From Geobacter sp. AOG2 (GTDB lineage: Bacteria > Desulfobacterota > Desulfuromonadia > Geobacterales > Pseudopelobacteraceae), in the NCBI RefSeq assembly GCF_019972295.1, contig NZ_BLJA01000001.1, forward strand, positions 62,001 through 126,000: a stretch of DNA of 64,000 nucleotides, written 5' to 3'. This document shows positions 1-64,000 of this stretch, one piece after another. Made by a program: the position numbers and the translations under genes. The notes beneath the pieces are model-generated. The model worked only from the letters and a program-made list of their open reading frames with translations. It did not search any database and was not told where the DNA came from. The stretch's first letter is position 1. Each line of letters starts with the position of its first letter.

Positions 1-1
1 G

Positions 2-238
2 TTCGGCATCTGCACCGCCCTGTTTTCCCTGGTATTCGCCCTGTTCCTGCTGGTGCGGCGCTTCATCGTCGGGGCGGAGGTGGAGGGGGTCTTCACCCTG
101 TTCGCCATCCTGTTCTTCTTCGTCGGCATCATCATCTTCGGCATCGGCATCGTGGGCGAGTATGTCGGCAGGATCTACCAGGAAGTGCGCAAACGGCCAC
201 GGTATGTGGTGCGTCAGACCTACGGGTTCGAAGAATAG
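2..238 (+). CDS. arnC: ArnC/GtrB-like polyprenyl-phosphate glycosyltransferase, C-terminal end (partial)
   Basis: Only the last 78 residues are in the window; the reading frame is open from the left edge. The visible part has two hydrophobic segments joined by a short polar loop, followed by the cytoplasmic tail VGEYVGRIYQEVRKRPRYVV. Two C-terminal membrane helices plus this tail are typical of the ArnC/GtrB/DPM1 family, which transfers a sugar to undecaprenyl phosphate at the inner face of the membrane. The next two genes are the two halves of ArnA, so the natural reading is transfer of formylated 4-amino-4-deoxy-L-arabinose to the lipid carrier for lipid A modification. The catalytic GT2 domain lies outside the window, so the substrate is inferred from context. 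Confidence 0.7.
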   Translation, partial: FGICTALFSLVFALFLLVRRFIVGAEVEGVFTLFAILFFFVGIIIFGIGIVGEYVGRIYQEVRKRPRYVVRQTYGFEE

Positions 239-520
239 GAGGTTGTTGAAAAACAGCCATCTTAGCGCCTAACGGCGTCCCGCTAGACGGGATGACTACA
301 CTATCGCTCCGTCACCGATAATTATGCTCACGCATAATTATACGCCGCCGTCCTCGAACGCCACCTTGTGCGGCGTAGCGCTGCTACGCCTCCGCGGTTT
401 TTTTAGCAGAGCCGTTCCGGCTCTGTCCCTGCGGGATGAACTGCGCTGCGCTCCGTCACCGATAATCGCCGAAGGCGATTATACTGCGGGTGCGACGATC
501 TGACTATTTTTGAACAACCT
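239..520 (+). repeat. Dispersed modular hairpin repeat, copy 1 (long form)
   Basis: Fills the roughly 300-base gap between the ArnC-like gene and the formyltransferase; no gene is seen in it. It begins GGTTGTTGAAAAACAGCCATC-like and ends GATCTGACTATTTTTGAACA-ACCT-like; the outer ends are near-perfect inverted repeats (AGGTTGTTGAAAAA against AGGTTGTTCAAAAA). Inside are stacked hairpins: CCCGCTAGACGGG, ATAATTATGC-TCAC-GCATAATTAT, GGCGTAGC-GCT-GCTACGCC, and a second AT-rich module built on ATAATCGCC/GGCGATTAT. It is the longest copy because it carries both AT-type hairpins. Thirteen other copies follow in this window. Confidence 0.9.
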
Positions 521-547
521 GAGCGGATAATTGAAAATAACCATTTC

Positions 548-1462
548 ATGGGAAAAACAGTGCAAGCCGACAAACTGATAATCTGCGCCTACCATAATGT
601 GGGCTATCGCTGCATCGAGGAGTTGTTGCGCCAGGGGGCGGACATCGCCCTGATCTTCACCCACGAGGATTCGCCCACGGAGGAGATCTGGTTCAAGTCG
701 GTGCGCGAGCTGGCGGATGCCCACGGCATCCCGTACCTGACCACGGACATCTCCCTTCCGGAGAACGTGGCGCGGGTGCGGGCCATCGCGCCGGACTTCC
801 TCTTCTCCTTCTACTACCGCAACATGATAAAACCGGCGGTGCTGGAGATCCCGAAGCGGGGCGCGTTCAACCTGCACGGCTCGTACCTGCCCAGGTACCG
901 CGGCCGGGTGCCGGTCAACTGGGCGGTGATCAACGGCGAGAGCGAAACCGGGGCGACCCTGCATCACATGGTGGAGAAGCCGGACGCCGGCGCTATCGTG
1001 GACCAGGAGCGGGTGGAGATCGCCTTCACCGACACGGCTTTCGATGTCTTCAACAAGGTTACCGACGCGGCGGCGGCGGTCATTGCCCGCGCCTGGCCGC
1101 AGGTCCGGGAGGGGAGGGCGGCGTGCATCCCCATGAACCTGGCGGAAGGCGCCTACTTCGGCGGCCGCAAGCCCGCCGACGGCCAAATCGACTGGCGGCA
1201 AAGCGCCGTGCGGATCTACAACCTGATCCGCGGCGTGACCCACCCCTACCCCGGCGCGTTCAGCCACCTGGACGGCCAAAAGGTCGTCATCTGGTCCGCC
1301 TGGCCGGTGGCGGGGAGCGGGGAACCGGGGCGCATCGTGTCGCTTCGCCCGTTTCTGGTCGGCACCGGGGAAGGGCTGCTGGAGATCCGGTCGCTCCAGG
1401 CGGAGAACGGGGCCGAGGTCGCCGCAATGGAATTTACCACGGATGCACGGCAGTTTACGTAA
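548..1462 (+). CDS. arnA: ArnA-type formyltransferase (UDP-L-Ara4N formyltransferase)
   Basis: 304 residues, matching the N-terminal formyltransferase half of enterobacterial ArnA. The catalytic triad of 10-formyl-THF formyltransferases is visible: Asn108 and His110 in FNLHGSYLPRYRGR and Asp146 in VEKPDAGAIVDQE. The C-terminal part fits the usual OB-like lobe of Fmt-type enzymes. The expected reaction is N-formylation of UDP-4-amino-4-deoxy-L-arabinose before transfer to the lipid carrier. In E. coli this domain is fused to the decarboxylase; here the decarboxylase is a separate downstream gene, with repeat copy 2 in between. No clear Shine-Dalgarno precedes the ATG, which lies 28 bases after repeat copy 1, so the start is the least certain part. 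Confidence 0.8.
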   Translation: MGKTVQADKLIICAYHNVGYRCIEELLRQGADIALIFTHEDSPTEEIWFKSVRELADAHGIPYLTTDISLPENVARVRAIAPDFLFSFYYRNMIKPAVLEIPKRGAFNLHGSYLPRYRGRVPVNWAVINGESETGATLHHMVEKPDAGAIVDQERVEIAFTDTAFDVFNKVTDAAAAVIARAWPQVREGRAACIPMNLAEGAYFGGRKPADGQIDWRQSAVRIYNLIRGVTHPYPGAFSHLDGQKVVIWSAWPVAGSGEPGRIVSLRPFLVGTGEGLLEIRSLQAENGAEVAAMEFTTDARQFT

Positions 1463-1600
1463 CAGACTGTTGAATAACTCAGGCTGTTCAAAAATAGTCA
1501 GATCGTTGCATCCGCAGAAAAGCCCCGCGGAAGCGTAGCAAGGCTACGCTGCACAAGGGGTTTTCGAGGACGGCAGCGAGAGGACTGTTTTCAACAACCT
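1461..1600 (-). repeat. Dispersed modular hairpin repeat, copy 2 (reverse)
   Basis: Inverse orientation, between the two ArnA half genes. Runs from AACAGACTGTTGAATAACTC through GTTCAAAAATAGTCAGATCG, a degenerate GGAAGCGTAGC/GCTACGCTGC hairpin and TTTTCGAGGACGGCAGCGAG to TTTTCAACAACCT. It is a short form lacking the AT-rich hairpin, and more diverged than most copies. It overlaps the formyltransferase stop codon by two bases. Confidence 0.85.
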
Positions 1601-1618
1601 CTCAAGGAGAAATAGAGC

Positions 1619-2659
1619 ATGAAAGTACTGATCTTGGGCGTCAACGGCTTCATCGGCAACGCACTCACCCACCGTATCCTCACCACCACCGACTGGGAGG
1701 TCCATGGCCTGGACATGGCCTGCGACAAGCTGGAGCGCTCCCTGGGGGATTCCCGGTTCCACTTCCTGGAGGGAGACATCACCATCAACAAGGAGTGGAT
1801 CGAGTATAATATCAAGAAGTGCGACGTCGTGTTGCCGCTGGTTGCCATCGCAACGCCGGTTACCTACGTCAAGGACCCGCTGCGGGTCTTTGAGCTGGAT
1901 TTCGAGGAAAACCTCAAGATCATCAGGCTGTGCCACAAGTACAAGAAACGGGTCATCTTCCCCTCCACCTCCGAGGTGTACGGCATGTCGCCCGACCGGG
2001 AGTTCGACGAAGAGAACTCGCCGCTCATGCTGGGGCCGATCGCCAAGGAGCGCTGGATCTACTCCTGCGCCAAGCAGATGCTCGACCGGGTGATCTACGC
2101 CTACGGCATGCATGAAGGGCTCAAGTTCACCCTGTTCCGCCCCTTCAACTGGATCGGCCCCAAGCTGGACAGCATCCACACCGCCAAGGAGGGGAGTTCC
2201 CGGGTCCTGACCCAGTTCCTGTACGACATCCTGGCCGGAGAGCCGATCCAACTGGTGGACGGCGGCAACCAGCGCCGCTCCTTCACCTTTATCGAAGACG
2301 GCATCGACGCCCTGATGCGGATCATCGAGAACAAGGACGGCTGCGCCGACGGCAAGATCTTCAACATCGGCAACCCGGCCAACGATCTGTCCGTCAAGGA
2401 GTTGGCCCACAAGCTGCGCGACATGGTGGCGGAATTCCCGCTCTACCGGGAAAAGGCCGAGAAATGCCGGATCGTCGAGATATCGTCCGACCAGTTCTAC
2501 GGCAAGGGGTACCAGGACATGCTGACCCGTGTTCCCTCGGTCAAGCGCGCCAAGGAATGCCTGGGATGGGAGCCGGTGACGAGCGCCGACGAAGCCCTGC
2601 GCAAGACCCTGGAGTTCTATCTGGTGGATGAGCGGGAGAAGCTGTCGGAATTCCTGTAA
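1619..2659 (+). CDS. arnA: ArnA-type UDP-glucuronate decarboxylase (SDR family)
   Basis: 346 residues corresponding to the C-terminal dehydrogenase/decarboxylase half of ArnA, an extended short-chain dehydrogenase. The Rossmann motif GVNGFIGN is at residues 8-15, the catalytic Ser118/Glu119 in PSTSEVYG, and the YxxxK pair at Tyr148/Lys152. [13 protein letters not shown] near residue 215 carries the arginine equivalent to the decarboxylation Arg of ArnA. Expected reaction: NAD-dependent oxidative decarboxylation of UDP-glucuronate to UDP-4-keto-pentose. The start has a good ribosome site (AAGGAG, 8 bases upstream), just beyond repeat copy 2. Separate formyltransferase and decarboxylase genes imply loss or absence of the E. 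coli fusion. Confidence 0.85.
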
Positions 2660-2671
2660 ACCGAGGCGGAT

Positions 2672-2820
2672 TGCCACAGAGCCACAGAGGCTCGGAGATA
2701 AAACCATAGAGAACAGCATGGCGGGTCATCTGAAATTCACAATGGAACAGCGCGTTTCCCGTATGGTTCATTCTGAAATGAGCTCCGCCATAGCTCTGCG
2801 TCTCCGTGCCTCTGCGGCAC
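2672..2820. repeat. CCACAGAG-type intergenic inverted repeat
   Basis: A second repeat type between the decarboxylase and gspH. The left end reads GCCACAGAGCCACAGAGGCT and the right end CTCTGCGTCTCCGTGCCTCT; these are imperfect inverted copies of one another. The 100-base centre has no convincing reading frame. It ends only 9 bases before the gspH start, so any ribosome site for gspH is made partly by this element. Confidence 0.55.
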
Positions 2821-2829
2821 GTACCGTGA

Positions 2830-3336
2830 ATGATGTTTGACCGTCGCGGTTTCACGCTGATAGAGATCGTGGTGGTGCTGGCGATCATCGGCATGGTGAT
2901 GATGCTGGTCATCCCGCGCCTGCCGAACTCCGAGCGGGAGGACCTGAAGATATCGGCGCGGACCCTGGCCTCGACGCTGCGCTACCTTCAGGACCGGGCA
3001 ACCACCACCGGGACGACCTATTATCTGCACCTGGAGCCGGGCACGGACACGGTCAAGGTGATGCAGGCGGCGGGCGACGGGAGCGAAAAAGAGCCGGAAG
3101 ATCCCTTCCTGCAACAGCGGCCGACCAAGGAAGGGGTGCTGGTGGCGGATGTGGTCATCCCGCGCCTGGGCAAGCTGAGCGACGGGCAGGTGCGCCTCGA
3201 TATCGGGGCGGGAGGCCTGCGGGATTTCGTCACCATCCACCTGAGCTCGCCCGACGGCGAGTTCTGGACGGTGATGGGCTTCCCTTCCAGCGGCAAGGTC
3301 AAGGTCTACCAAGGCTACCAGGAAGATGCGCTATGA
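2830..3336 (+). CDS. gspH: Type II secretion minor pseudopilin GspH
   Basis: 168 residues with a class III prepilin signal: a short basic leader MMFDRRG followed by FTLIEIVVVLAIIGMVMMLV, the cleavage/N-methylation site and the assembly helix with Glu at +5. The length and single N-terminal helix with a beta-rich C-terminal domain fit GspH. It is the first of four consecutive pseudopilin genes in H-I-J-K order, which strengthens the assignment. It would sit at or near the tip of the periplasmic pseudopilus. The start could be either of the tandem ATGs at 2830 or 2833; the ribosome site is weak. Confidence 0.85.
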   Translation: MMFDRRGFTLIEIVVVLAIIGMVMMLVIPRLPNSEREDLKISARTLASTLRYLQDRATTTGTTYYLHLEPGTDTVKVMQAAGDGSEKEPEDPFLQQRPTKEGVLVADVVIPRLGKLSDGQVRLDIGAGGLRDFVTIHLSSPDGEFWTVMGFPSSGKVKVYQGYQEDAL

Positions 3337-3337
3337 G

Positions 3338-3553
3338 GAGGCTGTTGGAAAACTCTGGTTGTTCAAAAACAGTCAGATCGTCGCACCCGGAGGAAGCCCC
3401 GCGGAGGCAGGCCCTCTCTCTATCTCTCCCCCAGAGGGGGAGAGCATGCCTTGCCCTCTCCCTCTGGGAGAGGGCAAGGGTGAGGGTTTGCAGCGCTACG
3501 CCGCACAAAGGGGATTTCGAGGACGGCGGCGAGATGGCTGTTTTTCAACAACC
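3338..3553 (-). repeat. Dispersed modular hairpin repeat, copy 3 (reverse), provides the gspI start
   Basis: Reverse orientation between gspH and gspI. Outer ends match the family (GGCTGTTGGAAAACTCTGGT ... GATGGCTGTTTTTCAACAAC). The usual GGCGTAGC/GCTACGCC hairpin has been interrupted by a different repeat (about 3411-3486). The terminal ATG of this copy (3534) is the gspI start codon. Confidence 0.85.
3411..3486. repeat. Nested CT/GA-rich palindromic repeat inside copy 3
   Basis: Two adjacent palindromes: CTCTCCCCCAGAGGGGGAGAG-like at 3424-3444 and GCCCTCTCC-CTCT-GGGAGAGGGC at 3453-3475, followed by AAGGGTGAGGGT. This sequence is absent from the other 13 copies, so it appears to be a separate small repeat inserted in the hairpin module of copy 3. 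Confidence 0.7.
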
Positions 3554-3893
3554 ACTGAGAGGTTTTACCCTGCTTGAGGTGATGGTGGCCCTGGCCATCA
3601 TGGCAGGCGTCATCCTGACGGTGCTGGGTGCGGTCAACTACCACCTCACCATCATCACCAACGAGCGGGACAGCACCGCCCTGACCATTCTGGCGCGGGC
3701 CAAGATGTCCGAACTGGAGCGTCAGGGCATCCCCCAGAAGGCCGAGGGGACCCTGGCCCCGGACCATCCGGAAATCTCCTGGCAGGCCGAGCAGTTTCCC
3801 ACCGACCTCCCCGTGCTCCGGAAGTTGGTGCTGCGGGTGTGGCGAACCAGCGACAAACGGGAGGTGGTGCTTGAGCGCTATCTCACGAAATAA
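3534..3893 (+). CDS. gspI: Type II secretion minor pseudopilin GspI
   Basis: 119 residues: leader [10 protein letters not shown], then FTLLEVMVALAIMAGVILTV, a prepilin cleavage site with Glu at +5 and the hydrophobic assembly helix. The only ATG before the cleavage site is at 3534, inside the terminal segment of repeat copy 3, so residues 1-7 are encoded by repeat sequence. The frame stays open upstream through the repeat, but no alternative start gives a plausible leader. The mature part is short, as usual for GspI, which forms the pseudopilus tip complex with GspJ and GspK. The 3' end overlaps gspJ by 23 bases. Confidence 0.85.
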   Translation: MAVFQQPLRGFTLLEVMVALAIMAGVILTVLGAVNYHLTIITNERDSTALTILARAKMSELERQGIPQKAEGTLAPDHPEISWQAEQFPTDLPVLRKLVLRVWRTSDKREVVLERYLTK

Positions 3894-4500
3894 GGGTTTT
3901 ACCCTTCTGGAAGTCCTGATCGCCGTGGTCCTCCTGGGAATCCTCACCGCCGCGTTGTACGGGAGCTATTTCGCGGTATTGAAAGCCAGGGAACGGTCGG
4001 CGGAGGGGATGGAGGAACGCCGGGAACTGGGCAATACCCTTGACCTTCTGCGGCGGGAGATCGACTCCGCCCTCTACACGAGCAGCGACAAGCGGCTCAA
4101 ATTCGTCGTCGAGGACCGGGACAGTTTCGGCCAGCCGGCCTCCAATCTGGAAGTGACGACCCTGGCGCCTCCGGCGCCTCTGGTGGACGGGCGCAAGGAA
4201 TCGGGCGTCATCGACGTGCAGTACCGCATGGAGGAAAAGGAGGACAAGCACCTGATCCTGACCCGCAGGGAGCAGGATGTCCTGCTGGAATCGACCGACG
4301 TGTCCGCCTACCCGCAGATGGAGCGGATCAGCTCCTTTCTGGTGGAATGCAGCAGCGACGGCTCGAAATGGGTGAAAAGCTGGGATACCGCCCTGAACGG
4401 CAGACTGCCGAAATGGGTGCGCGTCACGGTGCAGGTGGAGGAGAACGGCAGCCTGGTGGCGTTCTCCGTCTATGCAACCCCCAGGGCGGGCAGCTTGTGA
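3871..4500 (+). CDS. gspJ: Type II secretion minor pseudopilin GspJ
   Basis: 209 residues starting with leader MSAISRNKG and cleavage site FTLLEVLIAVVLLGILTAAL. Length and the long beta-rich C-terminal domain fit GspJ. A TTG start at 3871 is chosen: it places the leader correctly and lies 5-6 bases after GGGAGGTGG within gspI. Translation is probably coupled to gspI through the 23-base overlap. GspJ interacts with GspI and GspK at the pseudopilus tip. Confidence 0.85.
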   Translation: MSAISRNKGFTLLEVLIAVVLLGILTAALYGSYFAVLKARERSAEGMEERRELGNTLDLLRREIDSALYTSSDKRLKFVVEDRDSFGQPASNLEVTTLAPPAPLVDGRKESGVIDVQYRMEEKEDKHLILTRREQDVLLESTDVSAYPQMERISSFLVECSSDGSKWVKSWDTALNGRLPKWVRVTVQVEENGSLVAFSVYATPRAGSL

Positions 4501-5441
4501 GGGGCGAAAAGGGCTTTGCCCTGGTCCTGACCCTGGTGGTCACCGCCCTGATGGTGGCGGCGGCGGTGGAACTGATCCACCAGGTGTACGTGGATACGTC
4601 ACTCAACCGTAATTTCCGCGACGGCCAGCAGGCCTCGCTTCTGGCGGAGTCCGGGCTCTACGGCGGCATCAGGTTGCTCCGGATGGCGCTTTCGAGCCAG
4701 GATGGCTATACCTCGCTCTCGGACACATGGGCCGCGCCGTTCAAACAGGAGGACGAGACCGGCCGCATCGAGATCACGGTCACCGAGGAGAGCGGCAAGA
4801 TCAATCTCAATGCGCTGGTGAATCCCGACAATACCGTCAAAGAGGAGACCCTGAATATCCTGAAGCGCCTGGGTACGCCGCTGCAGATACCGGAGAGCGC
4901 CTGGAACGCCCTGGCGGACTGGATCGACACTGACGACCTCCCCGTGTCGGGCGGTTCCGAAAGCCCCTATTACCTGTCCCTGAGCCCGCCCTACTCGGCC
5001 CATAACGGGAGGCTGACCACCGTGAACGAACTGACCCTGGTCAAGGGGTTTACGCCGGAGATGGTCGCCAAACTCGCGCCGTTCGTGACCATCTACGCCG
5101 ACCAGCCGGGGAGCCTGGTCGCCCAGAGTGTCCGCGTCAATGTGAACACTGCGCCCAAGGAGGTCATCATGGCCCTGGACAGCGACATCGACGAGGGGCT
5201 GGCGGAACGGGTCATCGAGGAGCGGAACCGGCTACCGTTCACGAACTCGGACACACCAGGGTCGCGGGTCAATAATTCGTTGTTTGACAATCTGCCAAGC
5301 CGGGACAAAGTGACGCTCATATACAAAGGGACCTTGTTCCGGATCACGGCACGGGGCTTCGTCAAGGACGCGGCCCGCACCGTCGAGGCCGTGGTCAGGA
5401 TGGACGGGACGCCGGAGATCCTGTCGTGGCAGGAGTACTGA
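4497..5441 (+). CDS. gspK: Type II secretion minor pseudopilin GspK
   Basis: 314 residues from a GTG start overlapping the gspJ stop (GTGA). The N-terminus MRGEKGFALVLTLVVTALMV is a prepilin-like leader and helix in which the usual +5 Glu is absent, a known feature of GspK. The large C-terminal region with INLNALVNPDN, a helix-hairpin-helix-like stretch (LTTVNELTLVKGF) and NVNTAPKEVIMAL fits the GspK domain. It caps the pseudopilus. The open frame extends upstream to 4347, but that part overlaps gspJ and lacks a ribosome site. Confidence 0.88.
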   Translation: MRGEKGFALVLTLVVTALMVAAAVELIHQVYVDTSLNRNFRDGQQASLLAESGLYGGIRLLRMALSSQDGYTSLSDTWAAPFKQEDETGRIEITVTEESGKINLNALVNPDNTVKEETLNILKRLGTPLQIPESAWNALADWIDTDDLPVSGGSESPYYLSLSPPYSAHNGRLTTVNELTLVKGFTPEMVAKLAPFVTIYADQPGSLVAQSVRVNVNTAPKEVIMALDSDIDEGLAERVIEERNRLPFTNSDTPGSRVNNSLFDNLPSRDKVTLIYKGTLFRITARGFVKDAARTVEAVVRMDGTPEILSWQEY

Positions 5442-5460
5442 GGACCGTGGGGGTTTAGCC

Positions 5461-5678
5461 GTTTGCTGAAAAACTCAGGTTGTTCAAAAATAGTCAGATC
5501 GTCGCACCCGGAGAATGTCCTGAGGAGGCGTAGCAGCGCTACGCCGCACGAAAGGGCGTTCGAGGACGGCGGCGTATAATTATGTGTAAGCATAATTATC
5601 GGTGACGGAACGATAGCGTAGTCATCCCGTTTAGCGGGACGCCGATAGGCGCTAAGATGGCTGTTTTTCAACAACCTC
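5461..5678 (-). repeat. Dispersed modular hairpin repeat, copy 4 (reverse, long form)
   Basis: Between gspK and the FliK-like gene. Contains all modules in reverse order: GTTCAAAAATAGTCAGATCG, GGCGTAGCAGCGCTACGCC, the AT-rich hairpin (ATAATTATGTGTAAGCATAATTAT-like), CCCGTTTAGCGGG and GATGGCTGTTTTTCAACAAC. Its terminal ATG is out of frame with the downstream gene. Confidence 0.9.
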
Positions 5679-5687
5679 CAGGGTATT

Positions 5688-7931
5688 ATGGCCATACCGA
5701 CTGACATCCAACGCCAGGTCTACGACCTGCTCTCCCAGGCGTCCAACCTCTCGTTCGTAAGCGCCGAGCAGGAGCCGGGGGCACGGGTCAGCTTTGTCCC
5801 CGGCCAGCAGGTGAGCGCCCAGGTGCTGACAACGCTGCCGAACAACATGACCCAGGTGCAGATCGGCACGGAGCGCTTCAATCTGGCGTTGCCCATGACG
5901 GTCCGTCCGGGGCAGACCCTGGAGATGACCTTCGTTACGGGGGAGCCGCGCTCGACCTTTGCCGTTGCGCGCCAGGATGTCCCCGCCCCGGCGGTTACCC
6001 TTTCGGATGCGTCCCGGTTGTTGAGCCTCCTGGTCGGCAGCGAAGAGATCGTTGACCCGCAGGTGCGCGCCTCTCTGCTGAGCATCAGCGACATGCTGCG
6101 GCGTTCCCCTGGAGAGGCCGGCGTTCTTGCCAACCTGATGGACGAGGCCCTTACCTATGGTACGGCACGGGAGGGGGACACGGCGCCAACCCTGTTGCCG
6201 GAGGTTCCTTTCCAGCAGGACCGTGCCGGGCAGGGGGGCGGAGCGGCGGCCGGCGCCCAAGGCGGCCCCACCGAGCAGGCGCGTCTGTCGTCATTCGAGG
6301 CCAATGCGGCCCAACTCCTCCGGAATATCGCCCAAAACTCCCGTTTTGACCTGACCGAGGCGGCCAACCAGCCGGTAACGCCGCTTCCCCTCATGCCGGG
6401 CGAAGAGGTTGACGCGGCGGTGCTCGGCACCCTGCCCGGCGGCCGGGTGTTCGTCCAGCTTGCGGGAACGGCGCTGGAACTGGTTGTTCCCCGCCAGGTC
6501 CAAACCGGGGATATCCTCCGTCTGACCTTCATCACCTCCGAGCCCCGGCCGCTGTTCGCGTTGCAGCGCACCGCCGCCGGGGTCCCCAGCTCCCTCAGCG
6601 AGGCCGGTCGCTGGCTGAGCGCGCTGGAGCATACGGAAGGGGGCGTTTCGGAACAACAGATATACGTGCTGGAGCGGCTGAACACGGTACTGAAGAGCCT
6701 GCCGCCCGATTCGCCGGCCTTTACCGCGATCCAGGACGAGGCCATCACCTATCAGACGGTCATGCGCGGCCGCCAGTCCGCCGAACCGCCCTCCGCACAA
6801 CCGGAGACGGCGCTCCAGGCGGGTGCGGCCGTCGTGTCCGGCCAGCAGGCCCCGCTTTTGCCGGGCAACGGCATCGTCCTCAGCGACGACATGGCCAAGC
6901 TGCTCCAGGCGCTGATCAAGGGGAATCGCCTGGCGCTCCTCGAAGCCATCAACCAACAGGCCGCCGGGACCGGTTTTGTGCCGGGGCAGCAGCTCAAGGG
7001 CGAGGTCGTCGCCTCCCTGGGGGGGGGACGCTTCATGGTGCAGGTGGCCGGACAGGCCATGGAGTTCTCGCTGCCCAAGGGCATCAGGCAGGGCGACATG
7101 ACCACGCTCTTTTTTGTCACCGACGAGCCGCAACCCACCTTTCTGATGGCCCGTTTCGGCAAGCCGGGCGATGCGCGGGTCAGCGAAACCGGCCGGTGGT
7201 TGAGCGGGTTTATCGGCACTGCCGGCGAGCAGGTTCCGGCCCGGGAGACCTTGGGAATAGTGAAGGCCCTGCTGTCCGAGCCACCGACCGACGCCTCCCA
7301 GGTAAGCCGGCTTTTGCAGCAGGGGTTGCGGGATGGCGGCCTGTTCTACGAATCCCATCTGGCGCGCTGGTTTGGCGGCGACTATCCCCTGGAGGATATC
7401 CTGCGGGAACCACAGGGGCAATTGTCCGCGCTACGCCGGCCGTCCGGGCTGGAGGTGGCCAATCCGCCGCAGGATGCGCTCCCGGCCGGTTTGAAAGGGA
7501 GCCTGGAGTCTCTGGAGGCGGCCTTCCAGAAGGCCGGCGCCGCCATGCCCCATGAAGGTGTCGTGGACCAGCAGGCCTTACCGGTTGTCAAGGAACAGTT
7601 GGCCACGTTGCAAAGCGGACAACTCGTTTTCAGCGGAGACCTGGTGCCGGGCCAGCAGTTGGAGTGGACGGTGCGGGAGCGCGAGGCGCGCCGCAATGCG
7701 TCGGGGGAACAGACCCGCTCCTGGGAGACGTCGCTTACCCTGGATATGCCGAAGTTGGGGAATGTCACGGCCAGCCTGAAACTCGACGGCACCCGGGTGA
7801 GTATCGAGCTGCACGCCGCACAGCCCGATTCGGCCGGACTCCTGAGGAGCGGCATACCCCGCCTGGCCGAGCAGCTCGAGGCTTCCGGGCTGGTGCCGTC
7901 CGAGATCGGCGTAACGCATGAAATCCCGTAA
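5688..7931 (+). CDS. FliK-like hook-length-control family protein with three internal repeats
   Basis: 747 residues, no signal peptide. A module of about 60 residues occurs three times, near residues 37-96, 234-295 and 429-490. Each runs (V/M)PG(Q/E)(Q/E)-x-AQV-like strand, VQ(I/V)xG, then a TF(V/I)T(G/S)EPRPTFA-like end. A fourth VPGQQ motif near residue 650 opens the C-terminal domain, which resembles the FliK C-terminal (Flg_hook) domain: LDMPKLGNVTASLKLDG. The downstream gene, overlapping by 14 bases, encodes a stand-alone FlhB C-terminal domain, the natural partner of FliK proteins in the export substrate switch. It is distinct from the canonical fliK at 21871. The exact function is inferred. 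Confidence 0.65.
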   Translation: MAIPTDIQRQVYDLLSQASNLSFVSAEQEPGARVSFVPGQQVSAQVLTTLPNNMTQVQIGTERFNLALPMTVRPGQTLEMTFVTGEPRSTFAVARQDVPAPAVTLSDASRLLSLLVGSEEIVDPQVRASLLSISDMLRRSPGEAGVLANLMDEALTYGTAREGDTAPTLLPEVPFQQDRAGQGGGAAAGAQGGPTEQARLSSFEANAAQLLRNIAQNSRFDLTEAANQPVTPLPLMPGEEVDAAVLGTLPGGRVFVQLAGTALELVVPRQVQTGDILRLTFITSEPRPLFALQRTAAGVPSSLSEAGRWLSALEHTEGGVSEQQIYVLERLNTVLKSLPPDSPAFTAIQDEAITYQTVMRGRQSAEPPSAQPETALQAGAAVVSGQQAPLLPGNGIVLSDDMAKLLQALIKGNRLALLEAINQQAAGTGFVPGQQLKGEVVASLGGGRFMVQVAGQAMEFSLPKGIRQGDMTTLFFVTDEPQPTFLMARFGKPGDARVSETGRWLSGFIGTAGEQVPARETLGIVKALLSEPPTDASQVSRLLQQGLRDGGLFYESHLARWFGGDYPLEDILREPQGQLSALRRPSGLEVANPPQDALPAGLKGSLESLEAAFQKAGAAMPHEGVVDQQALPVVKEQLATLQSGQLVFSGDLVPGQQLEWTVREREARRNASGEQTRSWETSLTLDMPKLGNVTASLKLDGTRVSIELHAAQPDSAGLLRSGIPRLAEQLEASGLVPSEIGVTHEIP

Positions 7932-8193
7932 GGACGAAGAACGCCGCGCCGCGGCCCTGACCTACAAACAGGGCTATTATGCCCCCGTGGTCGTTGCCAG
8001 GGGCAAGGGGGTGATGGCCGAGGCGATCATCGCCTGCGCGCGCGAGGCGGGGGTCTATGTCCACGAGTCACCGGAACTGGTCAACCTGCTGATGCAGGTG
8101 GACACCGACCAGTTCATCCCGCCGGAATTGTACCGCGCCGTGGCGGAGGTGTTGGTGTGGCTGTACGGAATCGAACAGGAATCAGGTTGTTGA
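7918..8193 (+). CDS. Stand-alone FlhB C-terminal domain protein (FlhX/FlhB2 type)
   Basis: 91 residues aligning with the part of FlhB just after the NPTH autocleavage site: YYAPVVVARGKGVMAEAIIA and IPPELYRAVAEVLVWLYG match FlhB LAPVVIAKGADVMAQAIKK and IPESLYAAVAEVLAYVY, encoded at 31400-31600. It has no membrane segments and no NPTH, so it corresponds to the FlhB-CC fragment made as a separate protein. Such FlhX proteins are known to substitute in part for FlhB-CC. The last codons and the stop are within repeat copy 5 (GGTTGTTGA encodes Gly-Cys-stop). Confidence 0.8.
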   Translation: MKSRKDEERRAAALTYKQGYYAPVVVARGKGVMAEAIIACAREAGVYVHESPELVNLLMQVDTDQFIPPELYRAVAEVLVWLYGIEQESGC

Positions 8194-8405
8194 AAAACAG
8201 CCAGCTTAGCGCCTAACGGCGTCCCGCTAAACGGGATGACTACGCTATCGCTCCGTCACCGATAATTATGCTCACGCATAATTATACGCCGCTGTCCTCG
8301 AAAGCCCTTTTGTGCGGCGTAGCGCTGCTACGCCTCCTCGGGTCTCCCTGCGGGTGCGACGATCTGACTATTTTTGAACAACCTGGGTTTTCAACAGTCT
8401 GTTAG
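8183..8405 (+). repeat. Dispersed modular hairpin repeat, copy 5 (long form)
   Basis: Forward copy overlapping the 3' end of the FlhX-type gene: AGGTTGTTGAAAAACAGCCA at the left, CCCGCTAAACGGG, ATAATTATGC-TCAC-GCATAATTAT, GGCGTAGCGCTGCTACGCC, GATCTGACTATTTTTGAACA, then TTTTCAACAGTCTGTTAG. It provides the stop codon of the preceding gene. Confidence 0.9.
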
Positions 8406-8417
8406 AGGGAGGGAACA

Positions 8418-9827
8418 ATGCAGATCAAATTCGGAACCGACGGCTGGCGGGGGGTCATTGCCCGCGATTTCACCTTTGACAACCTTTCCCGGGTGGCCCA
8501 GGCCACCATGGATTATCTCAACCGTGACGGTTCAGGCGCCCAAGGGTTGGTGATCGGCTATGACCGGCGCTTCCTCTCCCGCGAGTTCGCCCGGCGCGTT
8601 GCCGAAGTGGCGGCGGGCAACGGCATACGCGTCCGCCTGACCGACGGCTATGCGCCGACACCGGCCGTGTCGTGGGCGGTTCGCGAATTGGGGGCCGGGG
8701 CGGGCGTCATGATCACGGCAAGCCATAACCCTCCGGAATACAACGGCTTCAAGGTCAAAGAGTCTTTCGGCGGCTCGGCCCGCCCCTCCACCACAAAGGT
8801 GTTGGAGGAGATCGTCGCCTTCAATCAGGCCAACGACCGTCGCGTGGTGGCAACCCCCTTCGAGGAGGCCCTGGAGAAGGGGATGGTTGAATTTTTCGAC
8901 CCCTGTGCGGGCTATTTCCGCCAGATCGGCCGCTATGTGGATCTGGAGCTGATCGCCAAAGCCGGCATTCCGGTCGTCGTCGACCCTATGTACGGTGCCG
9001 GTTCTGGTTTCCTGCCCCGCCTGCTGGCCGGGGTCCACGAGATCCACAACAGCGAGAACCCCTCTTTCGGAGGGCAGGCTCCCGAGCCGATCGGCGAGCA
9101 CCTCACGGAGCTCTCCGCGCTGCTCAGAGGCGGCGACTACCGGGTAGGGCTGGCTTTGGACGGTGATGCCGACCGGATCGGGGCAGTGGATGAGAACGGC
9201 GATTTTTTCTCGTCCCACTGTATCTTCACCGTCATCCTGCGGCACCTTATCGAGCACAAGGGGCTGCGGGGCGGCGTGGTCAAGACCGTCTCCACGACCC
9301 GCATGGTGGACCTTTTGGCCCGGAAATACGATCTGCCGCTGTTCGAGACCCCCATCGGCTTCAAGCATATCTGCGAGCTGATGCTGACGGAGGATATCCT
9401 CATGGGGGGCGAGGAGTCGGGCGGTCTGGGCGTCAAGGGCCATATCCCGGAGCGGGACGGCATCCTGCTGGGGTTGCTGCTGCTGGAGGCCGTGGCGGTA
9501 AGCGGGAAAGGTCTGCGCCGGCTCCTTGACGAAACCATGGACGAGATCGGGCACTTCTCCTACCGCCGTATCGACCGGCGTATCGAGGTTGCCGCCAAGG
9601 AACAACTCATTGCGCGTCTGAATGCCCGCCCTCCGGTCGAGATCGACGGCCGCCGGGTGGCTTCCACCAACTTCAGCGACGGCTTCAAATTCATCTTCGA
9701 GAACGGCGACTGGCTTTTGATCCGCCCCTCGGGGACCGAACCGGTCCTGCGGCTCTACAGCGAGGCCGGAACCCCGGAGCAGGTGGACCGGCTGCTGCGC
9801 GCGGCGGAGGTCCTGGCGGCGGCTTGA
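8418..9827 (+). CDS. Phosphoglucomutase/phosphomannomutase family protein
   Basis: 469 residues of the alpha-D-phosphohexomutase superfamily. All four landmarks are present: the phosphoserine loop GVMITASHNPPEYNG (Ser near residue 102), the Mg-binding loop LALDGDADRIGAVD (near 247), the sugar-recognition loop GGEESGG (near 330) and the phosphate-binding loop RPSGTEPVLRLYS (near 435). It interconverts hexose 1- and 6-phosphates to supply nucleotide sugars or glycogen. Motifs do not separate glucose from mannose specificity, so no symbol is given. A good ribosome site (GAGGGAGGG) precedes the ATG. It stands alone, between a repeat and the riboswitch region. Confidence 0.88.
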   Translation: MQIKFGTDGWRGVIARDFTFDNLSRVAQATMDYLNRDGSGAQGLVIGYDRRFLSREFARRVAEVAAGNGIRVRLTDGYAPTPAVSWAVRELGAGAGVMITASHNPPEYNGFKVKESFGGSARPSTTKVLEEIVAFNQANDRRVVATPFEEALEKGMVEFFDPCAGYFRQIGRYVDLELIAKAGIPVVVDPMYGAGSGFLPRLLAGVHEIHNSENPSFGGQAPEPIGEHLTELSALLRGGDYRVGLALDGDADRIGAVDENGDFFSSHCIFTVILRHLIEHKGLRGGVVKTVSTTRMVDLLARKYDLPLFETPIGFKHICELMLTEDILMGGEESGGLGVKGHIPERDGILLGLLLLEAVAVSGKGLRRLLDETMDEIGHFSYRRIDRRIEVAAKEQLIARLNARPPVEIDGRRVASTNFSDGFKFIFENGDWLLIRPSGTEPVLRLYSEAGTPEQVDRLLRAAEVLAAA

Positions 9828-9882
9828 AATACTGCGGTCAGGACCGCAAACAGCGAAAATTATACGGTATGGAATTAATAAC

Positions 9883-9911
9883 TTGACATATCCTCGTATA
9901 GTTTTTTATAT
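9883..9911 (+). promoter_or_regulatory. Sigma-70-type promoter upstream of the riboswitch
   Basis: TTGACA (9883-9888), a 17-base spacer, and TTATAT (9906-9911). The -35 box is a perfect match and the spacing is ideal. The predicted transcript would start about 20 bases before the aptamer, as expected for a riboswitch-controlled leader of the cheY operon. Confidence 0.75.
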
Positions 9912-9935
9912 CAAGGTAAGTTAGTATAATCAGCC

Positions 9936-10024
9936 AGCCATCAGAGGGCAAAACATGGGCAACCGTGTGACGCAAAGCCACCTGTCCACGCATCTTTATG
10001 GAAAGAGGGGCTATACGATCGGCT
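9936..10024 (+). ncRNA. GEMM-I class cyclic dinucleotide riboswitch aptamer
   Basis: Contains the GEMM-I core: AGGGCAAA, a hairpin ACAUGG-GCAA-CCGUGU with a GNRA loop, then GACGCAAAGCC. The closing stem pairs AGCCATC (9936-9942) with GATCGGCT (10017-10024) with one bulged C. A second arm forms around TCTTT-ATGG-AAAGA. Aligned by eye to the Vibrio Vc2 aptamer, the position equivalent to G20 is G and the A47 position in GCAAAGCC is kept, which favours c-di-GMP. Geobacteraceae also carry GEMM-I variants that sense 3',3'-cGAMP, so the ligand is inferred. A terminator follows, and the controlled genes are cheY-cheX-cheC. Confidence 0.85.
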
Positions 10025-10030
10025 CAGGAT

Positions 10031-10066
10031 AAAGCCTACTGCGGTTATCTGGGTAGGCTTTCTTTG
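10031..10066 (+). terminator. Riboswitch expression-platform terminator
   Basis: Perfect stem AAAGCCTAC (10031-10039) / GTAGGCTTT (10053-10061) with a 13-base loop, followed by TCTTTG. It lies 7 bases after the aptamer and about 130 bases before cheY, the usual position for transcriptional control by a GEMM riboswitch. The T-run is interrupted by one C and one G. Confidence 0.75.
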
Positions 10067-10198
10067 TGCGGAAGGCCGTAACATTAGAGAAATGATAAAA
10101 ATGGATGAATTTTGCTGTTTTTGTGATATTAGTTGCCACGTATAAATGAGCGTAAATACTAAGCCCAATGGGATACTTGAAAGAGGAGGATTACTGGC

Positions 10199-10564
10199 AT
10201 GGCGAATATTCTCATCGTTGACGATTCTTCCACAATGCGCAAGATCATTTCGCGTTCGCTCAGGCAGGCCGGCCTGACGGTTGATGAAATATATGAAGCG
10301 GGCGACGGTATCGAAGGGTTGAGCGTGCTTGCCTCCGGCAAGCCGGTTACACTGATCCTCTCGGATATCAACATGCCGAATATGGACGGCCTGGAATTCA
10401 TCAAGCAGGTCAGGGCCAACGGCAATCCGGTCCCGATCGTCATGATCACCACGGAGGGGGGCGAGGAGATCCTCAAGGAGGCTATCGCGAGCGGAGCCAG
10501 CGACAGCATCAAAAAGCCCTTTACGCCTGAACAGTTGCAGGAGAAACTGGGAGGGCTGATATGA
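10199..10564 (+). CDS. cheY: CheY-like single-domain response regulator
   Basis: 121 residues consisting only of a receiver domain. Catalytic residues are intact: acidic pair Asp8/Asp9 (VDDSSTMRK), phosphoacceptor Asp56 (LSDINMP), Thr in VMITTEGG and Lys in IKKPFTP. The VDDSSTMR start is characteristic of CheY. It is followed, with a 4-base overlap, by cheX, a phosphatase that acts on CheY-P. The ATG has a strong GAGGAGG site. First gene after the riboswitch terminator, so its expression should follow cyclic dinucleotide level. Confidence 0.88.
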   Translation: MANILIVDDSSTMRKIISRSLRQAGLTVDEIYEAGDGIEGLSVLASGKPVTLILSDINMPNMDGLEFIKQVRANGNPVPIVMITTEGGEEILKEAIASGASDSIKKPFTPEQLQEKLGGLI

Positions 10565-11067
10565 GCCTTAACGCCGACATCGCTGATACGGCACGATTTA
10601 CGGAAGAACAGCTCGCCCGGTACGTGATCGACGCCACCAAGGATGTTTTCTCCACGATGGTCATGATGGACCCGGCCGACGATTATCCTCTCAAGGAGCC
10701 CATTCACCGCTTTCAATGCAGCATCACCGGCATGGTGGGGTTCGCGGGCATCTATTCGGGGGTGATCTCCATACACTGTCCGGTCGCCCTGGCCCTTCAG
10801 ATTACCTCCAGCATGCTGGGCATGGAGTGCGAGGAGGTCAACGAGGACTTGAACGATGCCATCGGCGAAATCGCCAATATGCTGGGGGGCAGCGTCAAGC
10901 AGGTCCTGTCGAAGGGAGGGATGGATGTAAAACTCTCGATCCCGACGGTGATCTCCGGAGAAGACTATACCGTCAATTCGCTCTCCGATATCGACTGCGT
11001 CGTCATTCCCTTCAAGGTCAACGACAACAGGTTCCTCGTCGGACTCACCCTTAAGAAGGAAGACTAA
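10561..11067 (+). CDS. cheX: Chemotaxis phosphatase CheX
   Basis: 168 residues of the CheC/CheX/FliY phosphatase family. The catalytic ExxN motif is present as Glu103 and Asn106 in AIGEIANMLGG. A single ExxN motif and this length fit CheX, which dephosphorylates CheY-P. The start ATGA overlaps the cheY stop, indicating translational coupling of kinase target and phosphatase. The N-terminal stretch and the core MVGFAGIYSGVISIHCPVA follow the family fold. Confidence 0.85.
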   Translation: MSLNADIADTARFTEEQLARYVIDATKDVFSTMVMMDPADDYPLKEPIHRFQCSITGMVGFAGIYSGVISIHCPVALALQITSSMLGMECEEVNEDLNDAIGEIANMLGGSVKQVLSKGGMDVKLSIPTVISGEDYTVNSLSDIDCVVIPFKVNDNRFLVGLTLKKED

Positions 11068-11135
11068 CAGCGCATTGCGGGCGCAAGGTTGCTTGCCCCG
11101 CGCACAGCGCGATCCTGGACGGAAGACAACCCCCG

Positions 11136-12230
11136 ATGGATGGATATACCACGTTACATGAGATGTTGGCTTCTGCCCTGAAGCAGGCCGGCGAAGAAAG
11201 CGGCATGCTTTTGGGGCAGGAGCTTGCCATCACCCTTTCGGATTCGCTCAAGTCCAGCAAGACCTCCTATTTCGGCGGTCTTGAAGACGCCTGTTTCGTG
11301 ATCGGCGTCGAATCGCGGGAGTCTTACACCGGCCAGTTTTACCTGCTGTTCTCCCTGCGCGACGCCATCGTGATGAGCAGCATCCTGCTGGGCATCCCTC
11401 CCGCCCGTATCCAGGAAAAGAAGCGCCTGTGCATCATTGAAAGCGACGACATCGATGCCTTTGCCGAGATTGCCAACATGATCAACGGGGCGTTCAACAC
11501 CGTTTTTCAGGGCAGCCTCCCCAACAAGGTGCATCTGAAGTTGCTTTCACCCAAAAAGTTTATCCCCGAAGTCGACGAGTTGAGCGAGAGCGAGCCGCTC
11601 CCCGAGGGCGATTACCTCATGTTCCGCTCGAAACTCGAGATGCCGGACCAGGAATTGAACTACCTGGATGTGCTCATACCCGTTGGGTTGGGCAACCAGT
11701 TCGATCCCCCCAGCGAGGAACCGGCGGCCCCTCCGGCGGAGGAGGAGACCGACCAGGCGGCCCCGGCCGAGGATACCCCGGCACAGCCGCAAGCCCAGGA
11801 TGGCGAAAGTGTTACGGCCGCCCAGGCGCTTGAGTCCGGTTCGGCGGATAGCGGGATCGACAGCGTCGTGGTTCTGGAGGACGATGGCGAAGCGCGCCGC
11901 CAGATGGTGGCGGTGGCGGTTTTGAGCGGTTATCAGGTAGTTGAAGGGACGCTCAACGCCGATATCAAGGAACTCTTTGCCGGCCGCAACGTGCGGCTGG
12001 TGTTGATAGGTTCGCAGGATGCGAATGACCACGAACTGGCGGTCTGCATCAAGGTCAACGCCATTCGCCAGGATTCCCCGCCCCCGATTATCATGAGTGC
12101 CCAGCGTTGGACCCGGACAGCCGTATTGAAGGCATTGAAATACGGCGCGCGGGAGATTATCATCAAACCGTGTAGCGAAGAGGAACTGATTGCCAAGGTG
12201 CGCAGGTTCTGTAACCCGCCGGTGCAGTAG
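11136..12230 (+). CDS. CheC-like phosphatase domain fused to a degenerate receiver domain
   Basis: 364 residues in three parts. Residues 1-190 are CheC/CheX-like with an ExxN motif at Glu111/Asn114 (AFAEIANMINGAFNTVF). Residues about 195-240 form a Pro/Glu/Ala-rich linker. Residues 241-364 look like a response-regulator receiver, with an acidic pair in VVVLEDDGEARR and the Lys in IIIKPCSEEELIAKVRRF. The expected phosphoacceptor region reads VRLVLIGSQDA, so the Asp is replaced and the domain is probably a pseudo-receiver used for binding. It lies in the riboswitch-led operon after cheX. Likely role: a phosphatase or switch adaptor acting on CheY-P; exact function unknown. Confidence 0.7.
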   Translation: MDGYTTLHEMLASALKQAGEESGMLLGQELAITLSDSLKSSKTSYFGGLEDACFVIGVESRESYTGQFYLLFSLRDAIVMSSILLGIPPARIQEKKRLCIIESDDIDAFAEIANMINGAFNTVFQGSLPNKVHLKLLSPKKFIPEVDELSESEPLPEGDYLMFRSKLEMPDQELNYLDVLIPVGLGNQFDPPSEEPAAPPAEEETDQAAPAEDTPAQPQAQDGESVTAAQALESGSADSGIDSVVVLEDDGEARRQMVAVAVLSGYQVVEGTLNADIKELFAGRNVRLVLIGSQDANDHELAVCIKVNAIRQDSPPPIIMSAQRWTRTAVLKALKYGAREIIIKPCSEEELIAKVRRFCNPPVQ

Positions 12231-12259
12231 CGGCCCGTAACGGGCGGGGGGGTCCCTTT

Positions 12260-14380
12260 ATGTTGTCTTATCGGTGCGGCATACGCACGCTGATGCGTGG
12301 CATGACTTTCGCGGCTGCCATGCCGATGGTGCTTTCGGCCATGCTTGCCATGGGGTTTTGCCCGTCCTCAGCCCAGGCCTCCATCCCTAACCACGTGTTC
12401 CGGGTCGATATCAGACCCAAACAAGGGTATACGCGTATAATTCTGCGGTTCAAAGAAGATCCGCGCTTTTCCGTTGTGTCCCTGCCCGGCAACAGGTTGC
12501 GGCTGGAGCTCCAGGAGACGGACGGCCCGCTTTTCCACAAATACCGCCGCTATTCCGATTCCAGCATCGGCGGCCTGCTCTTCACCCGGCGGGGCGCGGA
12601 CCTGAACGTTACGTTTCAAACGGCGCCCGGAACCGGCTGGCGGGATATCAGCGTCGCGGGCACCTGCGCCATTACCCTGGATATCGGCAAAAAGTTCAGC
12701 CCGGCCCCTCCCCGCCTGTATATTGCCGGGCGCGAAAGGATCTGGGACGGTGCGGAGAAGCTGGTGCGGGATTTTGACCCCCCGCTGAAAACGGACATCC
12801 CCTTCCTGCCGACCGACCGGCAGATTCTGAAGAATATCCTTAACGACAGCGACCAACAGGCGTTCATTGCGGCCGAGGCGGCCCTCTACAAAGGCTTTCT
12901 GACCGAAGCCGAGGAGCCCTTCACCCAGTTCGCCTCCCGGCAGAGCGCGGTGAGGCCGCTGGCCCTCTACCGCCTCGGCGAAACATGGTATAAGCTGCAG
13001 AAGTACCCCCAGGCGCTGGCCGCCTTTCGCGAAGCCGAGAAGCTCTGGCCGGCATACCTCGTGTTCAACCCGAGTGTTACGTTCTATTATGGGGACAGCA
13101 TCGCCCGGAGCGGCGACCTCGCCAGCGCCCGCGTACTCCTTGCCCGCCTGATCGCCCGGCTTGCGGACAAGAAATTCGCCCCTACCCTGCTGGTACGGCT
13201 GGCCGATATCCTGACGCGCCAGGGGCACGACCCGGAGGCCCTGGCCATCTATCGAACGGTGGCGGACAACTTCCCGGACAACAAGGCCAACCAGATGGCG
13301 CAGTTGCGCCTGGCCGACCGCGATTTTTTCCGCGCCACCCCGTGGGACCACCAGCGCCTGAGCGACCTCTACCTGGAGATTTCGCGCCAGAGCAGCGATG
13401 TGGACATGCGCGAGGAGGCGCTGTTCAAGCATGCCTTGCTGAATGCCATAAACGGCGAGGCGTCCGATGCCCTGCAGCAACTCGTGACGTTTCAGAAACG
13501 GTTCCCGCGCGGAGTCTATGCCACGGTGTGCCGCACCATCCGGGAGGTCCTGGTTGCCCAGGTTTACCATGAAAGCGCCTGGGGCAAGGATGCCCCCGGT
13601 CTGATCAGGTTTGTCGAGGAGCATCAGGACTACCTGGCCGCCTGCATGGACCTGCCCGACTTTCTCCCGAATGTGGCCAAAGCGTTCGATGAGGCGGGCC
13701 AGCCCATCGAACTGATCAAATTCTATACGACCCTGCTCGATCACCAATGGGCGGCCGCCAGCGCCCCGTACCTCTATGAGGAGGTTGCCTCCAATGCGGA
13801 TCTTCTCGGCGATAGCGTCCTGGCCGAGAAAACCCTGCGCACCTTCTTGCGGAAATACCCCGCCCATCCCCGGGCGCGGCTTATGCTGGAGCGTTTGGGA
13901 GCCATGTATTTCATGGACGGCAAGTATCAGGAGGCCCGGGACACCCTGCTATGGCTGCTCAACAAGAAGGAGCACGCCCTGAAGGCCGAAAGCTACTATT
14001 ATCTCGGCCGCTCCTTGTGGGAGCAAAAGGGCGGCCCCCAGGCCGATAAGGCAATGACCCTCTACATTGCCACGGCCGGCCGGGATGAAAAGGATACCCG
14101 TTTCCTGCCCGACGCCTATTACGTGGCCGCCTCGGCGCGCCTGGCATCGGGGGACCGCAAGGGCGCCCTGCGTCTGCTCGACGCGGGCATCAAGCTGCCC
14201 GGCAACGACCGTAGCGAAGAATTCCTCTACAAGGCGGGCGAGATCAATTCCCTTGAGGGGAAAAAGCAGGTCGCCCGCTCGTATTTCGAGCAAGTGGTAA
14301 AAAAAGGCAAGGACGGGGATTGGAAAAGGCTGGCCCAGCAGGCCATGGATTCCTTGGGTCCAGAGCCGGTCAAGCGGTAA
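12260..14380 (+). CDS. Exported AMIN-like/TPR repeat protein
   Basis: 706 residues. An N-terminal signal peptide ends near PSSAQA (about residue 39). Residues 45-145 resemble an AMIN domain (VFRVDIRPKQGYTRIILRF ... VAGTCAITLDIG), a periplasmic peptidoglycan-targeting module. The rest is helical with TPR-type repeats (AALYKGFLTEAEEPF; ALYRLGETWYKLQKYPQAL; AESYYYLGRSLWEQKGG). It is probably a periplasmic scaffold. It ends the che block and immediately precedes the flgB promoter, so a role in flagellum placement or wall remodelling is plausible but inferred. ATG at 12293 is an alternative start giving a shorter signal peptide. Confidence 0.65.
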   Translation: MLSYRCGIRTLMRGMTFAAAMPMVLSAMLAMGFCPSSAQASIPNHVFRVDIRPKQGYTRIILRFKEDPRFSVVSLPGNRLRLELQETDGPLFHKYRRYSDSSIGGLLFTRRGADLNVTFQTAPGTGWRDISVAGTCAITLDIGKKFSPAPPRLYIAGRERIWDGAEKLVRDFDPPLKTDIPFLPTDRQILKNILNDSDQQAFIAAEAALYKGFLTEAEEPFTQFASRQSAVRPLALYRLGETWYKLQKYPQALAAFREAEKLWPAYLVFNPSVTFYYGDSIARSGDLASARVLLARLIARLADKKFAPTLLVRLADILTRQGHDPEALAIYRTVADNFPDNKANQMAQLRLADRDFFRATPWDHQRLSDLYLEISRQSSDVDMREEALFKHALLNAINGEASDALQQLVTFQKRFPRGVYATVCRTIREVLVAQVYHESAWGKDAPGLIRFVEEHQDYLAACMDLPDFLPNVAKAFDEAGQPIELIKFYTTLLDHQWAAASAPYLYEEVASNADLLGDSVLAEKTLRTFLRKYPAHPRARLMLERLGAMYFMDGKYQEARDTLLWLLNKKEHALKAESYYYLGRSLWEQKGGPQADKAMTLYIATAGRDEKDTRFLPDAYYVAASARLASGDRKGALRLLDAGIKLPGNDRSEEFLYKAGEINSLEGKKQVARSYFEQVVKKGKDGDWKRLAQQAMDSLGPEPVKR

Positions 14381-14400
14381 CCGGCGGAAGCGTCGCAACT

Positions 14401-14431
14401 GTCAATAATCAGACCCGGTCAAAAAACCGAC
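14401..14431 (+). promoter_or_regulatory. Tandem GTC-N8-GAC inverted motifs upstream of the flgB sigma-54-type promoter
   Basis: GTCAATAATCAGAC (14401-14414) and GTCAAAAAACCGAC (14418-14431) both have the form GTC-N8-GAC. The first shares GTCAATAAT with a motif upstream of flhA (31647-31660). Their position upstream of a sigma-54-like promoter suggests binding sites for an enhancer-binding activator; inference only. Confidence 0.4.
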
Positions 14432-14439
14432 ACGAATTG

Positions 14440-14455
14440 TGGCAAAACTGTGGCA
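14440..14455 (+). promoter_or_regulatory. Sigma-54-type promoter for the flgB operon
   Basis: TGGCA (14440-14444) and TGGCA (14451-14455) place the GG and GC dinucleotides 12 bases apart, matching the -24/-12 geometry (consensus TGGCAC-N5-TTGCA). It lies about 150 bases before the flgB start, in the only sizeable gap before the flagellar operon. Confidence 0.6.
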
Positions 14456-14602
14456 GAACTGTGCACAGGCAATTGCTGTTGGCGATGTCATGATGACGGG
14501 CTCCTTCGTGCAATAGCCGCCTGTTCCTGCCTGACCCGCAAAACGGAACGCATTTTGCATTAAGGGTCACGGTGCGTTCTTTTATCGAAGGGGAGGTTCA
14601 CC

Positions 14603-15025
14603 ATGCCGGTTGACGGAATTTTTGGCACAACCATTGACCTGTTGGGCAAGAATATAGATTTGCGGACCAAAAACCAGAACCTGATCTCATCGAATATCGC
14701 CAATGCGGAAACCCCCAATTACACCCCCAAGGCTTTGGAGTTCGAGCAGGAGTTGCAGGATGCGGTCAAAAACGGCAGCAAGGGGACACCGGCCATTACC
14801 AACCCGCGGCACCTGCCGTTGAAAGGGGCCGCGACCCGTCTCCAGTCCGTGACGGGCCAGGTCGTCGAGACCCCCGCCAAGACCCCCGGCAACGACGGCA
14901 ACTCGGTGGAATTGGAGAACGAGATGAGCAGGATGGTGGAGAACCAGATCATGTACAACGCCTCGGTCCAGATGCTCTCCAAAAAGTTCAGCGATTTGAG
15001 TATGGCGATCAAGGGAGGTAATTGA
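14603..15025 (+). CDS. flgB: Flagellar proximal rod protein FlgB
   Basis: 140 residues with the rod/hook N-terminal signature (LIDLRTKNQNLISSNIANAETPNY-type; the segment LISSNIANAETPNYTPKAL is visible) and a C-terminal helix with NASVQMLSKKFSDLSMAIKG. Length matches FlgB. It forms part of the proximal rod of the flagellar basal body, exported by the flagellar type III apparatus. It is the first gene after the sigma-54-type promoter and overlaps flgC by one base. A GGGGAGG site precedes the ATG. Confidence 0.92.
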   Translation: MPVDGIFGTTIDLLGKNIDLRTKNQNLISSNIANAETPNYTPKALEFEQELQDAVKNGSKGTPAITNPRHLPLKGAATRLQSVTGQVVETPAKTPGNDGNSVELENEMSRMVENQIMYNASVQMLSKKFSDLSMAIKGGN

Positions 15026-15462
15026 TGGATTTTTTCAGCTCGATGAATATCAGCTCCTCGGCCCTTACGGCTGAGCGGACCAGGATGAACCTGATCTCCA
15101 GCAATCTGGCCAACGCCAGTACAACCCGGACCGCCGAGGGCGGGCCGTACAAACGCAAGGATGCGGTCTTCGCCGCAACCCCCGTGGAGAGCCGCTTCAA
15201 CCGGGCGCTGAACAGCGCCGCCGGCCAGCAGGCCAGCCAGGTGGAGATCACGGAGATCGTCGAGGACCAGAATCCTCCGCGCATGCAGTACGACCCCGGC
15301 AACCCCGACGCAAACGCCCAGGGCTACGTGGCCATGCCCAATGTGAATGTGGTTGAGGAGATGGCCGACATGATCAACGCAAGCCGCAGTTATGAAGCCA
15401 ATGTGACGGCGGTGCAGGCGGCCAAGAGCATGGCGCTCAAAACCCTCGAAATCGGCAAATAG
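15025..15462 (+). CDS. flgC: Flagellar proximal rod protein FlgC
   Basis: 145 residues with the rod signature LISSNLANASTTRTAEGGPY near the N-terminus and the C-terminal VEEMADMINASRSYEANVTA common to FlgC/FlgG. Start ATG at 15025 shares its A with the flgB stop TGA and follows GGGAGG at good spacing; the upstream TTG is not needed. Assembles in the proximal rod with FlgB, FlgF and FliE. Confidence 0.92.
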   Translation: MDFFSSMNISSSALTAERTRMNLISSNLANASTTRTAEGGPYKRKDAVFAATPVESRFNRALNSAAGQQASQVEITEIVEDQNPPRMQYDPGNPDANAQGYVAMPNVNVVEEMADMINASRSYEANVTAVQAAKSMALKTLEIGK

Positions 15463-15525
15463 TTACCCAGCCGGGCCCTGGCACCGAACGGTGCGTGACC
15501 GGTTGAACCCTCAGGGAGGTTTAGT

Positions 15526-15828
15526 GTGGAATTGAAAGGTATTGGAAGCGATCTCGGCCTCGGCGCGGCACTCCCCGGAGTCAGCGGGACAAAATCGACG
15601 TCGGTGGTCGAAGGGGCCGGAAAATTTTTCAGTGAGCTCGTTTCCAAGGTAAACGACATGCAGACGCAGTCCGACCAGGCCATTCAAGGGCTTGCCACGG
15701 GAGAGAACAAGAATCTCCATGAGGTGATGATCTCCATGGAAAAGGCCAGCATTTCCTTCCAGTTCCTGGCCCAGGTGCGTAATAAGGCTGTGGAGGCCTA
15801 TCAGGAAGTGATGCGCATGCAGGTGTAG
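15526..15828 (+). CDS. fliE: Flagellar hook-basal body protein FliE
   Basis: 100 residues. The C-terminal segment [20 protein letters not shown] and [17 protein letters not shown] is diagnostic of FliE, the adaptor between the MS ring and the rod. The GTG start is preceded by GGGAGGT at normal distance. Lies between flgC and fliF in the usual flgB-flgC-fliE-fliF order, with repeat copy 6 directly after the stop. Confidence 0.92.
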
Positions 15829-15970
15829 GAGGTTGTTGAAAAACGGTCATCTTAGCGCCATCCTCGAAAACCCTTTCGTGCGGCGTAGCGCTGCTACGCC
15901 TCCTCAGGTTTTCTCCGGGTGCGCCGATCCGACCATTTTTGGACAACCTGGATTTTCAACAGACTGTTAG
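15828..15970 (+). repeat. Dispersed modular hairpin repeat, copy 6 (short form)
   Basis: Forward copy between fliE and fliF, beginning at the fliE stop codon. It keeps GGTTGTTGAAAAAC, the hairpin GGCGTAGCGCTGCTACGCC and a diverged right end (CCGACCATTTTTGGACAACC, TTTTCAACAGACTGTTAG) but lacks the CCCGC and AT-rich hairpins. It interrupts an otherwise continuous flagellar operon. Confidence 0.88.
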
Positions 15971-16025
15971 CGTCCCGCGCGGGGCGCCCTGAGAGATAAC
16001 CCGCTTTGTACCTGTACGTGAAAGG

Positions 16026-17624
16026 ATGTTAGCGTTCTACATGCCTGAAGGATTCCAGAGACTTATAGAGCCTTTTATGGCGCTGTCCCCCGGCAAGCGC
16101 ATGCTCGTCGGCGGGATAGCGTTCCTGTCGGCGCTGGCATTTGCCGTGTTGATCTTCGTCGTCAACCGCACCGACTATCGACCGCTTTTTACCAATCTCG
16201 CCACGGAGGATGCGGGGGAGATCGTAAAAAAACTGAAGGATTCCAAAATCCCTTACCAGATTACGGCGGATGGCAAGGGGATTCTCGTCCCTTCCGATAA
16301 AGTCTACGAGATGCGGCTTTCCCTGGCTTCGGAGGGGTTGCCGCAAGGCGGCGGGGTCGGTTTCGAAATCTTCGACCGCAAGAATTTCGGTATGACGGAG
16401 TTCGTCCAGAAGCTCAATTACCAGCGCGCCCTCCAGGGGGAGCTGTCCCGCACCATTTCCCAGATCAACGGCGTCGAGCAGGCGCGCGTTCACCTGGCGA
16501 TTCCGGAAAAATCGCTGTTCAAGGAGAATGAAAAGCCCGCCACCGCCTCTATCGTGCTCAAGATGAAATCGAACCGTTCCCTGAGCGAGGGTGAGGTCCA
16601 GGGGGTGGTGCACCTGGTCGCCTCTTCGATCGAGGGGATGGACCCCGAGCACGTCACCGTACTCGACAGCCGCGGCAAGATCCTCAGCAAGGGGGGAAGC
16701 AGCGATCCGGCTGCCCGCATGACCGCCACCATGCAGGATACCCAGCGCATGTACGAGAAGAATGTCGAAGAGCGTATCCAGTCGCTCCTGGACCGTATCG
16801 TCGGATCGGGAAAATCGGTGGCCCGGGCGACGGCGACCTTTGACTTCAAGCAGGTGGAGCGGGTTGACGAGAAATTCGACCCTGAAACCATTGCCGTCAG
16901 GAGCGAGCAGCGCAGCGAGGAAAAAGGCGCGTCAAGCACCGCGATCGCCGGCGTCCCCGGTGTCCAGACCAACCTCGGCAAGACGGCCCCCAAGCCCGCC
17001 TCGGCTTCCGGCGGCGGTTCCAAGAACGACGAAACCCTCAACTACGAGGTGAGCCGGTCGACCTCCAAAACCATCGAACCGGTGGGGACCCTGAGCAAGA
17101 TATCCGTGGCCGTCCTGGTGGACGGCAAGTATGAAATGCCCGCGGCCGTCAAAGAGGGCCAGGCCGTGAAGGCCAAGTATACCCCCCGCTCTCCCGAGGA
17201 GTTGCAGAAGATCGAAACCCTGGTGAAAAGCGCGATAGGCTTCAGCGCCGAGCGCGGGGACCAGCTGAGCGTACAGAACATCCCTTTCCAGGATACGGAC
17301 GATACCGGCACGGCCGAAACGTCTGCCTGGTGGAGCAGCCCGTTTTTCATGGCTCTCTACAAAAACCTGCTGATCGGCCTGGGATTCCTGGCGATGGTCA
17401 TGTTCGTCATCAGGCCGCTCCTCAAATCGCTCAAGGTGATCAAGCAGCCGGCATTCGAGACGTTTGAGCCGATCGGCGAGATGCCCGAGAAACTTTCTTC
17501 CGCCGAAAAGGCCCAGATCGCCATGCAGATGGCCGAACAGCAAAGTATCATCGAAACGGCCAAGAAGGACCCCTACCAGGTCGCCCAGATTCTTCAGAAC
17601 TGGTTGGGTGAAGAGAACAAATAA
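16026..17624 (+). CDS. fliF: Flagellar MS-ring protein FliF
   Basis: 532 residues with two membrane segments (about 26-46 and 444-466) bracketing a large periplasmic region, as in FliF. Characteristic blocks are YQRALQGELSRTISQINGVE and ARVHLAIPEKSLF. The C-terminal tail with QMAEQQSIIETAKKDPYQVA binds FliG. It builds the MS ring that houses the export gate. ATG 16026 sits right after AAAGG; ATG 16041 is an alternative start 15 bases on. Confidence 0.93.
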   Translation: MLAFYMPEGFQRLIEPFMALSPGKRMLVGGIAFLSALAFAVLIFVVNRTDYRPLFTNLATEDAGEIVKKLKDSKIPYQITADGKGILVPSDKVYEMRLSLASEGLPQGGGVGFEIFDRKNFGMTEFVQKLNYQRALQGELSRTISQINGVEQARVHLAIPEKSLFKENEKPATASIVLKMKSNRSLSEGEVQGVVHLVASSIEGMDPEHVTVLDSRGKILSKGGSSDPAARMTATMQDTQRMYEKNVEERIQSLLDRIVGSGKSVARATATFDFKQVERVDEKFDPETIAVRSEQRSEEKGASSTAIAGVPGVQTNLGKTAPKPASASGGGSKNDETLNYEVSRSTSKTIEPVGTLSKISVAVLVDGKYEMPAAVKEGQAVKAKYTPRSPEELQKIETLVKSAIGFSAERGDQLSVQNIPFQDTDDTGTAETSAWWSSPFFMALYKNLLIGLGFLAMVMFVIRPLLKSLKVIKQPAFETFEPIGEMPEKLSSAEKAQIAMQMAEQQSIIETAKKDPYQVAQILQNWLGEENK

Positions 17625-17654
17625 AAATATTCACAGCGATGAACGGGTGTATTC

Positions 17655-18659
17655 ATGACAGGGTCCATGACAGGGTCTGAAAAAGCTGCCATCCTGCTGC
17701 TCTACCTGGGTAACGAGGTTACCAGCAAGGTGTTCGAGCATATGGATGACGACGAGATAAAAAGGATCAGTAAAAGCATGGCCCACCTGGGCCATGTGCC
17801 GCGCAGCACTATTATGCAGGTGGTGGAGGATTTTACCGGCGTCATCAACCCCGAGGCGGGGATCTTTTCCCAGGGAGAAGAGTTCGTCCGGAAGATCCTC
17901 GAAAAGGCGCTTGGCCCCGCCAAGGCCGAGATGCTCATGGAGGAGTTGCAGGCCTCCAGTTATGGCGACCTGGTGGATATCCTGGGCAACATGGATTCCA
18001 AGAGTATCGCCAATTTCCTGTCCCAGGAGCATCCCCAGACCGTTGCGGTCATCCTGGCCAAGCTGAAATCCAAGCAGACCAGCGAGATCATCAGCCTGCT
18101 CCCGCAGGAATTGCAGGCGGAAGTCGTTCTGCGCATTGCCGACGTGGAACAGGTTTCGCCGGAGATCCTCCAGGAGATCGACGACGTCATACGCCGGGAG
18201 ATCAAGTCCATGGGCGGCGGGCAGCGCTACAAGGTGGGCGGTGTCGAGAAGGTTGTGGACATGTTCAACCATTTCGACCGCAGCAAGGAAAAGCAGATCC
18301 TCGACAAACTGGACGTGCTCAGTCCGCCCCTTGCCGAGATCATCCGCAAACACCTGTTCACCTTCGAGGACATCTTCAAGCTGGACGACCGCAGCATCCA
18401 GGCCATCATGCGCGAGGTCTCCAACGACACCCTGACCCTGGCCATGAAAACCTCACCGGACGAGGTCAAGGACAAGATCTTCAAGAACATCTCCAGCCGC
18501 GCGGCGGAGATGATCAAGGAGGACCTGGAGGTCATGGGGCCGGTGCGGCTCTCGGATGTGGACAAGGCCCAGTCGGAGATCATCAAGGTCGTGCGCAAGA
18601 TGGAAGAGGAAGGCAAGATCGTGCTGGCCGGCCGCGGGGGAGACGATGTCCTCGTCTAG
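17655..18659 (+). CDS. fliG: Flagellar motor switch protein FliG
   Basis: 334 residues. Contains the middle-domain EHPQT motif (SQEHPQTVAVILAKL) and the C-terminal torque helix region (VRLSDVDKAQSEIIKVVRKM) with the conserved charged residues. It connects the MS ring to the C ring and interacts with the stator. The start is duplicated: ATGACAGGGTCC is followed directly by ATGACAGGGTCT, giving two in-frame ATGs four codons apart. The stop overlaps fliH by 14 bases. Confidence 0.93.
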   Translation: MTGSMTGSEKAAILLLYLGNEVTSKVFEHMDDDEIKRISKSMAHLGHVPRSTIMQVVEDFTGVINPEAGIFSQGEEFVRKILEKALGPAKAEMLMEELQASSYGDLVDILGNMDSKSIANFLSQEHPQTVAVILAKLKSKQTSEIISLLPQELQAEVVLRIADVEQVSPEILQEIDDVIRREIKSMGGGQRYKVGGVEKVVDMFNHFDRSKEKQILDKLDVLSPPLAEIIRKHLFTFEDIFKLDDRSIQAIMREVSNDTLTLAMKTSPDEVKDKIFKNISSRAAEMIKEDLEVMGPVRLSDVDKAQSEIIKVVRKMEEEGKIVLAGRGGDDVLV

Positions 18660-19386
18660 GATACTGAAATCCGCCAACTCCGACGGGCTCGTCGTGACGG
18701 AGTACGCCTTCGGCCAGGTTGGCCAGATCCACGGCCGGGCCGATGAGAGCGGTTTTGTCCCCATGGGCATATTCGACTCGTCGGAGATCGACAAGGCACG
18801 GGCAACGGCGGTCTCCGAAGAGGTTCCGGAGATTGTGGAACCCGCCGGGGTCGTCCTGACCGAGGAAGAGTTGGACCAGCAGCTTCGCGACGCCTTCAAC
18901 AGCGGCCTCCAGGAGGGGAAAAACCTGGCCGAGCGCGGCCTGGTCAATGTTTTCAAATCGTTACGCGGGGCTGCCGAGGGGATTCGCGACCTGCGGGAAA
19001 AGGTCATGCGGGAATCGGAGGACGAACTCCTCAACCTGATCGTCATGGTCGCCCGCAAGGTGATCCTGCGCGAGGTACGGGCGGACCGGTCCATCCTTGA
19101 GGATATGGTCCGATCCGCCGTTTCGGGCCTGTCCGAGCGCGACAGCCTGACCATACGACTCAGCCCCGACGACTATGCGATGATTACCAGCGGCCACGGG
19201 GACTATTTCCGCCAGGAGCTGCAGAACGATCAGATGCACTTCAAGGCGGACGCTGCGGTCTTGCCGGGTAATTGCCAGATAGATACCGAGTTGGGGACCA
19301 TCGATGCCAGCATCGACGCCCAGCTTGACGAAATCCACCGGCGTTTGCTTGAGGAGCGGAGCCTGGCCTCGGCTCCCGGCGCTTGA
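18646..19386 (+). CDS. fliH: Flagellar export ATPase regulator FliH
   Basis: 246 residues. Acidic N-terminus, then helical region LTEEELDQQLRDAFNSGLQE and the C-terminal FliH/HrpE domain with LRLSPDDYAMI-like and HFKADAAVLPGNCQIDTELG sequences. It binds FliI as a dimer and delivers it to the export gate. ATG 18646, preceded by GGGGGAG within fliG, is chosen over more distal upstream starts. Position between fliG and fliI is canonical. Confidence 0.88.
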   Translation: MSSSRILKSANSDGLVVTEYAFGQVGQIHGRADESGFVPMGIFDSSEIDKARATAVSEEVPEIVEPAGVVLTEEELDQQLRDAFNSGLQEGKNLAERGLVNVFKSLRGAAEGIRDLREKVMRESEDELLNLIVMVARKVILREVRADRSILEDMVRSAVSGLSERDSLTIRLSPDDYAMITSGHGDYFRQELQNDQMHFKADAAVLPGNCQIDTELGTIDASIDAQLDEIHRRLLEERSLASAPGA

Positions 19387-19398
19387 TCCGGGAACCCC

Positions 19399-20715
19399 AT
19401 GCCGCCACTCAATCTGATGAAGAAATACCGGGCTGCGCTGGAGTCGGCCAAGCCGGTCAAATTACACGGCAAGGTCACCCAGGTCGTCGGGTTGGTGATC
19501 GAGGGATATTGCCCGGATACCTCGGTTGGGGCCATTTGCGAGATCAGGCCCCAGAGTGGGGAGCCGATCCCGGCGGAGGTCGTCGGCTTCCGCAACAACA
19601 AGACCCTCCTCATGCCGTTGGGAGAGCTGCGGGGAGTGGGGCTGGACAGCCTGATCTCCGTCCGGCGGGAAAATGCCTCGCTGGGGGTGGGGCCGCTGAT
19701 GCTGGGCCGGGTGATCGACGGTCTTGGCAACCCTATTGACGATAAGGGGCCGATCAGGGTCGAGGAGGAGTACCCGATTTACGCCACGCCTGTCAACCCG
19801 ATGACACGGCCCCCCATCAGGAAGCCGCTCGACCTGGGCATACGGAGCATCAACGGGCTTTTGACCTGCGGCCAGGGGCAGCGGGTCGGCATCATGGCCG
19901 GTTCCGGCGTGGGGAAATCGACGCTTTTGGGCATGATCGCCCGCTATACCGAGGCCGACGTCAACGTAATCGCCCTGATCGGCGAACGGGGCCGCGAACT
20001 CAGGGAGTTTATCGAGAAGGACCTTCAGGAGCAGGGGCTCAAAAAGTCGGTGGTGGTCGTTGCAACCTCGGACCAGCCGCCGCTTGTGCGCATGCGCGGC
20101 GCCTATATCGCCACCACTATTGCCGAATATTTTCAGAAACAGGGCAAGAAGGTGCTGCTGATGATGGATTCGGCCACCCGTTTCGCCATGGCCATGCGCG
20201 AGGTCGGCTTGGCCATCGGCGAGCCGCCGACCACCAAGGGATACACGCCGTCGGTTTTTGCCGCTCTGCCCAAGTTGCTGGAGCGCACCGGCAATTTTCC
20301 CGACGGCAGCATTACCGCCCTGTACACCGTGCTGGTCGAAGGGGATGATTTCAACGAGCCGATATCGGACGCCATGCGCAGCATCCTGGACGGCCATATC
20401 GTTCTCTCGCGCAGCTTGGCGGCGCGCAACATCTACCCGCCCATCGACGTGCTGGCCAGCGCCAGCAGGGTCATGGCGGACGTGGCCCCCCGCGAGCAGA
20501 TGGACCTGGCCGGCAGGTTCAAGGAAGCCCTGGCGACACACCGCCAGTCGGAGGACCTTATCAATATCGGGGCCTACAAGGCGGGCAGCAATCCCGGTAT
20601 AGATTATGCTGTAGCACACTATGACGGGATGGTGACCTATCTCAAGCAGGCGGTCCAGGACCCGGTATCCATGTTCGATGCGGTCCGGGATCTTAAAAAG
20701 CTTTTTGAGTCCTGA
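19399..20715 (+). CDS. fliI: Flagellum-specific ATPase FliI
   Basis: 438 residues of the F1-ATPase beta/T3SS ATPase family. Walker A GSGVGKSTLLG is near residue 168, followed by LIGERGRELREFIE and the Walker B region KKVLLMMDSATRFAMAMREV. SVFAALPKLLERTGNF is typical of FliI/YscN. It unfolds and feeds export substrates at the base of the flagellar apparatus with FliH and FliJ. Confidence 0.94.
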   Translation: MPPLNLMKKYRAALESAKPVKLHGKVTQVVGLVIEGYCPDTSVGAICEIRPQSGEPIPAEVVGFRNNKTLLMPLGELRGVGLDSLISVRRENASLGVGPLMLGRVIDGLGNPIDDKGPIRVEEEYPIYATPVNPMTRPPIRKPLDLGIRSINGLLTCGQGQRVGIMAGSGVGKSTLLGMIARYTEADVNVIALIGERGRELREFIEKDLQEQGLKKSVVVVATSDQPPLVRMRGAYIATTIAEYFQKQGKKVLLMMDSATRFAMAMREVGLAIGEPPTTKGYTPSVFAALPKLLERTGNFPDGSITALYTVLVEGDDFNEPISDAMRSILDGHIVLSRSLAARNIYPPIDVLASASRVMADVAPREQMDLAGRFKEALATHRQSEDLINIGAYKAGSNPGIDYAVAHYDGMVTYLKQAVQDPVSMFDAVRDLKKLFES

Positions 20716-20738
20716 ACCGCGGACCGAGGTGAGCAGTC

Positions 20739-21182
20739 GTGAAAGGTAACGGCTTCAAATTGGAGCAGGTGCTCAACTACCGCTGCGAGATCGAAAAGAT
20801 GCGCAAGCAGGAGTTTGCCAGCGCCAAGCGGGAGTTTGAGCATGCCGATGACCGGCTCAGGCGGGAAAAAGAGCGCGTCGAAAACGTCTCGGAGGAGTTC
20901 TGCCACCGCCAGGGAGAACTGGAGAGCATCCAGGAGATGCGCATGTACGCCGACTTCTTTGCCCGGAAGCGGGAGGACCTCAGGAACCAGAAGGACCGGC
21001 TCGACCAGCTTGGAACTATCATGAACGACCGGCGGGATTTCCTGCTGGACGCGACCAAGGATAAAAAAGTGCTGGAATCGCTTAAAGAACAAAAGACGAA
21101 AGAGTTTAAACTGATGATGGATCATAAGGAACAGACGTTTCTGGACGAAATCTCCATCCAGAAAAAAGGTACGAAACTCTAA
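20739..21182 (+). CDS. fliJ: Flagellar export protein FliJ
   Basis: 147 residues, almost entirely charged coiled coil, starting FKLEQVLNYRCEIEKMRKQE, the typical FliJ opening. It acts as the central stalk of the FliI ring and links it to FlhA. The GTG start at 20739 follows GAGGTGAG. The last base of the stop TAA is shared with the next ATG, so translation is coupled to the MotE-like gene. Confidence 0.85.
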   Translation: MKGNGFKLEQVLNYRCEIEKMRKQEFASAKREFEHADDRLRREKERVENVSEEFCHRQGELESIQEMRMYADFFARKREDLRNQKDRLDQLGTIMNDRRDFLLDATKDKKVLESLKEQKTKEFKLMMDHKEQTFLDEISIQKKGTKL

Positions 21183-21754
21183 TGCGCGGCCGGGTCAGAT
21201 TATTGCTGTGCTTTGTGGCCGTGGCCGGTTTGGCCTTGGGGATACTGGCTCAGGGGGCCACCCATGCCACGGCCGAGAGCGGGACAGCCTCCAGGAGGGG
21301 TGCGGAGACGGGCACGGAAGCGGCGCAGGGGCAGCAGCCTTTCAACGCTTCCCGCGCGGCCCGCGAGGAGAAGGCCATCCAGGATGCGCGCCGCCAGCAA
21401 CTGGCGGAAAAAGAGGCGGCCCTGGCTGCCAAGGAACAGGAGCTGAAAAAGCTCAGCGCCAAGCTTGAGGCCCAGGTCAAGGCCCTGGAGGAGAGCAGGA
21501 AAAGAGTCGATGAGAGCATGAAGGCCCGCTCGTCGGCCCAGAAGAAGCAGCAGGACGAAAAAGCGCAGAAGATGGTCAAGCTGTTCAAGGCCATGCGCAG
21601 CGAACAGGCCGGTCAATTGATTGACAGCCTGCATGAGGACCTGGCCCTGGCGTTGTTGAGCCGTCTGGACACCAAGACGGTGGCGAAGCTGGCCCCCTTC
21701 ATCAACCAGCCGCGCGTCGTCAAGTGGATAAGCGAGAACCTTCAGGGTAAATAG
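21182..21754 (+). CDS. motE: MotE-like flagellar operon protein (exported, coiled coil with MgtE_N-like end)
   Basis: 190 residues: an N-terminal signal peptide or anchor (LLLCFVAVAGLALGILAQG), a low-complexity stretch, a long coiled coil about residues 60-135 (KEAALAAKEQELKKLSAKLE), and a C-terminal domain SEQAGQLIDSLHEDLALALL resembling the MgtE N-terminal fold. This layout matches MotE, a periplasmic chaperone of stator protein MotC in alpha-proteobacteria, and similar proteins in delta-proteobacterial fliJ-fliK junctions. The assignment rests on architecture and position. Confidence 0.65.
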   Translation: MRGRVRLLLCFVAVAGLALGILAQGATHATAESGTASRRGAETGTEAAQGQQPFNASRAAREEKAIQDARRQQLAEKEAALAAKEQELKKLSAKLEAQVKALEESRKRVDESMKARSSAQKKQQDEKAQKMVKLFKAMRSEQAGQLIDSLHEDLALALLSRLDTKTVAKLAPFINQPRVVKWISENLQGK

Positions 21755-21808
21755 TTTCCGATTCGGAAAGGAACTCTTTCCGGTCGTAACCCTGGATAAC
21801 GAATCGGC

Positions 21809-21843
21809 TTTTATGGGCAGATACCTGTCCATGCCCATAAAAA
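21809..21843 (+). promoter_or_regulatory. Hairpin in the leader of fliK
   Basis: Inverted repeat TTTTATGGGCA (21809-21819) / TGCCCATAAAA (from 21832) with a 12-base loop in the 116-base gap before fliK. A second hairpin upstream pairs GGAAAG with CTTTCC (21771-21790). No clean T-run follows, so attenuation or mRNA processing is as likely as termination. Confidence 0.45.
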
Positions 21844-21870
21844 ATCTCTTCAGAAAGGAGGTGAGACACA

Positions 21871-23844
21871 ATGGATACAGGACAGATGAGTATGATGCCG
21901 GCGAATGTCGGCGTAGCAACACCGGGTAGCGCGCAGCTATCATCTTCCGCAACGGCGCTGCCGGATTCGGGAGACCAGGCAGGCGGGCTGTTCGTCGGGC
22001 TGTTGGCGGCAATGACCCCCCTGAGCACTCCCCAGGGAGCGGCAGTGCCGGTTTCCGGCGACAAAGATGCCCCGGTACCGGAGAAAAGCGCCGAGGCCGC
22101 CGCAACGGCGGCACAGCAGGACGGCCTGTCCGGGTTGATGGCGGGATTGTTGAATGCCCTCGACGCGGTCGAAAAATCGCCGGCAACGGAGACGGAAGCA
22201 CGGGCGGCAGCACAGACCCCGGGCAAAAAACCACAGGATGTGGCCCTGAATGCGGATGGCCTTCAAATGGCCCTGCCGATTCAGGCGGACAGCGGCAGAA
22301 CGCCGCAGATCAATGACGAGGTTGAGCAGCAGGCGTCTCAGGGGCCGGATGAGCAGTCGGCATCGGCCGCGGGAGACGGCGCTGAAGACCCGGCGCCGGT
22401 GGCCGCTTCGGACAGGAAGCCACAGGATGTGGGCCTGGATGCGGGTGGGATGCTGATGGCCCAGATGCTTCAGGTGACGGGCGGTAGAATGCCGCAGGCC
22501 AATGGCGCGGGTGCGCAGCAGGCGGTTGATGCCCCGGCTGCCGATGGCGCCGTCACGGCGCTTGCGAACAAGGGCGGCACGGATGCCCTCTCGAAAGGCG
22601 CTTCAGCGGATTCCGCCACCCTTGGGGCGGTTGAGTCCCAACAGCAGGCTTCGGCCACCGCCGGGCAGAAGAACCAGGCGGTCGGGAGCGACATGGTTTC
22701 CACAGAACGTGGTAAAACGCCAAGCGACCGGAAGGGAAGCGCCGGCGCTCCGGTTTCCCCCTCCGGGGGTGACGTAAAGGTACAATCCCAGCAGGAAGTG
22801 ACCCTGTTCCGCTCCGCCCCCCTCGAGGTGGCGCTGGCGGAAAGCGTTCCCCAGAATGAGGTCCGCACGACAGGGCAGACTCAAAACGTTTCATCGGCGC
22901 AGAATACGCCGGTAGACGGGATTACCGCCGCTTCAACGGAAAAGACGCCGCCGTTGCAGCAGGATATCCGCCCCGTGAAAGCGGGTTCGATACCGGTACC
23001 GGCCGCGCCGTCGCAGGCTTCTGCGCCACAGCCGGAGCAGGCGGCAGTACCGAACGACCGTACCCTTGAAGCAACCAAATCCGTTCAGGCGGCTGTTGTG
23101 CCTGCGGCAGAAAAAGCAGGTGCGGAAGCTGGAGGGGAAACCGTCCAGACCCGTCCTGAGAGTGCAGTAACGGCAAAGCCGGTGCAAAACGTCGCGATCG
23201 ACGCGGCGAAACTTGCCGGCGCGGGGTCATCCGGAGGAGAATTCAGCGCCGGTGACGATAAAGGTACGGCCGACAGCTTCATGAACGGCCAGTTCCACAC
23301 GACCCTGATGCATCAGCAGGGGAATGTGGACGGCGCAAGCGCAACGGGCACCGTCGCCGCTCCGCTTCAGGGCAGTGCACAGCCGTCCGGTCTTTCGGAG
23401 CAGATTTTGCAGCAGGTGAAGGATCGTCTTGCCGGTCACGAGATCAAAACGGGCAGCGATCAGATCGTGCTCAGGCTCTCCCCTGAGAACCTCGGCGAGT
23501 TGAAGGTGAACCTGACCATGGATGGGCAGCGTCTGAAGGTCGAGATCGTTGCGCAAAACCACATGGTGCGCGATAGCCTGCTGCAAAACAGCGATTCGCT
23601 CAAGGAATCGCTGGCGCGTCAAAATATCAGCATGGATTCGTTTAGCGTGACCACCGACGGCCGCGGCGCAGGAAATCCCGGCCAGGGGCAGCAACAGAAC
23701 GGCTGGCGCGAGTTTGCCCAGCAGCAACAGCAGAACGCCTGGATGTCGTCCGGTGGCTATCGCCTGCCGGAGGTGACGACGGTCCCGAGCCAACTGGCGT
23801 ATCAAACGCCATCATCCCATACGATGGTCGATCTCCATTTCTAA
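21871..23844 (+). CDS. fliK: Flagellar hook-length control protein FliK
   Basis: 657 residues: a long Ala/Gln/Pro-rich, probably disordered ruler region, then a C-terminal Flg_hook domain (about 510-600) with DQIVLRLSPENLGELKVNLT and VRDSLLQNSDSLKESLARQN. The ruler contains a duplicated unit of about 63 codons, beginning KKPQDVALNADGLQMALPIQ and RKPQDVGLDAGGMLMAQMLQ. FliK measures the hook and triggers the FlhB substrate switch. Strong ribosome site AAAGGAGGTGAG. Followed by flgD, as usual. Confidence 0.9.
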   Translation: MDTGQMSMMPANVGVATPGSAQLSSSATALPDSGDQAGGLFVGLLAAMTPLSTPQGAAVPVSGDKDAPVPEKSAEAAATAAQQDGLSGLMAGLLNALDAVEKSPATETEARAAAQTPGKKPQDVALNADGLQMALPIQADSGRTPQINDEVEQQASQGPDEQSASAAGDGAEDPAPVAASDRKPQDVGLDAGGMLMAQMLQVTGGRMPQANGAGAQQAVDAPAADGAVTALANKGGTDALSKGASADSATLGAVESQQQASATAGQKNQAVGSDMVSTERGKTPSDRKGSAGAPVSPSGGDVKVQSQQEVTLFRSAPLEVALAESVPQNEVRTTGQTQNVSSAQNTPVDGITAASTEKTPPLQQDIRPVKAGSIPVPAAPSQASAPQPEQAAVPNDRTLEATKSVQAAVVPAAEKAGAEAGGETVQTRPESAVTAKPVQNVAIDAAKLAGAGSSGGEFSAGDDKGTADSFMNGQFHTTLMHQQGNVDGASATGTVAAPLQGSAQPSGLSEQILQQVKDRLAGHEIKTGSDQIVLRLSPENLGELKVNLTMDGQRLKVEIVAQNHMVRDSLLQNSDSLKESLARQNISMDSFSVTTDGRGAGNPGQGQQQNGWREFAQQQQQNAWMSSGGYRLPEVTTVPSQLAYQTPSSHTMVDLHF

Positions 23845-23865
23845 AAGAAAGCGAGGTGATTTCCA

Positions 23866-24528
23866 ATGGTAAGCAGCGTAACTTCAACAACCGATACATC
23901 GTCGGCTTCGGCCCAAATGCAAAAGGACCTGGGCTTTACCAGCCAGGACTTTATGAAGCTCTTCATCGCCCAGTTGCAGAATCAGGACCCATTGTCACCC
24001 CAGGATTCATCGCAGATGATGACGCAATTGGCCCAGATGGCACAGGTGGAACAGGCCTACGACACGAACACCAACCTGCAGAGCCTGCTGACGGCACAGA
24101 ATAACGCCACCAGCATGGACACCGTGGCGTTTATCGGCAAGACCGTCAAGGCGAACGGCAGCAGCGTGTCGTTCGACGGGTCAAAGGCGGCGACGCTTCA
24201 GTACAACCTTTCCGGCGCCTCGGCCTCATCCACCATCACCATCACCGATTCGTCGGGAAAGACCGTCAAGACCGCCACCGTTTCGGCGCAGTCCGCAGGG
24301 GACAACAGCTATACCTGGGACGGCACCAACAACAGCGGAACAACGGTTCCGGCCGGGGCCTACACCTTCTCCGTATCGAGCACGTCGTCCGGCGGCTCCG
24401 CCCTGACGGCAACGACCTATACGACCGGGACGGTTGACGGCGTGGCATTTGTCAACGGTACTCCGACCCTCACCATCGGCTCCGTGTCGGTGTCATTGTC
24501 GGATATCATCAACGTTAAGGGGGCGTAA
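23866..24528 (+). CDS. flgD: Flagellar hook capping protein FlgD
   Basis: 220 residues. The N-terminal block DFMKLFIAQLQNQDPLSPQD and MAQVEQAYDTNTNLQSLL is diagnostic for FlgD. The C-terminal part has a FlgD Ig-like fold with GDNSYTWDGTNNSGTTVPAG. It caps the growing hook and is shed afterwards. Lies between fliK and the TIGR02530-like gene, upstream of flgE. Confidence 0.92.
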   Translation: MVSSVTSTTDTSSASAQMQKDLGFTSQDFMKLFIAQLQNQDPLSPQDSSQMMTQLAQMAQVEQAYDTNTNLQSLLTAQNNATSMDTVAFIGKTVKANGSSVSFDGSKAATLQYNLSGASASSTITITDSSGKTVKTATVSAQSAGDNSYTWDGTNNSGTTVPAGAYTFSVSSTSSGGSALTATTYTTGTVDGVAFVNGTPTLTIGSVSVSLSDIINVKGA

Positions 24529-24536
24529 CCGGAAAA

Positions 24537-24923
24537 ATGGTAGACCAGATTTTTTTCCCAAACCCCGTCCAGCCGGGGAGGCAAGAACGCCCCCAGCCGC
24601 AGAAGCCGACAAGCGGACAGGTTTCGGATTCTTCGTTTGCCCGAGTACTGGATGAAAAGCTCCCGGCTCAGGGAGTAAAGTTCTCGCAACATGCTCAGGA
24701 GAGGCTCAAATCGCGTAACATCGTCCTCTCCGCCAACGACATCGCCAATCTTGAAGGGGCTGTCAATAATGTGGCCCAGAAAGGCGGCAAGGAATCTCTG
24801 GTCATGATGAAAGACGCGGCGCTGGTGGTGAGCATCACGAACCGCACCGTGGTAACCGCACTGGACAGAAGCCAGATGCAGGGAAATGTTTTTACGAATA
24901 TCGATTCCGCGGTCATTATCTAG
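24537..24923 (+). CDS. Flagellar operon protein, TIGR02530-like
   Basis: 128 residues, no signal peptide or membrane helix. A proline-rich N-terminus is followed by a compact domain with VKFSQHAQERLKSRNIVLSA and SLVMMKDAALVVSITNRTVV. This matches the small conserved protein commonly encoded between flgD and flgE in Firmicutes and delta-proteobacteria (flagellar operon protein, TIGR02530). Its molecular function is not established; the name is from memory of the family and from position. Confidence 0.75.
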   Translation: MVDQIFFPNPVQPGRQERPQPQKPTSGQVSDSSFARVLDEKLPAQGVKFSQHAQERLKSRNIVLSANDIANLEGAVNNVAQKGGKESLVMMKDAALVVSITNRTVVTALDRSQMQGNVFTNIDSAVII

Positions 24924-24934
24924 ATAACGAAACA

Positions 24935-25013
24935 GGGCTGGACCTCCTTGAGGAAGCCCATGAAACGCCGACCGATTGACGCGTTTCACCCAAACTCAAA
25001 AAAATGAAGGAGG
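24935..25013 (+). promoter_or_regulatory. Structured flgE leader with an anti-Shine-Dalgarno
   Basis: CCTCCTT (24943-24949) is a perfect complement of the flgE ribosome site AAGGAGG (25007-25013). Between them is a perfect 8-bp hairpin TGAAACGC/GCGTTTCA (24961-24988) that would bring the two together. Alternatively CCTCCTT is locked in a local stem, GGGCT...AGCCC (24935-24959) with inner CCTC-CTT-GAGG. The two folds are mutually exclusive, which is the geometry of a translational switch. No known riboswitch class is recognised. Confidence 0.45.
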
Positions 25014-25020
25014 CATCATC

Positions 25021-25926
25021 ATGAGTCTTACATCCGCAATGTACACGGGAACGAGCGGTCTGCTGTCCCAGGCGCAAGCCATCAGCGTCATAGGCAACAA
25101 CCTCGCCAATACCAATACGGTCGGTTACAAAACCGCCAGCACGCTCTTTTCCGATTTGCTCTACCAAACCGCCGGGAATAATTCCCAGATCGGCACCGGC
25201 GTAAAGGTTCAAAGCGTCGGCACCAACTTTACCGAAGGGTCATTGGCGCCTTCGACCAACGTCACCGACCTGGCGATCCAGGGTAACGGTTTCTTTGCCC
25301 TCTGCGGCCCCGGCTCCACATCGGCTACCGCGGCTACGGCCTATTACAGCCGGGCGGGTTCCTTCAAGCTCGACAGCACCGGCCTGGGGCTGGTCAATTC
25401 CGACGGCTACAAGGTGTTAGGCGCCGACGGCAACGCCATCGTCTTCGCAGGAACGTACAACGATGGCACCAATAACCTCACCTTTTCCAAGGTCTCCGGG
25501 GTGGACTCCAACGGCAACATCTCGCTGCTGTATTCCGACGCGGCCGGCAACACGGCCACGGTATACTATGCAGGCAGCAACGGCACAACCGGCACGACCC
25601 CCGTCACAACCGTTGCCGGCGGCGCAGTGGCAATAGCCGAGGCAACCGTGGCCAATCCCGACGGGATGGCCAAGCAGGGGAATTCGCTTTACAAATTGAC
25701 GAGCGCGTCGGGCGCGGCGACCGGTACGCCGGCAGCGGGCATGGTGTTTACCGCGGCCAACGGCACCTCCGAAACCATGCTCTCCAACTACCTGGAGCAG
25801 AGCAACGTGGACATGGCGACGGAACTTGTCAGCATGATCACCACCCAGCGGGCCTATTCCGCCAACTCCAAGACCATCACCACGGCGGACCAGATGACCC
25901 AGGAAGTGTTGAGCCTCAAGCAGTAA
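25021..25926 (+). CDS. flgE: Flagellar hook protein FlgE (short form)
   Basis: 301 residues. N-terminal signature VIGNNLANTNTVGYKTASTL with SLTSAMYTGTSGL, central LAIQGNGFFAL and C-terminal NVDMATELVSMITTQRAYSA are diagnostic of FlgE/FlgG-type hook-rod proteins; the position after flgD identifies the hook. It is short for a hook protein (often 400 or more residues), so the surface-exposed D2 domain is reduced. ATG 25021 follows AAGGAGG; the frame opens upstream at 24976 but without a ribosome site. Confidence 0.88.
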   Translation: MSLTSAMYTGTSGLLSQAQAISVIGNNLANTNTVGYKTASTLFSDLLYQTAGNNSQIGTGVKVQSVGTNFTEGSLAPSTNVTDLAIQGNGFFALCGPGSTSATAATAYYSRAGSFKLDSTGLGLVNSDGYKVLGADGNAIVFAGTYNDGTNNLTFSKVSGVDSNGNISLLYSDAAGNTATVYYAGSNGTTGTTPVTTVAGGAVAIAEATVANPDGMAKQGNSLYKLTSASGAATGTPAAGMVFTAANGTSETMLSNYLEQSNVDMATELVSMITTQRAYSANSKTITTADQMTQEVLSLKQ

Positions 25927-25937
25927 TCGGTTCCGGG

Positions 25938-25986
25938 TAACGGCACGGGGGCGCGCCCCGCTTGGGGAACGCGCCTCCGTACCGGT
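25938..25986 (+). terminator. Long GC-rich hairpin between flgE and fliL
   Basis: Nested arms CGGCACGG/CCGTACCG, GGCGCG/CGCGCC and CCCC-GCTT-GGGG form an almost continuous stem, followed by TTTAATT rather than a pure T-run. It could act as a partial terminator or attenuator between the hook gene and fliL. Confidence 0.5.
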
Positions 25987-26009
25987 TTAATTGGTTGGTT
26001 TAATTGGTT
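25984..26009 (+). repeat. 13-bp tandem direct repeat before fliL
   Basis: GGTTTAATTGGTT is present twice head to tail (25984-25996 and 25997-26009), directly after the hairpin. An imperfect TTGGCACG -24-like box follows at 26013, but its -12 element is not convincing. Confidence 0.6.
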
Positions 26010-26091
26010 GCATTGGCACGCAATAAGTTTTAATAAAGATACTACTCATCAACTTCATTGGAATCAGTATTGATGCGCACGGAGGAAGAAG

Positions 26092-26628
26092 ATGGCCAAG
26101 GACGATCAGGCTGCTGTTGAAACGGAAGGCGGAAGCGGCGGCAACAAGAAGCTGTTTATCATCATCGGGGCTGCCGTTGCAGTAGCGGTCATCCTGGGCG
26201 TCGTCGTCTTCATGATGGCGGGTAAAGGGGACAAAAAGGATAAGGGCAAGGAAGAAGCCAAGGTCGAGGCCAAGGCCGAGGCCGGCGGACACGGCGGCGA
26301 AGGGGGCGGCAAGGAAGGGGCGGCGGTAAGCAACATCTATCCGCTGGAGCCGTTTATCGTTAACATCTACGACGGCCAGGAACTGCGCTACCTCAAGATC
26401 AAGATCGAGCTGGAGATGGTCGGGGCCGGCGTCAAGGCGGATCTCGATGCGCGCCTGGCGGCCATCAGGGATTCGATCCTGGTGCTTCTGAGCGCCAAGA
26501 CCCTTCAGGACATACAGGATGTGCAGGGGAAAAACCAGCTCAAGGAAGAGATCCTGGCGGCGATAAACAAGAACATCCCGCCCGGCAAGGTCGCCAAGGT
26601 CTATTTCACCGACTTCGTTGTCCAGTAG
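26092..26628 (+). CDS. fliL: Flagellar basal body-associated protein FliL
   Basis: 178 residues: short cytoplasmic tail, one membrane helix (about 20-45, KLFIIIGAAVAVAVILGVVV), a Lys/Glu/Gly-rich linker, then the periplasmic FliL domain with YPLEPFIVNIYDGQELRYLK and a C-terminal VAKVYFTDFVVQ. FliL surrounds the stator and supports torque. Good ribosome site GGAGGAAG. First gene of the fliL-M-N-O-P block. Confidence 0.9.
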   Translation: MAKDDQAAVETEGGSGGNKKLFIIIGAAVAVAVILGVVVFMMAGKGDKKDKGKEEAKVEAKAEAGGHGGEGGGKEGAAVSNIYPLEPFIVNIYDGQELRYLKIKIELEMVGAGVKADLDARLAAIRDSILVLLSAKTLQDIQDVQGKNQLKEEILAAINKNIPPGKVAKVYFTDFVVQ

Positions 26629-26644
26629 GTCGCGGCGGGCCGTT

Positions 26645-27625
26645 ATGGAAAAGATTCTCACCAAAGCAGAGATCGAGGCGCTCTTAAACGCCGTCTTCGA
26701 CGGCAGGATCGAGCCGGAGAAGGAACTGGCCAAGACCGAAGGGACCGCCGTCACCTATGACCTCTTCAACACGGAGGCCCACAAGGGCTTTGTCCCCAAC
26801 CTGGACATTGTCTACGACAGCTTGATCCGTTATAATCGCGTCACCCTCTCCAACCGGCTGCGCAAAGTGGTCGAGATCAAGAAGGTCGGCGCCCGTTCCT
26901 ACAAGTTCGACGATTTCCTCCAGACCCTGCCGTCGCCCGCCTGCATGGCCATCTTCAAGATCGAACCCCTGAAGGGGGCCGCACTGATCGCCTTCGACAG
27001 CCCGCTGGTGCTGGCCCTGGTGGACAGCCTGCTCGGCGGTACCGGCAATTCGAAGGTTACCGCCGCCAGCCGGCTTTTTACGTCGATCGAGGTACGGCTG
27101 GTGGAGAAGATCGCCAAGGACATCCTGCAGGATTTCGAGAAGGCGTGGGCGCCGCTCTACGCAACCCATATGAATCTGCTGCGCATGGAGATGAATCCCC
27201 GTCTGGTCAACATCGTTCCGCCCGAGTACCAGATCGTGACCATGTCGCTCAAGATCCAGATTGAAGAGACAGCCGGGAATATCGTGTTTGCCGTCCCGTA
27301 CATGACCATCGACCCGATACGCGACAAGCTGAAGTCGGGGATGCAGTTCGACCTGATGGCCATCGATCCCCAGTGGTCGTACCGGCTTTCGTCCGAAATC
27401 CTCGAGGCCCCGCTTGAGGTCTCCGTGGAGATGGGCAATGCCGGAATCTCCCTGCGGGAACTTCTGGACCTTACGGTCGGCGATACGATCATGTTGGACA
27501 AACCCTGTTCCAGCGAACTGCTGGCCAAGATCGAGGGGATGCCGAAATTCAGTTGTGTCCCCGGTATCCGCCATGGCAATAAAGCGATTCAGATCACCAA
27601 GATAAAAGGGGGCAGCAGTGAGTGA
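26645..27625 (+). CDS. fliM: Flagellar motor switch protein FliM
   Basis: 326 residues. The N-terminal CheY-P-binding motif is present as LTKAEIEALLNAV (EIDALL consensus). The middle domain is CheC-like, and the C-terminal SpoA domain ends with IEGMPKFSCVPGIRHGNKAI. It builds the C ring with FliG and FliN and reads CheY-P. ATG 26645 gives the family N-terminus; upstream codons are not conserved. It overlaps fliN by 8 bases. Confidence 0.93.
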   Translation: MEKILTKAEIEALLNAVFDGRIEPEKELAKTEGTAVTYDLFNTEAHKGFVPNLDIVYDSLIRYNRVTLSNRLRKVVEIKKVGARSYKFDDFLQTLPSPACMAIFKIEPLKGAALIAFDSPLVLALVDSLLGGTGNSKVTAASRLFTSIEVRLVEKIAKDILQDFEKAWAPLYATHMNLLRMEMNPRLVNIVPPEYQIVTMSLKIQIEETAGNIVFAVPYMTIDPIRDKLKSGMQFDLMAIDPQWSYRLSSEILEAPLEVSVEMGNAGISLRELLDLTVGDTIMLDKPCSSELLAKIEGMPKFSCVPGIRHGNKAIQITKIKGGSSE

Positions 27626-27917
27626 CAAGCCTGAAGTGAACGAGCCGGAACAGGACAGGAAGAACCTCGACTTCATCCTTGACATCCCCTTGCAGGTTAC
27701 CGTGGAACTGGGCCGTACCAAGCTTCTGGTCAAGGATATCCTCCAGCTTAACCAGGGGGCGGTGGTGGAGTTGACCAAACTGGCCGGCGAACCTCTGGAT
27801 ATCTTCGTCAACTCCAAACTGGTCGCGCGGGGCGAGGCCGTGGTCATCAACGACAAGTTCGGCGTGCGCCTGGTCGATATCGTCAGCCCCAACGAGCGCG
27901 TGGAGAAGATTTTGTGA
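27618..27917 (+). CDS. fliN: Flagellar motor switch protein FliN
   Basis: 99 residues, essentially one SpoA domain: LDIPLQVTVELGRTKLLVKD, LNQGAVVELTKLAGEPLDIF, VNSKLVARGEAVVINDKFGV. This is the standard FliN sequence signature. It forms the lower C ring and docks FliH-FliI. Start GTG at 27618 lies inside the fliM end; stop overlaps fliO by 4 bases. Confidence 0.94.
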   Translation: MSDKPEVNEPEQDRKNLDFILDIPLQVTVELGRTKLLVKDILQLNQGAVVELTKLAGEPLDIFVNSKLVARGEAVVINDKFGVRLVDIVSPNERVEKIL

Positions 27918-28327
27918 GAGGTGCGGTTCCCGCGCTACTCCTTTGCCTGCCATCCATCGCCTGCGCCGAAAACACCACCGGGCAGGAATTCAGTTTTTTT
28001 TCCAGTTTTCTCCAGATGATTGCCGCCCTGGCGGTCGTTATCGGCTTGATCCTCATCACGTGGCACTTCTTCAACAGGTTCACCAGGGGCATCGCCGCCG
28101 GAAGATTCGCTGCAAAGCATATCCGCGTGGTGGAGTCCCGCTACATCGCCCCCAAAAAGTCGCTCATACTCGTCGAGGTGGGGGGGGAATATCTGCTTTT
28201 GTCGTGTACCGACGACAGACTTACCCTCATCAAGCAGATCGACATGCTTGAGGAGATCGAGATCCTTCCCGAGGGCACGGGGAGCGCAACGGGCTTTGCG
28301 GGGATTTTGGACAGGCTGCGATCATGA
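27914..28327 (+). CDS. fliO: Flagellar biosynthesis protein FliO
   Basis: 137 residues: an N-terminal signal-like segment ending near CAEN, one membrane helix (about 30-55, MIAALAVVIGLILITWHFF), then a cytoplasmic domain with VVESRYIAPKKSLILVEVGG, typical of FliO. It acts as a chaperone for FliP assembly in the export gate. GTG start overlaps the fliN stop; its own stop overlaps fliP. Confidence 0.87.
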   Translation: MRGAVPALLLCLPSIACAENTTGQEFSFFSSFLQMIAALAVVIGLILITWHFFNRFTRGIAAGRFAAKHIRVVESRYIAPKKSLILVEVGGEYLLLSCTDDRLTLIKQIDMLEEIEILPEGTGSATGFAGILDRLRS

Positions 28328-29094
28328 ATATGAACCGAATGACGAAAAAACTCTGTTTTCTGGCAGTCCCCGCCCTGGCGGTGCTTGTCTCCGCCACGGC
28401 CCTGGCGGCCGATCCGCTGCCGTTTCCGGCGTTGAATATCGGTGTGGGTGCGGCGACCAAGCCCGGCGACGTTGCCATGACCATCCAGATCTTCCTGCTG
28501 TTGACGGTCCTCTCCCTGGCTCCGGGCCTGTTGATCATGACGACCTCGTTCACCCGCATCTCGGTAGTGCTTTCCTTCGTGCGCACCGCCATGGGGACCC
28601 AGCAGGCGCCGTCCAACCAGATCATTCTGGCGCTCTCCATGTTCCTGACCTTTTTCATCATGAGCCCGGTCTGGCAACAGATCAACAAGGACGCCTACCA
28701 ACCCTGGAAGGCCCAGCAGATCAGCCAGGATCAGGCTATGGAGCGGGCCGTCAAGCCGGTGCGGACGTTCATGCTCACCCAGACCAGGGAAAAGGACCTG
28801 GCGCTGTTCGTCAGCCTCTCCAAGCTGCCGCGGCCCAAGAATGCCGACGACATCCCGACCCTGACCATTATCCCCGCCTTCATGATCTCGGAGCTGAGGA
28901 CCGCCTTCCAGATCGGTTTTTTGATTTACATTCCCTTCATCGTGGTTGACATGGTGGTGGCCTCGGTACTGATGTCCATGGGCATGATGATGCTGCCGCC
29001 GGTCATGATTTCGCTCCCCTTCAAGATCCTGCTCTTTGTGCTGGTCGACGGGTGGGGGTTGGTGATAGGGTCGTTGGTGAAGAGTTTCGGATAA
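28324..29094 (+). CDS. fliP: Flagellar export gate protein FliP
   Basis: 256 residues with a cleavable signal peptide (FLAVPALAVLVSATALAADP) and four membrane helices. Signature blocks LLTVLSLAPGLLIMTTSFTR, VRTAMGTQQAPSNQI and PAFMISELRTAFQIGFLIYI are diagnostic. FliP forms the pentameric core of the FliPQR gate. Normally directly coupled to fliQ; here repeat copy 7 separates them. Confidence 0.95.
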   Translation: MNMNRMTKKLCFLAVPALAVLVSATALAADPLPFPALNIGVGAATKPGDVAMTIQIFLLLTVLSLAPGLLIMTTSFTRISVVLSFVRTAMGTQQAPSNQIILALSMFLTFFIMSPVWQQINKDAYQPWKAQQISQDQAMERAVKPVRTFMLTQTREKDLALFVSLSKLPRPKNADDIPTLTIIPAFMISELRTAFQIGFLIYIPFIVVDMVVASVLMSMGMMMLPPVMISLPFKILLFVLVDGWGLVIGSLVKSFG

Positions 29095-29101
29095 AACGTG
29101 A

Positions 29102-29330
29102 GGAGGTTGTTGAAAAACAGCCATCTCGGCGCCTATCGCCGTCCCGCTGAACGGGATGACTGCGCTAGCGCTCCGTCACCGGTAATTATGCTCACGCATA
29201 ATTATACGCCGCCGTCCTCGAAGGCCCTTTTGTGACGGAGGCCTTTGGCTTCACCCTTCGGGCGCCTCCGCGGGGTTTTTGCGGGTGCGGCGATCTGACT
29301 ATTTTTGAACAACCTGGACTTTTCAACAGC
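29102..29330 (+). repeat. Dispersed modular hairpin repeat, copy 7 (long form)
   Basis: Forward copy inserted between fliP and fliQ, which are adjacent in most bacteria. Has GGTTGTTGAAAAACAGCCAT, a CCCGCTGAACGGG hairpin, the AT-rich hairpin and the GATCTGACTATTTTTGAACA end. The GGCGTAGC hairpin is replaced by GGAGGCCTTTGGCTTCACCC-like sequence, so one module is swapped. Confidence 0.9.
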
Positions 29331-29353
29331 TATCGTCCGGGAAGAGGTTTTCT

Positions 29354-29623
29354 ATGACACCCGAATTTGTTGTCCAGCTTGCGCGCCGCAGCTTCGAGAC
29401 GACGCTCCTCCTGGCTGCCCCGCTCCTTATCGGCAGCCTGGTGGTTGGTTTGCTCATAAGCATTTTCCAGGCGGTGACCTCCATCAACGAAGCCACCCTG
29501 ACGTTTGCCCCGAAGATCATCGTCGTCATGATCGCCATGATAATCTTCTTCCCCTGGATGATGAGTTATATGAGCGATTTTACCCGCGAGATCTACTCCT
29601 TCATCGCCACCATGCGCCGCTGA
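29354..29623 (+). CDS. fliQ: Flagellar export gate protein FliQ
   Basis: 89 residues with two membrane helices, the family length. LLIGSLVVGLLISIFQAVTS and INEATLTFAPKIIVVM are diagnostic. FliQ wraps around the FliP-FliR core of the gate. The ATG at 29354 follows GGGAAGAGG shortly after repeat copy 7. Confidence 0.93.
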   Translation: MTPEFVVQLARRSFETTLLLAAPLLIGSLVVGLLISIFQAVTSINEATLTFAPKIIVVMIAMIIFFPWMMSYMSDFTREIYSFIATMRR

Positions 29624-29702
29624 CATGGTGGCGGCGCGCTGGTGTGGAGAACCGTTTGCGGCAGTAATGCCGGCGGGCCGGTCCTGTGGCAGCCACCCGG
29701 AG

Positions 29703-29724
29703 CCGGCGCACGGCCGTGCGCCGG
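29703..29724. repeat. 22-bp perfect palindrome between fliQ and fliR
   Basis: CCGGCGCACGG followed by its exact reverse complement CCGTGCGCCGG, in the 127-base gap between fliQ and fliR. No T-run follows, so it is not a standard terminator. It may form a cruciform or an mRNA hairpin ahead of fliR. Confidence 0.6.
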
Positions 29725-29750
29725 GCCGGCTGCGTACGGGGTGCTAGGGC

Positions 29751-30545
29751 ATGGTGCCGCTCTACCCCTTTCCCTCGCCGGGCGAGGTGATCGTCTTTGC
29801 CCTGGTGCTGAGCCGCATAGCCGGCATCTTCGCGGCGTTGCCGACCTTCGGCGGGCGGGCGGTGCCGACGCGCATCAAGGTCGTGATCGCGTTCATGATC
29901 ACCCTGGTCTGTTTCCCGGTCCTGAAGATAACCCCGCCGCCGATGCCGTCGGACGCCTTTACCCTGGGCCTTCTGGCCTTGAGCGAGGTGGCGGTCGGGC
30001 TCACGCTGGCGTTTGTCGCCCAGATGGTCTTCAGCGCGGTCGAGTTCAGCGGCCAGATCATCGGTATGCAAATGGGACTGACGATCTCCTCGATCCTCGA
30101 TCCCACCCGGGGCACCCAGGTCCAGCTCATGTCCGTGCTGCAGAGCCTGTTTGCGACGCTGCTTTTCCTGGCTCTCGACGTCCATCACGTGTTCATCCGC
30201 GCCATCGTCGAAAGTTTCCGCATAATCCCCATCGGCGGCTGGCACGTTTCGGGTCAACTGGTTTCCTTTCTGGTCCAGCGCACCTCCGACATCTTCGTGC
30301 TCGGCATCCGTCTGGCAGCCCCCGTGATGGTATCGCTCCTTTTGGCCACCGTGGCCCTGGGCATCATGGCGCGCGCTTTTCCGCAGATGAATATCTTCAT
30401 CGTCAGCATGCCGCTCAACATCGGTCTCGGTTTTTTGATCATGGGCGGGACGCTGATGATCTTCTTTCACGTCCTGGAAGTGGCATTCGGTAATCTGAAC
30501 GGACAGATCGGCACCCTTTTCAGATTGATGGCAAAGGGGGGATGA
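29751..30545 (+). CDS. fliR: Flagellar export gate protein FliR
   Basis: 264 residues with six hydrophobic segments. Motifs include FALVLSRIAGIFAALPTFGG, AVEFSGQIIGMQMGLTISSI and IFIVSMPLNIGLGFLIMGG, all characteristic of FliR. It completes the FliPQR gate and contacts FlhB. The stop TGA overlaps an ATG at 30542 that looks like the intended start of flhB but is out of frame with it. Confidence 0.93.
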   Translation: MVPLYPFPSPGEVIVFALVLSRIAGIFAALPTFGGRAVPTRIKVVIAFMITLVCFPVLKITPPPMPSDAFTLGLLALSEVAVGLTLAFVAQMVFSAVEFSGQIIGMQMGLTISSILDPTRGTQVQLMSVLQSLFATLLFLALDVHHVFIRAIVESFRIIPIGGWHVSGQLVSFLVQRTSDIFVLGIRLAAPVMVSLLLATVALGIMARAFPQMNIFIVSMPLNIGLGFLIMGGTLMIFFHVLEVAFGNLNGQIGTLFRLMAKGG

Positions 30546-30548
30546 CGT

Positions 30549-31622
30549 CTGGGGGAAGATTCCGACAAACACTCCAAAACAGAACAGCCCACAGCAAAAA
30601 AGCTTAGCGAGGCACGGAAAAAAGGAGCGCCGCCCAAAAGCCAGGTGCTCACCTCGTCGCTGACCCTCCTGGCCGGGATCGTCAGCGTGTATATCTTCGG
30701 CAGCTACATGATGGAGGGCCTGAAAAAGAACATGGTGGCGGTCCTCAGCACCATGGGCAACTTCGAGCTGACCGAGTCCAACATGTACACCCTCTCGCTC
30801 AAGCTCTTTGCGCTGATCATCATGCTGCTCGCGCCCCTGGTTATCACCGTCATCGTAACGGCGATAATGGCGAATATCATCCAGGACAACGGGCAGTTCA
30901 CGTTCAATACCGAGCGCCTCGAATTCGACTTCACGAAGCTCAACCCGAAAAACGGCATCGGCAAGATCTTTAACCGGGATGCGCTGATGGAGATGGTGAA
31001 GTCGTTCCTCAAGCTCCTGGTGGTGGGCTACATAACGTATCGGGTGATGAGGGACGAAAGCCAGAACATCGCTTTTCTGGCCGAGGCCGACATAGAAACG
31101 ATCATCAATTATGTGGGCCACATAGCGTTCAACATCATCACCCACGCCTGCGGCGTCCTGATCGTGCTGGGCGTTCTGGACCTGATGTACGTGAAGTGGC
31201 GCTACATCGACAACCTCAAGATGACCAAGCAGGAGGTCAAGGAAGAGGCGAAGGAGCACGACCTGCCGCCGGAAGTAAAGGGCAGGATCAAGAAGATGCA
31301 GTTCCAGATGGCGCGGCGCCGGATGATCAAGATCGTCCCGACCGCCGATGTCGTCATCACCAACCCGACCCACTATGCCGTGGCTCTCAGGTACGAACGG
31401 GAGCGGATGCTCGCCCCGGTCGTCATCGCCAAGGGGGCCGACGTGATGGCCCAGGCCATCAAGAAGATCGCCCGGGAACATAAGGTCGTCCTGGTGGAAA
31501 ACCGGTTTCTGGCGCGCGAGCTCTATGACCAGGTGGATGAGAACGAGCCGATCCCCGAGTCGCTCTATGCCGCGGTTGCGGAGGTCCTGGCCTACGTGTA
31601 TCGCCTCAAGGGCAAGATGTGA
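30549..31622 (+). CDS. flhB: Flagellar export switch protein FlhB (start frame disturbed)
   Basis: About 357 residues from 30549. The cytoplasmic N-terminus GEDSDKHSKTEQPTAKKLSE is followed by four membrane helices and the autocleavage motif NPTHYAV (near residue 268). It controls the switch from rod/hook to filament export. The conserved N-terminus is in frame from 30546, but the only codon that could start it is CTG at 30549. An ATG at 30542, overlapping the fliR stop as ATGA, would join it if the G5 run at 30551-30555 were one base shorter (giving MTSGEDSDKHS). Otherwise the first canonical start is GTG 30645, which loses 32 residues. Sequencing error, frameshift or unusual initiation cannot be told apart here. 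Confidence 0.85.
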   Translation: MGEDSDKHSKTEQPTAKKLSEARKKGAPPKSQVLTSSLTLLAGIVSVYIFGSYMMEGLKKNMVAVLSTMGNFELTESNMYTLSLKLFALIIMLLAPLVITVIVTAIMANIIQDNGQFTFNTERLEFDFTKLNPKNGIGKIFNRDALMEMVKSFLKLLVVGYITYRVMRDESQNIAFLAEADIETIINYVGHIAFNIITHACGVLIVLGVLDLMYVKWRYIDNLKMTKQEVKEEAKEHDLPPEVKGRIKKMQFQMARRRMIKIVPTADVVITNPTHYAVALRYERERMLAPVVIAKGADVMAQAIKKIAREHKVVLVENRFLARELYDQVDENEPIPESLYAAVAEVLAYVYRLKGKM

Positions 31623-31646
31623 CGCCGGCCCGGCTCCGGGAATTAT

Positions 31647-31660
31647 GTCAATAATATGAC
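31647..31660 (+). promoter_or_regulatory. GTC-N8-GAC inverted motif upstream of flhA
   Basis: GTCAATAATATGAC, extended to TGTCA-N6-TGACA (31646-31661). It shares its first nine bases and its layout with the motif at 14401 upstream of flgB and lies about 105 bases before the flhA -24/-12 promoter, a typical enhancer distance. Confidence 0.4.
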
Positions 31661-31763
31661 AATTTCAAGGATTTGACTCGCGGGATTCGTGGCGGCCGAG
31701 CCGCCTTATAGCTACTCCCGCAGGTTGTATAGGCTGCCGGGCGCCGCCTTGCGGGGTGTTTTG

Positions 31764-31780
31764 CGGCACAAAAAATGCAT
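31764..31780 (+). promoter_or_regulatory. Sigma-54-type promoter for flhA
   Basis: CGGCACAAAAAATGCAT: GGCAC at -24 (GG at 31765-31766) and TGCA at -12 (GC at 31777-31778), exactly 12 bases apart. About 55 bases before the flhA ATG, in the 211-base gap after flhB. A weaker -24/-12 candidate (31739-31752) lies just upstream. Confidence 0.65.
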
Positions 31781-31833
31781 AATAGATGTGAATTTTTTAG
31801 TTTCCCCCGAAAGAAAACGGTAACGGACCAGCC

Positions 31834-33918
31834 ATGGCAAACGGAACAACCGAAGCAATAGAATTACAGGGCTTCCGCAAGAATTCGGATATCTATGTGG
31901 CGATCGCCCTGATCGGCGTGCTTTCGCTGATGATCATCCCGTTGCCGGCATTCATCCTGGACCTGTTTCTGGCGACCAACATCACCATTGCCCTTTCCAT
32001 CCTGCTGGTGTGCCTCTATACGCAACATGCGCTGGATTTTTCCGTGTTCCCCTCCGTCCTGCTGGTCACCACGCTGTTCCGCCTGGCCCTCAATATCGCT
32101 TCGACCCGCCTGATCCTGCTGCACGGCAGCGAGGGTGTCGAAGCGGCCGGGGCGGTCATCAAGGCCTTCGGCCAGTTCGTGGTCGGGGGGAATTATATCG
32201 TTGGGGCCGTCATCTTCCTGATCCTGGTGATCATCAACTTCGTGGTCATCACCAAGGGCGCCGGTCGCGTGGCCGAGGTCACGGCCCGCTTCACCCTGGA
32301 TGCCATGCCGGGCAAGCAGATGGCCATCGATGCCGACCTGTCGGCCGGCATGATCACCGAAAAAGAGGCCAGGGCGCGGCGGACCAAGATCTCCCGTGAA
32401 GCCGATTTTTACGGCTCCATGGACGGCGCCAGCAAGTTCGTCCGCGGCGATGCCGTGGCCGGCATCCTGATCGTCATGGTCAATATCTTCGGCGGCTTGA
32501 TCATCGGTGTCTGGCAGCAGGGGATGCCGCTCCAGGCCGCCCTGACCAATTACACCCTGCTGACCATCGGCGAAGGCCTGGTGGCCCAGATCCCGGCCCT
32601 GATCATCTCCACCGCCGCCGGCATCATCGTGACCCGCTCCGCCGACGAAAACAACTTCGGCGTCGAGATTACCGGGCAATTCATGAACTACCCCAAGGCG
32701 TTCTACGTCTCTTCGGGGGTGCTGTTCCTGTTCGCCCTGATCCCCGGTCTGCCGCACTTCGCCTTCCTGCTGCTCTCGGGCGCGACCTTCCTGGTCGGCA
32801 AGATGGCGCGGGAGAAGGCCCAGGTCGTCGAAGAGGCCGGCCTGCCCGAAACCGCCGGCGGCGAAGAGTCCATCGACCAGGCTTCGGCGATCCGGCCGGT
32901 GGACGTGCTGGAACTGGAGGTCGGTTACGGCCTGGTCCCCATGGTGGACGCCTCCCAGGACGGGGAACTCCTGGAGCGCATCCGTTCGATCCGCCGCCAG
33001 TATGCCCAGAAGATGGGCTTTGTCGTGCCCCCCATCCATATCCACGACAACCTCCAGCTCAGGCCGTACGAGTACAACCTGCTCATCCGGGGAGCCCGCG
33101 TCGGCGGCAGCGAATTGACCGGCCAGTATCTGGCGATGGATTCGGGCGCGGTGACCGCCGCCTTGCCGGGAAACAGCACCAAGGAGCCGGTTTTCGGGTT
33201 GCCGGCGGTCTGGATCCGTTCCGAGGACCGCGATCAGGCCCAGGTCAGCGGTTATACCGTCGTCGACAGCACCACGGTGGTGGCGACGCATATCAGCGAG
33301 ATCATAAAACGCTACGCCCACGAGCTGGTGGGGCGCCAGGAACTCCAGCAACTGCTGGATAATGTCGCGGTCAGCGCCCCCAAGGTCGTGGAAGACCTGA
33401 TCCCCAACCAGCTCAACCTGGGGACGGTGCTGCGGGTAGTCAAGAGCCTGCTCAAGGAAGGGGTTTCCATCCGGGATTTGCGTACCATCCTGGAGTCGCT
33501 GGCGGATTACGCCGGTCTTACCAAGGACCCTGACGTCCTGACCGAGTTCGTGCGCCAGGGGCTGGGCCGTTTCATCGTCGATCAATACAAGCTGGACGAC
33601 GATACGCTCTATCTGATAGCCTTGGACCGCGGGGTGGAGGATATCATCGCCGAAGCCATCCAGCCGTCGGACCAGGGGAGTTTCCTGGCGATCGAACCCA
33701 ACGTGGCCCAGCAGATCATTACCACCATCCGCACCATGGCGGACCGTTTCGGCTCGAGCGGCGCCCAGCCGGTGCTGCTGGCGTCCCCGACCATCCGCCG
33801 GCATGTCAGAAAGCTTATCGAACGGTTCGTGCCGCACATGGCGGTGCTTTCCCACAATGAAATTCCGCAGAACATCAAAATCCAGTCACTAGGAGTGGTG
33901 AGCGTCAATGCTGGTTAA
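31834..33918 (+). CDS. flhA: Flagellar export gate protein FlhA
   Basis: 694 residues: eight membrane helices in the first 330 residues, then the large cytoplasmic substrate-docking domain. The conserved FHIPEP-region sequence is present: RFTLDAMPGKQMAIDADLSA and ARRTKISREADFYGSMDGAS. The C-terminal half has MGFVVPPIHIHDNLQLRPYE. It forms the nonameric ring that binds chaperone-substrate complexes. It starts the second half of the flagellar locus from its own sigma-54-type promoter and overlaps flhF. Confidence 0.95.
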   Translation: MANGTTEAIELQGFRKNSDIYVAIALIGVLSLMIIPLPAFILDLFLATNITIALSILLVCLYTQHALDFSVFPSVLLVTTLFRLALNIASTRLILLHGSEGVEAAGAVIKAFGQFVVGGNYIVGAVIFLILVIINFVVITKGAGRVAEVTARFTLDAMPGKQMAIDADLSAGMITEKEARARRTKISREADFYGSMDGASKFVRGDAVAGILIVMVNIFGGLIIGVWQQGMPLQAALTNYTLLTIGEGLVAQIPALIISTAAGIIVTRSADENNFGVEITGQFMNYPKAFYVSSGVLFLFALIPGLPHFAFLLLSGATFLVGKMAREKAQVVEEAGLPETAGGEESIDQASAIRPVDVLELEVGYGLVPMVDASQDGELLERIRSIRRQYAQKMGFVVPPIHIHDNLQLRPYEYNLLIRGARVGGSELTGQYLAMDSGAVTAALPGNSTKEPVFGLPAVWIRSEDRDQAQVSGYTVVDSTTVVATHISEIIKRYAHELVGRQELQQLLDNVAVSAPKVVEDLIPNQLNLGTVLRVVKSLLKEGVSIRDLRTILESLADYAGLTKDPDVLTEFVRQGLGRFIVDQYKLDDDTLYLIALDRGVEDIIAEAIQPSDQGSFLAIEPNVAQQIITTIRTMADRFGSSGAQPVLLASPTIRRHVRKLIERFVPHMAVLSHNEIPQNIKIQSLGVVSVNAG

Positions 33919-35239
33919 GACCTTTCAAGCAGCGAGTATGGCCGAGGCGCTCCGCATGGTTAAAGCCGAACTCGGCCCGGATGCCATGATCCTGTCGACC
34001 AAGAAGGAAAACACCGGCGGGATTCTCGGGTTTTTCAGCAAATCGGTGTATCGCGTGACCGCCGCGATCGATCCGGTGCAGAAACAGGCCCCGCCACCCC
34101 CGCCGGCGGCGTATGGAACCCAGCGTCCCCGGCCGGAGCGGGAGCGGACGGCAAAAGAGGAGTTGGAAAGCTCCATGTTCGCGCCGTTGGCCCGGGAGCT
34201 TAAAGAGTTGCGGGAGAAGGTCGACGCCCTCTCCCGGCGCGAAGTGGATGCCGGCAAGCCCGGCAGGGAGGAAAGCCGGGAAGAGACGCAGCCGCTCGGT
34301 TTCAACCTCAAGAACGTGCCCCGCGAGGATCTGGAGGAGATCAAGAAACTCCTGCTCAATACCCTGGCCAAGAGCCAGGAAGGAGGGGCCAAGACGGTGC
34401 AGTGGCCCAATGCGTCGGAACCGTCCCCGGCGGAGCCGCAGTCCGGCCTGGACCTCCTGCCGGAGGATTCGCCACTGGCCCGGGAGTTGGTCCAATCCGG
34501 TATTTCCACGGACCTGATCAGAAGGATCCTCGATACCCTCAGCGCCTTGCCGGCCGATGACGGCGGCCAGAACCTCAAAAGCCGCCTGGGGACCACATTC
34601 TCGAAACTGATCAAATTTGCCGGCACCCTCAAGATGCGCAAGAACTCTCCCCGCATCATTGCCCTGGTGGGGCCGACCGGCGTCGGCAAGACCACCACCA
34701 CCGCCAAGTTGGCCGCCATGTACGCCTTGAACCGGGGCAACAAGGTGGCGCTGATCACCATGGATATCTTTCGCGTGGGCGCGGTGGAACAACTCAAAAC
34801 CTATTCCCGCATCATGGGGATCCCGCTGGAGGTGGCGTCCACCCCCAAAGAGCTGGAAAAGGCCGTGGAGAAACATTCCGCCTGCGACCTGATCTTCATC
34901 GATACGGCCGGCAGAAGCCACAAGGACAAAGAGAAGCTGGACGAGATGAAGAATTTTCTCGACAACAAGATCCCCATCGAGGTCTATCTGTGCCTCTCCG
35001 CCACGACCAAGGACCGTGAGCTTGAAGAAATCCTCAACCGTTTCAAAATATTCCAGGTCAGCAAGGTGGTTTTTACCAAGATCGACGAGAGCGAGAGTTT
35101 TGGAAACATGGTCAACCTGTTGATGAAGGACAATCTGCAGATAGCCTACTTCACCACCGGGCAACGGGTGCCGGAGGATATCGAGGTGGCGACCTCCGCC
35201 AAACTGGCCGATATGATCCTGCGGGAGGCTGCCGAATGA
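33908..35239 (+). CDS. flhF: Flagellar placement GTPase FlhF
   Basis: 443 residues of the SRP-type GTPase family. N-terminal MLVKTFQAASMAEALRMVKA and ELGPDAMILSTKKE are typical of FlhF, followed by a variable basic/proline-rich region. The NG domain begins near residue 250 with P-loop GPTGVGKTTTTAKLA, then MDIFRVGAVEQLK and DTAGRSHKD. It fixes the site and number of polar flagella with FlhG. The stop overlaps flhG by 4 bases. Confidence 0.93.
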   Translation: MLVKTFQAASMAEALRMVKAELGPDAMILSTKKENTGGILGFFSKSVYRVTAAIDPVQKQAPPPPPAAYGTQRPRPERERTAKEELESSMFAPLARELKELREKVDALSRREVDAGKPGREESREETQPLGFNLKNVPREDLEEIKKLLLNTLAKSQEGGAKTVQWPNASEPSPAEPQSGLDLLPEDSPLARELVQSGISTDLIRRILDTLSALPADDGGQNLKSRLGTTFSKLIKFAGTLKMRKNSPRIIALVGPTGVGKTTTTAKLAAMYALNRGNKVALITMDIFRVGAVEQLKTYSRIMGIPLEVASTPKELEKAVEKHSACDLIFIDTAGRSHKDKEKLDEMKNFLDNKIPIEVYLCLSATTKDRELEEILNRFKIFQVSKVVFTKIDESESFGNMVNLLMKDNLQIAYFTTGQRVPEDIEVATSAKLADMILREAAE

Positions 35240-36159
35240 GCATGGTAACCGGAATGGGCGATCAAGCCGACACCCTGCGCCAGATGGCTCGGCAGAACCG
35301 CAAAGATGCGACGCCCAAATCGGCTGCGGCCGGCGAAGACGAAGATCGCGGCATTCGCGTCATCTCGGTAACGAGCGGCAAAGGCGGCGTGGGCAAGAGC
35401 AACGTGGTTTCCAATCTGGCCATGGCCCTGTCCGCCCAGGGCAAGCAGGTGCTGATCATCGATGCGGACCTGGGACTGGGGAACCTGGACGTGCTCCTGG
35501 GGCTCTCCCCCATGTATAACCTGAACAATGTGCTCAACGGCGAGAAGAGCATCAGCGACATCATTATCGAAGGCCCCGCCGGCATCAAGGTCATCCCGGC
35601 CGGGTCCGGCGTTCAGGAGGTGACCAGCCTGAGCCAGCACGACAAGCTGAAACTTCTGGACGAGCTGGACATGCTGGAAGAGCAGTTCGACATCATGATC
35701 GTGGATACCGAGGCCGGCATATCGGAAAATGTCACCTATTTCACCGTGGCGGCCCAGGAGATCATCGTCGTCGTCTCTCCCGAGCCGACCTCCATCACCG
35801 ATGTCTATGCCCTGATCAAGCTGCTGGCGACGCGTTATTCGGAGCATCACTTCAAGGTGCTGGTCAATATGGCCAAGGATAGCGAGGATGCCCTGGAGGT
35901 GTTCCGCAAACTGGCCAACGTGGCCGGTCGTTTTCTTGACATCTCCCTGGATTACCTGGGGTGCGTCGTCAAGGACGAAAAGGTGGTGGAGGCGGTCAGG
36001 CGGCAAAGGGCGGTATACGACCTGTTTCCCGAATCCGAGGCGGCCACCTGTTTCACCACGCTGGCACGGAGGGTCATCGAAAATACGCGCCAAACCAGGC
36101 TCAAGGGGAATATCCAGTTCTTTTTCCGACGGTTTCTCGATAATCCGACGGGCGACTGA
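35236..36159 (+). CDS. flhG: MinD-like flagellar number regulator FlhG (FleN)
   Basis: 307 residues of the ParA/MinD ATPase family. The deviant Walker A motif TSGKGGVGKSNVVSNLA is near residues 45-61, with a DADLGLGNLDVLLGLSP switch block, and a C-terminal amphipathic, basic region likely used for membrane binding. An N-terminal DQADTLRQMARQ stretch resembles the FlhF-activating helix of FlhG. It opposes FlhF to limit flagellar number. Sits between flhF and fliA, as in many polar flagellates. Confidence 0.9.
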   Translation: MSMVTGMGDQADTLRQMARQNRKDATPKSAAAGEDEDRGIRVISVTSGKGGVGKSNVVSNLAMALSAQGKQVLIIDADLGLGNLDVLLGLSPMYNLNNVLNGEKSISDIIIEGPAGIKVIPAGSGVQEVTSLSQHDKLKLLDELDMLEEQFDIMIVDTEAGISENVTYFTVAAQEIIVVVSPEPTSITDVYALIKLLATRYSEHHFKVLVNMAKDSEDALEVFRKLANVAGRFLDISLDYLGCVVKDEKVVEAVRRQRAVYDLFPESEAATCFTTLARRVIENTRQTRLKGNIQFFFRRFLDNPTGD

Positions 36160-36162
36160 GCC

Positions 36163-36912
36163 GTGGGCGCCGGCAAGCTACAAAGCCCCTACGCCGGGGC
36201 CGAACCGGCACTGCGCGATACGCTGATCATGGAAAACATGCCCATGGTCAAGTATCTGGTGGGGCGTATCGTCCCCCAACTCCCGCCGCATCTGGACCCG
36301 CAGGATTTGACGAGCGCGGCGGTGATTGGCCTGATAAATGCAGCGGATCGCTACGACCCTGCGCGGGGCGTGTTGTTCAAGACGTTCGCCGAACAGCACG
36401 TGCGTGGGGCCATCATCGACGAGTTGCGCTCCTACGATATTCTGAGCCGGTCCATGCGCGAGAAGTACAAGCGGCTGGAGCGGGAAGTAACGGTCCTGGA
36501 GCACGCCCTGGGCAGGAACCCCACCAGTGAAGAGGTGGCCAAGGCCCTGTCCATAAGTCTCGACGAATACTTCGACTTATTGGACGATGTGCATGTACTC
36601 ACGTTCATCAGCCTGGACGATAGCTGGGAGGATGACGAGGGCAACTCGCTCTGCCTGGCGGACGTCCTGAGCGAGCCGACCGAAAGGAACCCGCAGCATC
36701 AGGTGATGAGGATGCAGCTGATCACGGCGCTGGGCGCCGCCATCGAAACGCTGCCGGACAAGGAGCGGCTGGCGGTGACGCTCTACTACAACGAGGGCAT
36801 GAACCTCAAGGAAATAGGTGCAACCGCGGGGTTGACCGAGTCGCGCATCTCGCAACTCCTCAGCCAGGCCATGATACGGCTGAAGGGGAAGTTGAAGCTT
36901 TACCGGGATTAA
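36163..36912 (+). CDS. fliA: Flagellar sigma factor FliA (sigma-28)
   Basis: 249 residues. Region 2: DLTSAAVIGLINAADRYDPA and FKTFAEQHVRGAIIDELRSY; region 3 with REKYKRLEREVTVLEHALGR; region 4 helix-turn-helix MNLKEIGATAGLTESRISQL. This is the standard FliA set. It directs late flagellar genes such as flagellin, none of which is in the window. GTG start 3 bases after the flhG stop. Confidence 0.94.
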   Translation: MGAGKLQSPYAGAEPALRDTLIMENMPMVKYLVGRIVPQLPPHLDPQDLTSAAVIGLINAADRYDPARGVLFKTFAEQHVRGAIIDELRSYDILSRSMREKYKRLEREVTVLEHALGRNPTSEEVAKALSISLDEYFDLLDDVHVLTFISLDDSWEDDEGNSLCLADVLSEPTERNPQHQVMRMQLITALGAAIETLPDKERLAVTLYYNEGMNLKEIGATAGLTESRISQLLSQAMIRLKGKLKLYRD

Positions 36913-37050
36913 GAGGTTTTGGAGAACTCAGGCTGTTCAAAAATAGTCAGATCGTCGCACCCGCAGAGAGCCCCGCGGAGGCGTAGCAGCGCTACGCCGC
37001 ACAAGGCGGCTTTCGAGGACGGCGGCGAGATGGCTGTTTTTCAACAACCT
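36912..37050 (-). repeat. Dispersed modular hairpin repeat, copy 8 (reverse, short form)
   Basis: Between fliA and flgF, starting at the fliA stop. GGCTGTTCAAAAATAGTCAG, hairpin GGCGTAGCAGCGCTACGCC, TTTCGAGGACGGCGGCGAGA and ATGGCTGTTTTTCAACAACC. The terminal ATG is out of frame with flgF, which has its own AAAGGAG site. Confidence 0.9.
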
Positions 37051-37067
37051 GCTAAAGGAGACTGTAT

Positions 37068-37802
37068 ATGAACAGTGGTATGTATTCGGCCCTCTCGGGC
37101 AATATTGCGGCCATGAAGCGGATGGACATCATCAGCAACAATCTGGCCAACGTCAATACCCCTGGTTTCAAAAAAGACCAGATGTCCTTCGAGGGGATGC
37201 TCGCCAGCAGCACCACGCCGCCGGCGGTTCCCCAATCCAAGACGGCCGACCCGATCCTGCAAAAGGAAAACGTCTATATCGACTACAGCGCCGGGCCGGT
37301 CAGCCAGACCGGCAATGCCCTGGACCTGGCGATAGACGGCGACGGTTTCTTCACCGTCTCGACCCCCAGCGGGACCGCTTATACGCGGCAGGGCAATTTC
37401 CGGCTGACGGCGGACGGAACGTTGGTGACGACCGACGGTTTCCCGGTCATGGGCCAGGGAGGCGAGATCCGCCTGAAGGGCGGCAAGGTCGAGATAAACG
37501 CAAAGGGAGAGATCACGGTCGACGGCACCGCGGCGGGGGCCATCGCCATGGTGGATTTTCCCAAACCCTACAAGTTGACGAAGACGGCCAGCGCCCTGTT
37601 CGTGCCGTCCGATCCGCAGGCCACGCCCCAGGCGTCCAAGGCGGAGGTCCGCCAGGGGCATCTGGAGGGGGCCAATGTGGACCCGGTCAGCGAAATGGTC
37701 CAGATGATCGAAACCAACCGTTACTTCGATGCGTGCCAGAGGGTGATCCTGGGCTATGACGGTATGGCCAGCAAGGCCGCCAACGATCTGGGCAAGCTGT
37801 GA
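37068..37802 (+). CDS. flgF: Flagellar proximal rod protein FlgF
   Basis: 244 residues. N-terminal rod signature [20 protein letters not shown]; central LDLAIDGDGFFTVSTPSGTA; C-terminal ANVDPVSEMVQMIETNRYFD. Length and order (fliA-flgF-flgG) support FlgF over FlgG. Strong ribosome site AAAGGAG. Its stop codon abuts repeat copy 9. Confidence 0.9.
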   Translation: MNSGMYSALSGNIAAMKRMDIISNNLANVNTPGFKKDQMSFEGMLASSTTPPAVPQSKTADPILQKENVYIDYSAGPVSQTGNALDLAIDGDGFFTVSTPSGTAYTRQGNFRLTADGTLVTTDGFPVMGQGGEIRLKGGKVEINAKGEITVDGTAAGAIAMVDFPKPYKLTKTASALFVPSDPQATPQASKAEVRQGHLEGANVDPVSEMVQMIETNRYFDACQRVILGYDGMASKAANDLGKL

Positions 37803-37923
37803 GGTTGTTGAAAAACAGCCATCAGGCCTTCGTCCTCGAAGGCCCTTTTGTGCGGCGTAGCGCTGCTACGCCTCCGCAGGGCCTTCTGCGGGTGCGACAA
37901 TCTGACTGCTTTTGAACAACCTG
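37801..37923 (+). repeat. Dispersed modular hairpin repeat, copy 9 (short form)
   Basis: Forward copy between flgF and flgG, beginning with the last bases of the flgF stop: GAGGTTGTTGAAAAACAGCC, GGCGTAGCGCTGCTACGCC, CAATCTGACTGCTTTTGAAC. Lacks the CCCGC and AT-rich hairpins. Confidence 0.9.
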
Positions 37924-37974
37924 GGTCCTACTATAAGAAATTCAATCACGTTATCGTAAAAAGGAGTCGAAACC

Positions 37975-38763
37975 ATGTTACGTGCCCTTTGGACAGCCGC
38001 TTCAGGCATGCAGAGCCAGCAGACGAATATCGACGTCATCGCCAACAACCTGGCCAACGTCAATACGACGGGGTTCAAGAAGAGCCGGGCCGATTTCCAG
38101 GATCTGATGTACCAGAACCTGAAGACGACCGGTTCGCCGTCAACGAATACCACCCAGGTGCCGACCGGGATCCAGATCGGCCTCGGGACGCGTCTTGCCG
38201 CGGTCACCAAGCTGTTTACCTCCGGTGACTTCACCCAGACCGGCAACGACCTGGACATGGCCATCGAAGGCGACGGCTTCTTCCAGATCCAGATGCCCGA
38301 CGGCACCACGGCCTATTCGCGGGCCGGCGCCTTCAAGAAGGACAGTACGGGACGTATCGTCACCTCCGACGGTTATCCCCTGCTCCCGGAGATCGTCATC
38401 CCGACCAACGCCACCAAGATCAGCATCGGTAACGACGGGACCGTGTCGGTGACCCAGGCCGGGCAGACCGCCCCCACAAACGTGGGAAACATCCAACTGG
38501 CCCAGTTCGCCAATCCGGCGGGGCTAGCAGCCCAGGGGAAGAACCTCTTCCTCCAGACGGACGCCTCCGGCAACGCCACCACCGGCACCCCCGGCCAGAC
38601 CGGCATCGGGACCATCACCCAGGGATTCCTGGAGATGAGCAACGTCAATGTGGCGAGCGAGATGGTCAACATGATCGTCGGCCAACGGGCCTACGAGATC
38701 AATTCCAAGGCGGTCCAGGCGTCCGACGAGATGTTGCAGACCGCTAACAATATGAAGAGATAG
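37975..38763 (+). CDS. flgG: Flagellar distal rod protein FlgG
   Basis: 262 residues, the usual FlgG length. [20 protein letters not shown] and [20 protein letters not shown] at the N-terminus, [20 protein letters not shown] in the middle, and [20 protein letters not shown] at the C-terminus are diagnostic. It forms the distal rod. Ribosome site AAAAGGAG. Followed by flgA. Confidence 0.94.
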
Positions 38764-38859
38764 CCGGGCTGGACAGCCGGTTACTTGATGGCTTCACGCC
38801 ATGCGTGGAGCTCGCGCGCACACGTTTTCGCGCCAACACCGCCGGACCCAAACAAACAT

Positions 38860-39582
38860 ATGATACAGCGAATTATTATTGTCTTTCTTTTTTGTCTTCT
38901 GCCGCTGCCCGTCATGGCTGCGGCTTCCGTGGCGCAGCCGGACGTTTCGGCGGGCGAGGCCAGGGTCCGGGAGGCCGTTTCCGGGTATATCCTGCAAAAG
39001 ACCGCTCATCTCGGCCTGGAGATCCGCATCAAGCGCCTGAACATCAACGGAAACGCCACCCTGCCGGAAGGGCCGCTGGATTTTGACGTGATTGCCCCGC
39101 AACAGTGGGAAGGATGGGGCAGCGCCAATCTGGCGGTAGTCGTGCGGCAGAATGGCCGTGTGGTGCTGAACGCCCCGGTGCAGGTGGAGGTGGAGGCGCT
39201 GACCGACATGGTTGTCGCCCTGCGCCAGCTCGACTACGGAGATGTCATTTCGGGAACGGATGTCACCGTTCAGAAGCGGGATATCGCCTCGGTGGCCGGC
39301 AGGTATACCCGCGACCCGGGCGAGATCGTGGGCCGGCGGGTCAGGACGTCGATCAAGGCCAATGCCGCGGTACGGACCGATCAGGTGGAAAAGGTCCCCA
39401 TCATCAAATCCGGCCAGATGGTGACCATCGTGGCCGAGAACGCGGTCATGAAGATTACCGTTACCGGCCGGGCCAGGAGCGCCGGGGCGGAAGGGGACAT
39501 CATCACGGTGCAGAACCTGAGTTCGCTCAAGGATATCCCGGCCAGGGTGATCAATGCCACAACCGTACAGGTGGGGTTCTAG
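38860..39582 (+). CDS. flgA: P-ring assembly chaperone FlgA
   Basis: 240 residues from ATG 38860, which starts a clear signal peptide IIIVFLFCLLPLPVMA; the frame is open 75 bases further upstream but those codons are not signal-like. The C-terminal SAF domain carries LRQLDYGDVISGTDVTVQKR and IVGRRVRTSIKANAAVRTDQ, typical of FlgA. Acts in the periplasm to promote FlgI assembly. Located between flgG and flgH. Confidence 0.88.
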   Translation: MIQRIIIVFLFCLLPLPVMAAASVAQPDVSAGEARVREAVSGYILQKTAHLGLEIRIKRLNINGNATLPEGPLDFDVIAPQQWEGWGSANLAVVVRQNGRVVLNAPVQVEVEALTDMVVALRQLDYGDVISGTDVTVQKRDIASVAGRYTRDPGEIVGRRVRTSIKANAAVRTDQVEKVPIIKSGQMVTIVAENAVMKITVTGRARSAGAEGDIITVQNLSSLKDIPARVINATTVQVGF

Positions 39583-39738
39583 GAGGTTGCTGAAAAACAG
39601 CCATCTTAGCGCCTATCGGCGTCCCGCTCAACGGGATGACTACGCTGACGCTCCGTCACCGATAATCGCCGGAGGCGATTATACTGCGGGTGCGACGATC
39701 TGACTATTTTTGAACAACCCGAGCCTTTCAACAACCTC
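39583..39738 (+). repeat. Dispersed modular hairpin repeat, copy 10 (alternative AT module)
   Basis: Forward copy between flgA and flgH. Carries CCCGCTCAACGGG and the alternative hairpin ATAATCGCC-GGA-GGCGATTAT in place of the usual ATAATTATGC one, then TGCGGGTGCGACGATCTGAC and ends in TTTCAACAACCTCC. It lacks the GGCGTAGC hairpin. Confidence 0.9.
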
Positions 39739-39766
39739 CCGGATGTACGGGAGAAGAGGACGAAGT

Positions 39767-40438
39767 ATGAAGCGGAATATATGTCTTTTTCTGGTACTGC
39801 TGTGCGCCGGCTGCGCAACGCAGAAAACCGAAGTCAGGACTGCAAGCCTCGACGAGCAGATCCAGAAAGCGCCCCTGGATTATTCCAGCGGTTCGATCTG
39901 GCAGGCGGCCTCCCGGAGCGTTACCGAGGATTTCAAGGCCTACCGCCGGGGCGACATCATCACCATCGTCATCTCGGAGACGGCCAGCGCGTCCAAACAG
40001 GCCAGCACCAGCACGGGGCGGAGTACGTCGATCAATGCCGGCATGCCCAATTTTCTGGGTCTGGAAAAGGCCGGCATACTCAAAAACAACATGGATCTGA
40101 GTCAATTGATCAATGCCAACGTCGATTCCAAGTACGCCGGTTCCGGCTCCACGTCGCGCCAGGAGAACCTGACGGCAACCATTTCCGCCAAGGTGATCGA
40201 CGTGCTTGCCAACGGCAACCTGCTTATCGAGGGGCGCCGCAACATCAAGGTCAACAACGAGGACCAGGAGATCATCCTGACCGGTACCGTGAGAACCCGC
40301 GACATCAGTACGGACAATACCGTCAACTCCATTTTCGTTGCCGACGCGAAGATCAGCTATGCCGGGCGGGGGATCATCTCCGACCGCCAGAGCCCGGGAT
40401 GGCTGATGAATATCATCGACAAGGTCTGGCCTTTCTAA
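39767..40438 (+). CDS. flgH: Flagellar L-ring lipoprotein FlgH
   Basis: 223 residues. Lipoprotein signal MKRNICLFLVLLCAGC with lipobox LCAGC. Mature part has FKAYRRGDIITIVISETASA, LTATISAKVIDVLANGNLLI and the C-terminal SYAGRGIISDRQSPGWLMNI, all typical of FlgH. Forms the outer-membrane L ring. ATG 39767 follows GAAGAGGA; the upstream frame extension is repeat sequence. Confidence 0.93.
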   Translation: MKRNICLFLVLLCAGCATQKTEVRTASLDEQIQKAPLDYSSGSIWQAASRSVTEDFKAYRRGDIITIVISETASASKQASTSTGRSTSINAGMPNFLGLEKAGILKNNMDLSQLINANVDSKYAGSGSTSRQENLTATISAKVIDVLANGNLLIEGRRNIKVNNEDQEIILTGTVRTRDISTDNTVNSIFVADAKISYAGRGIISDRQSPGWLMNIIDKVWPF

Positions 40439-40444
40439 GGTTTA

Positions 40445-40626
40445 GGAGGTTGTTGAAAAACAGCCATCTTAGCGCCTATCGGCGTCCCGCTAAGCGGGAT
40501 GACTACGCTATCGCTCCGTCACCGATAATTATGCTCACGCATAATTATACGCCGCACGAAGGGCATTCTGCGGGTGCGACGATCTGACTATTTTTGAACA
40601 ACCTGAGTTTTTCAACAGCGTGTTAG
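40445..40626 (+). repeat. Dispersed modular hairpin repeat, copy 11
   Basis: Forward copy between flgH and flgI with CCCGCTAAGCGGG and the ATAATTATGC/GCATAATTAT hairpin, but the GGCGTAGC hairpin is reduced to GCCGCACGAAGGGC. Ends GATCTGACTATTTTTGAACA then TTTTTCAACAGCGTGTTAG. Confidence 0.9.
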
Positions 40627-40645
40627 TGCTCAAAGGTGATGTGAA

Positions 40646-41740
40646 ATGAAAAGAACACTCTTTTTCCTGATAGCTGCCCTGTTCCTGGCCTCCAACGCCC
40701 ATGCCATCCGCATCAAGGACATCGCCTCGTTCGAAGGCGTGCGCGAGAACCAGTTGGTGGGATACGGGCTGGTTGTCGGCCTCAACGGCAGCGGCGACAG
40801 CGACCAGGCCTCGATCCATATCCAGTCCGTCGTCAACATGCTGGAGCGGATGGGGATTACGACCAACGTCGGTTCCATCAAGTTGAAGAACGTGGCTGCG
40901 GTCATGGTAACGGCGACATTGCCGCCTTTCACCAAGCAGGGGAACCAACTGGATGTCACGGTTTCCTCCCTGGGCGACGCCAAGAGCATCGCCGGAGGCA
41001 CCCTGATCATGACCCCGCTCCGGGGCGGCGACAATCAGGTGTATGCCGTTGCCCAGGGGTCGGTGCTGACCAACTCCTTTGCCTTCGGCGGGCAGGCGGC
41101 CAGCGCCCAGAAGAACCATCCCACGGCCGGCAGCATTCCCAACGGCGCGCTCGTGGAACGGGAACTCCCCAATGTCCTGGCGGGTAAAACGACCCTGCGT
41201 CTCAATCTGCACAAGGCGGATTTCACCACCGCCGCCCGCATCGAGGCCGTCATTAACAGCAAGTTCAGCTCGACCATAGCGACAACCACCGACCCCGGCT
41301 CGGTGATCCTGCGGATTCCGGAAAACTACGCCAACCGTACCGTCGATTTCGTGGCCGCCCTGGAAACCCTCGAGGTGCGGCCGGATAATCAGGCCAAGGT
41401 GGTGCTGAACGAACGGACCGGCACCATCGTCATGGGCGAGAATGTCCGCATCTCCACGGTGGCGGTGTCCCACGGCAATCTTTCCCTGGTCATCAAGGAG
41501 ACGCCGCAGGTGTCGCAGCCGGCGCCGCTCAGCACGGGCGGCAAAACGGTGACCGTGCCCCGGACCGAGGTAAAGGTTACCGAGGAGTCGCGCCGTTTGA
41601 TGGTCATGCCGGAAGGCGCCAGCATCGGCGATGTCGTGCGCGCCCTGAACCAGTTGGGGGTAACCCCCCGCGACCTGATCGGCATTTTCCAGGCCATCAA
41701 GGCATCGGGGGCGCTTCAGGCGGATCTTTCCATCATTTAG
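40646..41740 (+). CDS. flgI: Flagellar P-ring protein FlgI
   Basis: 364 residues with a signal peptide TLFFLIAALFLASNAHA. Mature start IRIKDIASFEGVRENQLVGY and GLVVGLNGSGDSDQA, middle VSSLGDAKSIAGGTLIMTPL, and C-terminal LNQLGVTPRDLIGIFQAIKA are diagnostic. Forms the periplasmic P ring around the rod. Followed by a short FlgJ, so no muramidase is fused in this operon. Confidence 0.95.
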   Translation: MKRTLFFLIAALFLASNAHAIRIKDIASFEGVRENQLVGYGLVVGLNGSGDSDQASIHIQSVVNMLERMGITTNVGSIKLKNVAAVMVTATLPPFTKQGNQLDVTVSSLGDAKSIAGGTLIMTPLRGGDNQVYAVAQGSVLTNSFAFGGQAASAQKNHPTAGSIPNGALVERELPNVLAGKTTLRLNLHKADFTTAARIEAVINSKFSSTIATTTDPGSVILRIPENYANRTVDFVAALETLEVRPDNQAKVVLNERTGTIVMGENVRISTVAVSHGNLSLVIKETPQVSQPAPLSTGGKTVTVPRTEVKVTEESRRLMVMPEGASIGDVVRALNQLGVTPRDLIGIFQAIKASGALQADLSII

Positions 41741-41792
41741 TTTTATTTGGGCCGGTTACTCAAGAAGCCGGCCGATATGGCGATAAGAAAGA

Positions 41793-42176
41793 ATGGCTAT
41801 GGATATCGGCATCTCCCAGATAACGACCGACACCGATACCGCCGCCGCCGAAAAGGCGCGGCAACTGCAACGGCAGACGGCCGGCGGCAAGGCGGGCGGC
41901 ATGAGCGAGCAACAGCTCAAGCAGGCCCACAAGGTCTCCCAGGACTTTGAAGCCCTTTTCGTGGGCATGATGATGAAATCCATGCGGGCAACGGTCGGCA
42001 AGGACAAACTGATTAACGGCGGCCACGGCGAAGAGGTGTACCGCTCCCTGCTGGACCAGGAGTATGCCACAGCCGCAGCCAAGCAGGGCAGTCTGGGTTT
42101 GGCGCCCATCATCGAGAAGGACATCATTCGCCAGGAAAGCCGGCGGCCCGTCAAGAAAACGGACCCGCAAGAGTAG
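41793..42176 (+). CDS. flgJ: Rod-binding protein FlgJ (N-terminal domain only)
   Basis: 127 residues matching the rod-capping domain: KVSQDFEALFVGMMMKSMRA and GGHGEEVYRSLLDQEYATAA. The C-terminal muramidase domain of enterobacterial FlgJ is absent, as is common outside gamma-proteobacteria, so a separate lytic enzyme must open the wall. Preceded by a short gap after flgI and followed by flgN. Confidence 0.87.
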   Translation: MAMDIGISQITTDTDTAAAEKARQLQRQTAGGKAGGMSEQQLKQAHKVSQDFEALFVGMMMKSMRATVGKDKLINGGHGEEVYRSLLDQEYATAAAKQGSLGLAPIIEKDIIRQESRRPVKKTDPQE

Positions 42177-42195
42177 GCAGTACCGTGGTTCGGGG

Positions 42196-42684
42196 ATGAC
42201 ACCTATGGATAAAACGCTGTCGGAGATACTCACGATCCAGCTGCACCTGCTGGAAGAGCTTTACAGCCTCCTGGAACGGGAAACGCGGGAGCTTGGCGAC
42301 ATGAACCTGGACGCCATGGCCGAAGTGAACCGGATGAGGGAGGAGCTTACCGAACGCATCGAGGCCCATACCGGGGCGCTTCGCCAGGCGATCGCCACGG
42401 CCGCTCTCGAGCTGGGGCTTGCCGCGGACGCAACCCTGGGGGCCGTTGTTGCCAAAACGGCGCACAAGGAGATCCCGCGGCTGTACCGCGAACTGAACGC
42501 CACCGCCCGGCGCGTTCAGGAGCGCGCCGCCATGAACCGCGAGATTGCGGAACGGTTTGCGGCCACCGCCACCACGACGCTGAACTTTTTAACCCGTCTC
42601 ATCAACCAGTCCAGCGTGTACGGTGCCTCGGGCGGTTACCAGCAGCGTGCGTCGGGGGCGGTCATGATCAACAAGGAGGCGTGA
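42196..42684 (+). CDS. flgN: Flagellar export chaperone FlgN
   Basis: 162 residues, almost all helical, with LSEILTIQLHLLEELYSLLE and NRMREELTERIEAHTGALRQ, and a C-terminal segment YGASGGYQQRASGAVMINKE typical of FlgN. It is a chaperone for FlgK and FlgL, which are the next two genes. ATG 42196 is chosen; ATG 42205 is an equally possible start three codons on. Confidence 0.85.
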   Translation: MTPMDKTLSEILTIQLHLLEELYSLLERETRELGDMNLDAMAEVNRMREELTERIEAHTGALRQAIATAALELGLAADATLGAVVAKTAHKEIPRLYRELNATARRVQERAAMNREIAERFAATATTTLNFLTRLINQSSVYGASGGYQQRASGAVMINKEA

Positions 42685-44075
42685 TGAGTCTTAATTCGAT
42701 TATGCAGATCGGCAGGAGCGGTATCGCCGCGTATCAGGTGGCCACCGAGGTCACCGGCGAAAATATCGCCAATGTCAATACCCCCGGCTACTCCCGCCAG
42801 CGGGCCATTCTGGAAACCGCCCCGCAGAGCACGGTCAACGGCTTTTCCCTCGGAACCGGCGTCACGGTCTCCGGCGTGCAGCGTTACTATGACGGGTTGT
42901 TGCAGCAACAGATGGTCACCGCCCAGACCACCCTCGGCTACGATACGACCAAGTCCACCGTCCTGCAGCAGATCGAGCCGGCCTTCAACGAGGTCGGCAC
43001 GAACGGCTTAGGCGACGCGATTTCCAAATTCTTCGCCTCCTGGCAGGATCTGAGCCTCAACCCGACCGGCACGGCGGAGCGCCAGGCGGTCCTGACCAGT
43101 GCCCAGAACCTGGTGGACAACTTCAATTCCGTCAGCACGACCTTGAGCAACACCGTCACCGCCCAGAATACCTCGCTCGTTTCCACGACCGACAGTATCA
43201 ATGCGACCCTGGACAGCATCGCCAAGCTCAACGGCCAGATCAAAACGACCCAGATGGCCGACGGCAACGCCAACGAGCTGAAGGACCAGCGGGACCTGCT
43301 GGTCCAGGACCTCTCCAAGCAGGTCGGCATCACCTACACGGAAAACAGCGACGGGACCACGGACATCAAGTTCGCGGACGGCGGCGCCGCCCTGGTGACC
43401 GGCTCCCAGGCCGGGTCGTTCTCCCTGACCACCAATGCCGCCACCGGCCTGTACGACGTCAACCTGACGCCTGCCGGCGGGGCCGCAGCAGCAGTGGTGG
43501 CACCGACCCAAGGGGTGCTGGGGGCGACCCTGGCGCTGCGCGATACGATCATCCCCGACTACCAGAGCCAGGTGGACGCCCTGGCAACCGCCATCGCCTC
43601 CAAGGTCAACACCCAGCAGCAGGCAGGGGCCGACCTGACCGGCACCGCGGGCATCGCCCTGTTCAGCCCCGCCACCGGCGCGGCGACCATCGCCATCAAC
43701 CCGGCCATCACCGGCACGAGCCAGATCGCGGCCGCGGCGGCGGGAAGCGCCGCCAATTCCAGCGACAACAGCAACGCCCTGGCGATGGCCGCATTGCTGA
43801 ACGACACCTCCACCATGGCGGGGTCGACCTTCAGCGGCGCCTACAACAGCCTGGTCAGCAAGGTCGGCCTGGATGTCCAGTCGATCAAGAACACCGTATC
43901 CCGGGACGAGGCGTTCAGCAATCAGCTGAGTACGCTGCGCGAATCCAATTCCGGCGTATCGCTGGACGAAGAACTGACCAACCTGGTTACCTTTCAGCGT
44001 TCCTACCAGGCTTCCTCCAAGATCATCACCACTGCGACCGAAATGATGGATACGGTCTTAGGACTCATAAGCTAG
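42684..44075 (+). CDS. flgK: Hook-filament junction protein FlgK
   Basis: 463 residues. N-terminal EVTGENIANVNTPGYSRQRA and C-terminal SGVSLDEELTNLVTFQRSYQ and SSKIITTATEMMDTVL are diagnostic for FlgK (HAP1). ATG 42684 follows AAGGAGG at good spacing and shares a base with the flgN stop. Somewhat short for the family, mainly in the central exposed domains. Confidence 0.93.
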   Translation: MSLNSIMQIGRSGIAAYQVATEVTGENIANVNTPGYSRQRAILETAPQSTVNGFSLGTGVTVSGVQRYYDGLLQQQMVTAQTTLGYDTTKSTVLQQIEPAFNEVGTNGLGDAISKFFASWQDLSLNPTGTAERQAVLTSAQNLVDNFNSVSTTLSNTVTAQNTSLVSTTDSINATLDSIAKLNGQIKTTQMADGNANELKDQRDLLVQDLSKQVGITYTENSDGTTDIKFADGGAALVTGSQAGSFSLTTNAATGLYDVNLTPAGGAAAAVVAPTQGVLGATLALRDTIIPDYQSQVDALATAIASKVNTQQQAGADLTGTAGIALFSPATGAATIAINPAITGTSQIAAAAAGSAANSSDNSNALAMAALLNDTSTMAGSTFSGAYNSLVSKVGLDVQSIKNTVSRDEAFSNQLSTLRESNSGVSLDEELTNLVTFQRSYQASSKIITTATEMMDTVLGLIS

Positions 44076-44086
44076 GAGCTACCGCC

Positions 44087-44989
44087 ATGCGCATCACCAC
44101 AAACATGACCGCCAATAATGCCATTTACAACCTCCAGCAGAACCTTGCCAATCTGAGCAAATTGCAGGAGTTGTCCACATCCCAGCAGAACATCAACACC
44201 CCCAGCGATAATCCGGCTTCGGCCGGGGTCCTTCTGGACATCGCCGACAGGCTCAAGGCAACCGACCAGTATAACAGCAACATCACCAAGGCCTCCACCT
44301 TCATGCAGACTACCAGTACGGCCCTGACCGGGATCTCCGATTTCATCACCCAGGCCAAATCGCTCGTGGACAGCATCAGCAGCGGCACCAGCGACGCAAC
44401 GCAACGCCAGACGGTCAGCGACCAGTTGGCCACGCTCAAGAAACAGATCGTCGATATGGCCAACACCCAGTCGGCGGACGGCCGGTACATCTTCGGGGGC
44501 ACCACCAGCGCCACTCCCCCCTTCAACACCACCAACAACACCTATGCCGGCGACGGCACCCAGGTCAATATCGAGGTGGCCCAAAATTCCACCCAGGCCA
44601 TGAACATAACCGGCGACCGGGTTCTTAAGGGCGTCGGTTCGAGCCCCAGCTACGGCTCGACGGATATCCTGGGGACCCTGGACAACCTGATCACAGCGGT
44701 GAACGCGAACGACGTGACCGCCATGAAGCAGGGGGCGACGGATCTGGAGGCCGGCGCCCAGCAGGTCACCAACGCCCAGATCGACCTGGCCTCCCGGATG
44801 ACGCGGCTCGACAGCATGACCAAAATGAACACGAACAACAAGACGACGTTGCAGAACATCGCCAGTAACATCCAGGAGGTCGATCTGGCCACGGTGGGGG
44901 TGCAGTTGGCCCAGCAGCAGACCGCCTACAGCGCCGCCCTGTCCGCAACGGCCAAGATCTCCCAAATGTCGTTGCTGAATTACCTGTAA
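44087..44989 (+). CDS. flgL: Hook-filament junction protein FlgL
   Basis: 300 residues with flagellin-like N-terminus MRITTNMTANNAIYNLQQNL, the NTPSDNPASAGVLLDIADRL motif and the C-terminal VDLATVGVQLAQQQTAYSAA. This is the FlgL (HAP3) pattern. Connects FlgK to the filament. Last gene of the flagellar locus; a strong terminator follows 20 bases after the stop. Confidence 0.94.
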   Translation: MRITTNMTANNAIYNLQQNLANLSKLQELSTSQQNINTPSDNPASAGVLLDIADRLKATDQYNSNITKASTFMQTTSTALTGISDFITQAKSLVDSISSGTSDATQRQTVSDQLATLKKQIVDMANTQSADGRYIFGGTTSATPPFNTTNNTYAGDGTQVNIEVAQNSTQAMNITGDRVLKGVGSSPSYGSTDILGTLDNLITAVNANDVTAMKQGATDLEAGAQQVTNAQIDLASRMTRLDSMTKMNTNNKTTLQNIASNIQEVDLATVGVQLAQQQTAYSAALSATAKISQMSLLNYL

Positions 44990-45009
44990 TCCGCACCGGG
45001 GAGTTCGCC

Positions 45010-45039
45010 AAGCGGGGCCGGGAGGTCCCGCTTTTTTTT
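45010..45039 (+). terminator. Rho-independent terminator after flgL
   Basis: Stem AAGCGGG (45010-45016) / CCCGCTT (45027-45033) with a 10-base loop, followed by an uninterrupted run of T to 45039. Marks the end of the flagellar locus. Confidence 0.9.
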
Positions 45040-45084
45040 ATTCGAAGGCCTTGACCTTGTTTGATGCGAACTCTATAAAGAACC

Positions 45085-46437
45085 ATGTCCCGCCGTCCAC
45101 TCAAAGCCCTTTCGCGCCGCCATAAGCCGGTCTCCATCCGGCGCGACGTTTTTCGCCTTTCCATGCCGGTGCTCCTCTCCTCCCTGTTCCAGCGGCTGGT
45201 CTCCATCGTCGACATCTTTCTGACCGGCGGTCTGGGGGCCGCGGCCATCGCCGCCACCGGGCTGGGCCAACTGCTCATGTTCGTCACCATGACCGTGTTC
45301 TGGGGGTTGGCCACCGGGGCGACGGTGGTGATCGCCCATCTGTGGGGCGCCGGGAGACGCGAGGAGGCGCGCCGGGCCGCCTTCGCGAGTTGCCTCGCCT
45401 GCCTGGCCATGACCGCGGTCTGTACCGTGGCGGGCGCCGTCTGGGGAGGGGATATCGCCCGGATGATGGGCGTCGCCGCCGATGTCCAGGCCCTGGCGGC
45501 CGACTACATCCGTCTCGTGTTCCTCTGGCTGATCTGGACGACCGGCCTCAATATCCTTTCCGCCATCATGCAGGGCGCCGGGGACACCCGGACGCCCATG
45601 AAGGCCGTCATCCTGGTCAACATCCTGCACGTCGCCCTGGCCTGGCCGCTGATCTACGGCAGGTTCGGCCTGCCGGCGCTGGGGGTCAAGGGGGCGGCCA
45701 TCGCCATCAACAGCTCGGAATTCATCGGCTGTGCCTACCTGCTGGTCCAGGCGGTGCGCAAGCGCTATCTCACGTTCGGCCGGCCGGACGGCCCGCTGTT
45801 CGGCAGGATCTGGCGGATCGGGTGGCCGGTGGCCCTGGAGCGTGTCGCCCAGCAGAGCGGCCAGCTCTTCTACTCGAGCTTCATCATCGGTTACGGCACC
45901 AGCGCCTACGCCGCCCACCAGATCGGGCTCTCCATCGAATCGCTCTCCTTCATGCCCGGCGCCGGCATGGGCATCGCCGCGGCCACCCTCATGGGGCAGG
46001 CCCTGGGGGCCAACAAACTGCGCCGCGCCCGTATCAGCCACAACGAGGCGCTTCGCCTGGCCGTGGTGGTCATGACCCTCATGGCGCTGCTCTTTTTCTG
46101 CGCCCCCCACTTCCTGATCGGGCTGTTCACCCATGACGCCGACGTCATCGAAAAGGGGAGCATGTTCCTGAGGCTGGTGGCCTTTGCCCAAGTGCCGCTG
46201 GCGATCTCCTTCGTCTATGCCGGCAGCTTAAGGGGTACGGGGGACACGTTCTACGTCTTCATTGCCACGCTGGTGGCCATGTGGGGGATACGGGTGGCGC
46301 TGTCCTGGGTGGCGGCCGAATGGCTGCACCTCTCCCTGTACGCCGTGTGGGGGGTGTTCCTGATCGACTGGTACTTCCGGGGGGCGGCCTTTGCCTGGCG
46401 GTATCACAAGCGGGACCTGCACGGCGCGATTGTATAA
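45085..46437 (+). CDS. MATE family efflux transporter
   Basis: 450 residues with twelve hydrophobic segments in two similar halves, the MATE layout. Characteristic sequence includes SMPVLLSSLFQRLVSIVDIF at the start and LSAIMQGAGDTRTPMKAVIL and YAGSLRGTGDTFYVF at equivalent places in the two halves. Exports cationic compounds or toxins by sodium or proton antiport; the substrate cannot be read from the sequence. Stands alone after the flagellar terminator. Confidence 0.87.
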   Translation: MSRRPLKALSRRHKPVSIRRDVFRLSMPVLLSSLFQRLVSIVDIFLTGGLGAAAIAATGLGQLLMFVTMTVFWGLATGATVVIAHLWGAGRREEARRAAFASCLACLAMTAVCTVAGAVWGGDIARMMGVAADVQALAADYIRLVFLWLIWTTGLNILSAIMQGAGDTRTPMKAVILVNILHVALAWPLIYGRFGLPALGVKGAAIAINSSEFIGCAYLLVQAVRKRYLTFGRPDGPLFGRIWRIGWPVALERVAQQSGQLFYSSFIIGYGTSAYAAHQIGLSIESLSFMPGAGMGIAAATLMGQALGANKLRRARISHNEALRLAVVVMTLMALLFFCAPHFLIGLFTHDADVIEKGSMFLRLVAFAQVPLAISFVYAGSLRGTGDTFYVFIATLVAMWGIRVALSWVAAEWLHLSLYAVWGVFLIDWYFRGAAFAWRYHKRDLHGAIV

Positions 46438-46560
46438 CAGGCTGTTGAAAAACAGCCATCTCGCCGCCATCCTCGAAAGCCACCTTGTGCGGCGTAGCGC
46501 TGCTACGCCTCCGCGGGTCTTTCTGCGGGTGCGACGATCTGACTATTTTTGAACAGCCTG
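46436..46560 (+). repeat. Dispersed modular hairpin repeat, copy 12 (short form)
   Basis: Forward copy between convergent genes (MATE on plus, outer-membrane protein on minus), starting within the MATE stop. CAGGCTGTTGAAAAACAGCC, GGCGTAGCGCTGCTACGCC, GATCTGACTATTTTTGAACA then GCCTG. The only copy between convergent genes in the window. Confidence 0.9.
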
Positions 46561-46596
46561 ATAATGCCACTGATCCCAAAATCGCAGGCACGTTGC

Positions 46597-47640
46597 TCAA
46601 AACCGGTAGCCGATACCCCCGAGGATCACGTCCGTGTCGTGGTTGTAGCTGGTGATGATGCGGTTCCAGGACACGCGCGCGTCCCATCGGGGGAGGAAGC
46701 GATAGCTTGAGGTCAGGGTCACTATGCCGCACACGCTCCTGTCGACGCCGAAGTGCCGGCTTGCCGCGCGCATGCTGAGGGGAAAATACGCCCCTCCGCC
46801 GATGCCGACGGTGAAACGGTCGTCGAAGAACTCCCTGATGGCCCACAACTGGCTCGCCACGCCGTGGCGGCGGAAGAGGCGATTATCGCCCTCGTAGAGC
46901 CAACTTGCACTCCAGTCCACATACCGCCGGACGCGACGGCGGTATTCGACGGCCAGGGCGACCGATTTCTGCGATTCCAGGCTGTTCACGATGGTTTGGC
47001 CCAAAAGGAGGGTGAATTCGTTTTTCGTTTTTTCCCGGTCCTGGAGCGGCGCCTTGTCCACGGGACCCGGCACGGCAGGCGCTTCGAGCTGGTATCCGAT
47101 GCCCGCGAGGACGGAAAAGGAATTGAACGTGGCGAAATTTTCCACCACGTTGGCGCGGAGTTGCAACAGCCAGCGGCTATCCGTGTACCACGTGGCCGCG
47201 GAACTGAAGATCATGCCCCAGCCATGGTCGTTTTGGTAGGAGGTGCCGGCTTTTGCCGGCAAGGTGTCGTAAAAGTAGTACGGTCCGATACCGGCCGCCA
47301 GGGAGAGCTTCCGGTCCAGCAGGTTGGTGCGCGCCCAGAGGTGGAGGGTGTTGCCGTCACGGTGATGCCCCGGCACGTGCCCCTCGTTCAGGTATGATAC
47401 CCCCAGGCCGAAATTTTCTCCCAGACCTTCGATGTATTCCAGTTGCCACGCGTAGGAGTCCTTGCCGTCATTCGCATTTTGCAGCAGACCGCCCAGGAGA
47501 TAAAGCTCCTGCGCCCGCAGGGCGGGCGGGCTTAGTGCCAGCAGGACCAGTGCCAGGGCCAGCCGGAAGATCTGCCTCGACAGGAAGGCATAACGCCCGG
47601 CCGGCGCGTCGGCGGCTATTTTGTGCGGCAGATCCGGCAT
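46597..47640 (-). CDS. Outer-membrane beta-barrel protein, function unknown
   Basis: 347 residues with a signal peptide (about residues 24-43, IFRLALALVLLALSPPALRA) and alternating hydrophobic strands throughout, ending in the aromatic C-terminus LGGIGYRF expected of barrels inserted by BamA. Sequences such as WQLEYIEGLGENFGLGVSYL and LWARTNLLDRKLSLAAGIGP suggest an 8-12 strand porin-like or enzyme barrel. It lies 52 bases downstream of the PagL-like gene on the same strand, so the two are probably co-transcribed. No family assignment is made. Confidence 0.65.
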   Translation of the reverse strand: MPDLPHKIAADAPAGRYAFLSRQIFRLALALVLLALSPPALRAQELYLLGGLLQNANDGKDSYAWQLEYIEGLGENFGLGVSYLNEGHVPGHHRDGNTLHLWARTNLLDRKLSLAAGIGPYYFYDTLPAKAGTSYQNDHGWGMIFSSAATWYTDSRWLLQLRANVVENFATFNSFSVLAGIGYQLEAPAVPGPVDKAPLQDREKTKNEFTLLLGQTIVNSLESQKSVALAVEYRRRVRRYVDWSASWLYEGDNRLFRRHGVASQLWAIREFFDDRFTVGIGGGAYFPLSMRAASRHFGVDRSVCGIVTLTSSYRFLPRWDARVSWNRIITSYNHDTDVILGGIGYRF

Positions 47641-47692
47641 AGGATGATTTTTGAGCGTGACAGGCTCATCTCCAATGATGGCGACGCGACAG

Positions 47693-48247
47693 CTAAAAGG
47701 TCCAGCTTACTCCGATCACGTGGGTATCGAGGCCCGGGTTGGGGGTCCCGGTGCTGTAAAAAATATGCCCGTTCGAGATGTGCTGCAAGCGGTAACCGAT
47801 CTTGAGCCCGTCGGCGAAGCGATAAAAAAGGCCCATATAGGCGCCATATTGAAGGATGCTGCCGAAATCCTGATCCCCAAACCGGCTTCTGTCCATTATG
47901 TTGACATTGATGCCGACCTCCGGGGCCAGGCCGAAATACGGGTTGTCGAGGACAAGACCGGTCCCCATGGAACCTATGAAACCGGTTGCCCGCGCCGAAT
48001 GGAGGGCGCCGGCGGACACGTTGAGCTGCGGGAACAGCCCCCAGCCTGAAGACGACCGCCAATTCCAGGGCAGTCCGTACACCGCGAACAGTTCGTACTG
48101 ATGAAAATATTCCAGTTTGCGGTCAGCCTGCAGGCCCATCCTCAGGCCGACTTCATTCCACCCCGCCGGCGCATCCGCACAGAAAGCCTGCCAAGGGTTT
48201 TGAAGAAGAAACACGAGTAAAAAAATGACGACGAGATTTCCCGCCAC
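47693..48247 (-). CDS. PagL-like lipid A deacylase (acyloxyacyl hydrolase family)
   Basis: 184 residues from a GTG start at 48247, which has an excellent GAGGAGG site 5 bases upstream and begins a clean signal peptide (VVIFLLVFLLQNPWQAFCA). The frame runs 36 codons further upstream but without these signals. The C-terminus carries the PagL signature: RLQHISNGH with His156 and Ser158, then TPNPGLDTHVIGVSWTF. The third triad residue, Glu in Pseudomonas PagL, aligns with Asp174. Expected to remove the 3-O acyl chain of lipid A in the outer membrane. Complements the arn genes at the left end. Confidence 0.75.
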   Translation of the reverse strand: MAGNLVVIFLLVFLLQNPWQAFCADAPAGWNEVGLRMGLQADRKLEYFHQYELFAVYGLPWNWRSSSGWGLFPQLNVSAGALHSARATGFIGSMGTGLVLDNPYFGLAPEVGINVNIMDRSRFGDQDFGSILQYGAYMGLFYRFADGLKIGYRLQHISNGHIFYSTGTPNPGLDTHVIGVSWTF

Positions 48248-48409
48248 AGCGCCCTCCTCGTCGGCCCATGGGAAAAGACAACCGCAACGTTGCATTGGTT
48301 CTGGGGAAATACGGCGATATGCAAGATTGTTTTTCAGCCTGCGTACAATCTTCATTATGATTGTACCGCGGTTTAATGAAGAGTAAAGTGCCCCGGCGTC
48401 GTTTTGTCC

Positions 48410-50245
48410 CTAGCTCAAGCCTTTCCTGATCTGGTACAGCCCCTCCAGGTCCAAGCCGTTCTTCTCGTAGTATTCCCGTTCCAGCTCCTCCACGTAGAAA
48501 CGGTCGAGGCCGGAGTTCTCCAGGAAATCCTCCCGCAGCCCCACATTACGCTCGGTGATGATCTGGGGCAACAGGGAATGGAGGTACATGGCCTCCTTCT
48601 TGATGGTGAAGATGGTTTCGTGGAAGAGGTGGTCGGGGATATCGGCCTTGAGGAGCCTTTTGTTCTTCAACTCCTCGACCACCTCCCGGCGCAGCGCCTC
48701 CTGATCGGCCCTGGTGGTGAACTTGGAGTAGAAGTTGCGGATCCGGTCGCGCACATGCTCCAGGAGAACCGATGAAATACGTTCTTCCTGGTCGATCTCC
48801 TGGAGCCGCTTGTGCAGTTCCTCGATGCGGGTCCCTCTCTCCACGGCGTTGAGCCCTTCCAGCAGGGCGGTCACCTTGCGGCGCCCGAAGCGGCCCAGAT
48901 AGGCGTTCTGGAACAGCTCGCGGATGAACAGCTCATCGAAGCACCCCTCCTTGAGGTTGTCGAAGGCGGCCTTGTGCTCCAAGAGCCCCTGGAGCATCTC
49001 CTCGCTGATGCGCACGTTCTCCATGAAGGCCAGTTGGCTGACCAGGTTCGAGACGCTGTCGAAACGGTCCAGATAGGTGATGACGTAGGAAAACCCGTCC
49101 ATCAACCCCGGATCGGCCCCGTCGCGGATCTTTTCGTCGCACTCCTTGCTGGCGTCCAGCATGAGTTGATCGAAGGAATGATCGCGGTTTTCCACGGCCT
49201 TTTTCTTGGCCTTGACCAGGTTGAGCATGTCCTCGCGGTCGATATGGCTCTCGATCTGCTTTTCCTTGAGGAAGAACCCCTCCAGCACCTCGCGGGTGGC
49301 GGCGATGTAGTCCTGCTCCTTGCGATGGACCAGGTTGCGCCCCTTCTTGAGCATCTCGTCCAGGGTGTAGAAGAGGGCGCCGGGGATCTTGTTGCGCACC
49401 GACAGCGTTTTGAGCCGGGTCAGGCGGGCGTTGTCCAGCGGGCTGATCTCCCCCTTGCTGTTGCAGGCCAGAAGGATGTTGCGGTATTCGTCCACGATGC
49501 GCTTGTTGGACGGATGGCGGTACATGGCGTCGATGCGCATGCGCTCCTGCTGGTAGCGGTCGATCCGGTAGGTGGCGGCAAGTTTGACCAGGCGGGCGAA
49601 ATCGTCGTCGGCGATCTTCTTGTTGCGGTAGTAAAGGCTTTTGAAGAGATCGCGGTATTCGCGATGGTGACGGTCGATCAGCTTGATGATGAAGAGCTGG
49701 GCGGCCTCGTCCTTGAGCAGCGGAAAGATATGGGAGATGAGGGCGTCGTCCCGCTCGTCGCCCACCGATCCGGAGCGTTTGACGATCTTGCCGAGACTCT
49801 TGACCAACTCTTCCTGCTGGTATTTCAGTTTGCGGGAGAGCTGGTTGGAGTGGACGAAAAAGTAGTAGTTGCAGACGGCGTTTCCCTCGAAAAAGATATT
49901 CTCGAAGCTCTCTTCCCCGTGGGTGCGGTCGCTGAAGCGGATGGAGCCCTTGTCGTCGGAGCGCGCCCCGTACATGACCAGGCGGTTGATGATGTCCGGT
50001 TTGGCCAGGTCGGAGGAGGGCTGGTCGACCCCGAACATGTATTCGCAGAAATAGCCGCCGTTGCCCTGGTAGCTGATCCCCTCCGGGGCGATGATGAACT
50101 CGTTGCCCGGCGAGAAGATGCGGAGGTGGTCCTCCTCCTGGACGATGTTGAAGAAGTAGCGCTGATAGGCGTCGTTGCCGACCACCATGACGAAATATTC
50201 CACATGGTCGCCGACCTGCCCGTGAAGCCGTATGTCCTTGTGCAT
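48410..50245 (-). CDS. Large conserved hypothetical protein
   Basis: 611 residues, no signal peptide or membrane helix. ATG 50245 (MHKDIRLHGQVGDHVEYFVM) is chosen because of the GAGAGGGAG site; the open frame extends 28 codons further. The N-terminal 180 residues look globular and beta-rich (NEFIIAPEGISYQGNGGYFC), the rest is mostly helical with many charged residues (EELVKSLGKIVKRSGSVGDE; VRDRIRNFYSKFTTRADQEA). I recall similar large uncharacterised proteins in Geobacter-type genomes (possibly TIGR04442) but cannot confirm it. It follows the MBL hydrolase by 88 bases on the same strand. Confidence 0.6.
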   Translation of the reverse strand: MHKDIRLHGQVGDHVEYFVMVVGNDAYQRYFFNIVQEEDHLRIFSPGNEFIIAPEGISYQGNGGYFCEYMFGVDQPSSDLAKPDIINRLVMYGARSDDKGSIRFSDRTHGEESFENIFFEGNAVCNYYFFVHSNQLSRKLKYQQEELVKSLGKIVKRSGSVGDERDDALISHIFPLLKDEAAQLFIIKLIDRHHREYRDLFKSLYYRNKKIADDDFARLVKLAATYRIDRYQQERMRIDAMYRHPSNKRIVDEYRNILLACNSKGEISPLDNARLTRLKTLSVRNKIPGALFYTLDEMLKKGRNLVHRKEQDYIAATREVLEGFFLKEKQIESHIDREDMLNLVKAKKKAVENRDHSFDQLMLDASKECDEKIRDGADPGLMDGFSYVITYLDRFDSVSNLVSQLAFMENVRISEEMLQGLLEHKAAFDNLKEGCFDELFIRELFQNAYLGRFGRRKVTALLEGLNAVERGTRIEELHKRLQEIDQEERISSVLLEHVRDRIRNFYSKFTTRADQEALRREVVEELKNKRLLKADIPDHLFHETIFTIKKEAMYLHSLLPQIITERNVGLREDFLENSGLDRFYVEELEREYYEKNGLDLEGLYQIRKGLS

Positions 50246-50333
50246 AACTCCCTCTCCAATGGCAATTGCCCATATAACCCGAATCCGCGGCGCCTTCACG
50301 GTTCCGCCCGCTCCACCGTTCAGGCTCACGGAT

Positions 50334-51092
50334 TCAGCTTACATCGAACTCCAGGCCGTCCCAGGCGAATTCGAAACCGGGCGGCAGCCTGGTCTGCTCG
50401 CTGTGAAGCACTTCGTGGGTCAGATGGGTGAGGATGACGCGCCCCGGCCTGATCGGTTCCACCGCGGCAATGGCCGCTTCGATGTTGAAATGGAACGGAT
50501 GGGGAGTCCAGCGCAGTCCGTCCATGACCAGCACATCGAGCCCTTCCAGAAGCCGGAGGGAGCTGTCGGGAATGGCGCTGCAATCCGTCAGATAGGCGAA
50601 CCTCCCGATGCGGAAGCCGGTGGCGCTGCTCTTGCCGTGCTCCAGGGGCACCGGGACGACCGTCAGTCCGAACAGCTCGAAGGGGTCCGAGACCTCATGG
50701 GCCGACAGAAGCGGGGTATAGCCCGATCCGTCCAGTTCGGCGAAAATGTACCTGAATCCCGCCAGCACCACCTCGAAGGTTGCCGGGGAGGCATAACAGG
50801 GAATGACCTCTTTGTGCAAAAAATGGAAACCGCGCAGGTCGTCGATGCCGTTGACGTGATCGGCATGGGGATGGGTGAAGAGGACGGCGTCGACCCTGTC
50901 CAGGCCTTCGCGCAGGGCCTGCCGCCGCAGATCGGTGGAGGTGTCCACCAGGATGTTCCGCCCTGCGTGCCGGATCAGCAGGGAAGCCCGCGTCCTCCGG
51001 TCCTTCGGGTCGTCGGAACTGCATACCCGGCACCTGCATCCCACCATGGGAACCCCGGTCGATGTCCCGCTTCCCAGGATGGTTACCTTCAT
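50334..51092 (-). CDS. PhnP-like metallo-beta-lactamase-fold hydrolase
   Basis: 252 residues. MBL zinc site LFTHPHADHVNGIDDLRG (His74, His76, Asp78, His79), an N-terminal MKVTILGSGTSTGVPMVGCR and a Cys cluster C19-x-C21-x2-C24 as in PhnP-type phosphodiesterases. Probably hydrolyses a cyclic phosphate or related phosphodiester. ATG 51092 with AAAGGA upstream is used; the frame stays open for 69 codons further through a structured intergenic region, which is not conserved-looking coding sequence. Confidence 0.8.
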   Translation of the reverse strand: MKVTILGSGTSTGVPMVGCRCRVCSSDDPKDRRTRASLLIRHAGRNILVDTSTDLRRQALREGLDRVDAVLFTHPHADHVNGIDDLRGFHFLHKEVIPCYASPATFEVVLAGFRYIFAELDGSGYTPLLSAHEVSDPFELFGLTVVPVPLEHGKSSATGFRIGRFAYLTDCSAIPDSSLRLLEGLDVLVMDGLRWTPHPFHFNIEAAIAAVEPIRPGRVILTHLTHEVLHSEQTRLPPGFEFAWDGLEFDVS

Positions 51093-51112
51093 ACAGCGTC
51101 CTTTCCGTAATT

Positions 51113-51230
51113 CCGGTTCCAAATCGAAGCGGCATCTGCGTTGGCTTGTCTTCGGCTCCCCAACGTACGGCCTGTACGCCTTCGTCGCCTCGATCCTCGC
51201 CGCCTTGATGTCGTCATTGATGTGAAACCG
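51113..51230. repeat. Structured intergenic element upstream of the MBL gene
   Basis: Between the MBL and universal stress genes. Contains the hairpin CGTAC-GGCCT-GTACG and a run of TCGCC/CTCG direct motifs (CTTCGTCGCCTCGATCCTCG). Its composition differs from flanking coding DNA and it extends an open frame artificially. It looks like an intergenic repeat, but only one copy is in the window. Confidence 0.35.
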
Positions 51231-51333
51231 GGATAAGGTGCACGAAAAATAACAGAAATCCCCCGGCCAGGCAAGGCGGATTTCCGGCCGGCCGCCCATG
51301 CCCGCCGCTTCCCTGGGGGGATGCCGGGGGGGC

Positions 51334-52239
51334 TTACGCCCGTTCGAGGGGGACCAGGAGCAGCGGGACCTTGGTGAGGGTGCAGACCCTGTGGGTCACG
51401 CTCCCGGCCCAAAACGCCTCCATGCCGGTTTTCCCGTGGGTCGCCAGAACGATGATGTCCACCCTGGCGTTGTCGGCGGCCTTTGCGATCGTTTTCGCCG
51501 GGTCGCCCCGCAACACATGGGCGCTTGCCGTAAAACCCCGTCTGTGCAGGGATTCCAGTTGTTCCCGGAAGATCTCCCGCGCATCCTGGGACGCCATTTC
51601 CAGAATCCGGGCGGTGGTGGCGGGGAGCATTCTGCCGGAGGCCTTTTCCGCACCCGACAGGGAGGCGAAACGGGGAACGACCATCACGAGGCGCAGGGCC
51701 GCGTCGCAGGCCCGGGCGATCTCCTCCGAAACCGGCAGGGCCTCCGCATGGCCGGGTTCTCCGTCCAGGGGGACCAGGATGTTGTGGCAGGCAAAGGGCG
51801 GTGCTCCGCCTTGTTCGTCCGGGTGGGTGATGAGGACCGGGCGTGCGCCCATGGCGATGACCTTCTGGGCGATGCTCCCCAGAAACAGGTGCAGGGCCTG
51901 GCCGCGGCCGTGGGAACACATGACCACCAGGTCGTGCTCCAGCTCGTCCGCATGGGCGACGATGCTGCCGGCGACATCGTCCGCTTCCGTGGCGTGGACG
52001 TGGCGGTCCACCGTTATCTCCGGCGGAAAGGCGCGTTGCGCCAGGAGTTGCAGATAGGTTGCGGCATCTTCCGCATTTCTCAGGTGCGGCTGGCCATGGA
52101 CCTCGCTGGGGGCGTTTTTCTCCACCACATGGAAGAGCGTGACCCGCGCGTCGAACCGGGCCGCCAGAAAAGCGGCGGCGGGCAGGGCCGCCTCGGCCAG
52201 GACCGAGCCGTCTAAAGGTACGAGGATGTGTTTGAACAT
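51334..52239 (-). CDS. Tandem universal stress protein (two UspA domains)
   Basis: 301 residues made of two UspA domains: residues 1-140 start FKHILVPLDGSVLAEAALPA and residues about 150-301 start HNILVPLDGEPGHAEALPVS. Each ends with an ATP-binding-type loop (SHGRGQALHLFLGSIAQKV; THGKTGMEAFWAGSVTHRV). Cytoplasmic stress protein. It begins 4 bases after the Nramp stop, so the two form an operon, which suggests metal or envelope stress as the setting. Confidence 0.87.
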   Translation of the reverse strand: MFKHILVPLDGSVLAEAALPAAAFLAARFDARVTLFHVVEKNAPSEVHGQPHLRNAEDAATYLQLLAQRAFPPEITVDRHVHATEADDVAGSIVAHADELEHDLVVMCSHGRGQALHLFLGSIAQKVIAMGARPVLITHPDEQGGAPPFACHNILVPLDGEPGHAEALPVSEEIARACDAALRLVMVVPRFASLSGAEKASGRMLPATTARILEMASQDAREIFREQLESLHRRGFTASAHVLRGDPAKTIAKAADNARVDIIVLATHGKTGMEAFWAGSVTHRVCTLTKVPLLLVPLERA

Positions 52240-52243
52240 GGGA

Positions 52244-53590
52244 TCACCCCGTTATCAGCGTTTTATAGAGGAGGTAGGCGTTGAGCGCGAGGATGACCCC
52301 CGCGATCATGCCGGCCAGGACCGTTGTGATGCGTTTGTTGACCAACTCGCCCATGATGTCGGCGCGGCGGGTGAACATGACCAGGGGGATGATCGCGAAC
52401 GGGAGCCCGAAACTGAGCACCACCTGGCTGACGATCAGGGTGCGGGTCGGGTCCAGGCCCATGCCGATGACGGCCAGTGAAGGCGCCATGGTCACCAGGC
52501 GCCGGAGCCAGATGGGGATGTGCCGCTGCATGAAGCCCTGCATGATCACCTGCCCCGCGCTGGTGCCCACGGTGGACGACGATAGCCCCGCGAGCAGCAG
52601 CGAGAGGCCGAAGATCCATTTGGCCGATGATCCCAGGAGCGGTTCCAGGGTGCGGTAGGCCTCCTCGATGGTGCCGACGGCGGCGTGCCCCGAGTAGTGG
52701 AACGTGGCGGCCGCCATGATCAGCATGGCGGCATTGACGAAACTGGCCATGCCCATGGCGATGACCACGTCCGCGATCTCGAACCGGTACAGGCTCTGCA
52801 ACCGCTTTTTGTCCCGGACGACGATACGCCCCTGGGTCAGGGCGGAATGGAGGAAAATGGCGTGGGGCATGACGGTGGCCCCCAGGATTCCCGAGGCCAG
52901 AAGGACGCTCTCGGCCCCGGAGAACTGCGGTACGATGGCGTGGTAGGCGACGAGGCCCCAATCGGGCTTGACGATGATGGTCTCCAGCAGGTAGCAGAGG
53001 GCGATCATCCCGACCATGGCCGAGATGACCGCCTCCAGAGGCCTGAACCCGTAACGTTCCAGGCCGAGGATCAGCACCGTGGCCAGGGCGGTGAGCAGGG
53101 CGCCGGCAAACAGCGGTACGCCCAAAAGGAGTTGAAAGCCCAGGGCGGCGCCGAGGAATTCGGCCAGGTCCGTCGCCATGGCCACGAACTCCATCAGGAC
53201 CCACATGACGAAGACCACCGGGCGGGGGAAGTGGGCCCGGCACTGTTCGGCCAGGTTCATGCCCGTGGCGATGCCGAGTTTGGCCGAAAGGGTCTGGATG
53301 AGCATGGCCATGAGGTTGCTGGCCACGATCACCCAGACCAGCAGGTAGCCGAATTGGGCGCCCCCCTGGATGTTGGTGGCGAAGTTGCCCGGGTCCACGT
53401 AGGCCACGCTGGCGATGAAGGCCGGCCCCAAAAACGGCATCAGGCGCGTCAGCCGGTTTGGGCGCGACTGGCCGTCCAGGATATCCAGGGCCGTTTGGAC
53501 GGTCCGGGAATCGTTCGATTCGCGGACGGGCGGTGGGGTTTCTTCTCCCATAATGGGGACCGTTTCCCCGCGGTCAGGTTTGGTCTGCAT
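52244..53590 (-). CDS. Nramp-family divalent metal transporter
   Basis: 448 residues from ATG 53590 with eleven membrane helices. The metal-binding motif of helix 1 (AYVDPGNFATNIQGG) and of helix 6 (MPHAIFLHSAL) are both intact, so it should carry Mn2+ or Fe2+ with protons. The N-terminus is uncertain: ATG 53551 is also possible, and ATG 53590 overlaps the end of rarD by 17 bases. Directly followed by the tandem universal stress gene. Confidence 0.87.
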   Translation of the reverse strand: MQTKPDRGETVPIMGEETPPPVRESNDSRTVQTALDILDGQSRPNRLTRLMPFLGPAFIASVAYVDPGNFATNIQGGAQFGYLLVWVIVASNLMAMLIQTLSAKLGIATGMNLAEQCRAHFPRPVVFVMWVLMEFVAMATDLAEFLGAALGFQLLLGVPLFAGALLTALATVLILGLERYGFRPLEAVISAMVGMIALCYLLETIIVKPDWGLVAYHAIVPQFSGAESVLLASGILGATVMPHAIFLHSALTQGRIVVRDKKRLQSLYRFEIADVVIAMGMASFVNAAMLIMAAATFHYSGHAAVGTIEEAYRTLEPLLGSSAKWIFGLSLLLAGLSSSTVGTSAGQVIMQGFMQRHIPIWLRRLVTMAPSLAVIGMGLDPTRTLIVSQVVLSFGLPFAIIPLVMFTRRADIMGELVNKRITTVLAGMIAGVILALNAYLLYKTLITG

Positions 53591-54503
53591 CGCGGTGTGC
53601 CGCCGGATTGCGGAATGTGCGGACGGCATCGGCAGTATAGAGCGCCAGGCCGCTCCAGATCAAGATGAATGTCACCAGGTGCGTGGGGGTGAACGGCTCC
53701 CCGTAGACCAGCACGGCCAGGGCGAAATGCAGGCTGGGGGTCAGGTATTGCAGGAAGCCGATGGTGGCCAGCCGCAGCTTGCGGGCCGCCGCGGCGAAGA
53801 GCACGAGCGGCGTGGCGGTCAGGATGCCGGCCAGGGGGAGCCACAGGGCGCCTTTGGCCACGGCCGACGGGAAGGCCCCCTGGCCGTGCGCGCCCAGCCA
53901 GAGCAGGTATGCCAGCGCCAGAGGCCCGGTCAGGAGGGTCTCCACCAGCAGGCCGGCCAGGGCCTCCACGGAGGCCGTCTTGCGCAGCAGGCCGTAGAGG
54001 CCGAAGGATGCGGCCAGCGCCAGGGAGATCCAGGGCACGGTCCCGACCCGGACCGTCAGCAGGGCGACCCCGCCAACCGCCAGGAGCAGGCTGATCATTT
54101 GCAGCGGCCGCAGCCGTTCCCGCAGAAAGACCATGCCCAGGAGGACGTTGACCAGGGGGGTAATGAAGTATCCCAGGCTGGACTGGAGCACCTGGCCCTG
54201 CTCCACGGCATAGATGAACACCAGCCAGTTGACGGTGATCAGGGTGGTGGAGCCGACCAGGGTCAGGAGCACCCGGCGGGAGGCGAAAGCCGCCCTGACC
54301 TCGCCCCAGCGGCCCGCGGCGGCCGCCAGGACCAGCAGGAAGAGGACCGACCAGACGATGCGGTGGGAAACCACCTCCAGGGGCGGGATATCGTGCAGCG
54401 CCTTGAAGTAGACCGGGAAAAAGCCCCAGACCAGATAGGCCAGCAGGCCGTAGACCAGACCTTGGCGGAGCGGTTCCTGCCGTGGCGGGGCGGATGGCGG
54501 CAT
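53574..54503 (-). CDS. rarD: RarD-type DMT superfamily transporter
   Basis: 309 residues with ten hydrophobic segments. LRQGLVYGLLAYLVWGFFPV, FKALHDIPPLEVVSHRIVWS and QSSLGYFITPLVNVLLGMVF are typical of RarD. It belongs to the EamA drug/metabolite transporter superfamily; the substrate is unknown. Start ATG 54503 is the first that gives the family N-terminus; the longer frame upstream is the shadow of ybaK. Lies 14 bases after ybaK on the same strand. Confidence 0.83.
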   Translation of the reverse strand: MPPSAPPRQEPLRQGLVYGLLAYLVWGFFPVYFKALHDIPPLEVVSHRIVWSVLFLLVLAAAAGRWGEVRAAFASRRVLLTLVGSTTLITVNWLVFIYAVEQGQVLQSSLGYFITPLVNVLLGMVFLRERLRPLQMISLLLAVGGVALLTVRVGTVPWISLALAASFGLYGLLRKTASVEALAGLLVETLLTGPLALAYLLWLGAHGQGAFPSAVAKGALWLPLAGILTATPLVLFAAAARKLRLATIGFLQYLTPSLHFALAVLVYGEPFTPTHLVTFILIWSGLALYTADAVRTFRNPAAHRDADQT

Positions 54504-54517
54504 GGTGCGGCCCCGGC

Positions 54518-54997
54518 TCAGGACAGGGGCGCCGGCCGGCCGCCGGTGACGGCCAGGAGGTCGGCCGGCGTTATGCGGAACAGGGCGTGGGGGGTGCCGG
54601 CCGCGGCCCAGACCTCGGGGTATTCCAGAAGGTCCCGGTCGATGACGGGGGAAAGGGGTTCCAGGTGTCCCAGGGGGGGGATGCCGCCGATGGCGAAACC
54701 GGTCCGCTCCCGGACGAAGGCGGCGTCGGCCTTGCCGACCGGCTCGCCGCAGGCAGCTTCCAGGAGCGCCTCGTCGACCCGGTTCTTGCCGCTGACCAGG
54801 GCCAGCACCGGGTTCCCCGAATGGCGTCCTTTGAATATCAGCGATTTGACGATCTGGCCGACGTCGCACCCGACCGCTTCGGCCGCTTCGGCGGCGGTGC
54901 GGGAGCTGGCGGCCAGTTCCTGGACCCGGCAGGGAACCCCGGCCGTCTCCAGGGCCTCCTGCACCTTGCGGGCGCTGGGGCTGAGTTCATCGTTCAT
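54518..54997 (-). CDS. YbaK/EbsC-family aminoacyl-tRNA deacylase
   Basis: 159 residues, a single YbaK/ProX editing domain. Contains the key Lys in GQIVKSLIFKGRHSGNP and conserved GFAIGGIPPLGH. Such proteins hydrolyse mischarged tRNAs (for example Cys-tRNAPro or Ala-tRNAPro) in trans. Sits in a minus-strand run with two DMT transporters, a pairing with no obvious functional logic. The ribosome site AGGAAGG precedes the ATG. Confidence 0.85.
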   Translation of the reverse strand: MNDELSPSARKVQEALETAGVPCRVQELAASSRTAAEAAEAVGCDVGQIVKSLIFKGRHSGNPVLALVSGKNRVDEALLEAACGEPVGKADAAFVRERTGFAIGGIPPLGHLEPLSPVIDRDLLEYPEVWAAAGTPHALFRITPADLLAVTGGRPAPLS

Positions 54998-55025
54998 GGA
55001 TGGTTTCCTTCCTTCTTCGAATATG

Positions 55026-55910
55026 TCAGGCCGGCTGCGGGGTGCGCGCCGTCACCCTGGTGAAGAGATACAGGCCGCTGAAAATGACCGCCCCGCCCGC
55101 CATCTGTCGCAGGGTCGGGGGTTCGCCCAGGAAAACGGCGGCCCATAGTATGGCTCCCAGGGGTTCGCCCAGGATACTGACCGAAACCACCGAGGCCTGG
55201 ACGTACTTCAGCGCCCAGTTGAAGACCGTGTGCCCCATGACCGTGCAGACCAGGGCCAGGGCCAGGAAAAGAACCCAGTCGCGGGTCGGGTAGCCGGTGA
55301 AGGGGGTCCGGGTGACCAGTGTCGTGCCGACCAGGAACAGGGAACTGGTCCCGTAGGTCACAAAGGTGTATCCCTCCAGGGGGGTGTCCTTGCGCAGCCT
55401 GCGGCCGATCAGCAGGTAGCCGGAGACCATGACGGCCGCCACGAGCGCCAGCAGGTCGCCCACCAGCGCCCGCGGGCCGACCTGAAAATCGGCGGCCCCG
55501 ATGATGAGGCCCCCTGTCAGGGCCAGCACCCCTCCCACGACGGCCAGGCGCGGAATGTGTTCCTTGAAGAAGAGCAGCGAACCTATGACCACGAAGACCG
55601 GTTGCAGGGTCACCAGCACCGTGGAACTGGCCACGCTGGTATAGCCCAGGGAGGTGAACCAGGTCACGAAGTGCAGGGCCAGGAACAGGCCGCTCAAGGC
55701 CGAGAGCGCCACCTGCCGCCGGTCGAGCCCGGTCAGCGCGCCCTTTTTCAGCAGGGTGACGGGAGCCAGCGCCAGAAAGGTGAACAGCAGGCGGTACGTG
55801 GCGATGATCAGGGGCGGCGCCGTGGCGAGGCGCACGAACAGCGCCGAAAAGGAGACCGCGACCACGGCGGCCATCACGGCCAGGTAGGGATTGAGGGCCG
55901 GTCTCGGCAT
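55026..55910 (-). CDS. EamA-family DMT transporter
   Basis: 294 residues with ten hydrophobic segments in two EamA repeats: VVAVSFSALFVRLATAPPLI opens the first and LLALVAAVMVSGYLLIGRRL the second. A likely metabolite or amino-acid exporter of the inner membrane; the substrate cannot be told. Its ATG overlaps the stop of the gamma carbonic anhydrase gene by one base, so the two are co-translated. Confidence 0.82.
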   Translation of the reverse strand: MPRPALNPYLAVMAAVVAVSFSALFVRLATAPPLIIATYRLLFTFLALAPVTLLKKGALTGLDRRQVALSALSGLFLALHFVTWFTSLGYTSVASSTVLVTLQPVFVVIGSLLFFKEHIPRLAVVGGVLALTGGLIIGAADFQVGPRALVGDLLALVAAVMVSGYLLIGRRLRKDTPLEGYTFVTYGTSSLFLVGTTLVTRTPFTGYPTRDWVLFLALALVCTVMGHTVFNWALKYVQASVVSVSILGEPLGAILWAAVFLGEPPTLRQMAGGAVIFSGLYLFTRVTARTPQPA

Positions 55911-56437
55911 CAGTCGTTCATATACTGCAGGGCGTACTTCACGTAGTTGTCGGCGGATTTGCGCAGCCAGGCCACCTCGTCCGGGGTCAGGTCGCGCTTG
56001 TACTTGGCCGGAGAACCGAGCCAGAGGGTGTGGGGAGGGATGACGGTGCCCTCGGTGACCAGAGCCCGCGCTCCCACCAGGGCGCCCTCGCCTACCACGG
56101 CCCGGTCCATCACCATGGCCTGCATGCCGATGAAGCAGCCGTCATGCAGGGTGCAGCCGTGCAGGGTAACGCTGTGGCCGATGGTGACATCGTCGCCGAT
56201 GATCAGCGGCGCGCCGGGGTCGTCGGCATGCTTTTTGTGGGTGACGTGCAGCATGGTCAGGTCCTGCACGTTGCTGCGCGCGCCGATACGGATGTGGTTC
56301 ACGTCGCCGCGAGCCACGCAGTTGTACCAGATGCTGCTCTGGGGGCCCATCTCCACGTCGCCGATGACCACGGCGGTCTCGGCCACGAAAGCTGTAGGGT
56401 CGATCTTGGGGTGGATGCCCTGGAACGGTCGAATCAT
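55910..56437 (-). CDS. Gamma-carbonic-anhydrase-like hexapeptide protein
   Basis: 175 residues of left-handed beta-helix hexapeptide repeats (VAETAVVIGDVEMGPQSSIW). The zinc-binding histidine pattern is present in LTMLHVTHKKHA and IGHSVTLHGCTLHDG, as in YrdA/PaaY/Cam-type trimers. May be a gamma carbonic anhydrase or a related metal-binding enzyme; activity is not assured by motifs alone. First gene of the minus-strand run; divergent from dapF. Confidence 0.83.
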   Translation of the reverse strand: MIRPFQGIHPKIDPTAFVAETAVVIGDVEMGPQSSIWYNCVARGDVNHIRIGARSNVQDLTMLHVTHKKHADDPGAPLIIGDDVTIGHSVTLHGCTLHDGCFIGMQAMVMDRAVVGEGALVGARALVTEGTVIPPHTLWLGSPAKYKRDLTPDEVAWLRKSADNYVKYALQYMND

Positions 56438-56630
56438 TTCGTCCTCCGCTGACTGGTGGTGAGGGCAGAAGTATACCCACTCGGGGAAAGATTGGCAATA
56501 AAATGCCGTGCACAGGCGGTTTTTGCCGTATCCGTGCCGATTTATTTACATTTATTTACTTGTTGCCCCGCCCCATATTTGCTATGTTTTACAATCTCTG
56601 TGAAAGACTGGGAAAAGGGGATGGAGCGCG

Positions 56631-57467
56631 ATGAAATTCACCAAAATGCAGGGTGCCGGCAATGATTACGTCTACGTGAACTGTTTCGAGGAGACGGTCG
56701 CCGACCCCCGGCAGACGGCCATACAGGTTTCCAACCGCAACTTCGGCATCGGCTCGGACGGGCTGATCCTGATCATGCCCTCGGACAAGGCCGACGTGCG
56801 CATGCGCATGTTCAATTCCGACGGTTCCGAGTCCGAGATGTGCGGCAACGGCATCCGCTGCGTGGCGAAATACGCCTACGACCACGGCATTGTCTCGAAG
56901 ACCGAGATCAGCGCCGAGACCGGGGCCGGCATCCTGACCCTGCACCTGGTGCCGGGAAGCGACGGCAGGATCGCGAAGGTTCGCGTCAACATGGGGCCGC
57001 CGCGGCTGACCAGGGGCGAGATCCCCATGACCGGCGATGCCGCCGCCCAGGTGGTAGCGGAGCCGCTCACGGTCCTGGACCGCACCTTCCGGATCACCTG
57101 CGCCTCCATGGGCAACCCCCACTGCGTGATCTTCGTGGACGATGTGGAGAACTTCCCGGTTGCCACCTATGGACCGCTGATCGAAAACCATGAACTGTTC
57201 CCGCGCCGCACCAACGTGGAGTTCGTCCAGATCTTCTCGCGCACCGAGGTGCGCCAGCGGACCTGGGAGCGGGGCGCCGGGGAAACCCTGGCCTGCGGCA
57301 CCGGGTCCAGCGCCGTGACCGCGGCATGCGTACTGAACGGCCTGACCGAGAAGAAGATCCTCAACCATCTCCTCGGGGGCGATCTGGAGATGGAGTGGGC
57401 CGAGGACGGCAACATCTACATGACCGGCCCGGCGGTAGAGGTCTTCAACGGGGAGATCGAACTGTAA
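56631..57467 (+). CDS. dapF: Diaminopimelate epimerase DapF
   Basis: 278 residues. Both catalytic cysteines are in their motifs: Cys71 in [15 protein letters not shown] and the second in [19 protein letters not shown]-terminal [20 protein letters not shown] is diagnostic. Converts LL- to meso-diaminopimelate for lysine and peptidoglycan synthesis. The ATG follows GGGGATGGAG; the 193-base divergent gap upstream has a tandem ATTTATTTAC repeat. Confidence 0.94.
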
Positions 57468-57468
57468 G

Positions 57469-57555
57469 AGGTTGTTGAAAAACAGCCATCAGGCCTTCTG
57501 CGGGTGCGACGATCCGACTATTTTCGAACAACCTGAGTTTTCAACAGCCTGCTAA
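57469..57555 (+). repeat. Dispersed modular hairpin repeat, copy 13 (minimal form)
   Basis: Shortest copy: GGTTGTTGAAAAACAGCCAT joined directly to CTTCTGCGGGTGCGACGATC, CGACTATTTTCGAACAACCT and TTTTCAACAGCCTGCTAAG. All internal hairpins are missing, which shows the end segments are the defining part of the family. Lies between dapF and gspC. Confidence 0.88.
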
Positions 57556-57609
57556 GGTCCCTTGAAATTTCCTTTCCCCCTTGCCCAAAAGGGAAGGTGC
57601 TATACACTT

Positions 57610-58491
57610 ATGCCACGTGCTCTTACCATTATAAACATCCTGCTAGGGGTCATCATCGTCGCCATTTTGGCGGCCATCACCGCCGACAGTCTGGGCAGAC
57701 GGCTCAATGGGGCGTTTGTGCCCAAAACTGCGGGCGCCGGCAAGGCTGCTCCCGCGGTCGTGCCGCCTCCCCGCATCCAGGACCTGGCGTTCTACGCCCC
57801 GATCCTGGTGAACGGCCTGTTCGGCAAGGCGACCCAGGGGCAGCTCACCCCGATCGTGAACGCCCCCGTTGCGGGCCAGGGCGCCGCACCGGTCACTGCG
57901 CCGGCCGAACTGATGCTGCTCGGCACGGCCGTGGGCTCGTTCCGCGAGACCTTTGCCCTGGTGCGCCATACCAAAAAGCAGGAGGAACGCGTGTTCCGTC
58001 TGGGGGACATGGTGTTCGACGCCGGACGGCTGGTGGAAGTCACCAGGGAGCGGGCCTTCATCGTGGTGGGCGGCAAGAAGGTCGAGCTTTTGACCCCCAT
58101 GACCCCCCCGTCGGCAGCCCCGGAACAACCGGCCACGCCCCAGGCAGGCGCACCGGTCACCAGTGTGGGCGCCGGGAGCTTCGTGATCGACCAGCGGGCG
58201 CTCAACTCCGCCCTGGACAACCCGGCCCAGGCCATGAGCGACGCGCGCCTGCTCCCCAGCATGAAGGACGGCAAGGTGGAAGGGTTCCGGGCCTCGGAGG
58301 TAAAACCTACCGGCCTGTTCGCCCTGGTCGGCGTCAAGAACGGGGACGTGCTTCTGCGGCTCAACGATTTTCCCCTGGACTCGCCGGACAAGGCGCTGCA
58401 ATCGTTCATCGCCCTCAAGGGGCAGAGCAAGCTCAAGCTCGACCTGATCAGGGACGGGCAACCGACGACGTTCAACTACGACATACGGTAA
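57610..58491 (+). CDS. gspC: Type II secretion inner-membrane protein GspC
   Basis: 293 residues: one N-terminal membrane helix (about 5-25, LTIINILLGVIIVAILAAIT), a periplasmic homology region with LMLLGTAVGSFRETFALVRH, and a C-terminal PDZ-like domain with GLFALVGVKNGDVLLRLNDF. This is the GspC plan; it links the inner-membrane platform to the secretin GspD, the next gene. ATG 57610 with GGGAAGG upstream is chosen over a TTG at 57562. Confidence 0.85.
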   Translation: MPRALTIINILLGVIIVAILAAITADSLGRRLNGAFVPKTAGAGKAAPAVVPPPRIQDLAFYAPILVNGLFGKATQGQLTPIVNAPVAGQGAAPVTAPAELMLLGTAVGSFRETFALVRHTKKQEERVFRLGDMVFDAGRLVEVTRERAFIVVGGKKVELLTPMTPPSAAPEQPATPQAGAPVTSVGAGSFVIDQRALNSALDNPAQAMSDARLLPSMKDGKVEGFRASEVKPTGLFALVGVKNGDVLLRLNDFPLDSPDKALQSFIALKGQSKLKLDLIRDGQPTTFNYDIR

Positions 58492-58579
58492 TGGCCTCTT
58501 TTCCGGCGTACGCCGGAACGGACACCTCTTCTGCCGACCCTCAACGATTCCGCAGTTACGAAACAACGTGGAGGCACGC

Positions 58580-60499
58580 TTGAAACAGTACCTGATACGC
58601 ACACTCTGCACCCTGCTCCTGGCAGGGCTCCTTTTCGCCTCGCCGGTTTTTGCCGCCGGCCATGGGGTGGTGTTGAACTTCAACGAGGTGGACATTTCCA
58701 CCATGGTGAAGTTCATCAGCGACCTGACCGGCAAAAACTTCATCCTGGACGACCGGGTCAAGGGGAAGATCTCGGTTTACTCGCCCTCGAAGCTTTCCAC
58801 CGAAGAGGCCTACAACGTCTTTGTCTCGGTCCTGGAACTGAAAGGGTTCACCGTGGTGCAGACCGGCAAGGTGGCCAAGATCGTTCCCATTTCGGCGGCC
58901 CGGCAATCCGGCCTGACCCTGCTGAAATCGGGCGAGGTGCCGCCGGTCAACGAAAGCTACGTGGCCCAGGTCAACAAGCTGGAAAATATCACGGCCCAGG
59001 AGGCGGTGACGTTCCTGCAGCCGATGGTTTCCAAGGATGGCTTCATTTCGGCGTTCGGACCCGGCAACCTGATCCTGATGGTGGATTCGTCGCTCAACAT
59101 CCGCAAACTGCGGGGGCTGTTGCGCCTGATCGACACGGAGAAGACCCGTGAAGGGATCGAGATCGTCTACCTGAAAAACGCCGCCGCCGAGAGCGTCGCC
59201 AAAACCATCCAGCAATGGCTTACCGGCAGCGAGAGCAAAACCACCGTGCAGCCGGGCGGGGCCGCGGCCTCTTCCACCAGCGCGGTGACCGTGCTGGCCG
59301 ACCAGCGGCTGAACGCTCTTTTGTTGTTCGGCAGCGGCAGCGACAGCCTCAAGCAGGCGGTGCGGGAGATGGCGGCCAAACTGGACGTGCAGCCGCCCGA
59401 GGCCAGCAACAAGGTCAATGTCTACTACCTGGAGAACACCGACGCCACCGAGATGGCCAAGGTACTGGACGGCGTCATCAAAGGGATGACTACCGCCACC
59501 ACAGGCCAGGCCGGTGCGGCGGCAGCGCCCCAGACCTCCCCCTTCGACAGCGGCAAGGTCACCATCACCCCGGACAAGGCTTCAAATTCCCTGGTGATCA
59601 TGGCGTCGCCCACGGATTACAACAACCTGGTCCAGGTGATCAAAAAGCTGGACCGCCGCAGCAAGCAGGTCTTCGTACAGGTGCTGATCGCCGAGGTCTC
59701 CCTCACCAAGTCTCGGGAAGTGGGCATGCAACTCGGCACCCTTGGTGTCGGCACCCTCAGCAGATATTTCGGCGTCGCCGGATACTACGACCCCTTCGGG
59801 GTGCTCTCCACCATCGAGTCTGCCACGTCGTCGATTTCGTCCACCAGCGGGCTCTCCAACTTATCCACGCCGGCGAACATCGGCGCGGTGCTCAAGGCCC
59901 TGGACTCCAACGGCTTGGTGAACGTACTCTCCACGCCCAACATCCTGACCTCGGACAACAAGGAGGCCGAGATCGTGGTGGGGCAGAACGTCCCCTTCCA
60001 GGGATCGTCCACCGTCTCCTCCGGCGTCACGACCACCTCCATCGAGCGCAAGGACGTGGGTATCACCCTGAAGATCAAGCCCCAGATCAGCGAAGGGGAC
60101 TATATCCGCCTCGACCTCTCCCAGGAGATCTCCGCCATCGGCTCCACGGTCACGGTCGGCAGCGGTTCCACGGACCGCATCACCACCAAGCGCTCGGCCA
60201 AGACCAATGTTGTCGTCAAGGACAATGAAATGATCGTGATCGGCGGCCTGATCCAGGACCAGGATGACGAAACCATAAGCAAGGTCCCGTTTCTGGGGGA
60301 TATCCCCGGCCTGGGGTGGCTGTTCAAGACCAAGAGCAAGAGCAAGACCAAGACCAACCTGATGATCCTGTTGACCCCGCACATCGTCAAGGACAGCGCC
60401 GAGCTGAACGCCATTTCCGACAGCCAGCGGTCGAAATTCGGCGATGCCGCCAAAAAGGTGGAGCCGGTTGACGTGCAGAAGGAGATCGGCGCGAAATGA
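58580..60499 (+). CDS. gspD: Type II secretion secretin GspD
   Basis: 639 residues. Signal peptide LIRTLCTLLLAGLLFASPVF; N0 domain with VVLNFNEVDISTMVKFISDL, N1-N3 domains, and the secretin domain with VPFLGDIPGLGWLFKTKSKS and TNLMILLTPHIVKDSAELN. Forms the outer-membrane channel. TTG at 58580 is chosen because GGAGG lies 5 bases upstream; a GTG at 58568 overlaps that site. Ends with ATGA overlap into gspE. Confidence 0.93.
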   Translation: MKQYLIRTLCTLLLAGLLFASPVFAAGHGVVLNFNEVDISTMVKFISDLTGKNFILDDRVKGKISVYSPSKLSTEEAYNVFVSVLELKGFTVVQTGKVAKIVPISAARQSGLTLLKSGEVPPVNESYVAQVNKLENITAQEAVTFLQPMVSKDGFISAFGPGNLILMVDSSLNIRKLRGLLRLIDTEKTREGIEIVYLKNAAAESVAKTIQQWLTGSESKTTVQPGGAAASSTSAVTVLADQRLNALLLFGSGSDSLKQAVREMAAKLDVQPPEASNKVNVYYLENTDATEMAKVLDGVIKGMTTATTGQAGAAAAPQTSPFDSGKVTITPDKASNSLVIMASPTDYNNLVQVIKKLDRRSKQVFVQVLIAEVSLTKSREVGMQLGTLGVGTLSRYFGVAGYYDPFGVLSTIESATSSISSTSGLSNLSTPANIGAVLKALDSNGLVNVLSTPNILTSDNKEAEIVVGQNVPFQGSSTVSSGVTTTSIERKDVGITLKIKPQISEGDYIRLDLSQEISAIGSTVTVGSGSTDRITTKRSAKTNVVVKDNEMIVIGGLIQDQDDETISKVPFLGDIPGLGWLFKTKSKSKTKTNLMILLTPHIVKDSAELNAISDSQRSKFGDAAKKVEPVDVQKEIGAK

Positions 60500-62067
60500 G
60501 TGCCGGCCTGCTCCCGGAAGAGCTGGAGAGCGCCGCCCGGCGGCTGGGCATCGCCTGCCAGCCCGAGATCGCGGTGGCCGAGGTCGATCCGGCCCTGTTG
60601 GCGCGCGTGCCGCTGACCTTTGCCCGGGCCCACGCCATCCTGCCCCTGCGGGAAGAGGACGGGCGGATCAGGGTAGCCCTTGCCGGTCCCGCCGCTCTCC
60701 TGGCCATGGACGAACTGCGGCTTTTGTTCGGCCGGCCGGTGGAGGCGGTCCTGGTGCCGGCCGGTATCCTGGGCGACGCCATCAACCATATCTACGGCAG
60801 CCTCTCCGGCACCGCCCGGGAGGTCCTCCAGGAGTTGGAGGGCGAGGACCTCTCCACGGTGGCCACCGAGTTCAACGACCCCCAGGATCTCCTGGACCTG
60901 GGCGACGAAGCCCCGGTCATCCGGCTCTTGAACTCCGTCCTCTCCGAGGCGGTCAAGGAGCGGGTCAGCGACATCCACATCGAACCCTACGAGCGCGACC
61001 TGGTGGTGCGCTTCCGCATCGACGGCATCCTCTACGAAAAGCTGACGCCGCCCAAGATCATTCAGGACGCCCTGGTCTCCCGGGTCAAGATCATGGCCGG
61101 GCTCAACATTGCCGAGAAGCGCCTGCCCCAGGACGGCCGCATCCGCGTCATCGTCGCCGGCCGGGACGTGGACATCCGCGTCTCCATCATCCCCACCTTC
61201 TACGGCGAGCGGGCCGTGCTGCGCCTCCTGGACAAGAAGAAGGGGGTCCTCTCCCTGGAGGACATAGGTTTAGGCGACGCCGGGGTGCAGACCATGGAAC
61301 GGGTGCTGGCCCGCACCAGCGGCATCGTCCTGGTGACCGGCCCCACCGGCAGCGGCAAATCCACCACCCTTTACGCGGCCCTGAACCGGCTCAACACCAG
61401 CGAAAAGAACATCATCACCATCGAAGACCCGATCGAATACCAGATCAAGGGCATCGGCCAGATCCAGGTCAACGCCAAGATCGACCTGACCTTTGCCGCC
61501 GGCCTCCGCTCCATCCTGCGCCAGGACCCGGACATCATCATGGTCGGCGAGATCCGCGACGCCGAAACGGCCGAGATCGCCATCCAGGCCAGCCTCACCG
61601 GCCACCTGGTGCTCTCCACCCTGCACACCAACGATGCGGCCACCGCCGTGACCCGCCTGGTGGACATGGGCATCGAACCGTTCATGATCGCCTCGTCGCT
61701 CACCGCGGTCATGGCCCAGCGCCTGGTGCGGGTGATCTGCCCCCACTGCCGCGAGGAATACCGGCCGGTGGAAGAGTACGCCGGCATTACCCTACCGGAG
61801 CGCCTCTACCGCGGCCGCGGCTGCGACAGATGCTTCGGGCTGGGCACCATGGGGCGCACCGCCATCTACGAGATCATGCCGGTGGACCAGGAGATCTGTT
61901 CCATGATCATCAAACGCGCCCATGCCGGGGAGATCAAGGAGTATGCCGTTGCACACGGCATGAAGACCCTGCGGGACGACGGCCTGGCCAGGGCCGCCGC
62001 GGGCGACACCACCATTGAAGAGGTGCTGCGCGTCACCCAGGAGGACTATGCCGACGTTCCGGTATAA
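60496..62067 (+). CDS. gspE: Type II secretion ATPase GspE
   Basis: 523 residues. Walker A GPTGSGKSTTLYAALNRL near residue 281, Asp box region EDPIEYQIKGIGQIQVN, Walker B DPDIIMVGEIRDAETAEIAI, His box LSTLHTNDAATAVTRL, and a four-cysteine zinc site (ICPHC near 414 and CDRC near 443). Complete GspE. Drives pseudopilus assembly from the cytoplasm. Overlaps gspF by 20 bases. Confidence 0.95.
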   Translation: MSAGLLPEELESAARRLGIACQPEIAVAEVDPALLARVPLTFARAHAILPLREEDGRIRVALAGPAALLAMDELRLLFGRPVEAVLVPAGILGDAINHIYGSLSGTAREVLQELEGEDLSTVATEFNDPQDLLDLGDEAPVIRLLNSVLSEAVKERVSDIHIEPYERDLVVRFRIDGILYEKLTPPKIIQDALVSRVKIMAGLNIAEKRLPQDGRIRVIVAGRDVDIRVSIIPTFYGERAVLRLLDKKKGVLSLEDIGLGDAGVQTMERVLARTSGIVLVTGPTGSGKSTTLYAALNRLNTSEKNIITIEDPIEYQIKGIGQIQVNAKIDLTFAAGLRSILRQDPDIIMVGEIRDAETAEIAIQASLTGHLVLSTLHTNDAATAVTRLVDMGIEPFMIASSLTAVMAQRLVRVICPHCREEYRPVEEYAGITLPERLYRGRGCDRCFGLGTMGRTAIYEIMPVDQEICSMIIKRAHAGEIKEYAVAHGMKTLRDDGLARAAAGDTTIEEVLRVTQEDYADVPV

Positions 62068-63259
62068 GGCATACACCGGCGCCGGGGCCACGGTCTCCGG
62101 CTCCGTCGAGGCCGAATCCGAACGCCAGGCCATGGCCCAGCTCAAGGGCAAGGGGCTCCTGCCCCGCGAGGTCAGCGAGGAAACGGCCGAAACGGGGGCG
62201 GCGCGGGCCTTCTCCTTCAACCGGGGGATCACCACCGCCGATCTGTCCCTCTTCACCCGCCGCCTGGCCACCCTGGTCGCCTCCTCCGTCCCCCTGTTCG
62301 AGGCCATGGGCTCGCTGCACGAGCAGGAGGAGAGCGGGCAACTCAAACAGGTGCTGGCGCGGGTGCGGGACCGGATCTCCGAAGGCGCCTCCCTGTCCCG
62401 GGCCCTGTCGGCCGAGCCCCGGATCTTCAGCGAGAGCTTCGTCAGCATGGTGGCCGCCGGCGAGGCCAGCGGCGCCCTGGATGCGGTGCTGGACCGGCTG
62501 GCCGACTTTCTGGAAGAACAGGAGCAGGTAAAGAGCCGGGTGGTCTCCGCGCTGGCCTACCCGATCCTGATGGTGGTGGTGGGGAGCGGGGTCATGATCT
62601 TCCTTTTGACCGTGGTCATCCCCAAGATCGTGGTCATCTTCGAGGAGAGCAAGGCCGCCCTGCCGCTGATCACGGTGATGCTCATCAAACTGTCCCACTT
62701 CCTGCGGGGCTGGTGGTGGATCCCGGCCGGGCTGGCCATCGGCTCGGTGCCGCTCTACCGCTCCGCCATGCGGCGGGACGACCTGCGCATGAAACGCGAC
62801 CGCCTGCTGCTCCGGCTGCCGGTGGCCGGCGGCATGCTGCAGCAACTGCTCCTGTCGCGCTTTGCCAGGGTGCTGGGCTTGTTGCTGTCCAGCGGGGTGC
62901 CGATCATCCGTGCCCTGGAGATCACCTCCGAGGTGCTGGTCAACCGGGTCTACCGCACCTTTCTCCGCGAGGTGATGGAAGAGGTGGCCCAGGGGGGGAG
63001 CCTGTCGGGGAGCCTGAAGAAGAGCCGCCTGTTCCCGCCCATGCTGGTGCACCTGGCCGGCGTGGGTGAAAAGGGGGGCACCCTGGAGGAGATGCTGCTC
63101 AAGGCCGGCGTCGCCTACGAGCGTGAGTTCAGCGCGCGCCTGACCCGGCTCATGGGCCTGATGGAACCGCTCTTGGTCCTGGCCATGGGCCTGGCCGTCG
63201 GGGTCGTGGTTATGGCCGTGTTGTTGCCTATATTCGAGATGAACCAGCTGATCAAGTAG
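62048..63259 (+). CDS. gspF: Type II secretion platform protein GspF
   Basis: 403 residues with three membrane segments and two T2SSF domains: FTRRLATLVASSVPLFEAMG in the first and SRFARVLGLLLSSGVPIIRA in the second, the expected internal duplication. MPTFRYKAYTGAGATVSGSV is the typical GspF start; ATG 62048 follows AGGAGG inside gspE. Inner-membrane platform. The major pseudopilin gspG and gspL/M are not in the window. Confidence 0.94.
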   Translation: MPTFRYKAYTGAGATVSGSVEAESERQAMAQLKGKGLLPREVSEETAETGAARAFSFNRGITTADLSLFTRRLATLVASSVPLFEAMGSLHEQEESGQLKQVLARVRDRISEGASLSRALSAEPRIFSESFVSMVAAGEASGALDAVLDRLADFLEEQEQVKSRVVSALAYPILMVVVGSGVMIFLLTVVIPKIVVIFEESKAALPLITVMLIKLSHFLRGWWWIPAGLAIGSVPLYRSAMRRDDLRMKRDRLLLRLPVAGGMLQQLLLSRFARVLGLLLSSGVPIIRALEITSEVLVNRVYRTFLREVMEEVAQGGSLSGSLKKSRLFPPMLVHLAGVGEKGGTLEEMLLKAGVAYEREFSARLTRLMGLMEPLLVLAMGLAVGVVVMAVLLPIFEMNQLIK

Positions 63260-63264
63260 TTTTC

Positions 63265-63281
63265 ATCCGGAAACTCCGGAT
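63265..63281 (+). repeat. Small hairpin after gspF
   Basis: ATCCGGA-AAC-TCCGGAT, perfect 7-bp arms five bases after the gspF stop and directly before repeat copy 14. No T-run, so a weak or Rho-aided stop at best. Confidence 0.4.
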
Positions 63282-63282
63282 T

Positions 63283-63423
63283 AGCAGGCTGTTGAAAACC
63301 CAGGTTGTTCAAAAATAGTCAGATCGTCGCACCCGGAGAAGGCCCTGAGGAGGCGTAGCAGCGCTACGCCGCACGAAAGGGCTTTCGAGGACGGCGGCGA
63401 GATGGCTGTTTTTCAACAACCTC
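63283..63423 (-). repeat. Dispersed modular hairpin repeat, copy 14 (reverse, short form)
   Basis: Between gspF and the phosphorylase. AGCAGGCTGTTGAAAACCCA, GTTCAAAAATAGTCAGATCG, GGCGTAGCAGCGCTACGCC, TTTCGAGGACGGCGGCGAGA, ATGGCTGTTTTTCAACAACC. Its terminal ATG (63402) is in frame with the phosphorylase, 13 codons before the chosen start. Confidence 0.9.
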
Positions 63424-63440
63424 CTAAAAGAGGTGCCGCT

Positions 63441-64000
63441 ATGGACTTTACCAAGATGCTGCACAAATTCACGGTCGTTCCGTCACTCACCGACGAGTTG
63501 GCCGCCCTCCAGCGGGTGGCCTACAACCTGTGGTGGAGTTGGGAGCCGGACGCCATCAACCTCTTCCGCCGCCTGGACACCGAACTGTGGCAGGCCACGC
63601 GCCATAACCCGGTCGAGATGCTGGGCATCCTCCAGCAGACCACCCTGGAAACCCTCAAGAACGACGAGGGCTTCATGGCCCACCTCAAGACGGTGGACGA
63701 GAAGCTTTCCGAGTACCTGGCGGAGAAGACCTGGTTCCAGAAGACCTGCAACGGCAACTCCCAGATGAAGGTGGCCTATTTTTCCATGGAGTTCGGCCTT
63801 CACGAGTCGCTGCCGGTCTATTCCGGCGGTCTGGGCGTTCTGGCCGGCGACCACCTCAAGTCGGCCTCGGACCTGGGGTTGCCGCTGGTGGGGGTGGGGC
63901 TGCTCTACCGGCAGGGCTACTTCCGCCAGTATCTCAACAATGAAGGGTGGCAGCAGGAATACTACCCGGAGAACGATTTCTACAACCTGCCGCTGACCCT
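63441..64000 (+). CDS. glgP: Alpha-glucan (glycogen/maltodextrin) phosphorylase, N-terminal part
   Basis: 186 complete codons, open to the window edge. QRVAYNLWWSWEPDAINLFR, MKVAYFSMEFGLHESLPVYS and GGLGVLAGDHLKSASDLGLP are typical of the short bacterial alpha-glucan phosphorylase family (GT35). Releases glucose 1-phosphate from glycogen. ATG 63441 has AAGAGGTG upstream; an in-frame ATG in repeat copy 14 (63402) would add 13 residues starting MAVFQQPPKRG. The pyridoxal-phosphate lysine lies beyond the window. Confidence 0.85.
   Translation, partial: MDFTKMLHKFTVVPSLTDELAALQRVAYNLWWSWEPDAINLFRRLDTELWQATRHNPVEMLGILQQTTLETLKNDEGFMAHLKTVDEKLSEYLAEKTWFQKTCNGNSQMKVAYFSMEFGLHESLPVYSGGLGVLAGDHLKSASDLGLPLVGVGLLYRQGYFRQYLNNEGWQQEYYPENDFYNLPLT

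Follow-up and report, generated by a model that had tools for sequence, protein, structure and literature searches.

A MITE-like repeat in frame between the start codon and the prepilin cleavage site of a gspI-like gene in Geobacter sp. AOG2

The stretch of DNA under study, called the window hereafter, comprises 64,000 nucleotides (positions 62001-126000) of the 3.92-Mb single-contig genome of Geobacter sp. AOG2. Between its positions 2830 and 5441 it harbours gspH-, gspI-, gspJ- and gspK-like genes, of which only GspK passed the NCBIfam cut-off. The best NCBIfam match of the gspH product was GspH, with 55.1 bits at a cut-off of 80, and that of the gspI product was also below threshold (GspI, TIGR01707; 35.8 bits, cut-off 44.35). 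We call the latter GspI-like because of its position among the gspH-, gspJ- and gspK-like genes. Its Pfam N_methyl match (24 bits) was above the cut-off of 21.2, and the prepilin motif with G-1 and E5 is present (G/FTLLE, the slash marking the cleavage site). The genome contains one prepilin peptidase (Peptidase A24) gene. The features of the locus are listed in Table 1. A previous sequence-only reading of this region had taken ATG 3534, in the right end of a repeat, as the sole ATG upstream of the cleavage site. This was incorrect, as ATG 3333-3335, which overlaps the gspH stop codon, lies in the same open frame; between the two ATGs the gspI frame also contains one TTG and one GTG. The right end of the repeat does carry an ATG in frame with GspI, as had been noticed, and is linked via PLRG to FTLLEVMVAL.

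Table 1. Features of the gspH-gspI junction and of one further repeat copy, in window positions.
Feature	Position	Strand	Remarks
gspH (minor pseudopilin)	2830..3336	+	stop TGA 3334-3336; Pfam N_methyl match; C-terminal end matching relatives
gspI open reading frame through the repeat	3333..3893	+	186 aa from ATG 3333
Native gspI start codon ATG	3333..3335	+	ATGA overlap with gspH stop; same place in relatives; AGGA upstream
Target duplication TGAG, left copy, 4 bp	3334..3337	+	comparison with the empty site of relatives
MITE-like repeat copy, 218 bp	3338..3555	+	132 left and 131 right ends genome-wide; sister-species gspI without it
Conserved inner left end GGTTGTTCAAAAACAGTCAGATCG	3357..3380	+	
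Palindromic interior	3407..3491	+	40-nt arms, 75% complementary; mostly not in copy 14
Repeat right end ATGGCTGTTTTTCAACAACC	3534..3553	+	alternative start ATG 3534-3536, 10-residue leader
Target duplication TGAG, right copy	3556..3559	+	native ATG appears here as CTG 3555-3557
Gly-Phe codons, prepilin cleavage site (G/FTLLE)	3561..3566	+	motif G/FTLLEVMVAL at codon 77
Copy 14 of the repeat, right end	63402..63421	+	ATG in frame with phosphorylase gene (Pfam DUF3417 and carbohydrate phosphorylase)

When gspI was compared to that of five sister species (G004, G001, G005, G002 and G003; G002, Oryzomonas japonica, is a member of the genus of AOG2), the element was absent from all of them. They all read ...CTATGAGAGG, with the leader M-R-G, and their empty site is CTATGAGA followed by GGT. 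The filled site in AOG2 reads ...CTATGAG[218 bp]TGAGAGG..., in which TGAG is present twice, and the element therefore lies directly behind the start codon. Element and duplication together add 222 nt, corresponding to 74 codons, and since these are stop-free, the leader in frame comprises 77 instead of 3 residues. The distance between the ATG and the glycine codon is 228 nt in AOG2 versus 6 nt in the relatives, and the relatives without the repeat start at the position of ATG 3333. As judged from this comparison, the native start of gspI is kept, not replaced, and the insertion is in frame after ATG 3333. It had been proposed that the insertion replaced the native start while preserving a working class III signal. 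Indeed, the present leader is repeat-encoded almost throughout and the prepilin motif is retained, but the native start is still found in the ATGA overlap. The MAVFQQ peptide encoded from ATG 3534 was absent before the cleavage site in the other 29 gspI loci examined. Thus, the earlier observation was partly confirmed and its interpretation partly supported. We propose that the MITE-like repeat would have transposed into TGAG at the gspH-gspI overlap with duplication of this tetranucleotide, the gspH stop codon and ATG 3333 both being retained in the sequence.

The repeat noticed in the sequence-only reading is real. In the window, the right-end pattern was found at 14 places with up to three mismatches (0.00 expected), one of which (3357) is the left end of the gspI copy itself. 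Genome-wide it was found at 131 places with up to two mismatches, compared to none for a reversed control pattern, and the left end at 132 places with up to three mismatches. We examined 100 of the 131 right-end copies and found the left end in 99; the inner-end spacing of 64-279 bp in 99 of these 100 indicates many dispersed short copies, as is typical of MITEs, which carry no transposase gene. The commonest size (56 of 99 copies) has 119 nt between the inner ends and 140 bp in total by the boundaries chosen, which with a 4-bp duplication gives 144 nt and is frame-neutral. The gspI copy and copy 14 are 89-92% identical over two common stretches, with insert positions 72-144 unaligned. By eye, imperfect terminal inverted repeats were seen (AGGTTGTTCAAAAATAGTCAGATC versus AGGTTGTTGAAAAACAGCCATC, the reverse complement of the right end). 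Visual comparison of the copies also showed strong variation in the 19 bp farthest out on the left, and near-constancy of the right end and of the inner left end. Identical flanking 4-mers were present at a fixed boundary in 12 of 99 copies, compared to a mean of 2.05 and a maximum of 7 in 2000 shuffles; the remaining 87 had no identical 4-mers at that boundary. Parent elements of the IS5 type use a YTAR target and create a 4-bp duplication. YTAR was found in the right flank of 31 and in the left flank of 24 of the 99 copies, and the gspI copy has TGAG. The 19-nt right end (at most one mismatch) is present in 23 of 57 genomes, AOG2 included. At the gathering thresholds of Rfam, no family was found for the repeat. 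The sole Rfam match in the window was a c-di-GMP-I riboswitch (RF01051; 9937-10018, plus strand, 49.4 bits).

Read in the frame of the right-end ATG, the core contains no stop codon in 61 of 99 copies, and in 51 of the 56 that have the common length. In shuffled copies each frame was open in 22-28%, and the other real frames were open in 0-22 of 99 copies. When 98 other copies were placed at the gspI site in plus orientation, 40 gave an open frame, 36 a shift and 22 a stop, and in minus orientation the frame was kept open by none of the 98. Given this openness of the repeat frame and the placement counts, a readable in-frame insertion is likely without special selection.

We consider it probable that the element in AOG2 is read through in frame as part of GspI. 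Ribosomes ending gspH would restart at the overlapping ATG and then read through the element, and some may start at ATG 3534, which would result in a 10-residue leader. The prepilin peptidase should cut after the glycine from either start and yield the same mature pseudopilin, and the insertion would therefore be roughly silent at the protein level. ATG 3333 is probably the main start, as suggested by its conserved place, the overlap with gspH, the AGGA upstream and the uninterrupted frame. The length of the resulting leader argues against read-through: its 77 residues are far beyond the 6-26 residues that one review gives for leaders (PMC4471445), and the 10-residue leader from 3534 falls within that range. 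The native 3-residue GspI leader of the order is itself shorter than this range, and very long leaders are described for some type IVa major pilins (PMC10191384). Leader length thus also bears on a reading that we regard as possible although rather unlikely, in which most GspI is translated from the repeat's ATG 3534 and start 3333 has ceased to be productive. This ATG is in frame and is preceded by the Shine-Dalgarno-like GAGGACGGC, with a computed duplex of -7.3 kcal/mol compared to -4.3 kcal/mol at 3333, and in another genome, the low-coverage draft G016 described below, an insertion-made ATG appears to serve as start. On the other hand, the native ATG, the overlap and AGGA are intact and in frame, and in-frame ATGs are not in excess among the other repeat copies. 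Moreover, the terminal stem of the repeat includes ATG 3534, and the mean unpaired probability there is 0.25 (3518-3550) versus 0.39 around ATG 3333 (3317-3349), which is a modest gap. We give very little credence to a start at CTG 3555, by which CTG AGA GGT from the duplicated target would restore a 3-residue leader. This triplet series is the ancestral reading with A replaced by C, but Shine-Dalgarno pairing is nearly nil there (-1.5 kcal/mol) and CTG is a rare start codon.

The inserted DNA has a predicted fold of -121 kcal/mol (a raw value, without shuffled control), and this fold may lower expression. Such a stable hairpin, together with the location of the element at a gene overlap conserved in 131 of 134 loci, could be taken to mean that the insertion cripples gspI, either through the overlong leader or through hairpin polarity, and that the gene is heading for decay. 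In addition, no T2SSL Pfam match was found in the genome, which says little because this model matched just 2 of 14 control genomes. We regard decay as improbable, as the frame is open, no other lesion was seen and the downstream gspJ and gspK are open in the window. Furthermore, dN/dS to the nearest relative was 0.20 for gspI, 0.21 for gspH and 0.26 for gspJ, which suggests no relaxed constraint in gspI relative to gspH and gspJ, although this is a weak test that would carry little information for a recent insertion. Two observations weigh against the silent read-through that we favour. To three more distant species, AOG2 gspI gave a dN/dS of 0.32-0.41, and polarised amino-acid changes were more numerous in AOG2 than in its sister in all four genes (3/1 in gspI, 4/1 in gspH, 10/1 in gspJ and 17/10 in gspK).

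As had been noticed before, copy 14 likewise has its ATG in frame with a downstream gene, and it had been suggested that the element end may generally act as a portable translation start. The other copies do not bear this out. Among 97 copies, 90 had a called flank and 38 faced a co-directional downstream gene; the gspI copy is outside these 38 because its stop falls in the scored stretch. The right-end ATG was in the frame of the downstream gene in 9 of the 38 cases, compared to 12.7 expected (one third). Six of these nine were uninterrupted, namely those at the genes for the phosphorylase, adenylosuccinate synthetase, LolA, a radical SAM protein, an ABC-2 permease and nuoB, and in all six another start codon follows 36-51 nt farther on, mostly with a Shine-Dalgarno-like string. 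Since in-frame ATGs did not exceed the one-third expectation and further starts exist in every uninterrupted case, the portable start was rejected as a general rule. The phosphorylase gene itself probably starts at ATG 63441, which is preceded by AAAGAGG. By our own start rule, the repeat lies 8-31 nt upstream of the gene start in 32 of the 38 cases; these copies thus sit roughly at the ribosome-binding site, and the gene retains that site. A second repeat-made start was considered for nuoB and also rejected, as a TTG behind CAGAGG is found at the same place in all six genomes of the genus. The insertion upstream of nuoB, between nuoA and nuoB (L162, L179 and L180), is common to three species of the genus, and its repeat ATG is in frame in one of them and out of frame in G002 and G005.

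We also compared 134 gspI loci from 131 Geobacterales genomes. In 132 loci, no more than 12 codons separate a start of the NTGA type from the cleavage glycine, and in 98 of the 134 the nearest start lies just two codons before the glycine. In 131 of the 134 loci the gspH/gspI overlap is kept together with a start no farther than 12 codons from the glycine. The overlap was counted when the upstream frame spanned 60 codons or more or extended to the edge of the fetched sequence, and the latter applied to 104 of 132 loci; 35 of 132 upstream C-termini, including that of G016, were off the narrow GspH motif, and the other 34 were GspH-like by eye. The three exceptions, AOG2, G022 and G016, each have an insertion at the start of gspI. 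In G022 the insertion is in frame, with MRAET followed by 48 more codons up to the glycine. This insert occurs once in the G022 genome. Dispersed sequence matching it, in some cases over a short length, was found in 33 of the 141 genomes searched in the order, a count that includes G022. The dispersed sequence is a second palindromic repeat of about 140 bp, with the ends GACTCGTGCAAAAC and GTTTTGCAAGAGTC in G022; it was also seen in G023, G001 and other genomes, with up to at least six matches per genome. The AOG2 and G022 inserts have nothing in common beyond a 7-base chance match.

In G016 the insertion is out of frame. The frame beginning at GTG terminates there at a TGA, and a new ATG overlaps this stop codon (ATGA) and opens the leader MTFRKSLKG. 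The insert is 77% identical over 131 nt to the second repeat by blastn at the locus, and a genome-wide search for this repeat in G016 gave no matches. As G016 is a draft with a coverage of 3.86, the frameshift may be a sequencing error. With this reservation, the mechanism of the sequence-only reading, which does not apply to gspI of AOG2, may hold in G016 with a different insert. The examined congeners of G016 and G022 have kept the short leader, and the insertions therefore look recent; those of G016 and G022 may share an origin or be independent of each other. A hot spot at gspI is not claimed, as the search that gave 3 cases in 131 genomes set out from a known one. By an estimate made by hand, with tens of copies in some genomes and some thousands of gene borders, it would be no surprise to find a few insertions at any one border.

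These cases tentatively suggest that mobile repeats can land safely in a cleavable prepilin leader, where an insert may be translated and afterwards cut away by the prepilin peptidase, leaving the mature pseudopilin unchanged. At Geobacterales gspI this pattern would be represented by two unrelated elements, each once in frame, in addition to one insert that appears to have founded a new coupled start. In-frame insertion of a MITE as such is already known. Rickettsia palindromic elements are described as short, palindromic and mobile, with one open frame, and occur in frame in protein-coding genes (PMC10969869). The AOG2 repeat resembles them, by their description, as a short palindromic mobile element that lies in frame in a gene. 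In contrast to these elements, which are found in many genes, none of the 99 AOG2 copies was scored with coding sequence on both flanks in one open frame, the coding sequence before the element in gspI being too short to score, and the gspI copy occupies the cleaved-off leader. In Coxiella, QMITE2 lengthens enhC by 33 residues (PMC5896051). There, as in AOG2, a MITE adds residues to a host protein, but the addition is C-terminal, whereas in AOG2 it lies between start codon and prepilin cleavage site. A MITE of 178-235 bp, Chunjie, is described in Geobacter uraniireducens (PMC10969869). By its description, it is likewise a MITE, in a relative of AOG2. By the title of its original paper, Chunjie is said to lie in an operon with undisturbed structure. 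In Geobacter sulfurreducens, Richter et al. reportedly described in 2012 two PilA isoforms arising from two translation starts. Like GspI of AOG2, PilA would be a prepilin for which two starts, and hence two leaders, are possible; a mobile element is not known to be the cause of the isoforms. Our literature search found no published report of a MITE inside a prepilin leader, and none joining GspI, MITEs and type II secretion.

The AOG2 element is thus an ordinary mobile repeat in an unusual place, and the tolerance of a cleavable leader for insertions is the more interesting reading. Should the long leader be synthesised and cleaved, a host protease would clean up after a mobile element at the level of protein, akin to splicing for introns, and processing of class III leaders would tolerate lengths between 3 and 77 residues. 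For annotation, a gene caller may choose ATG 3534 and thereby hide the native start.

Six copies have an open frame into downstream coding sequence (those at gspI and nuoB, and L028, L109, L117 and L150), and at L147 upstream coding sequence enters the element. In 25 of 50 called cases with a convergent gene, its stop codon starts 2 nt beyond the right end, and in 34 of 50 the distance is 0-4 nt. This anchoring of the right end to gene edges may reflect target preference or selection. The left end is looser, with stops at 17-20 nt in 15 of 43 cases and starts 27-372 nt away in 39 cases.
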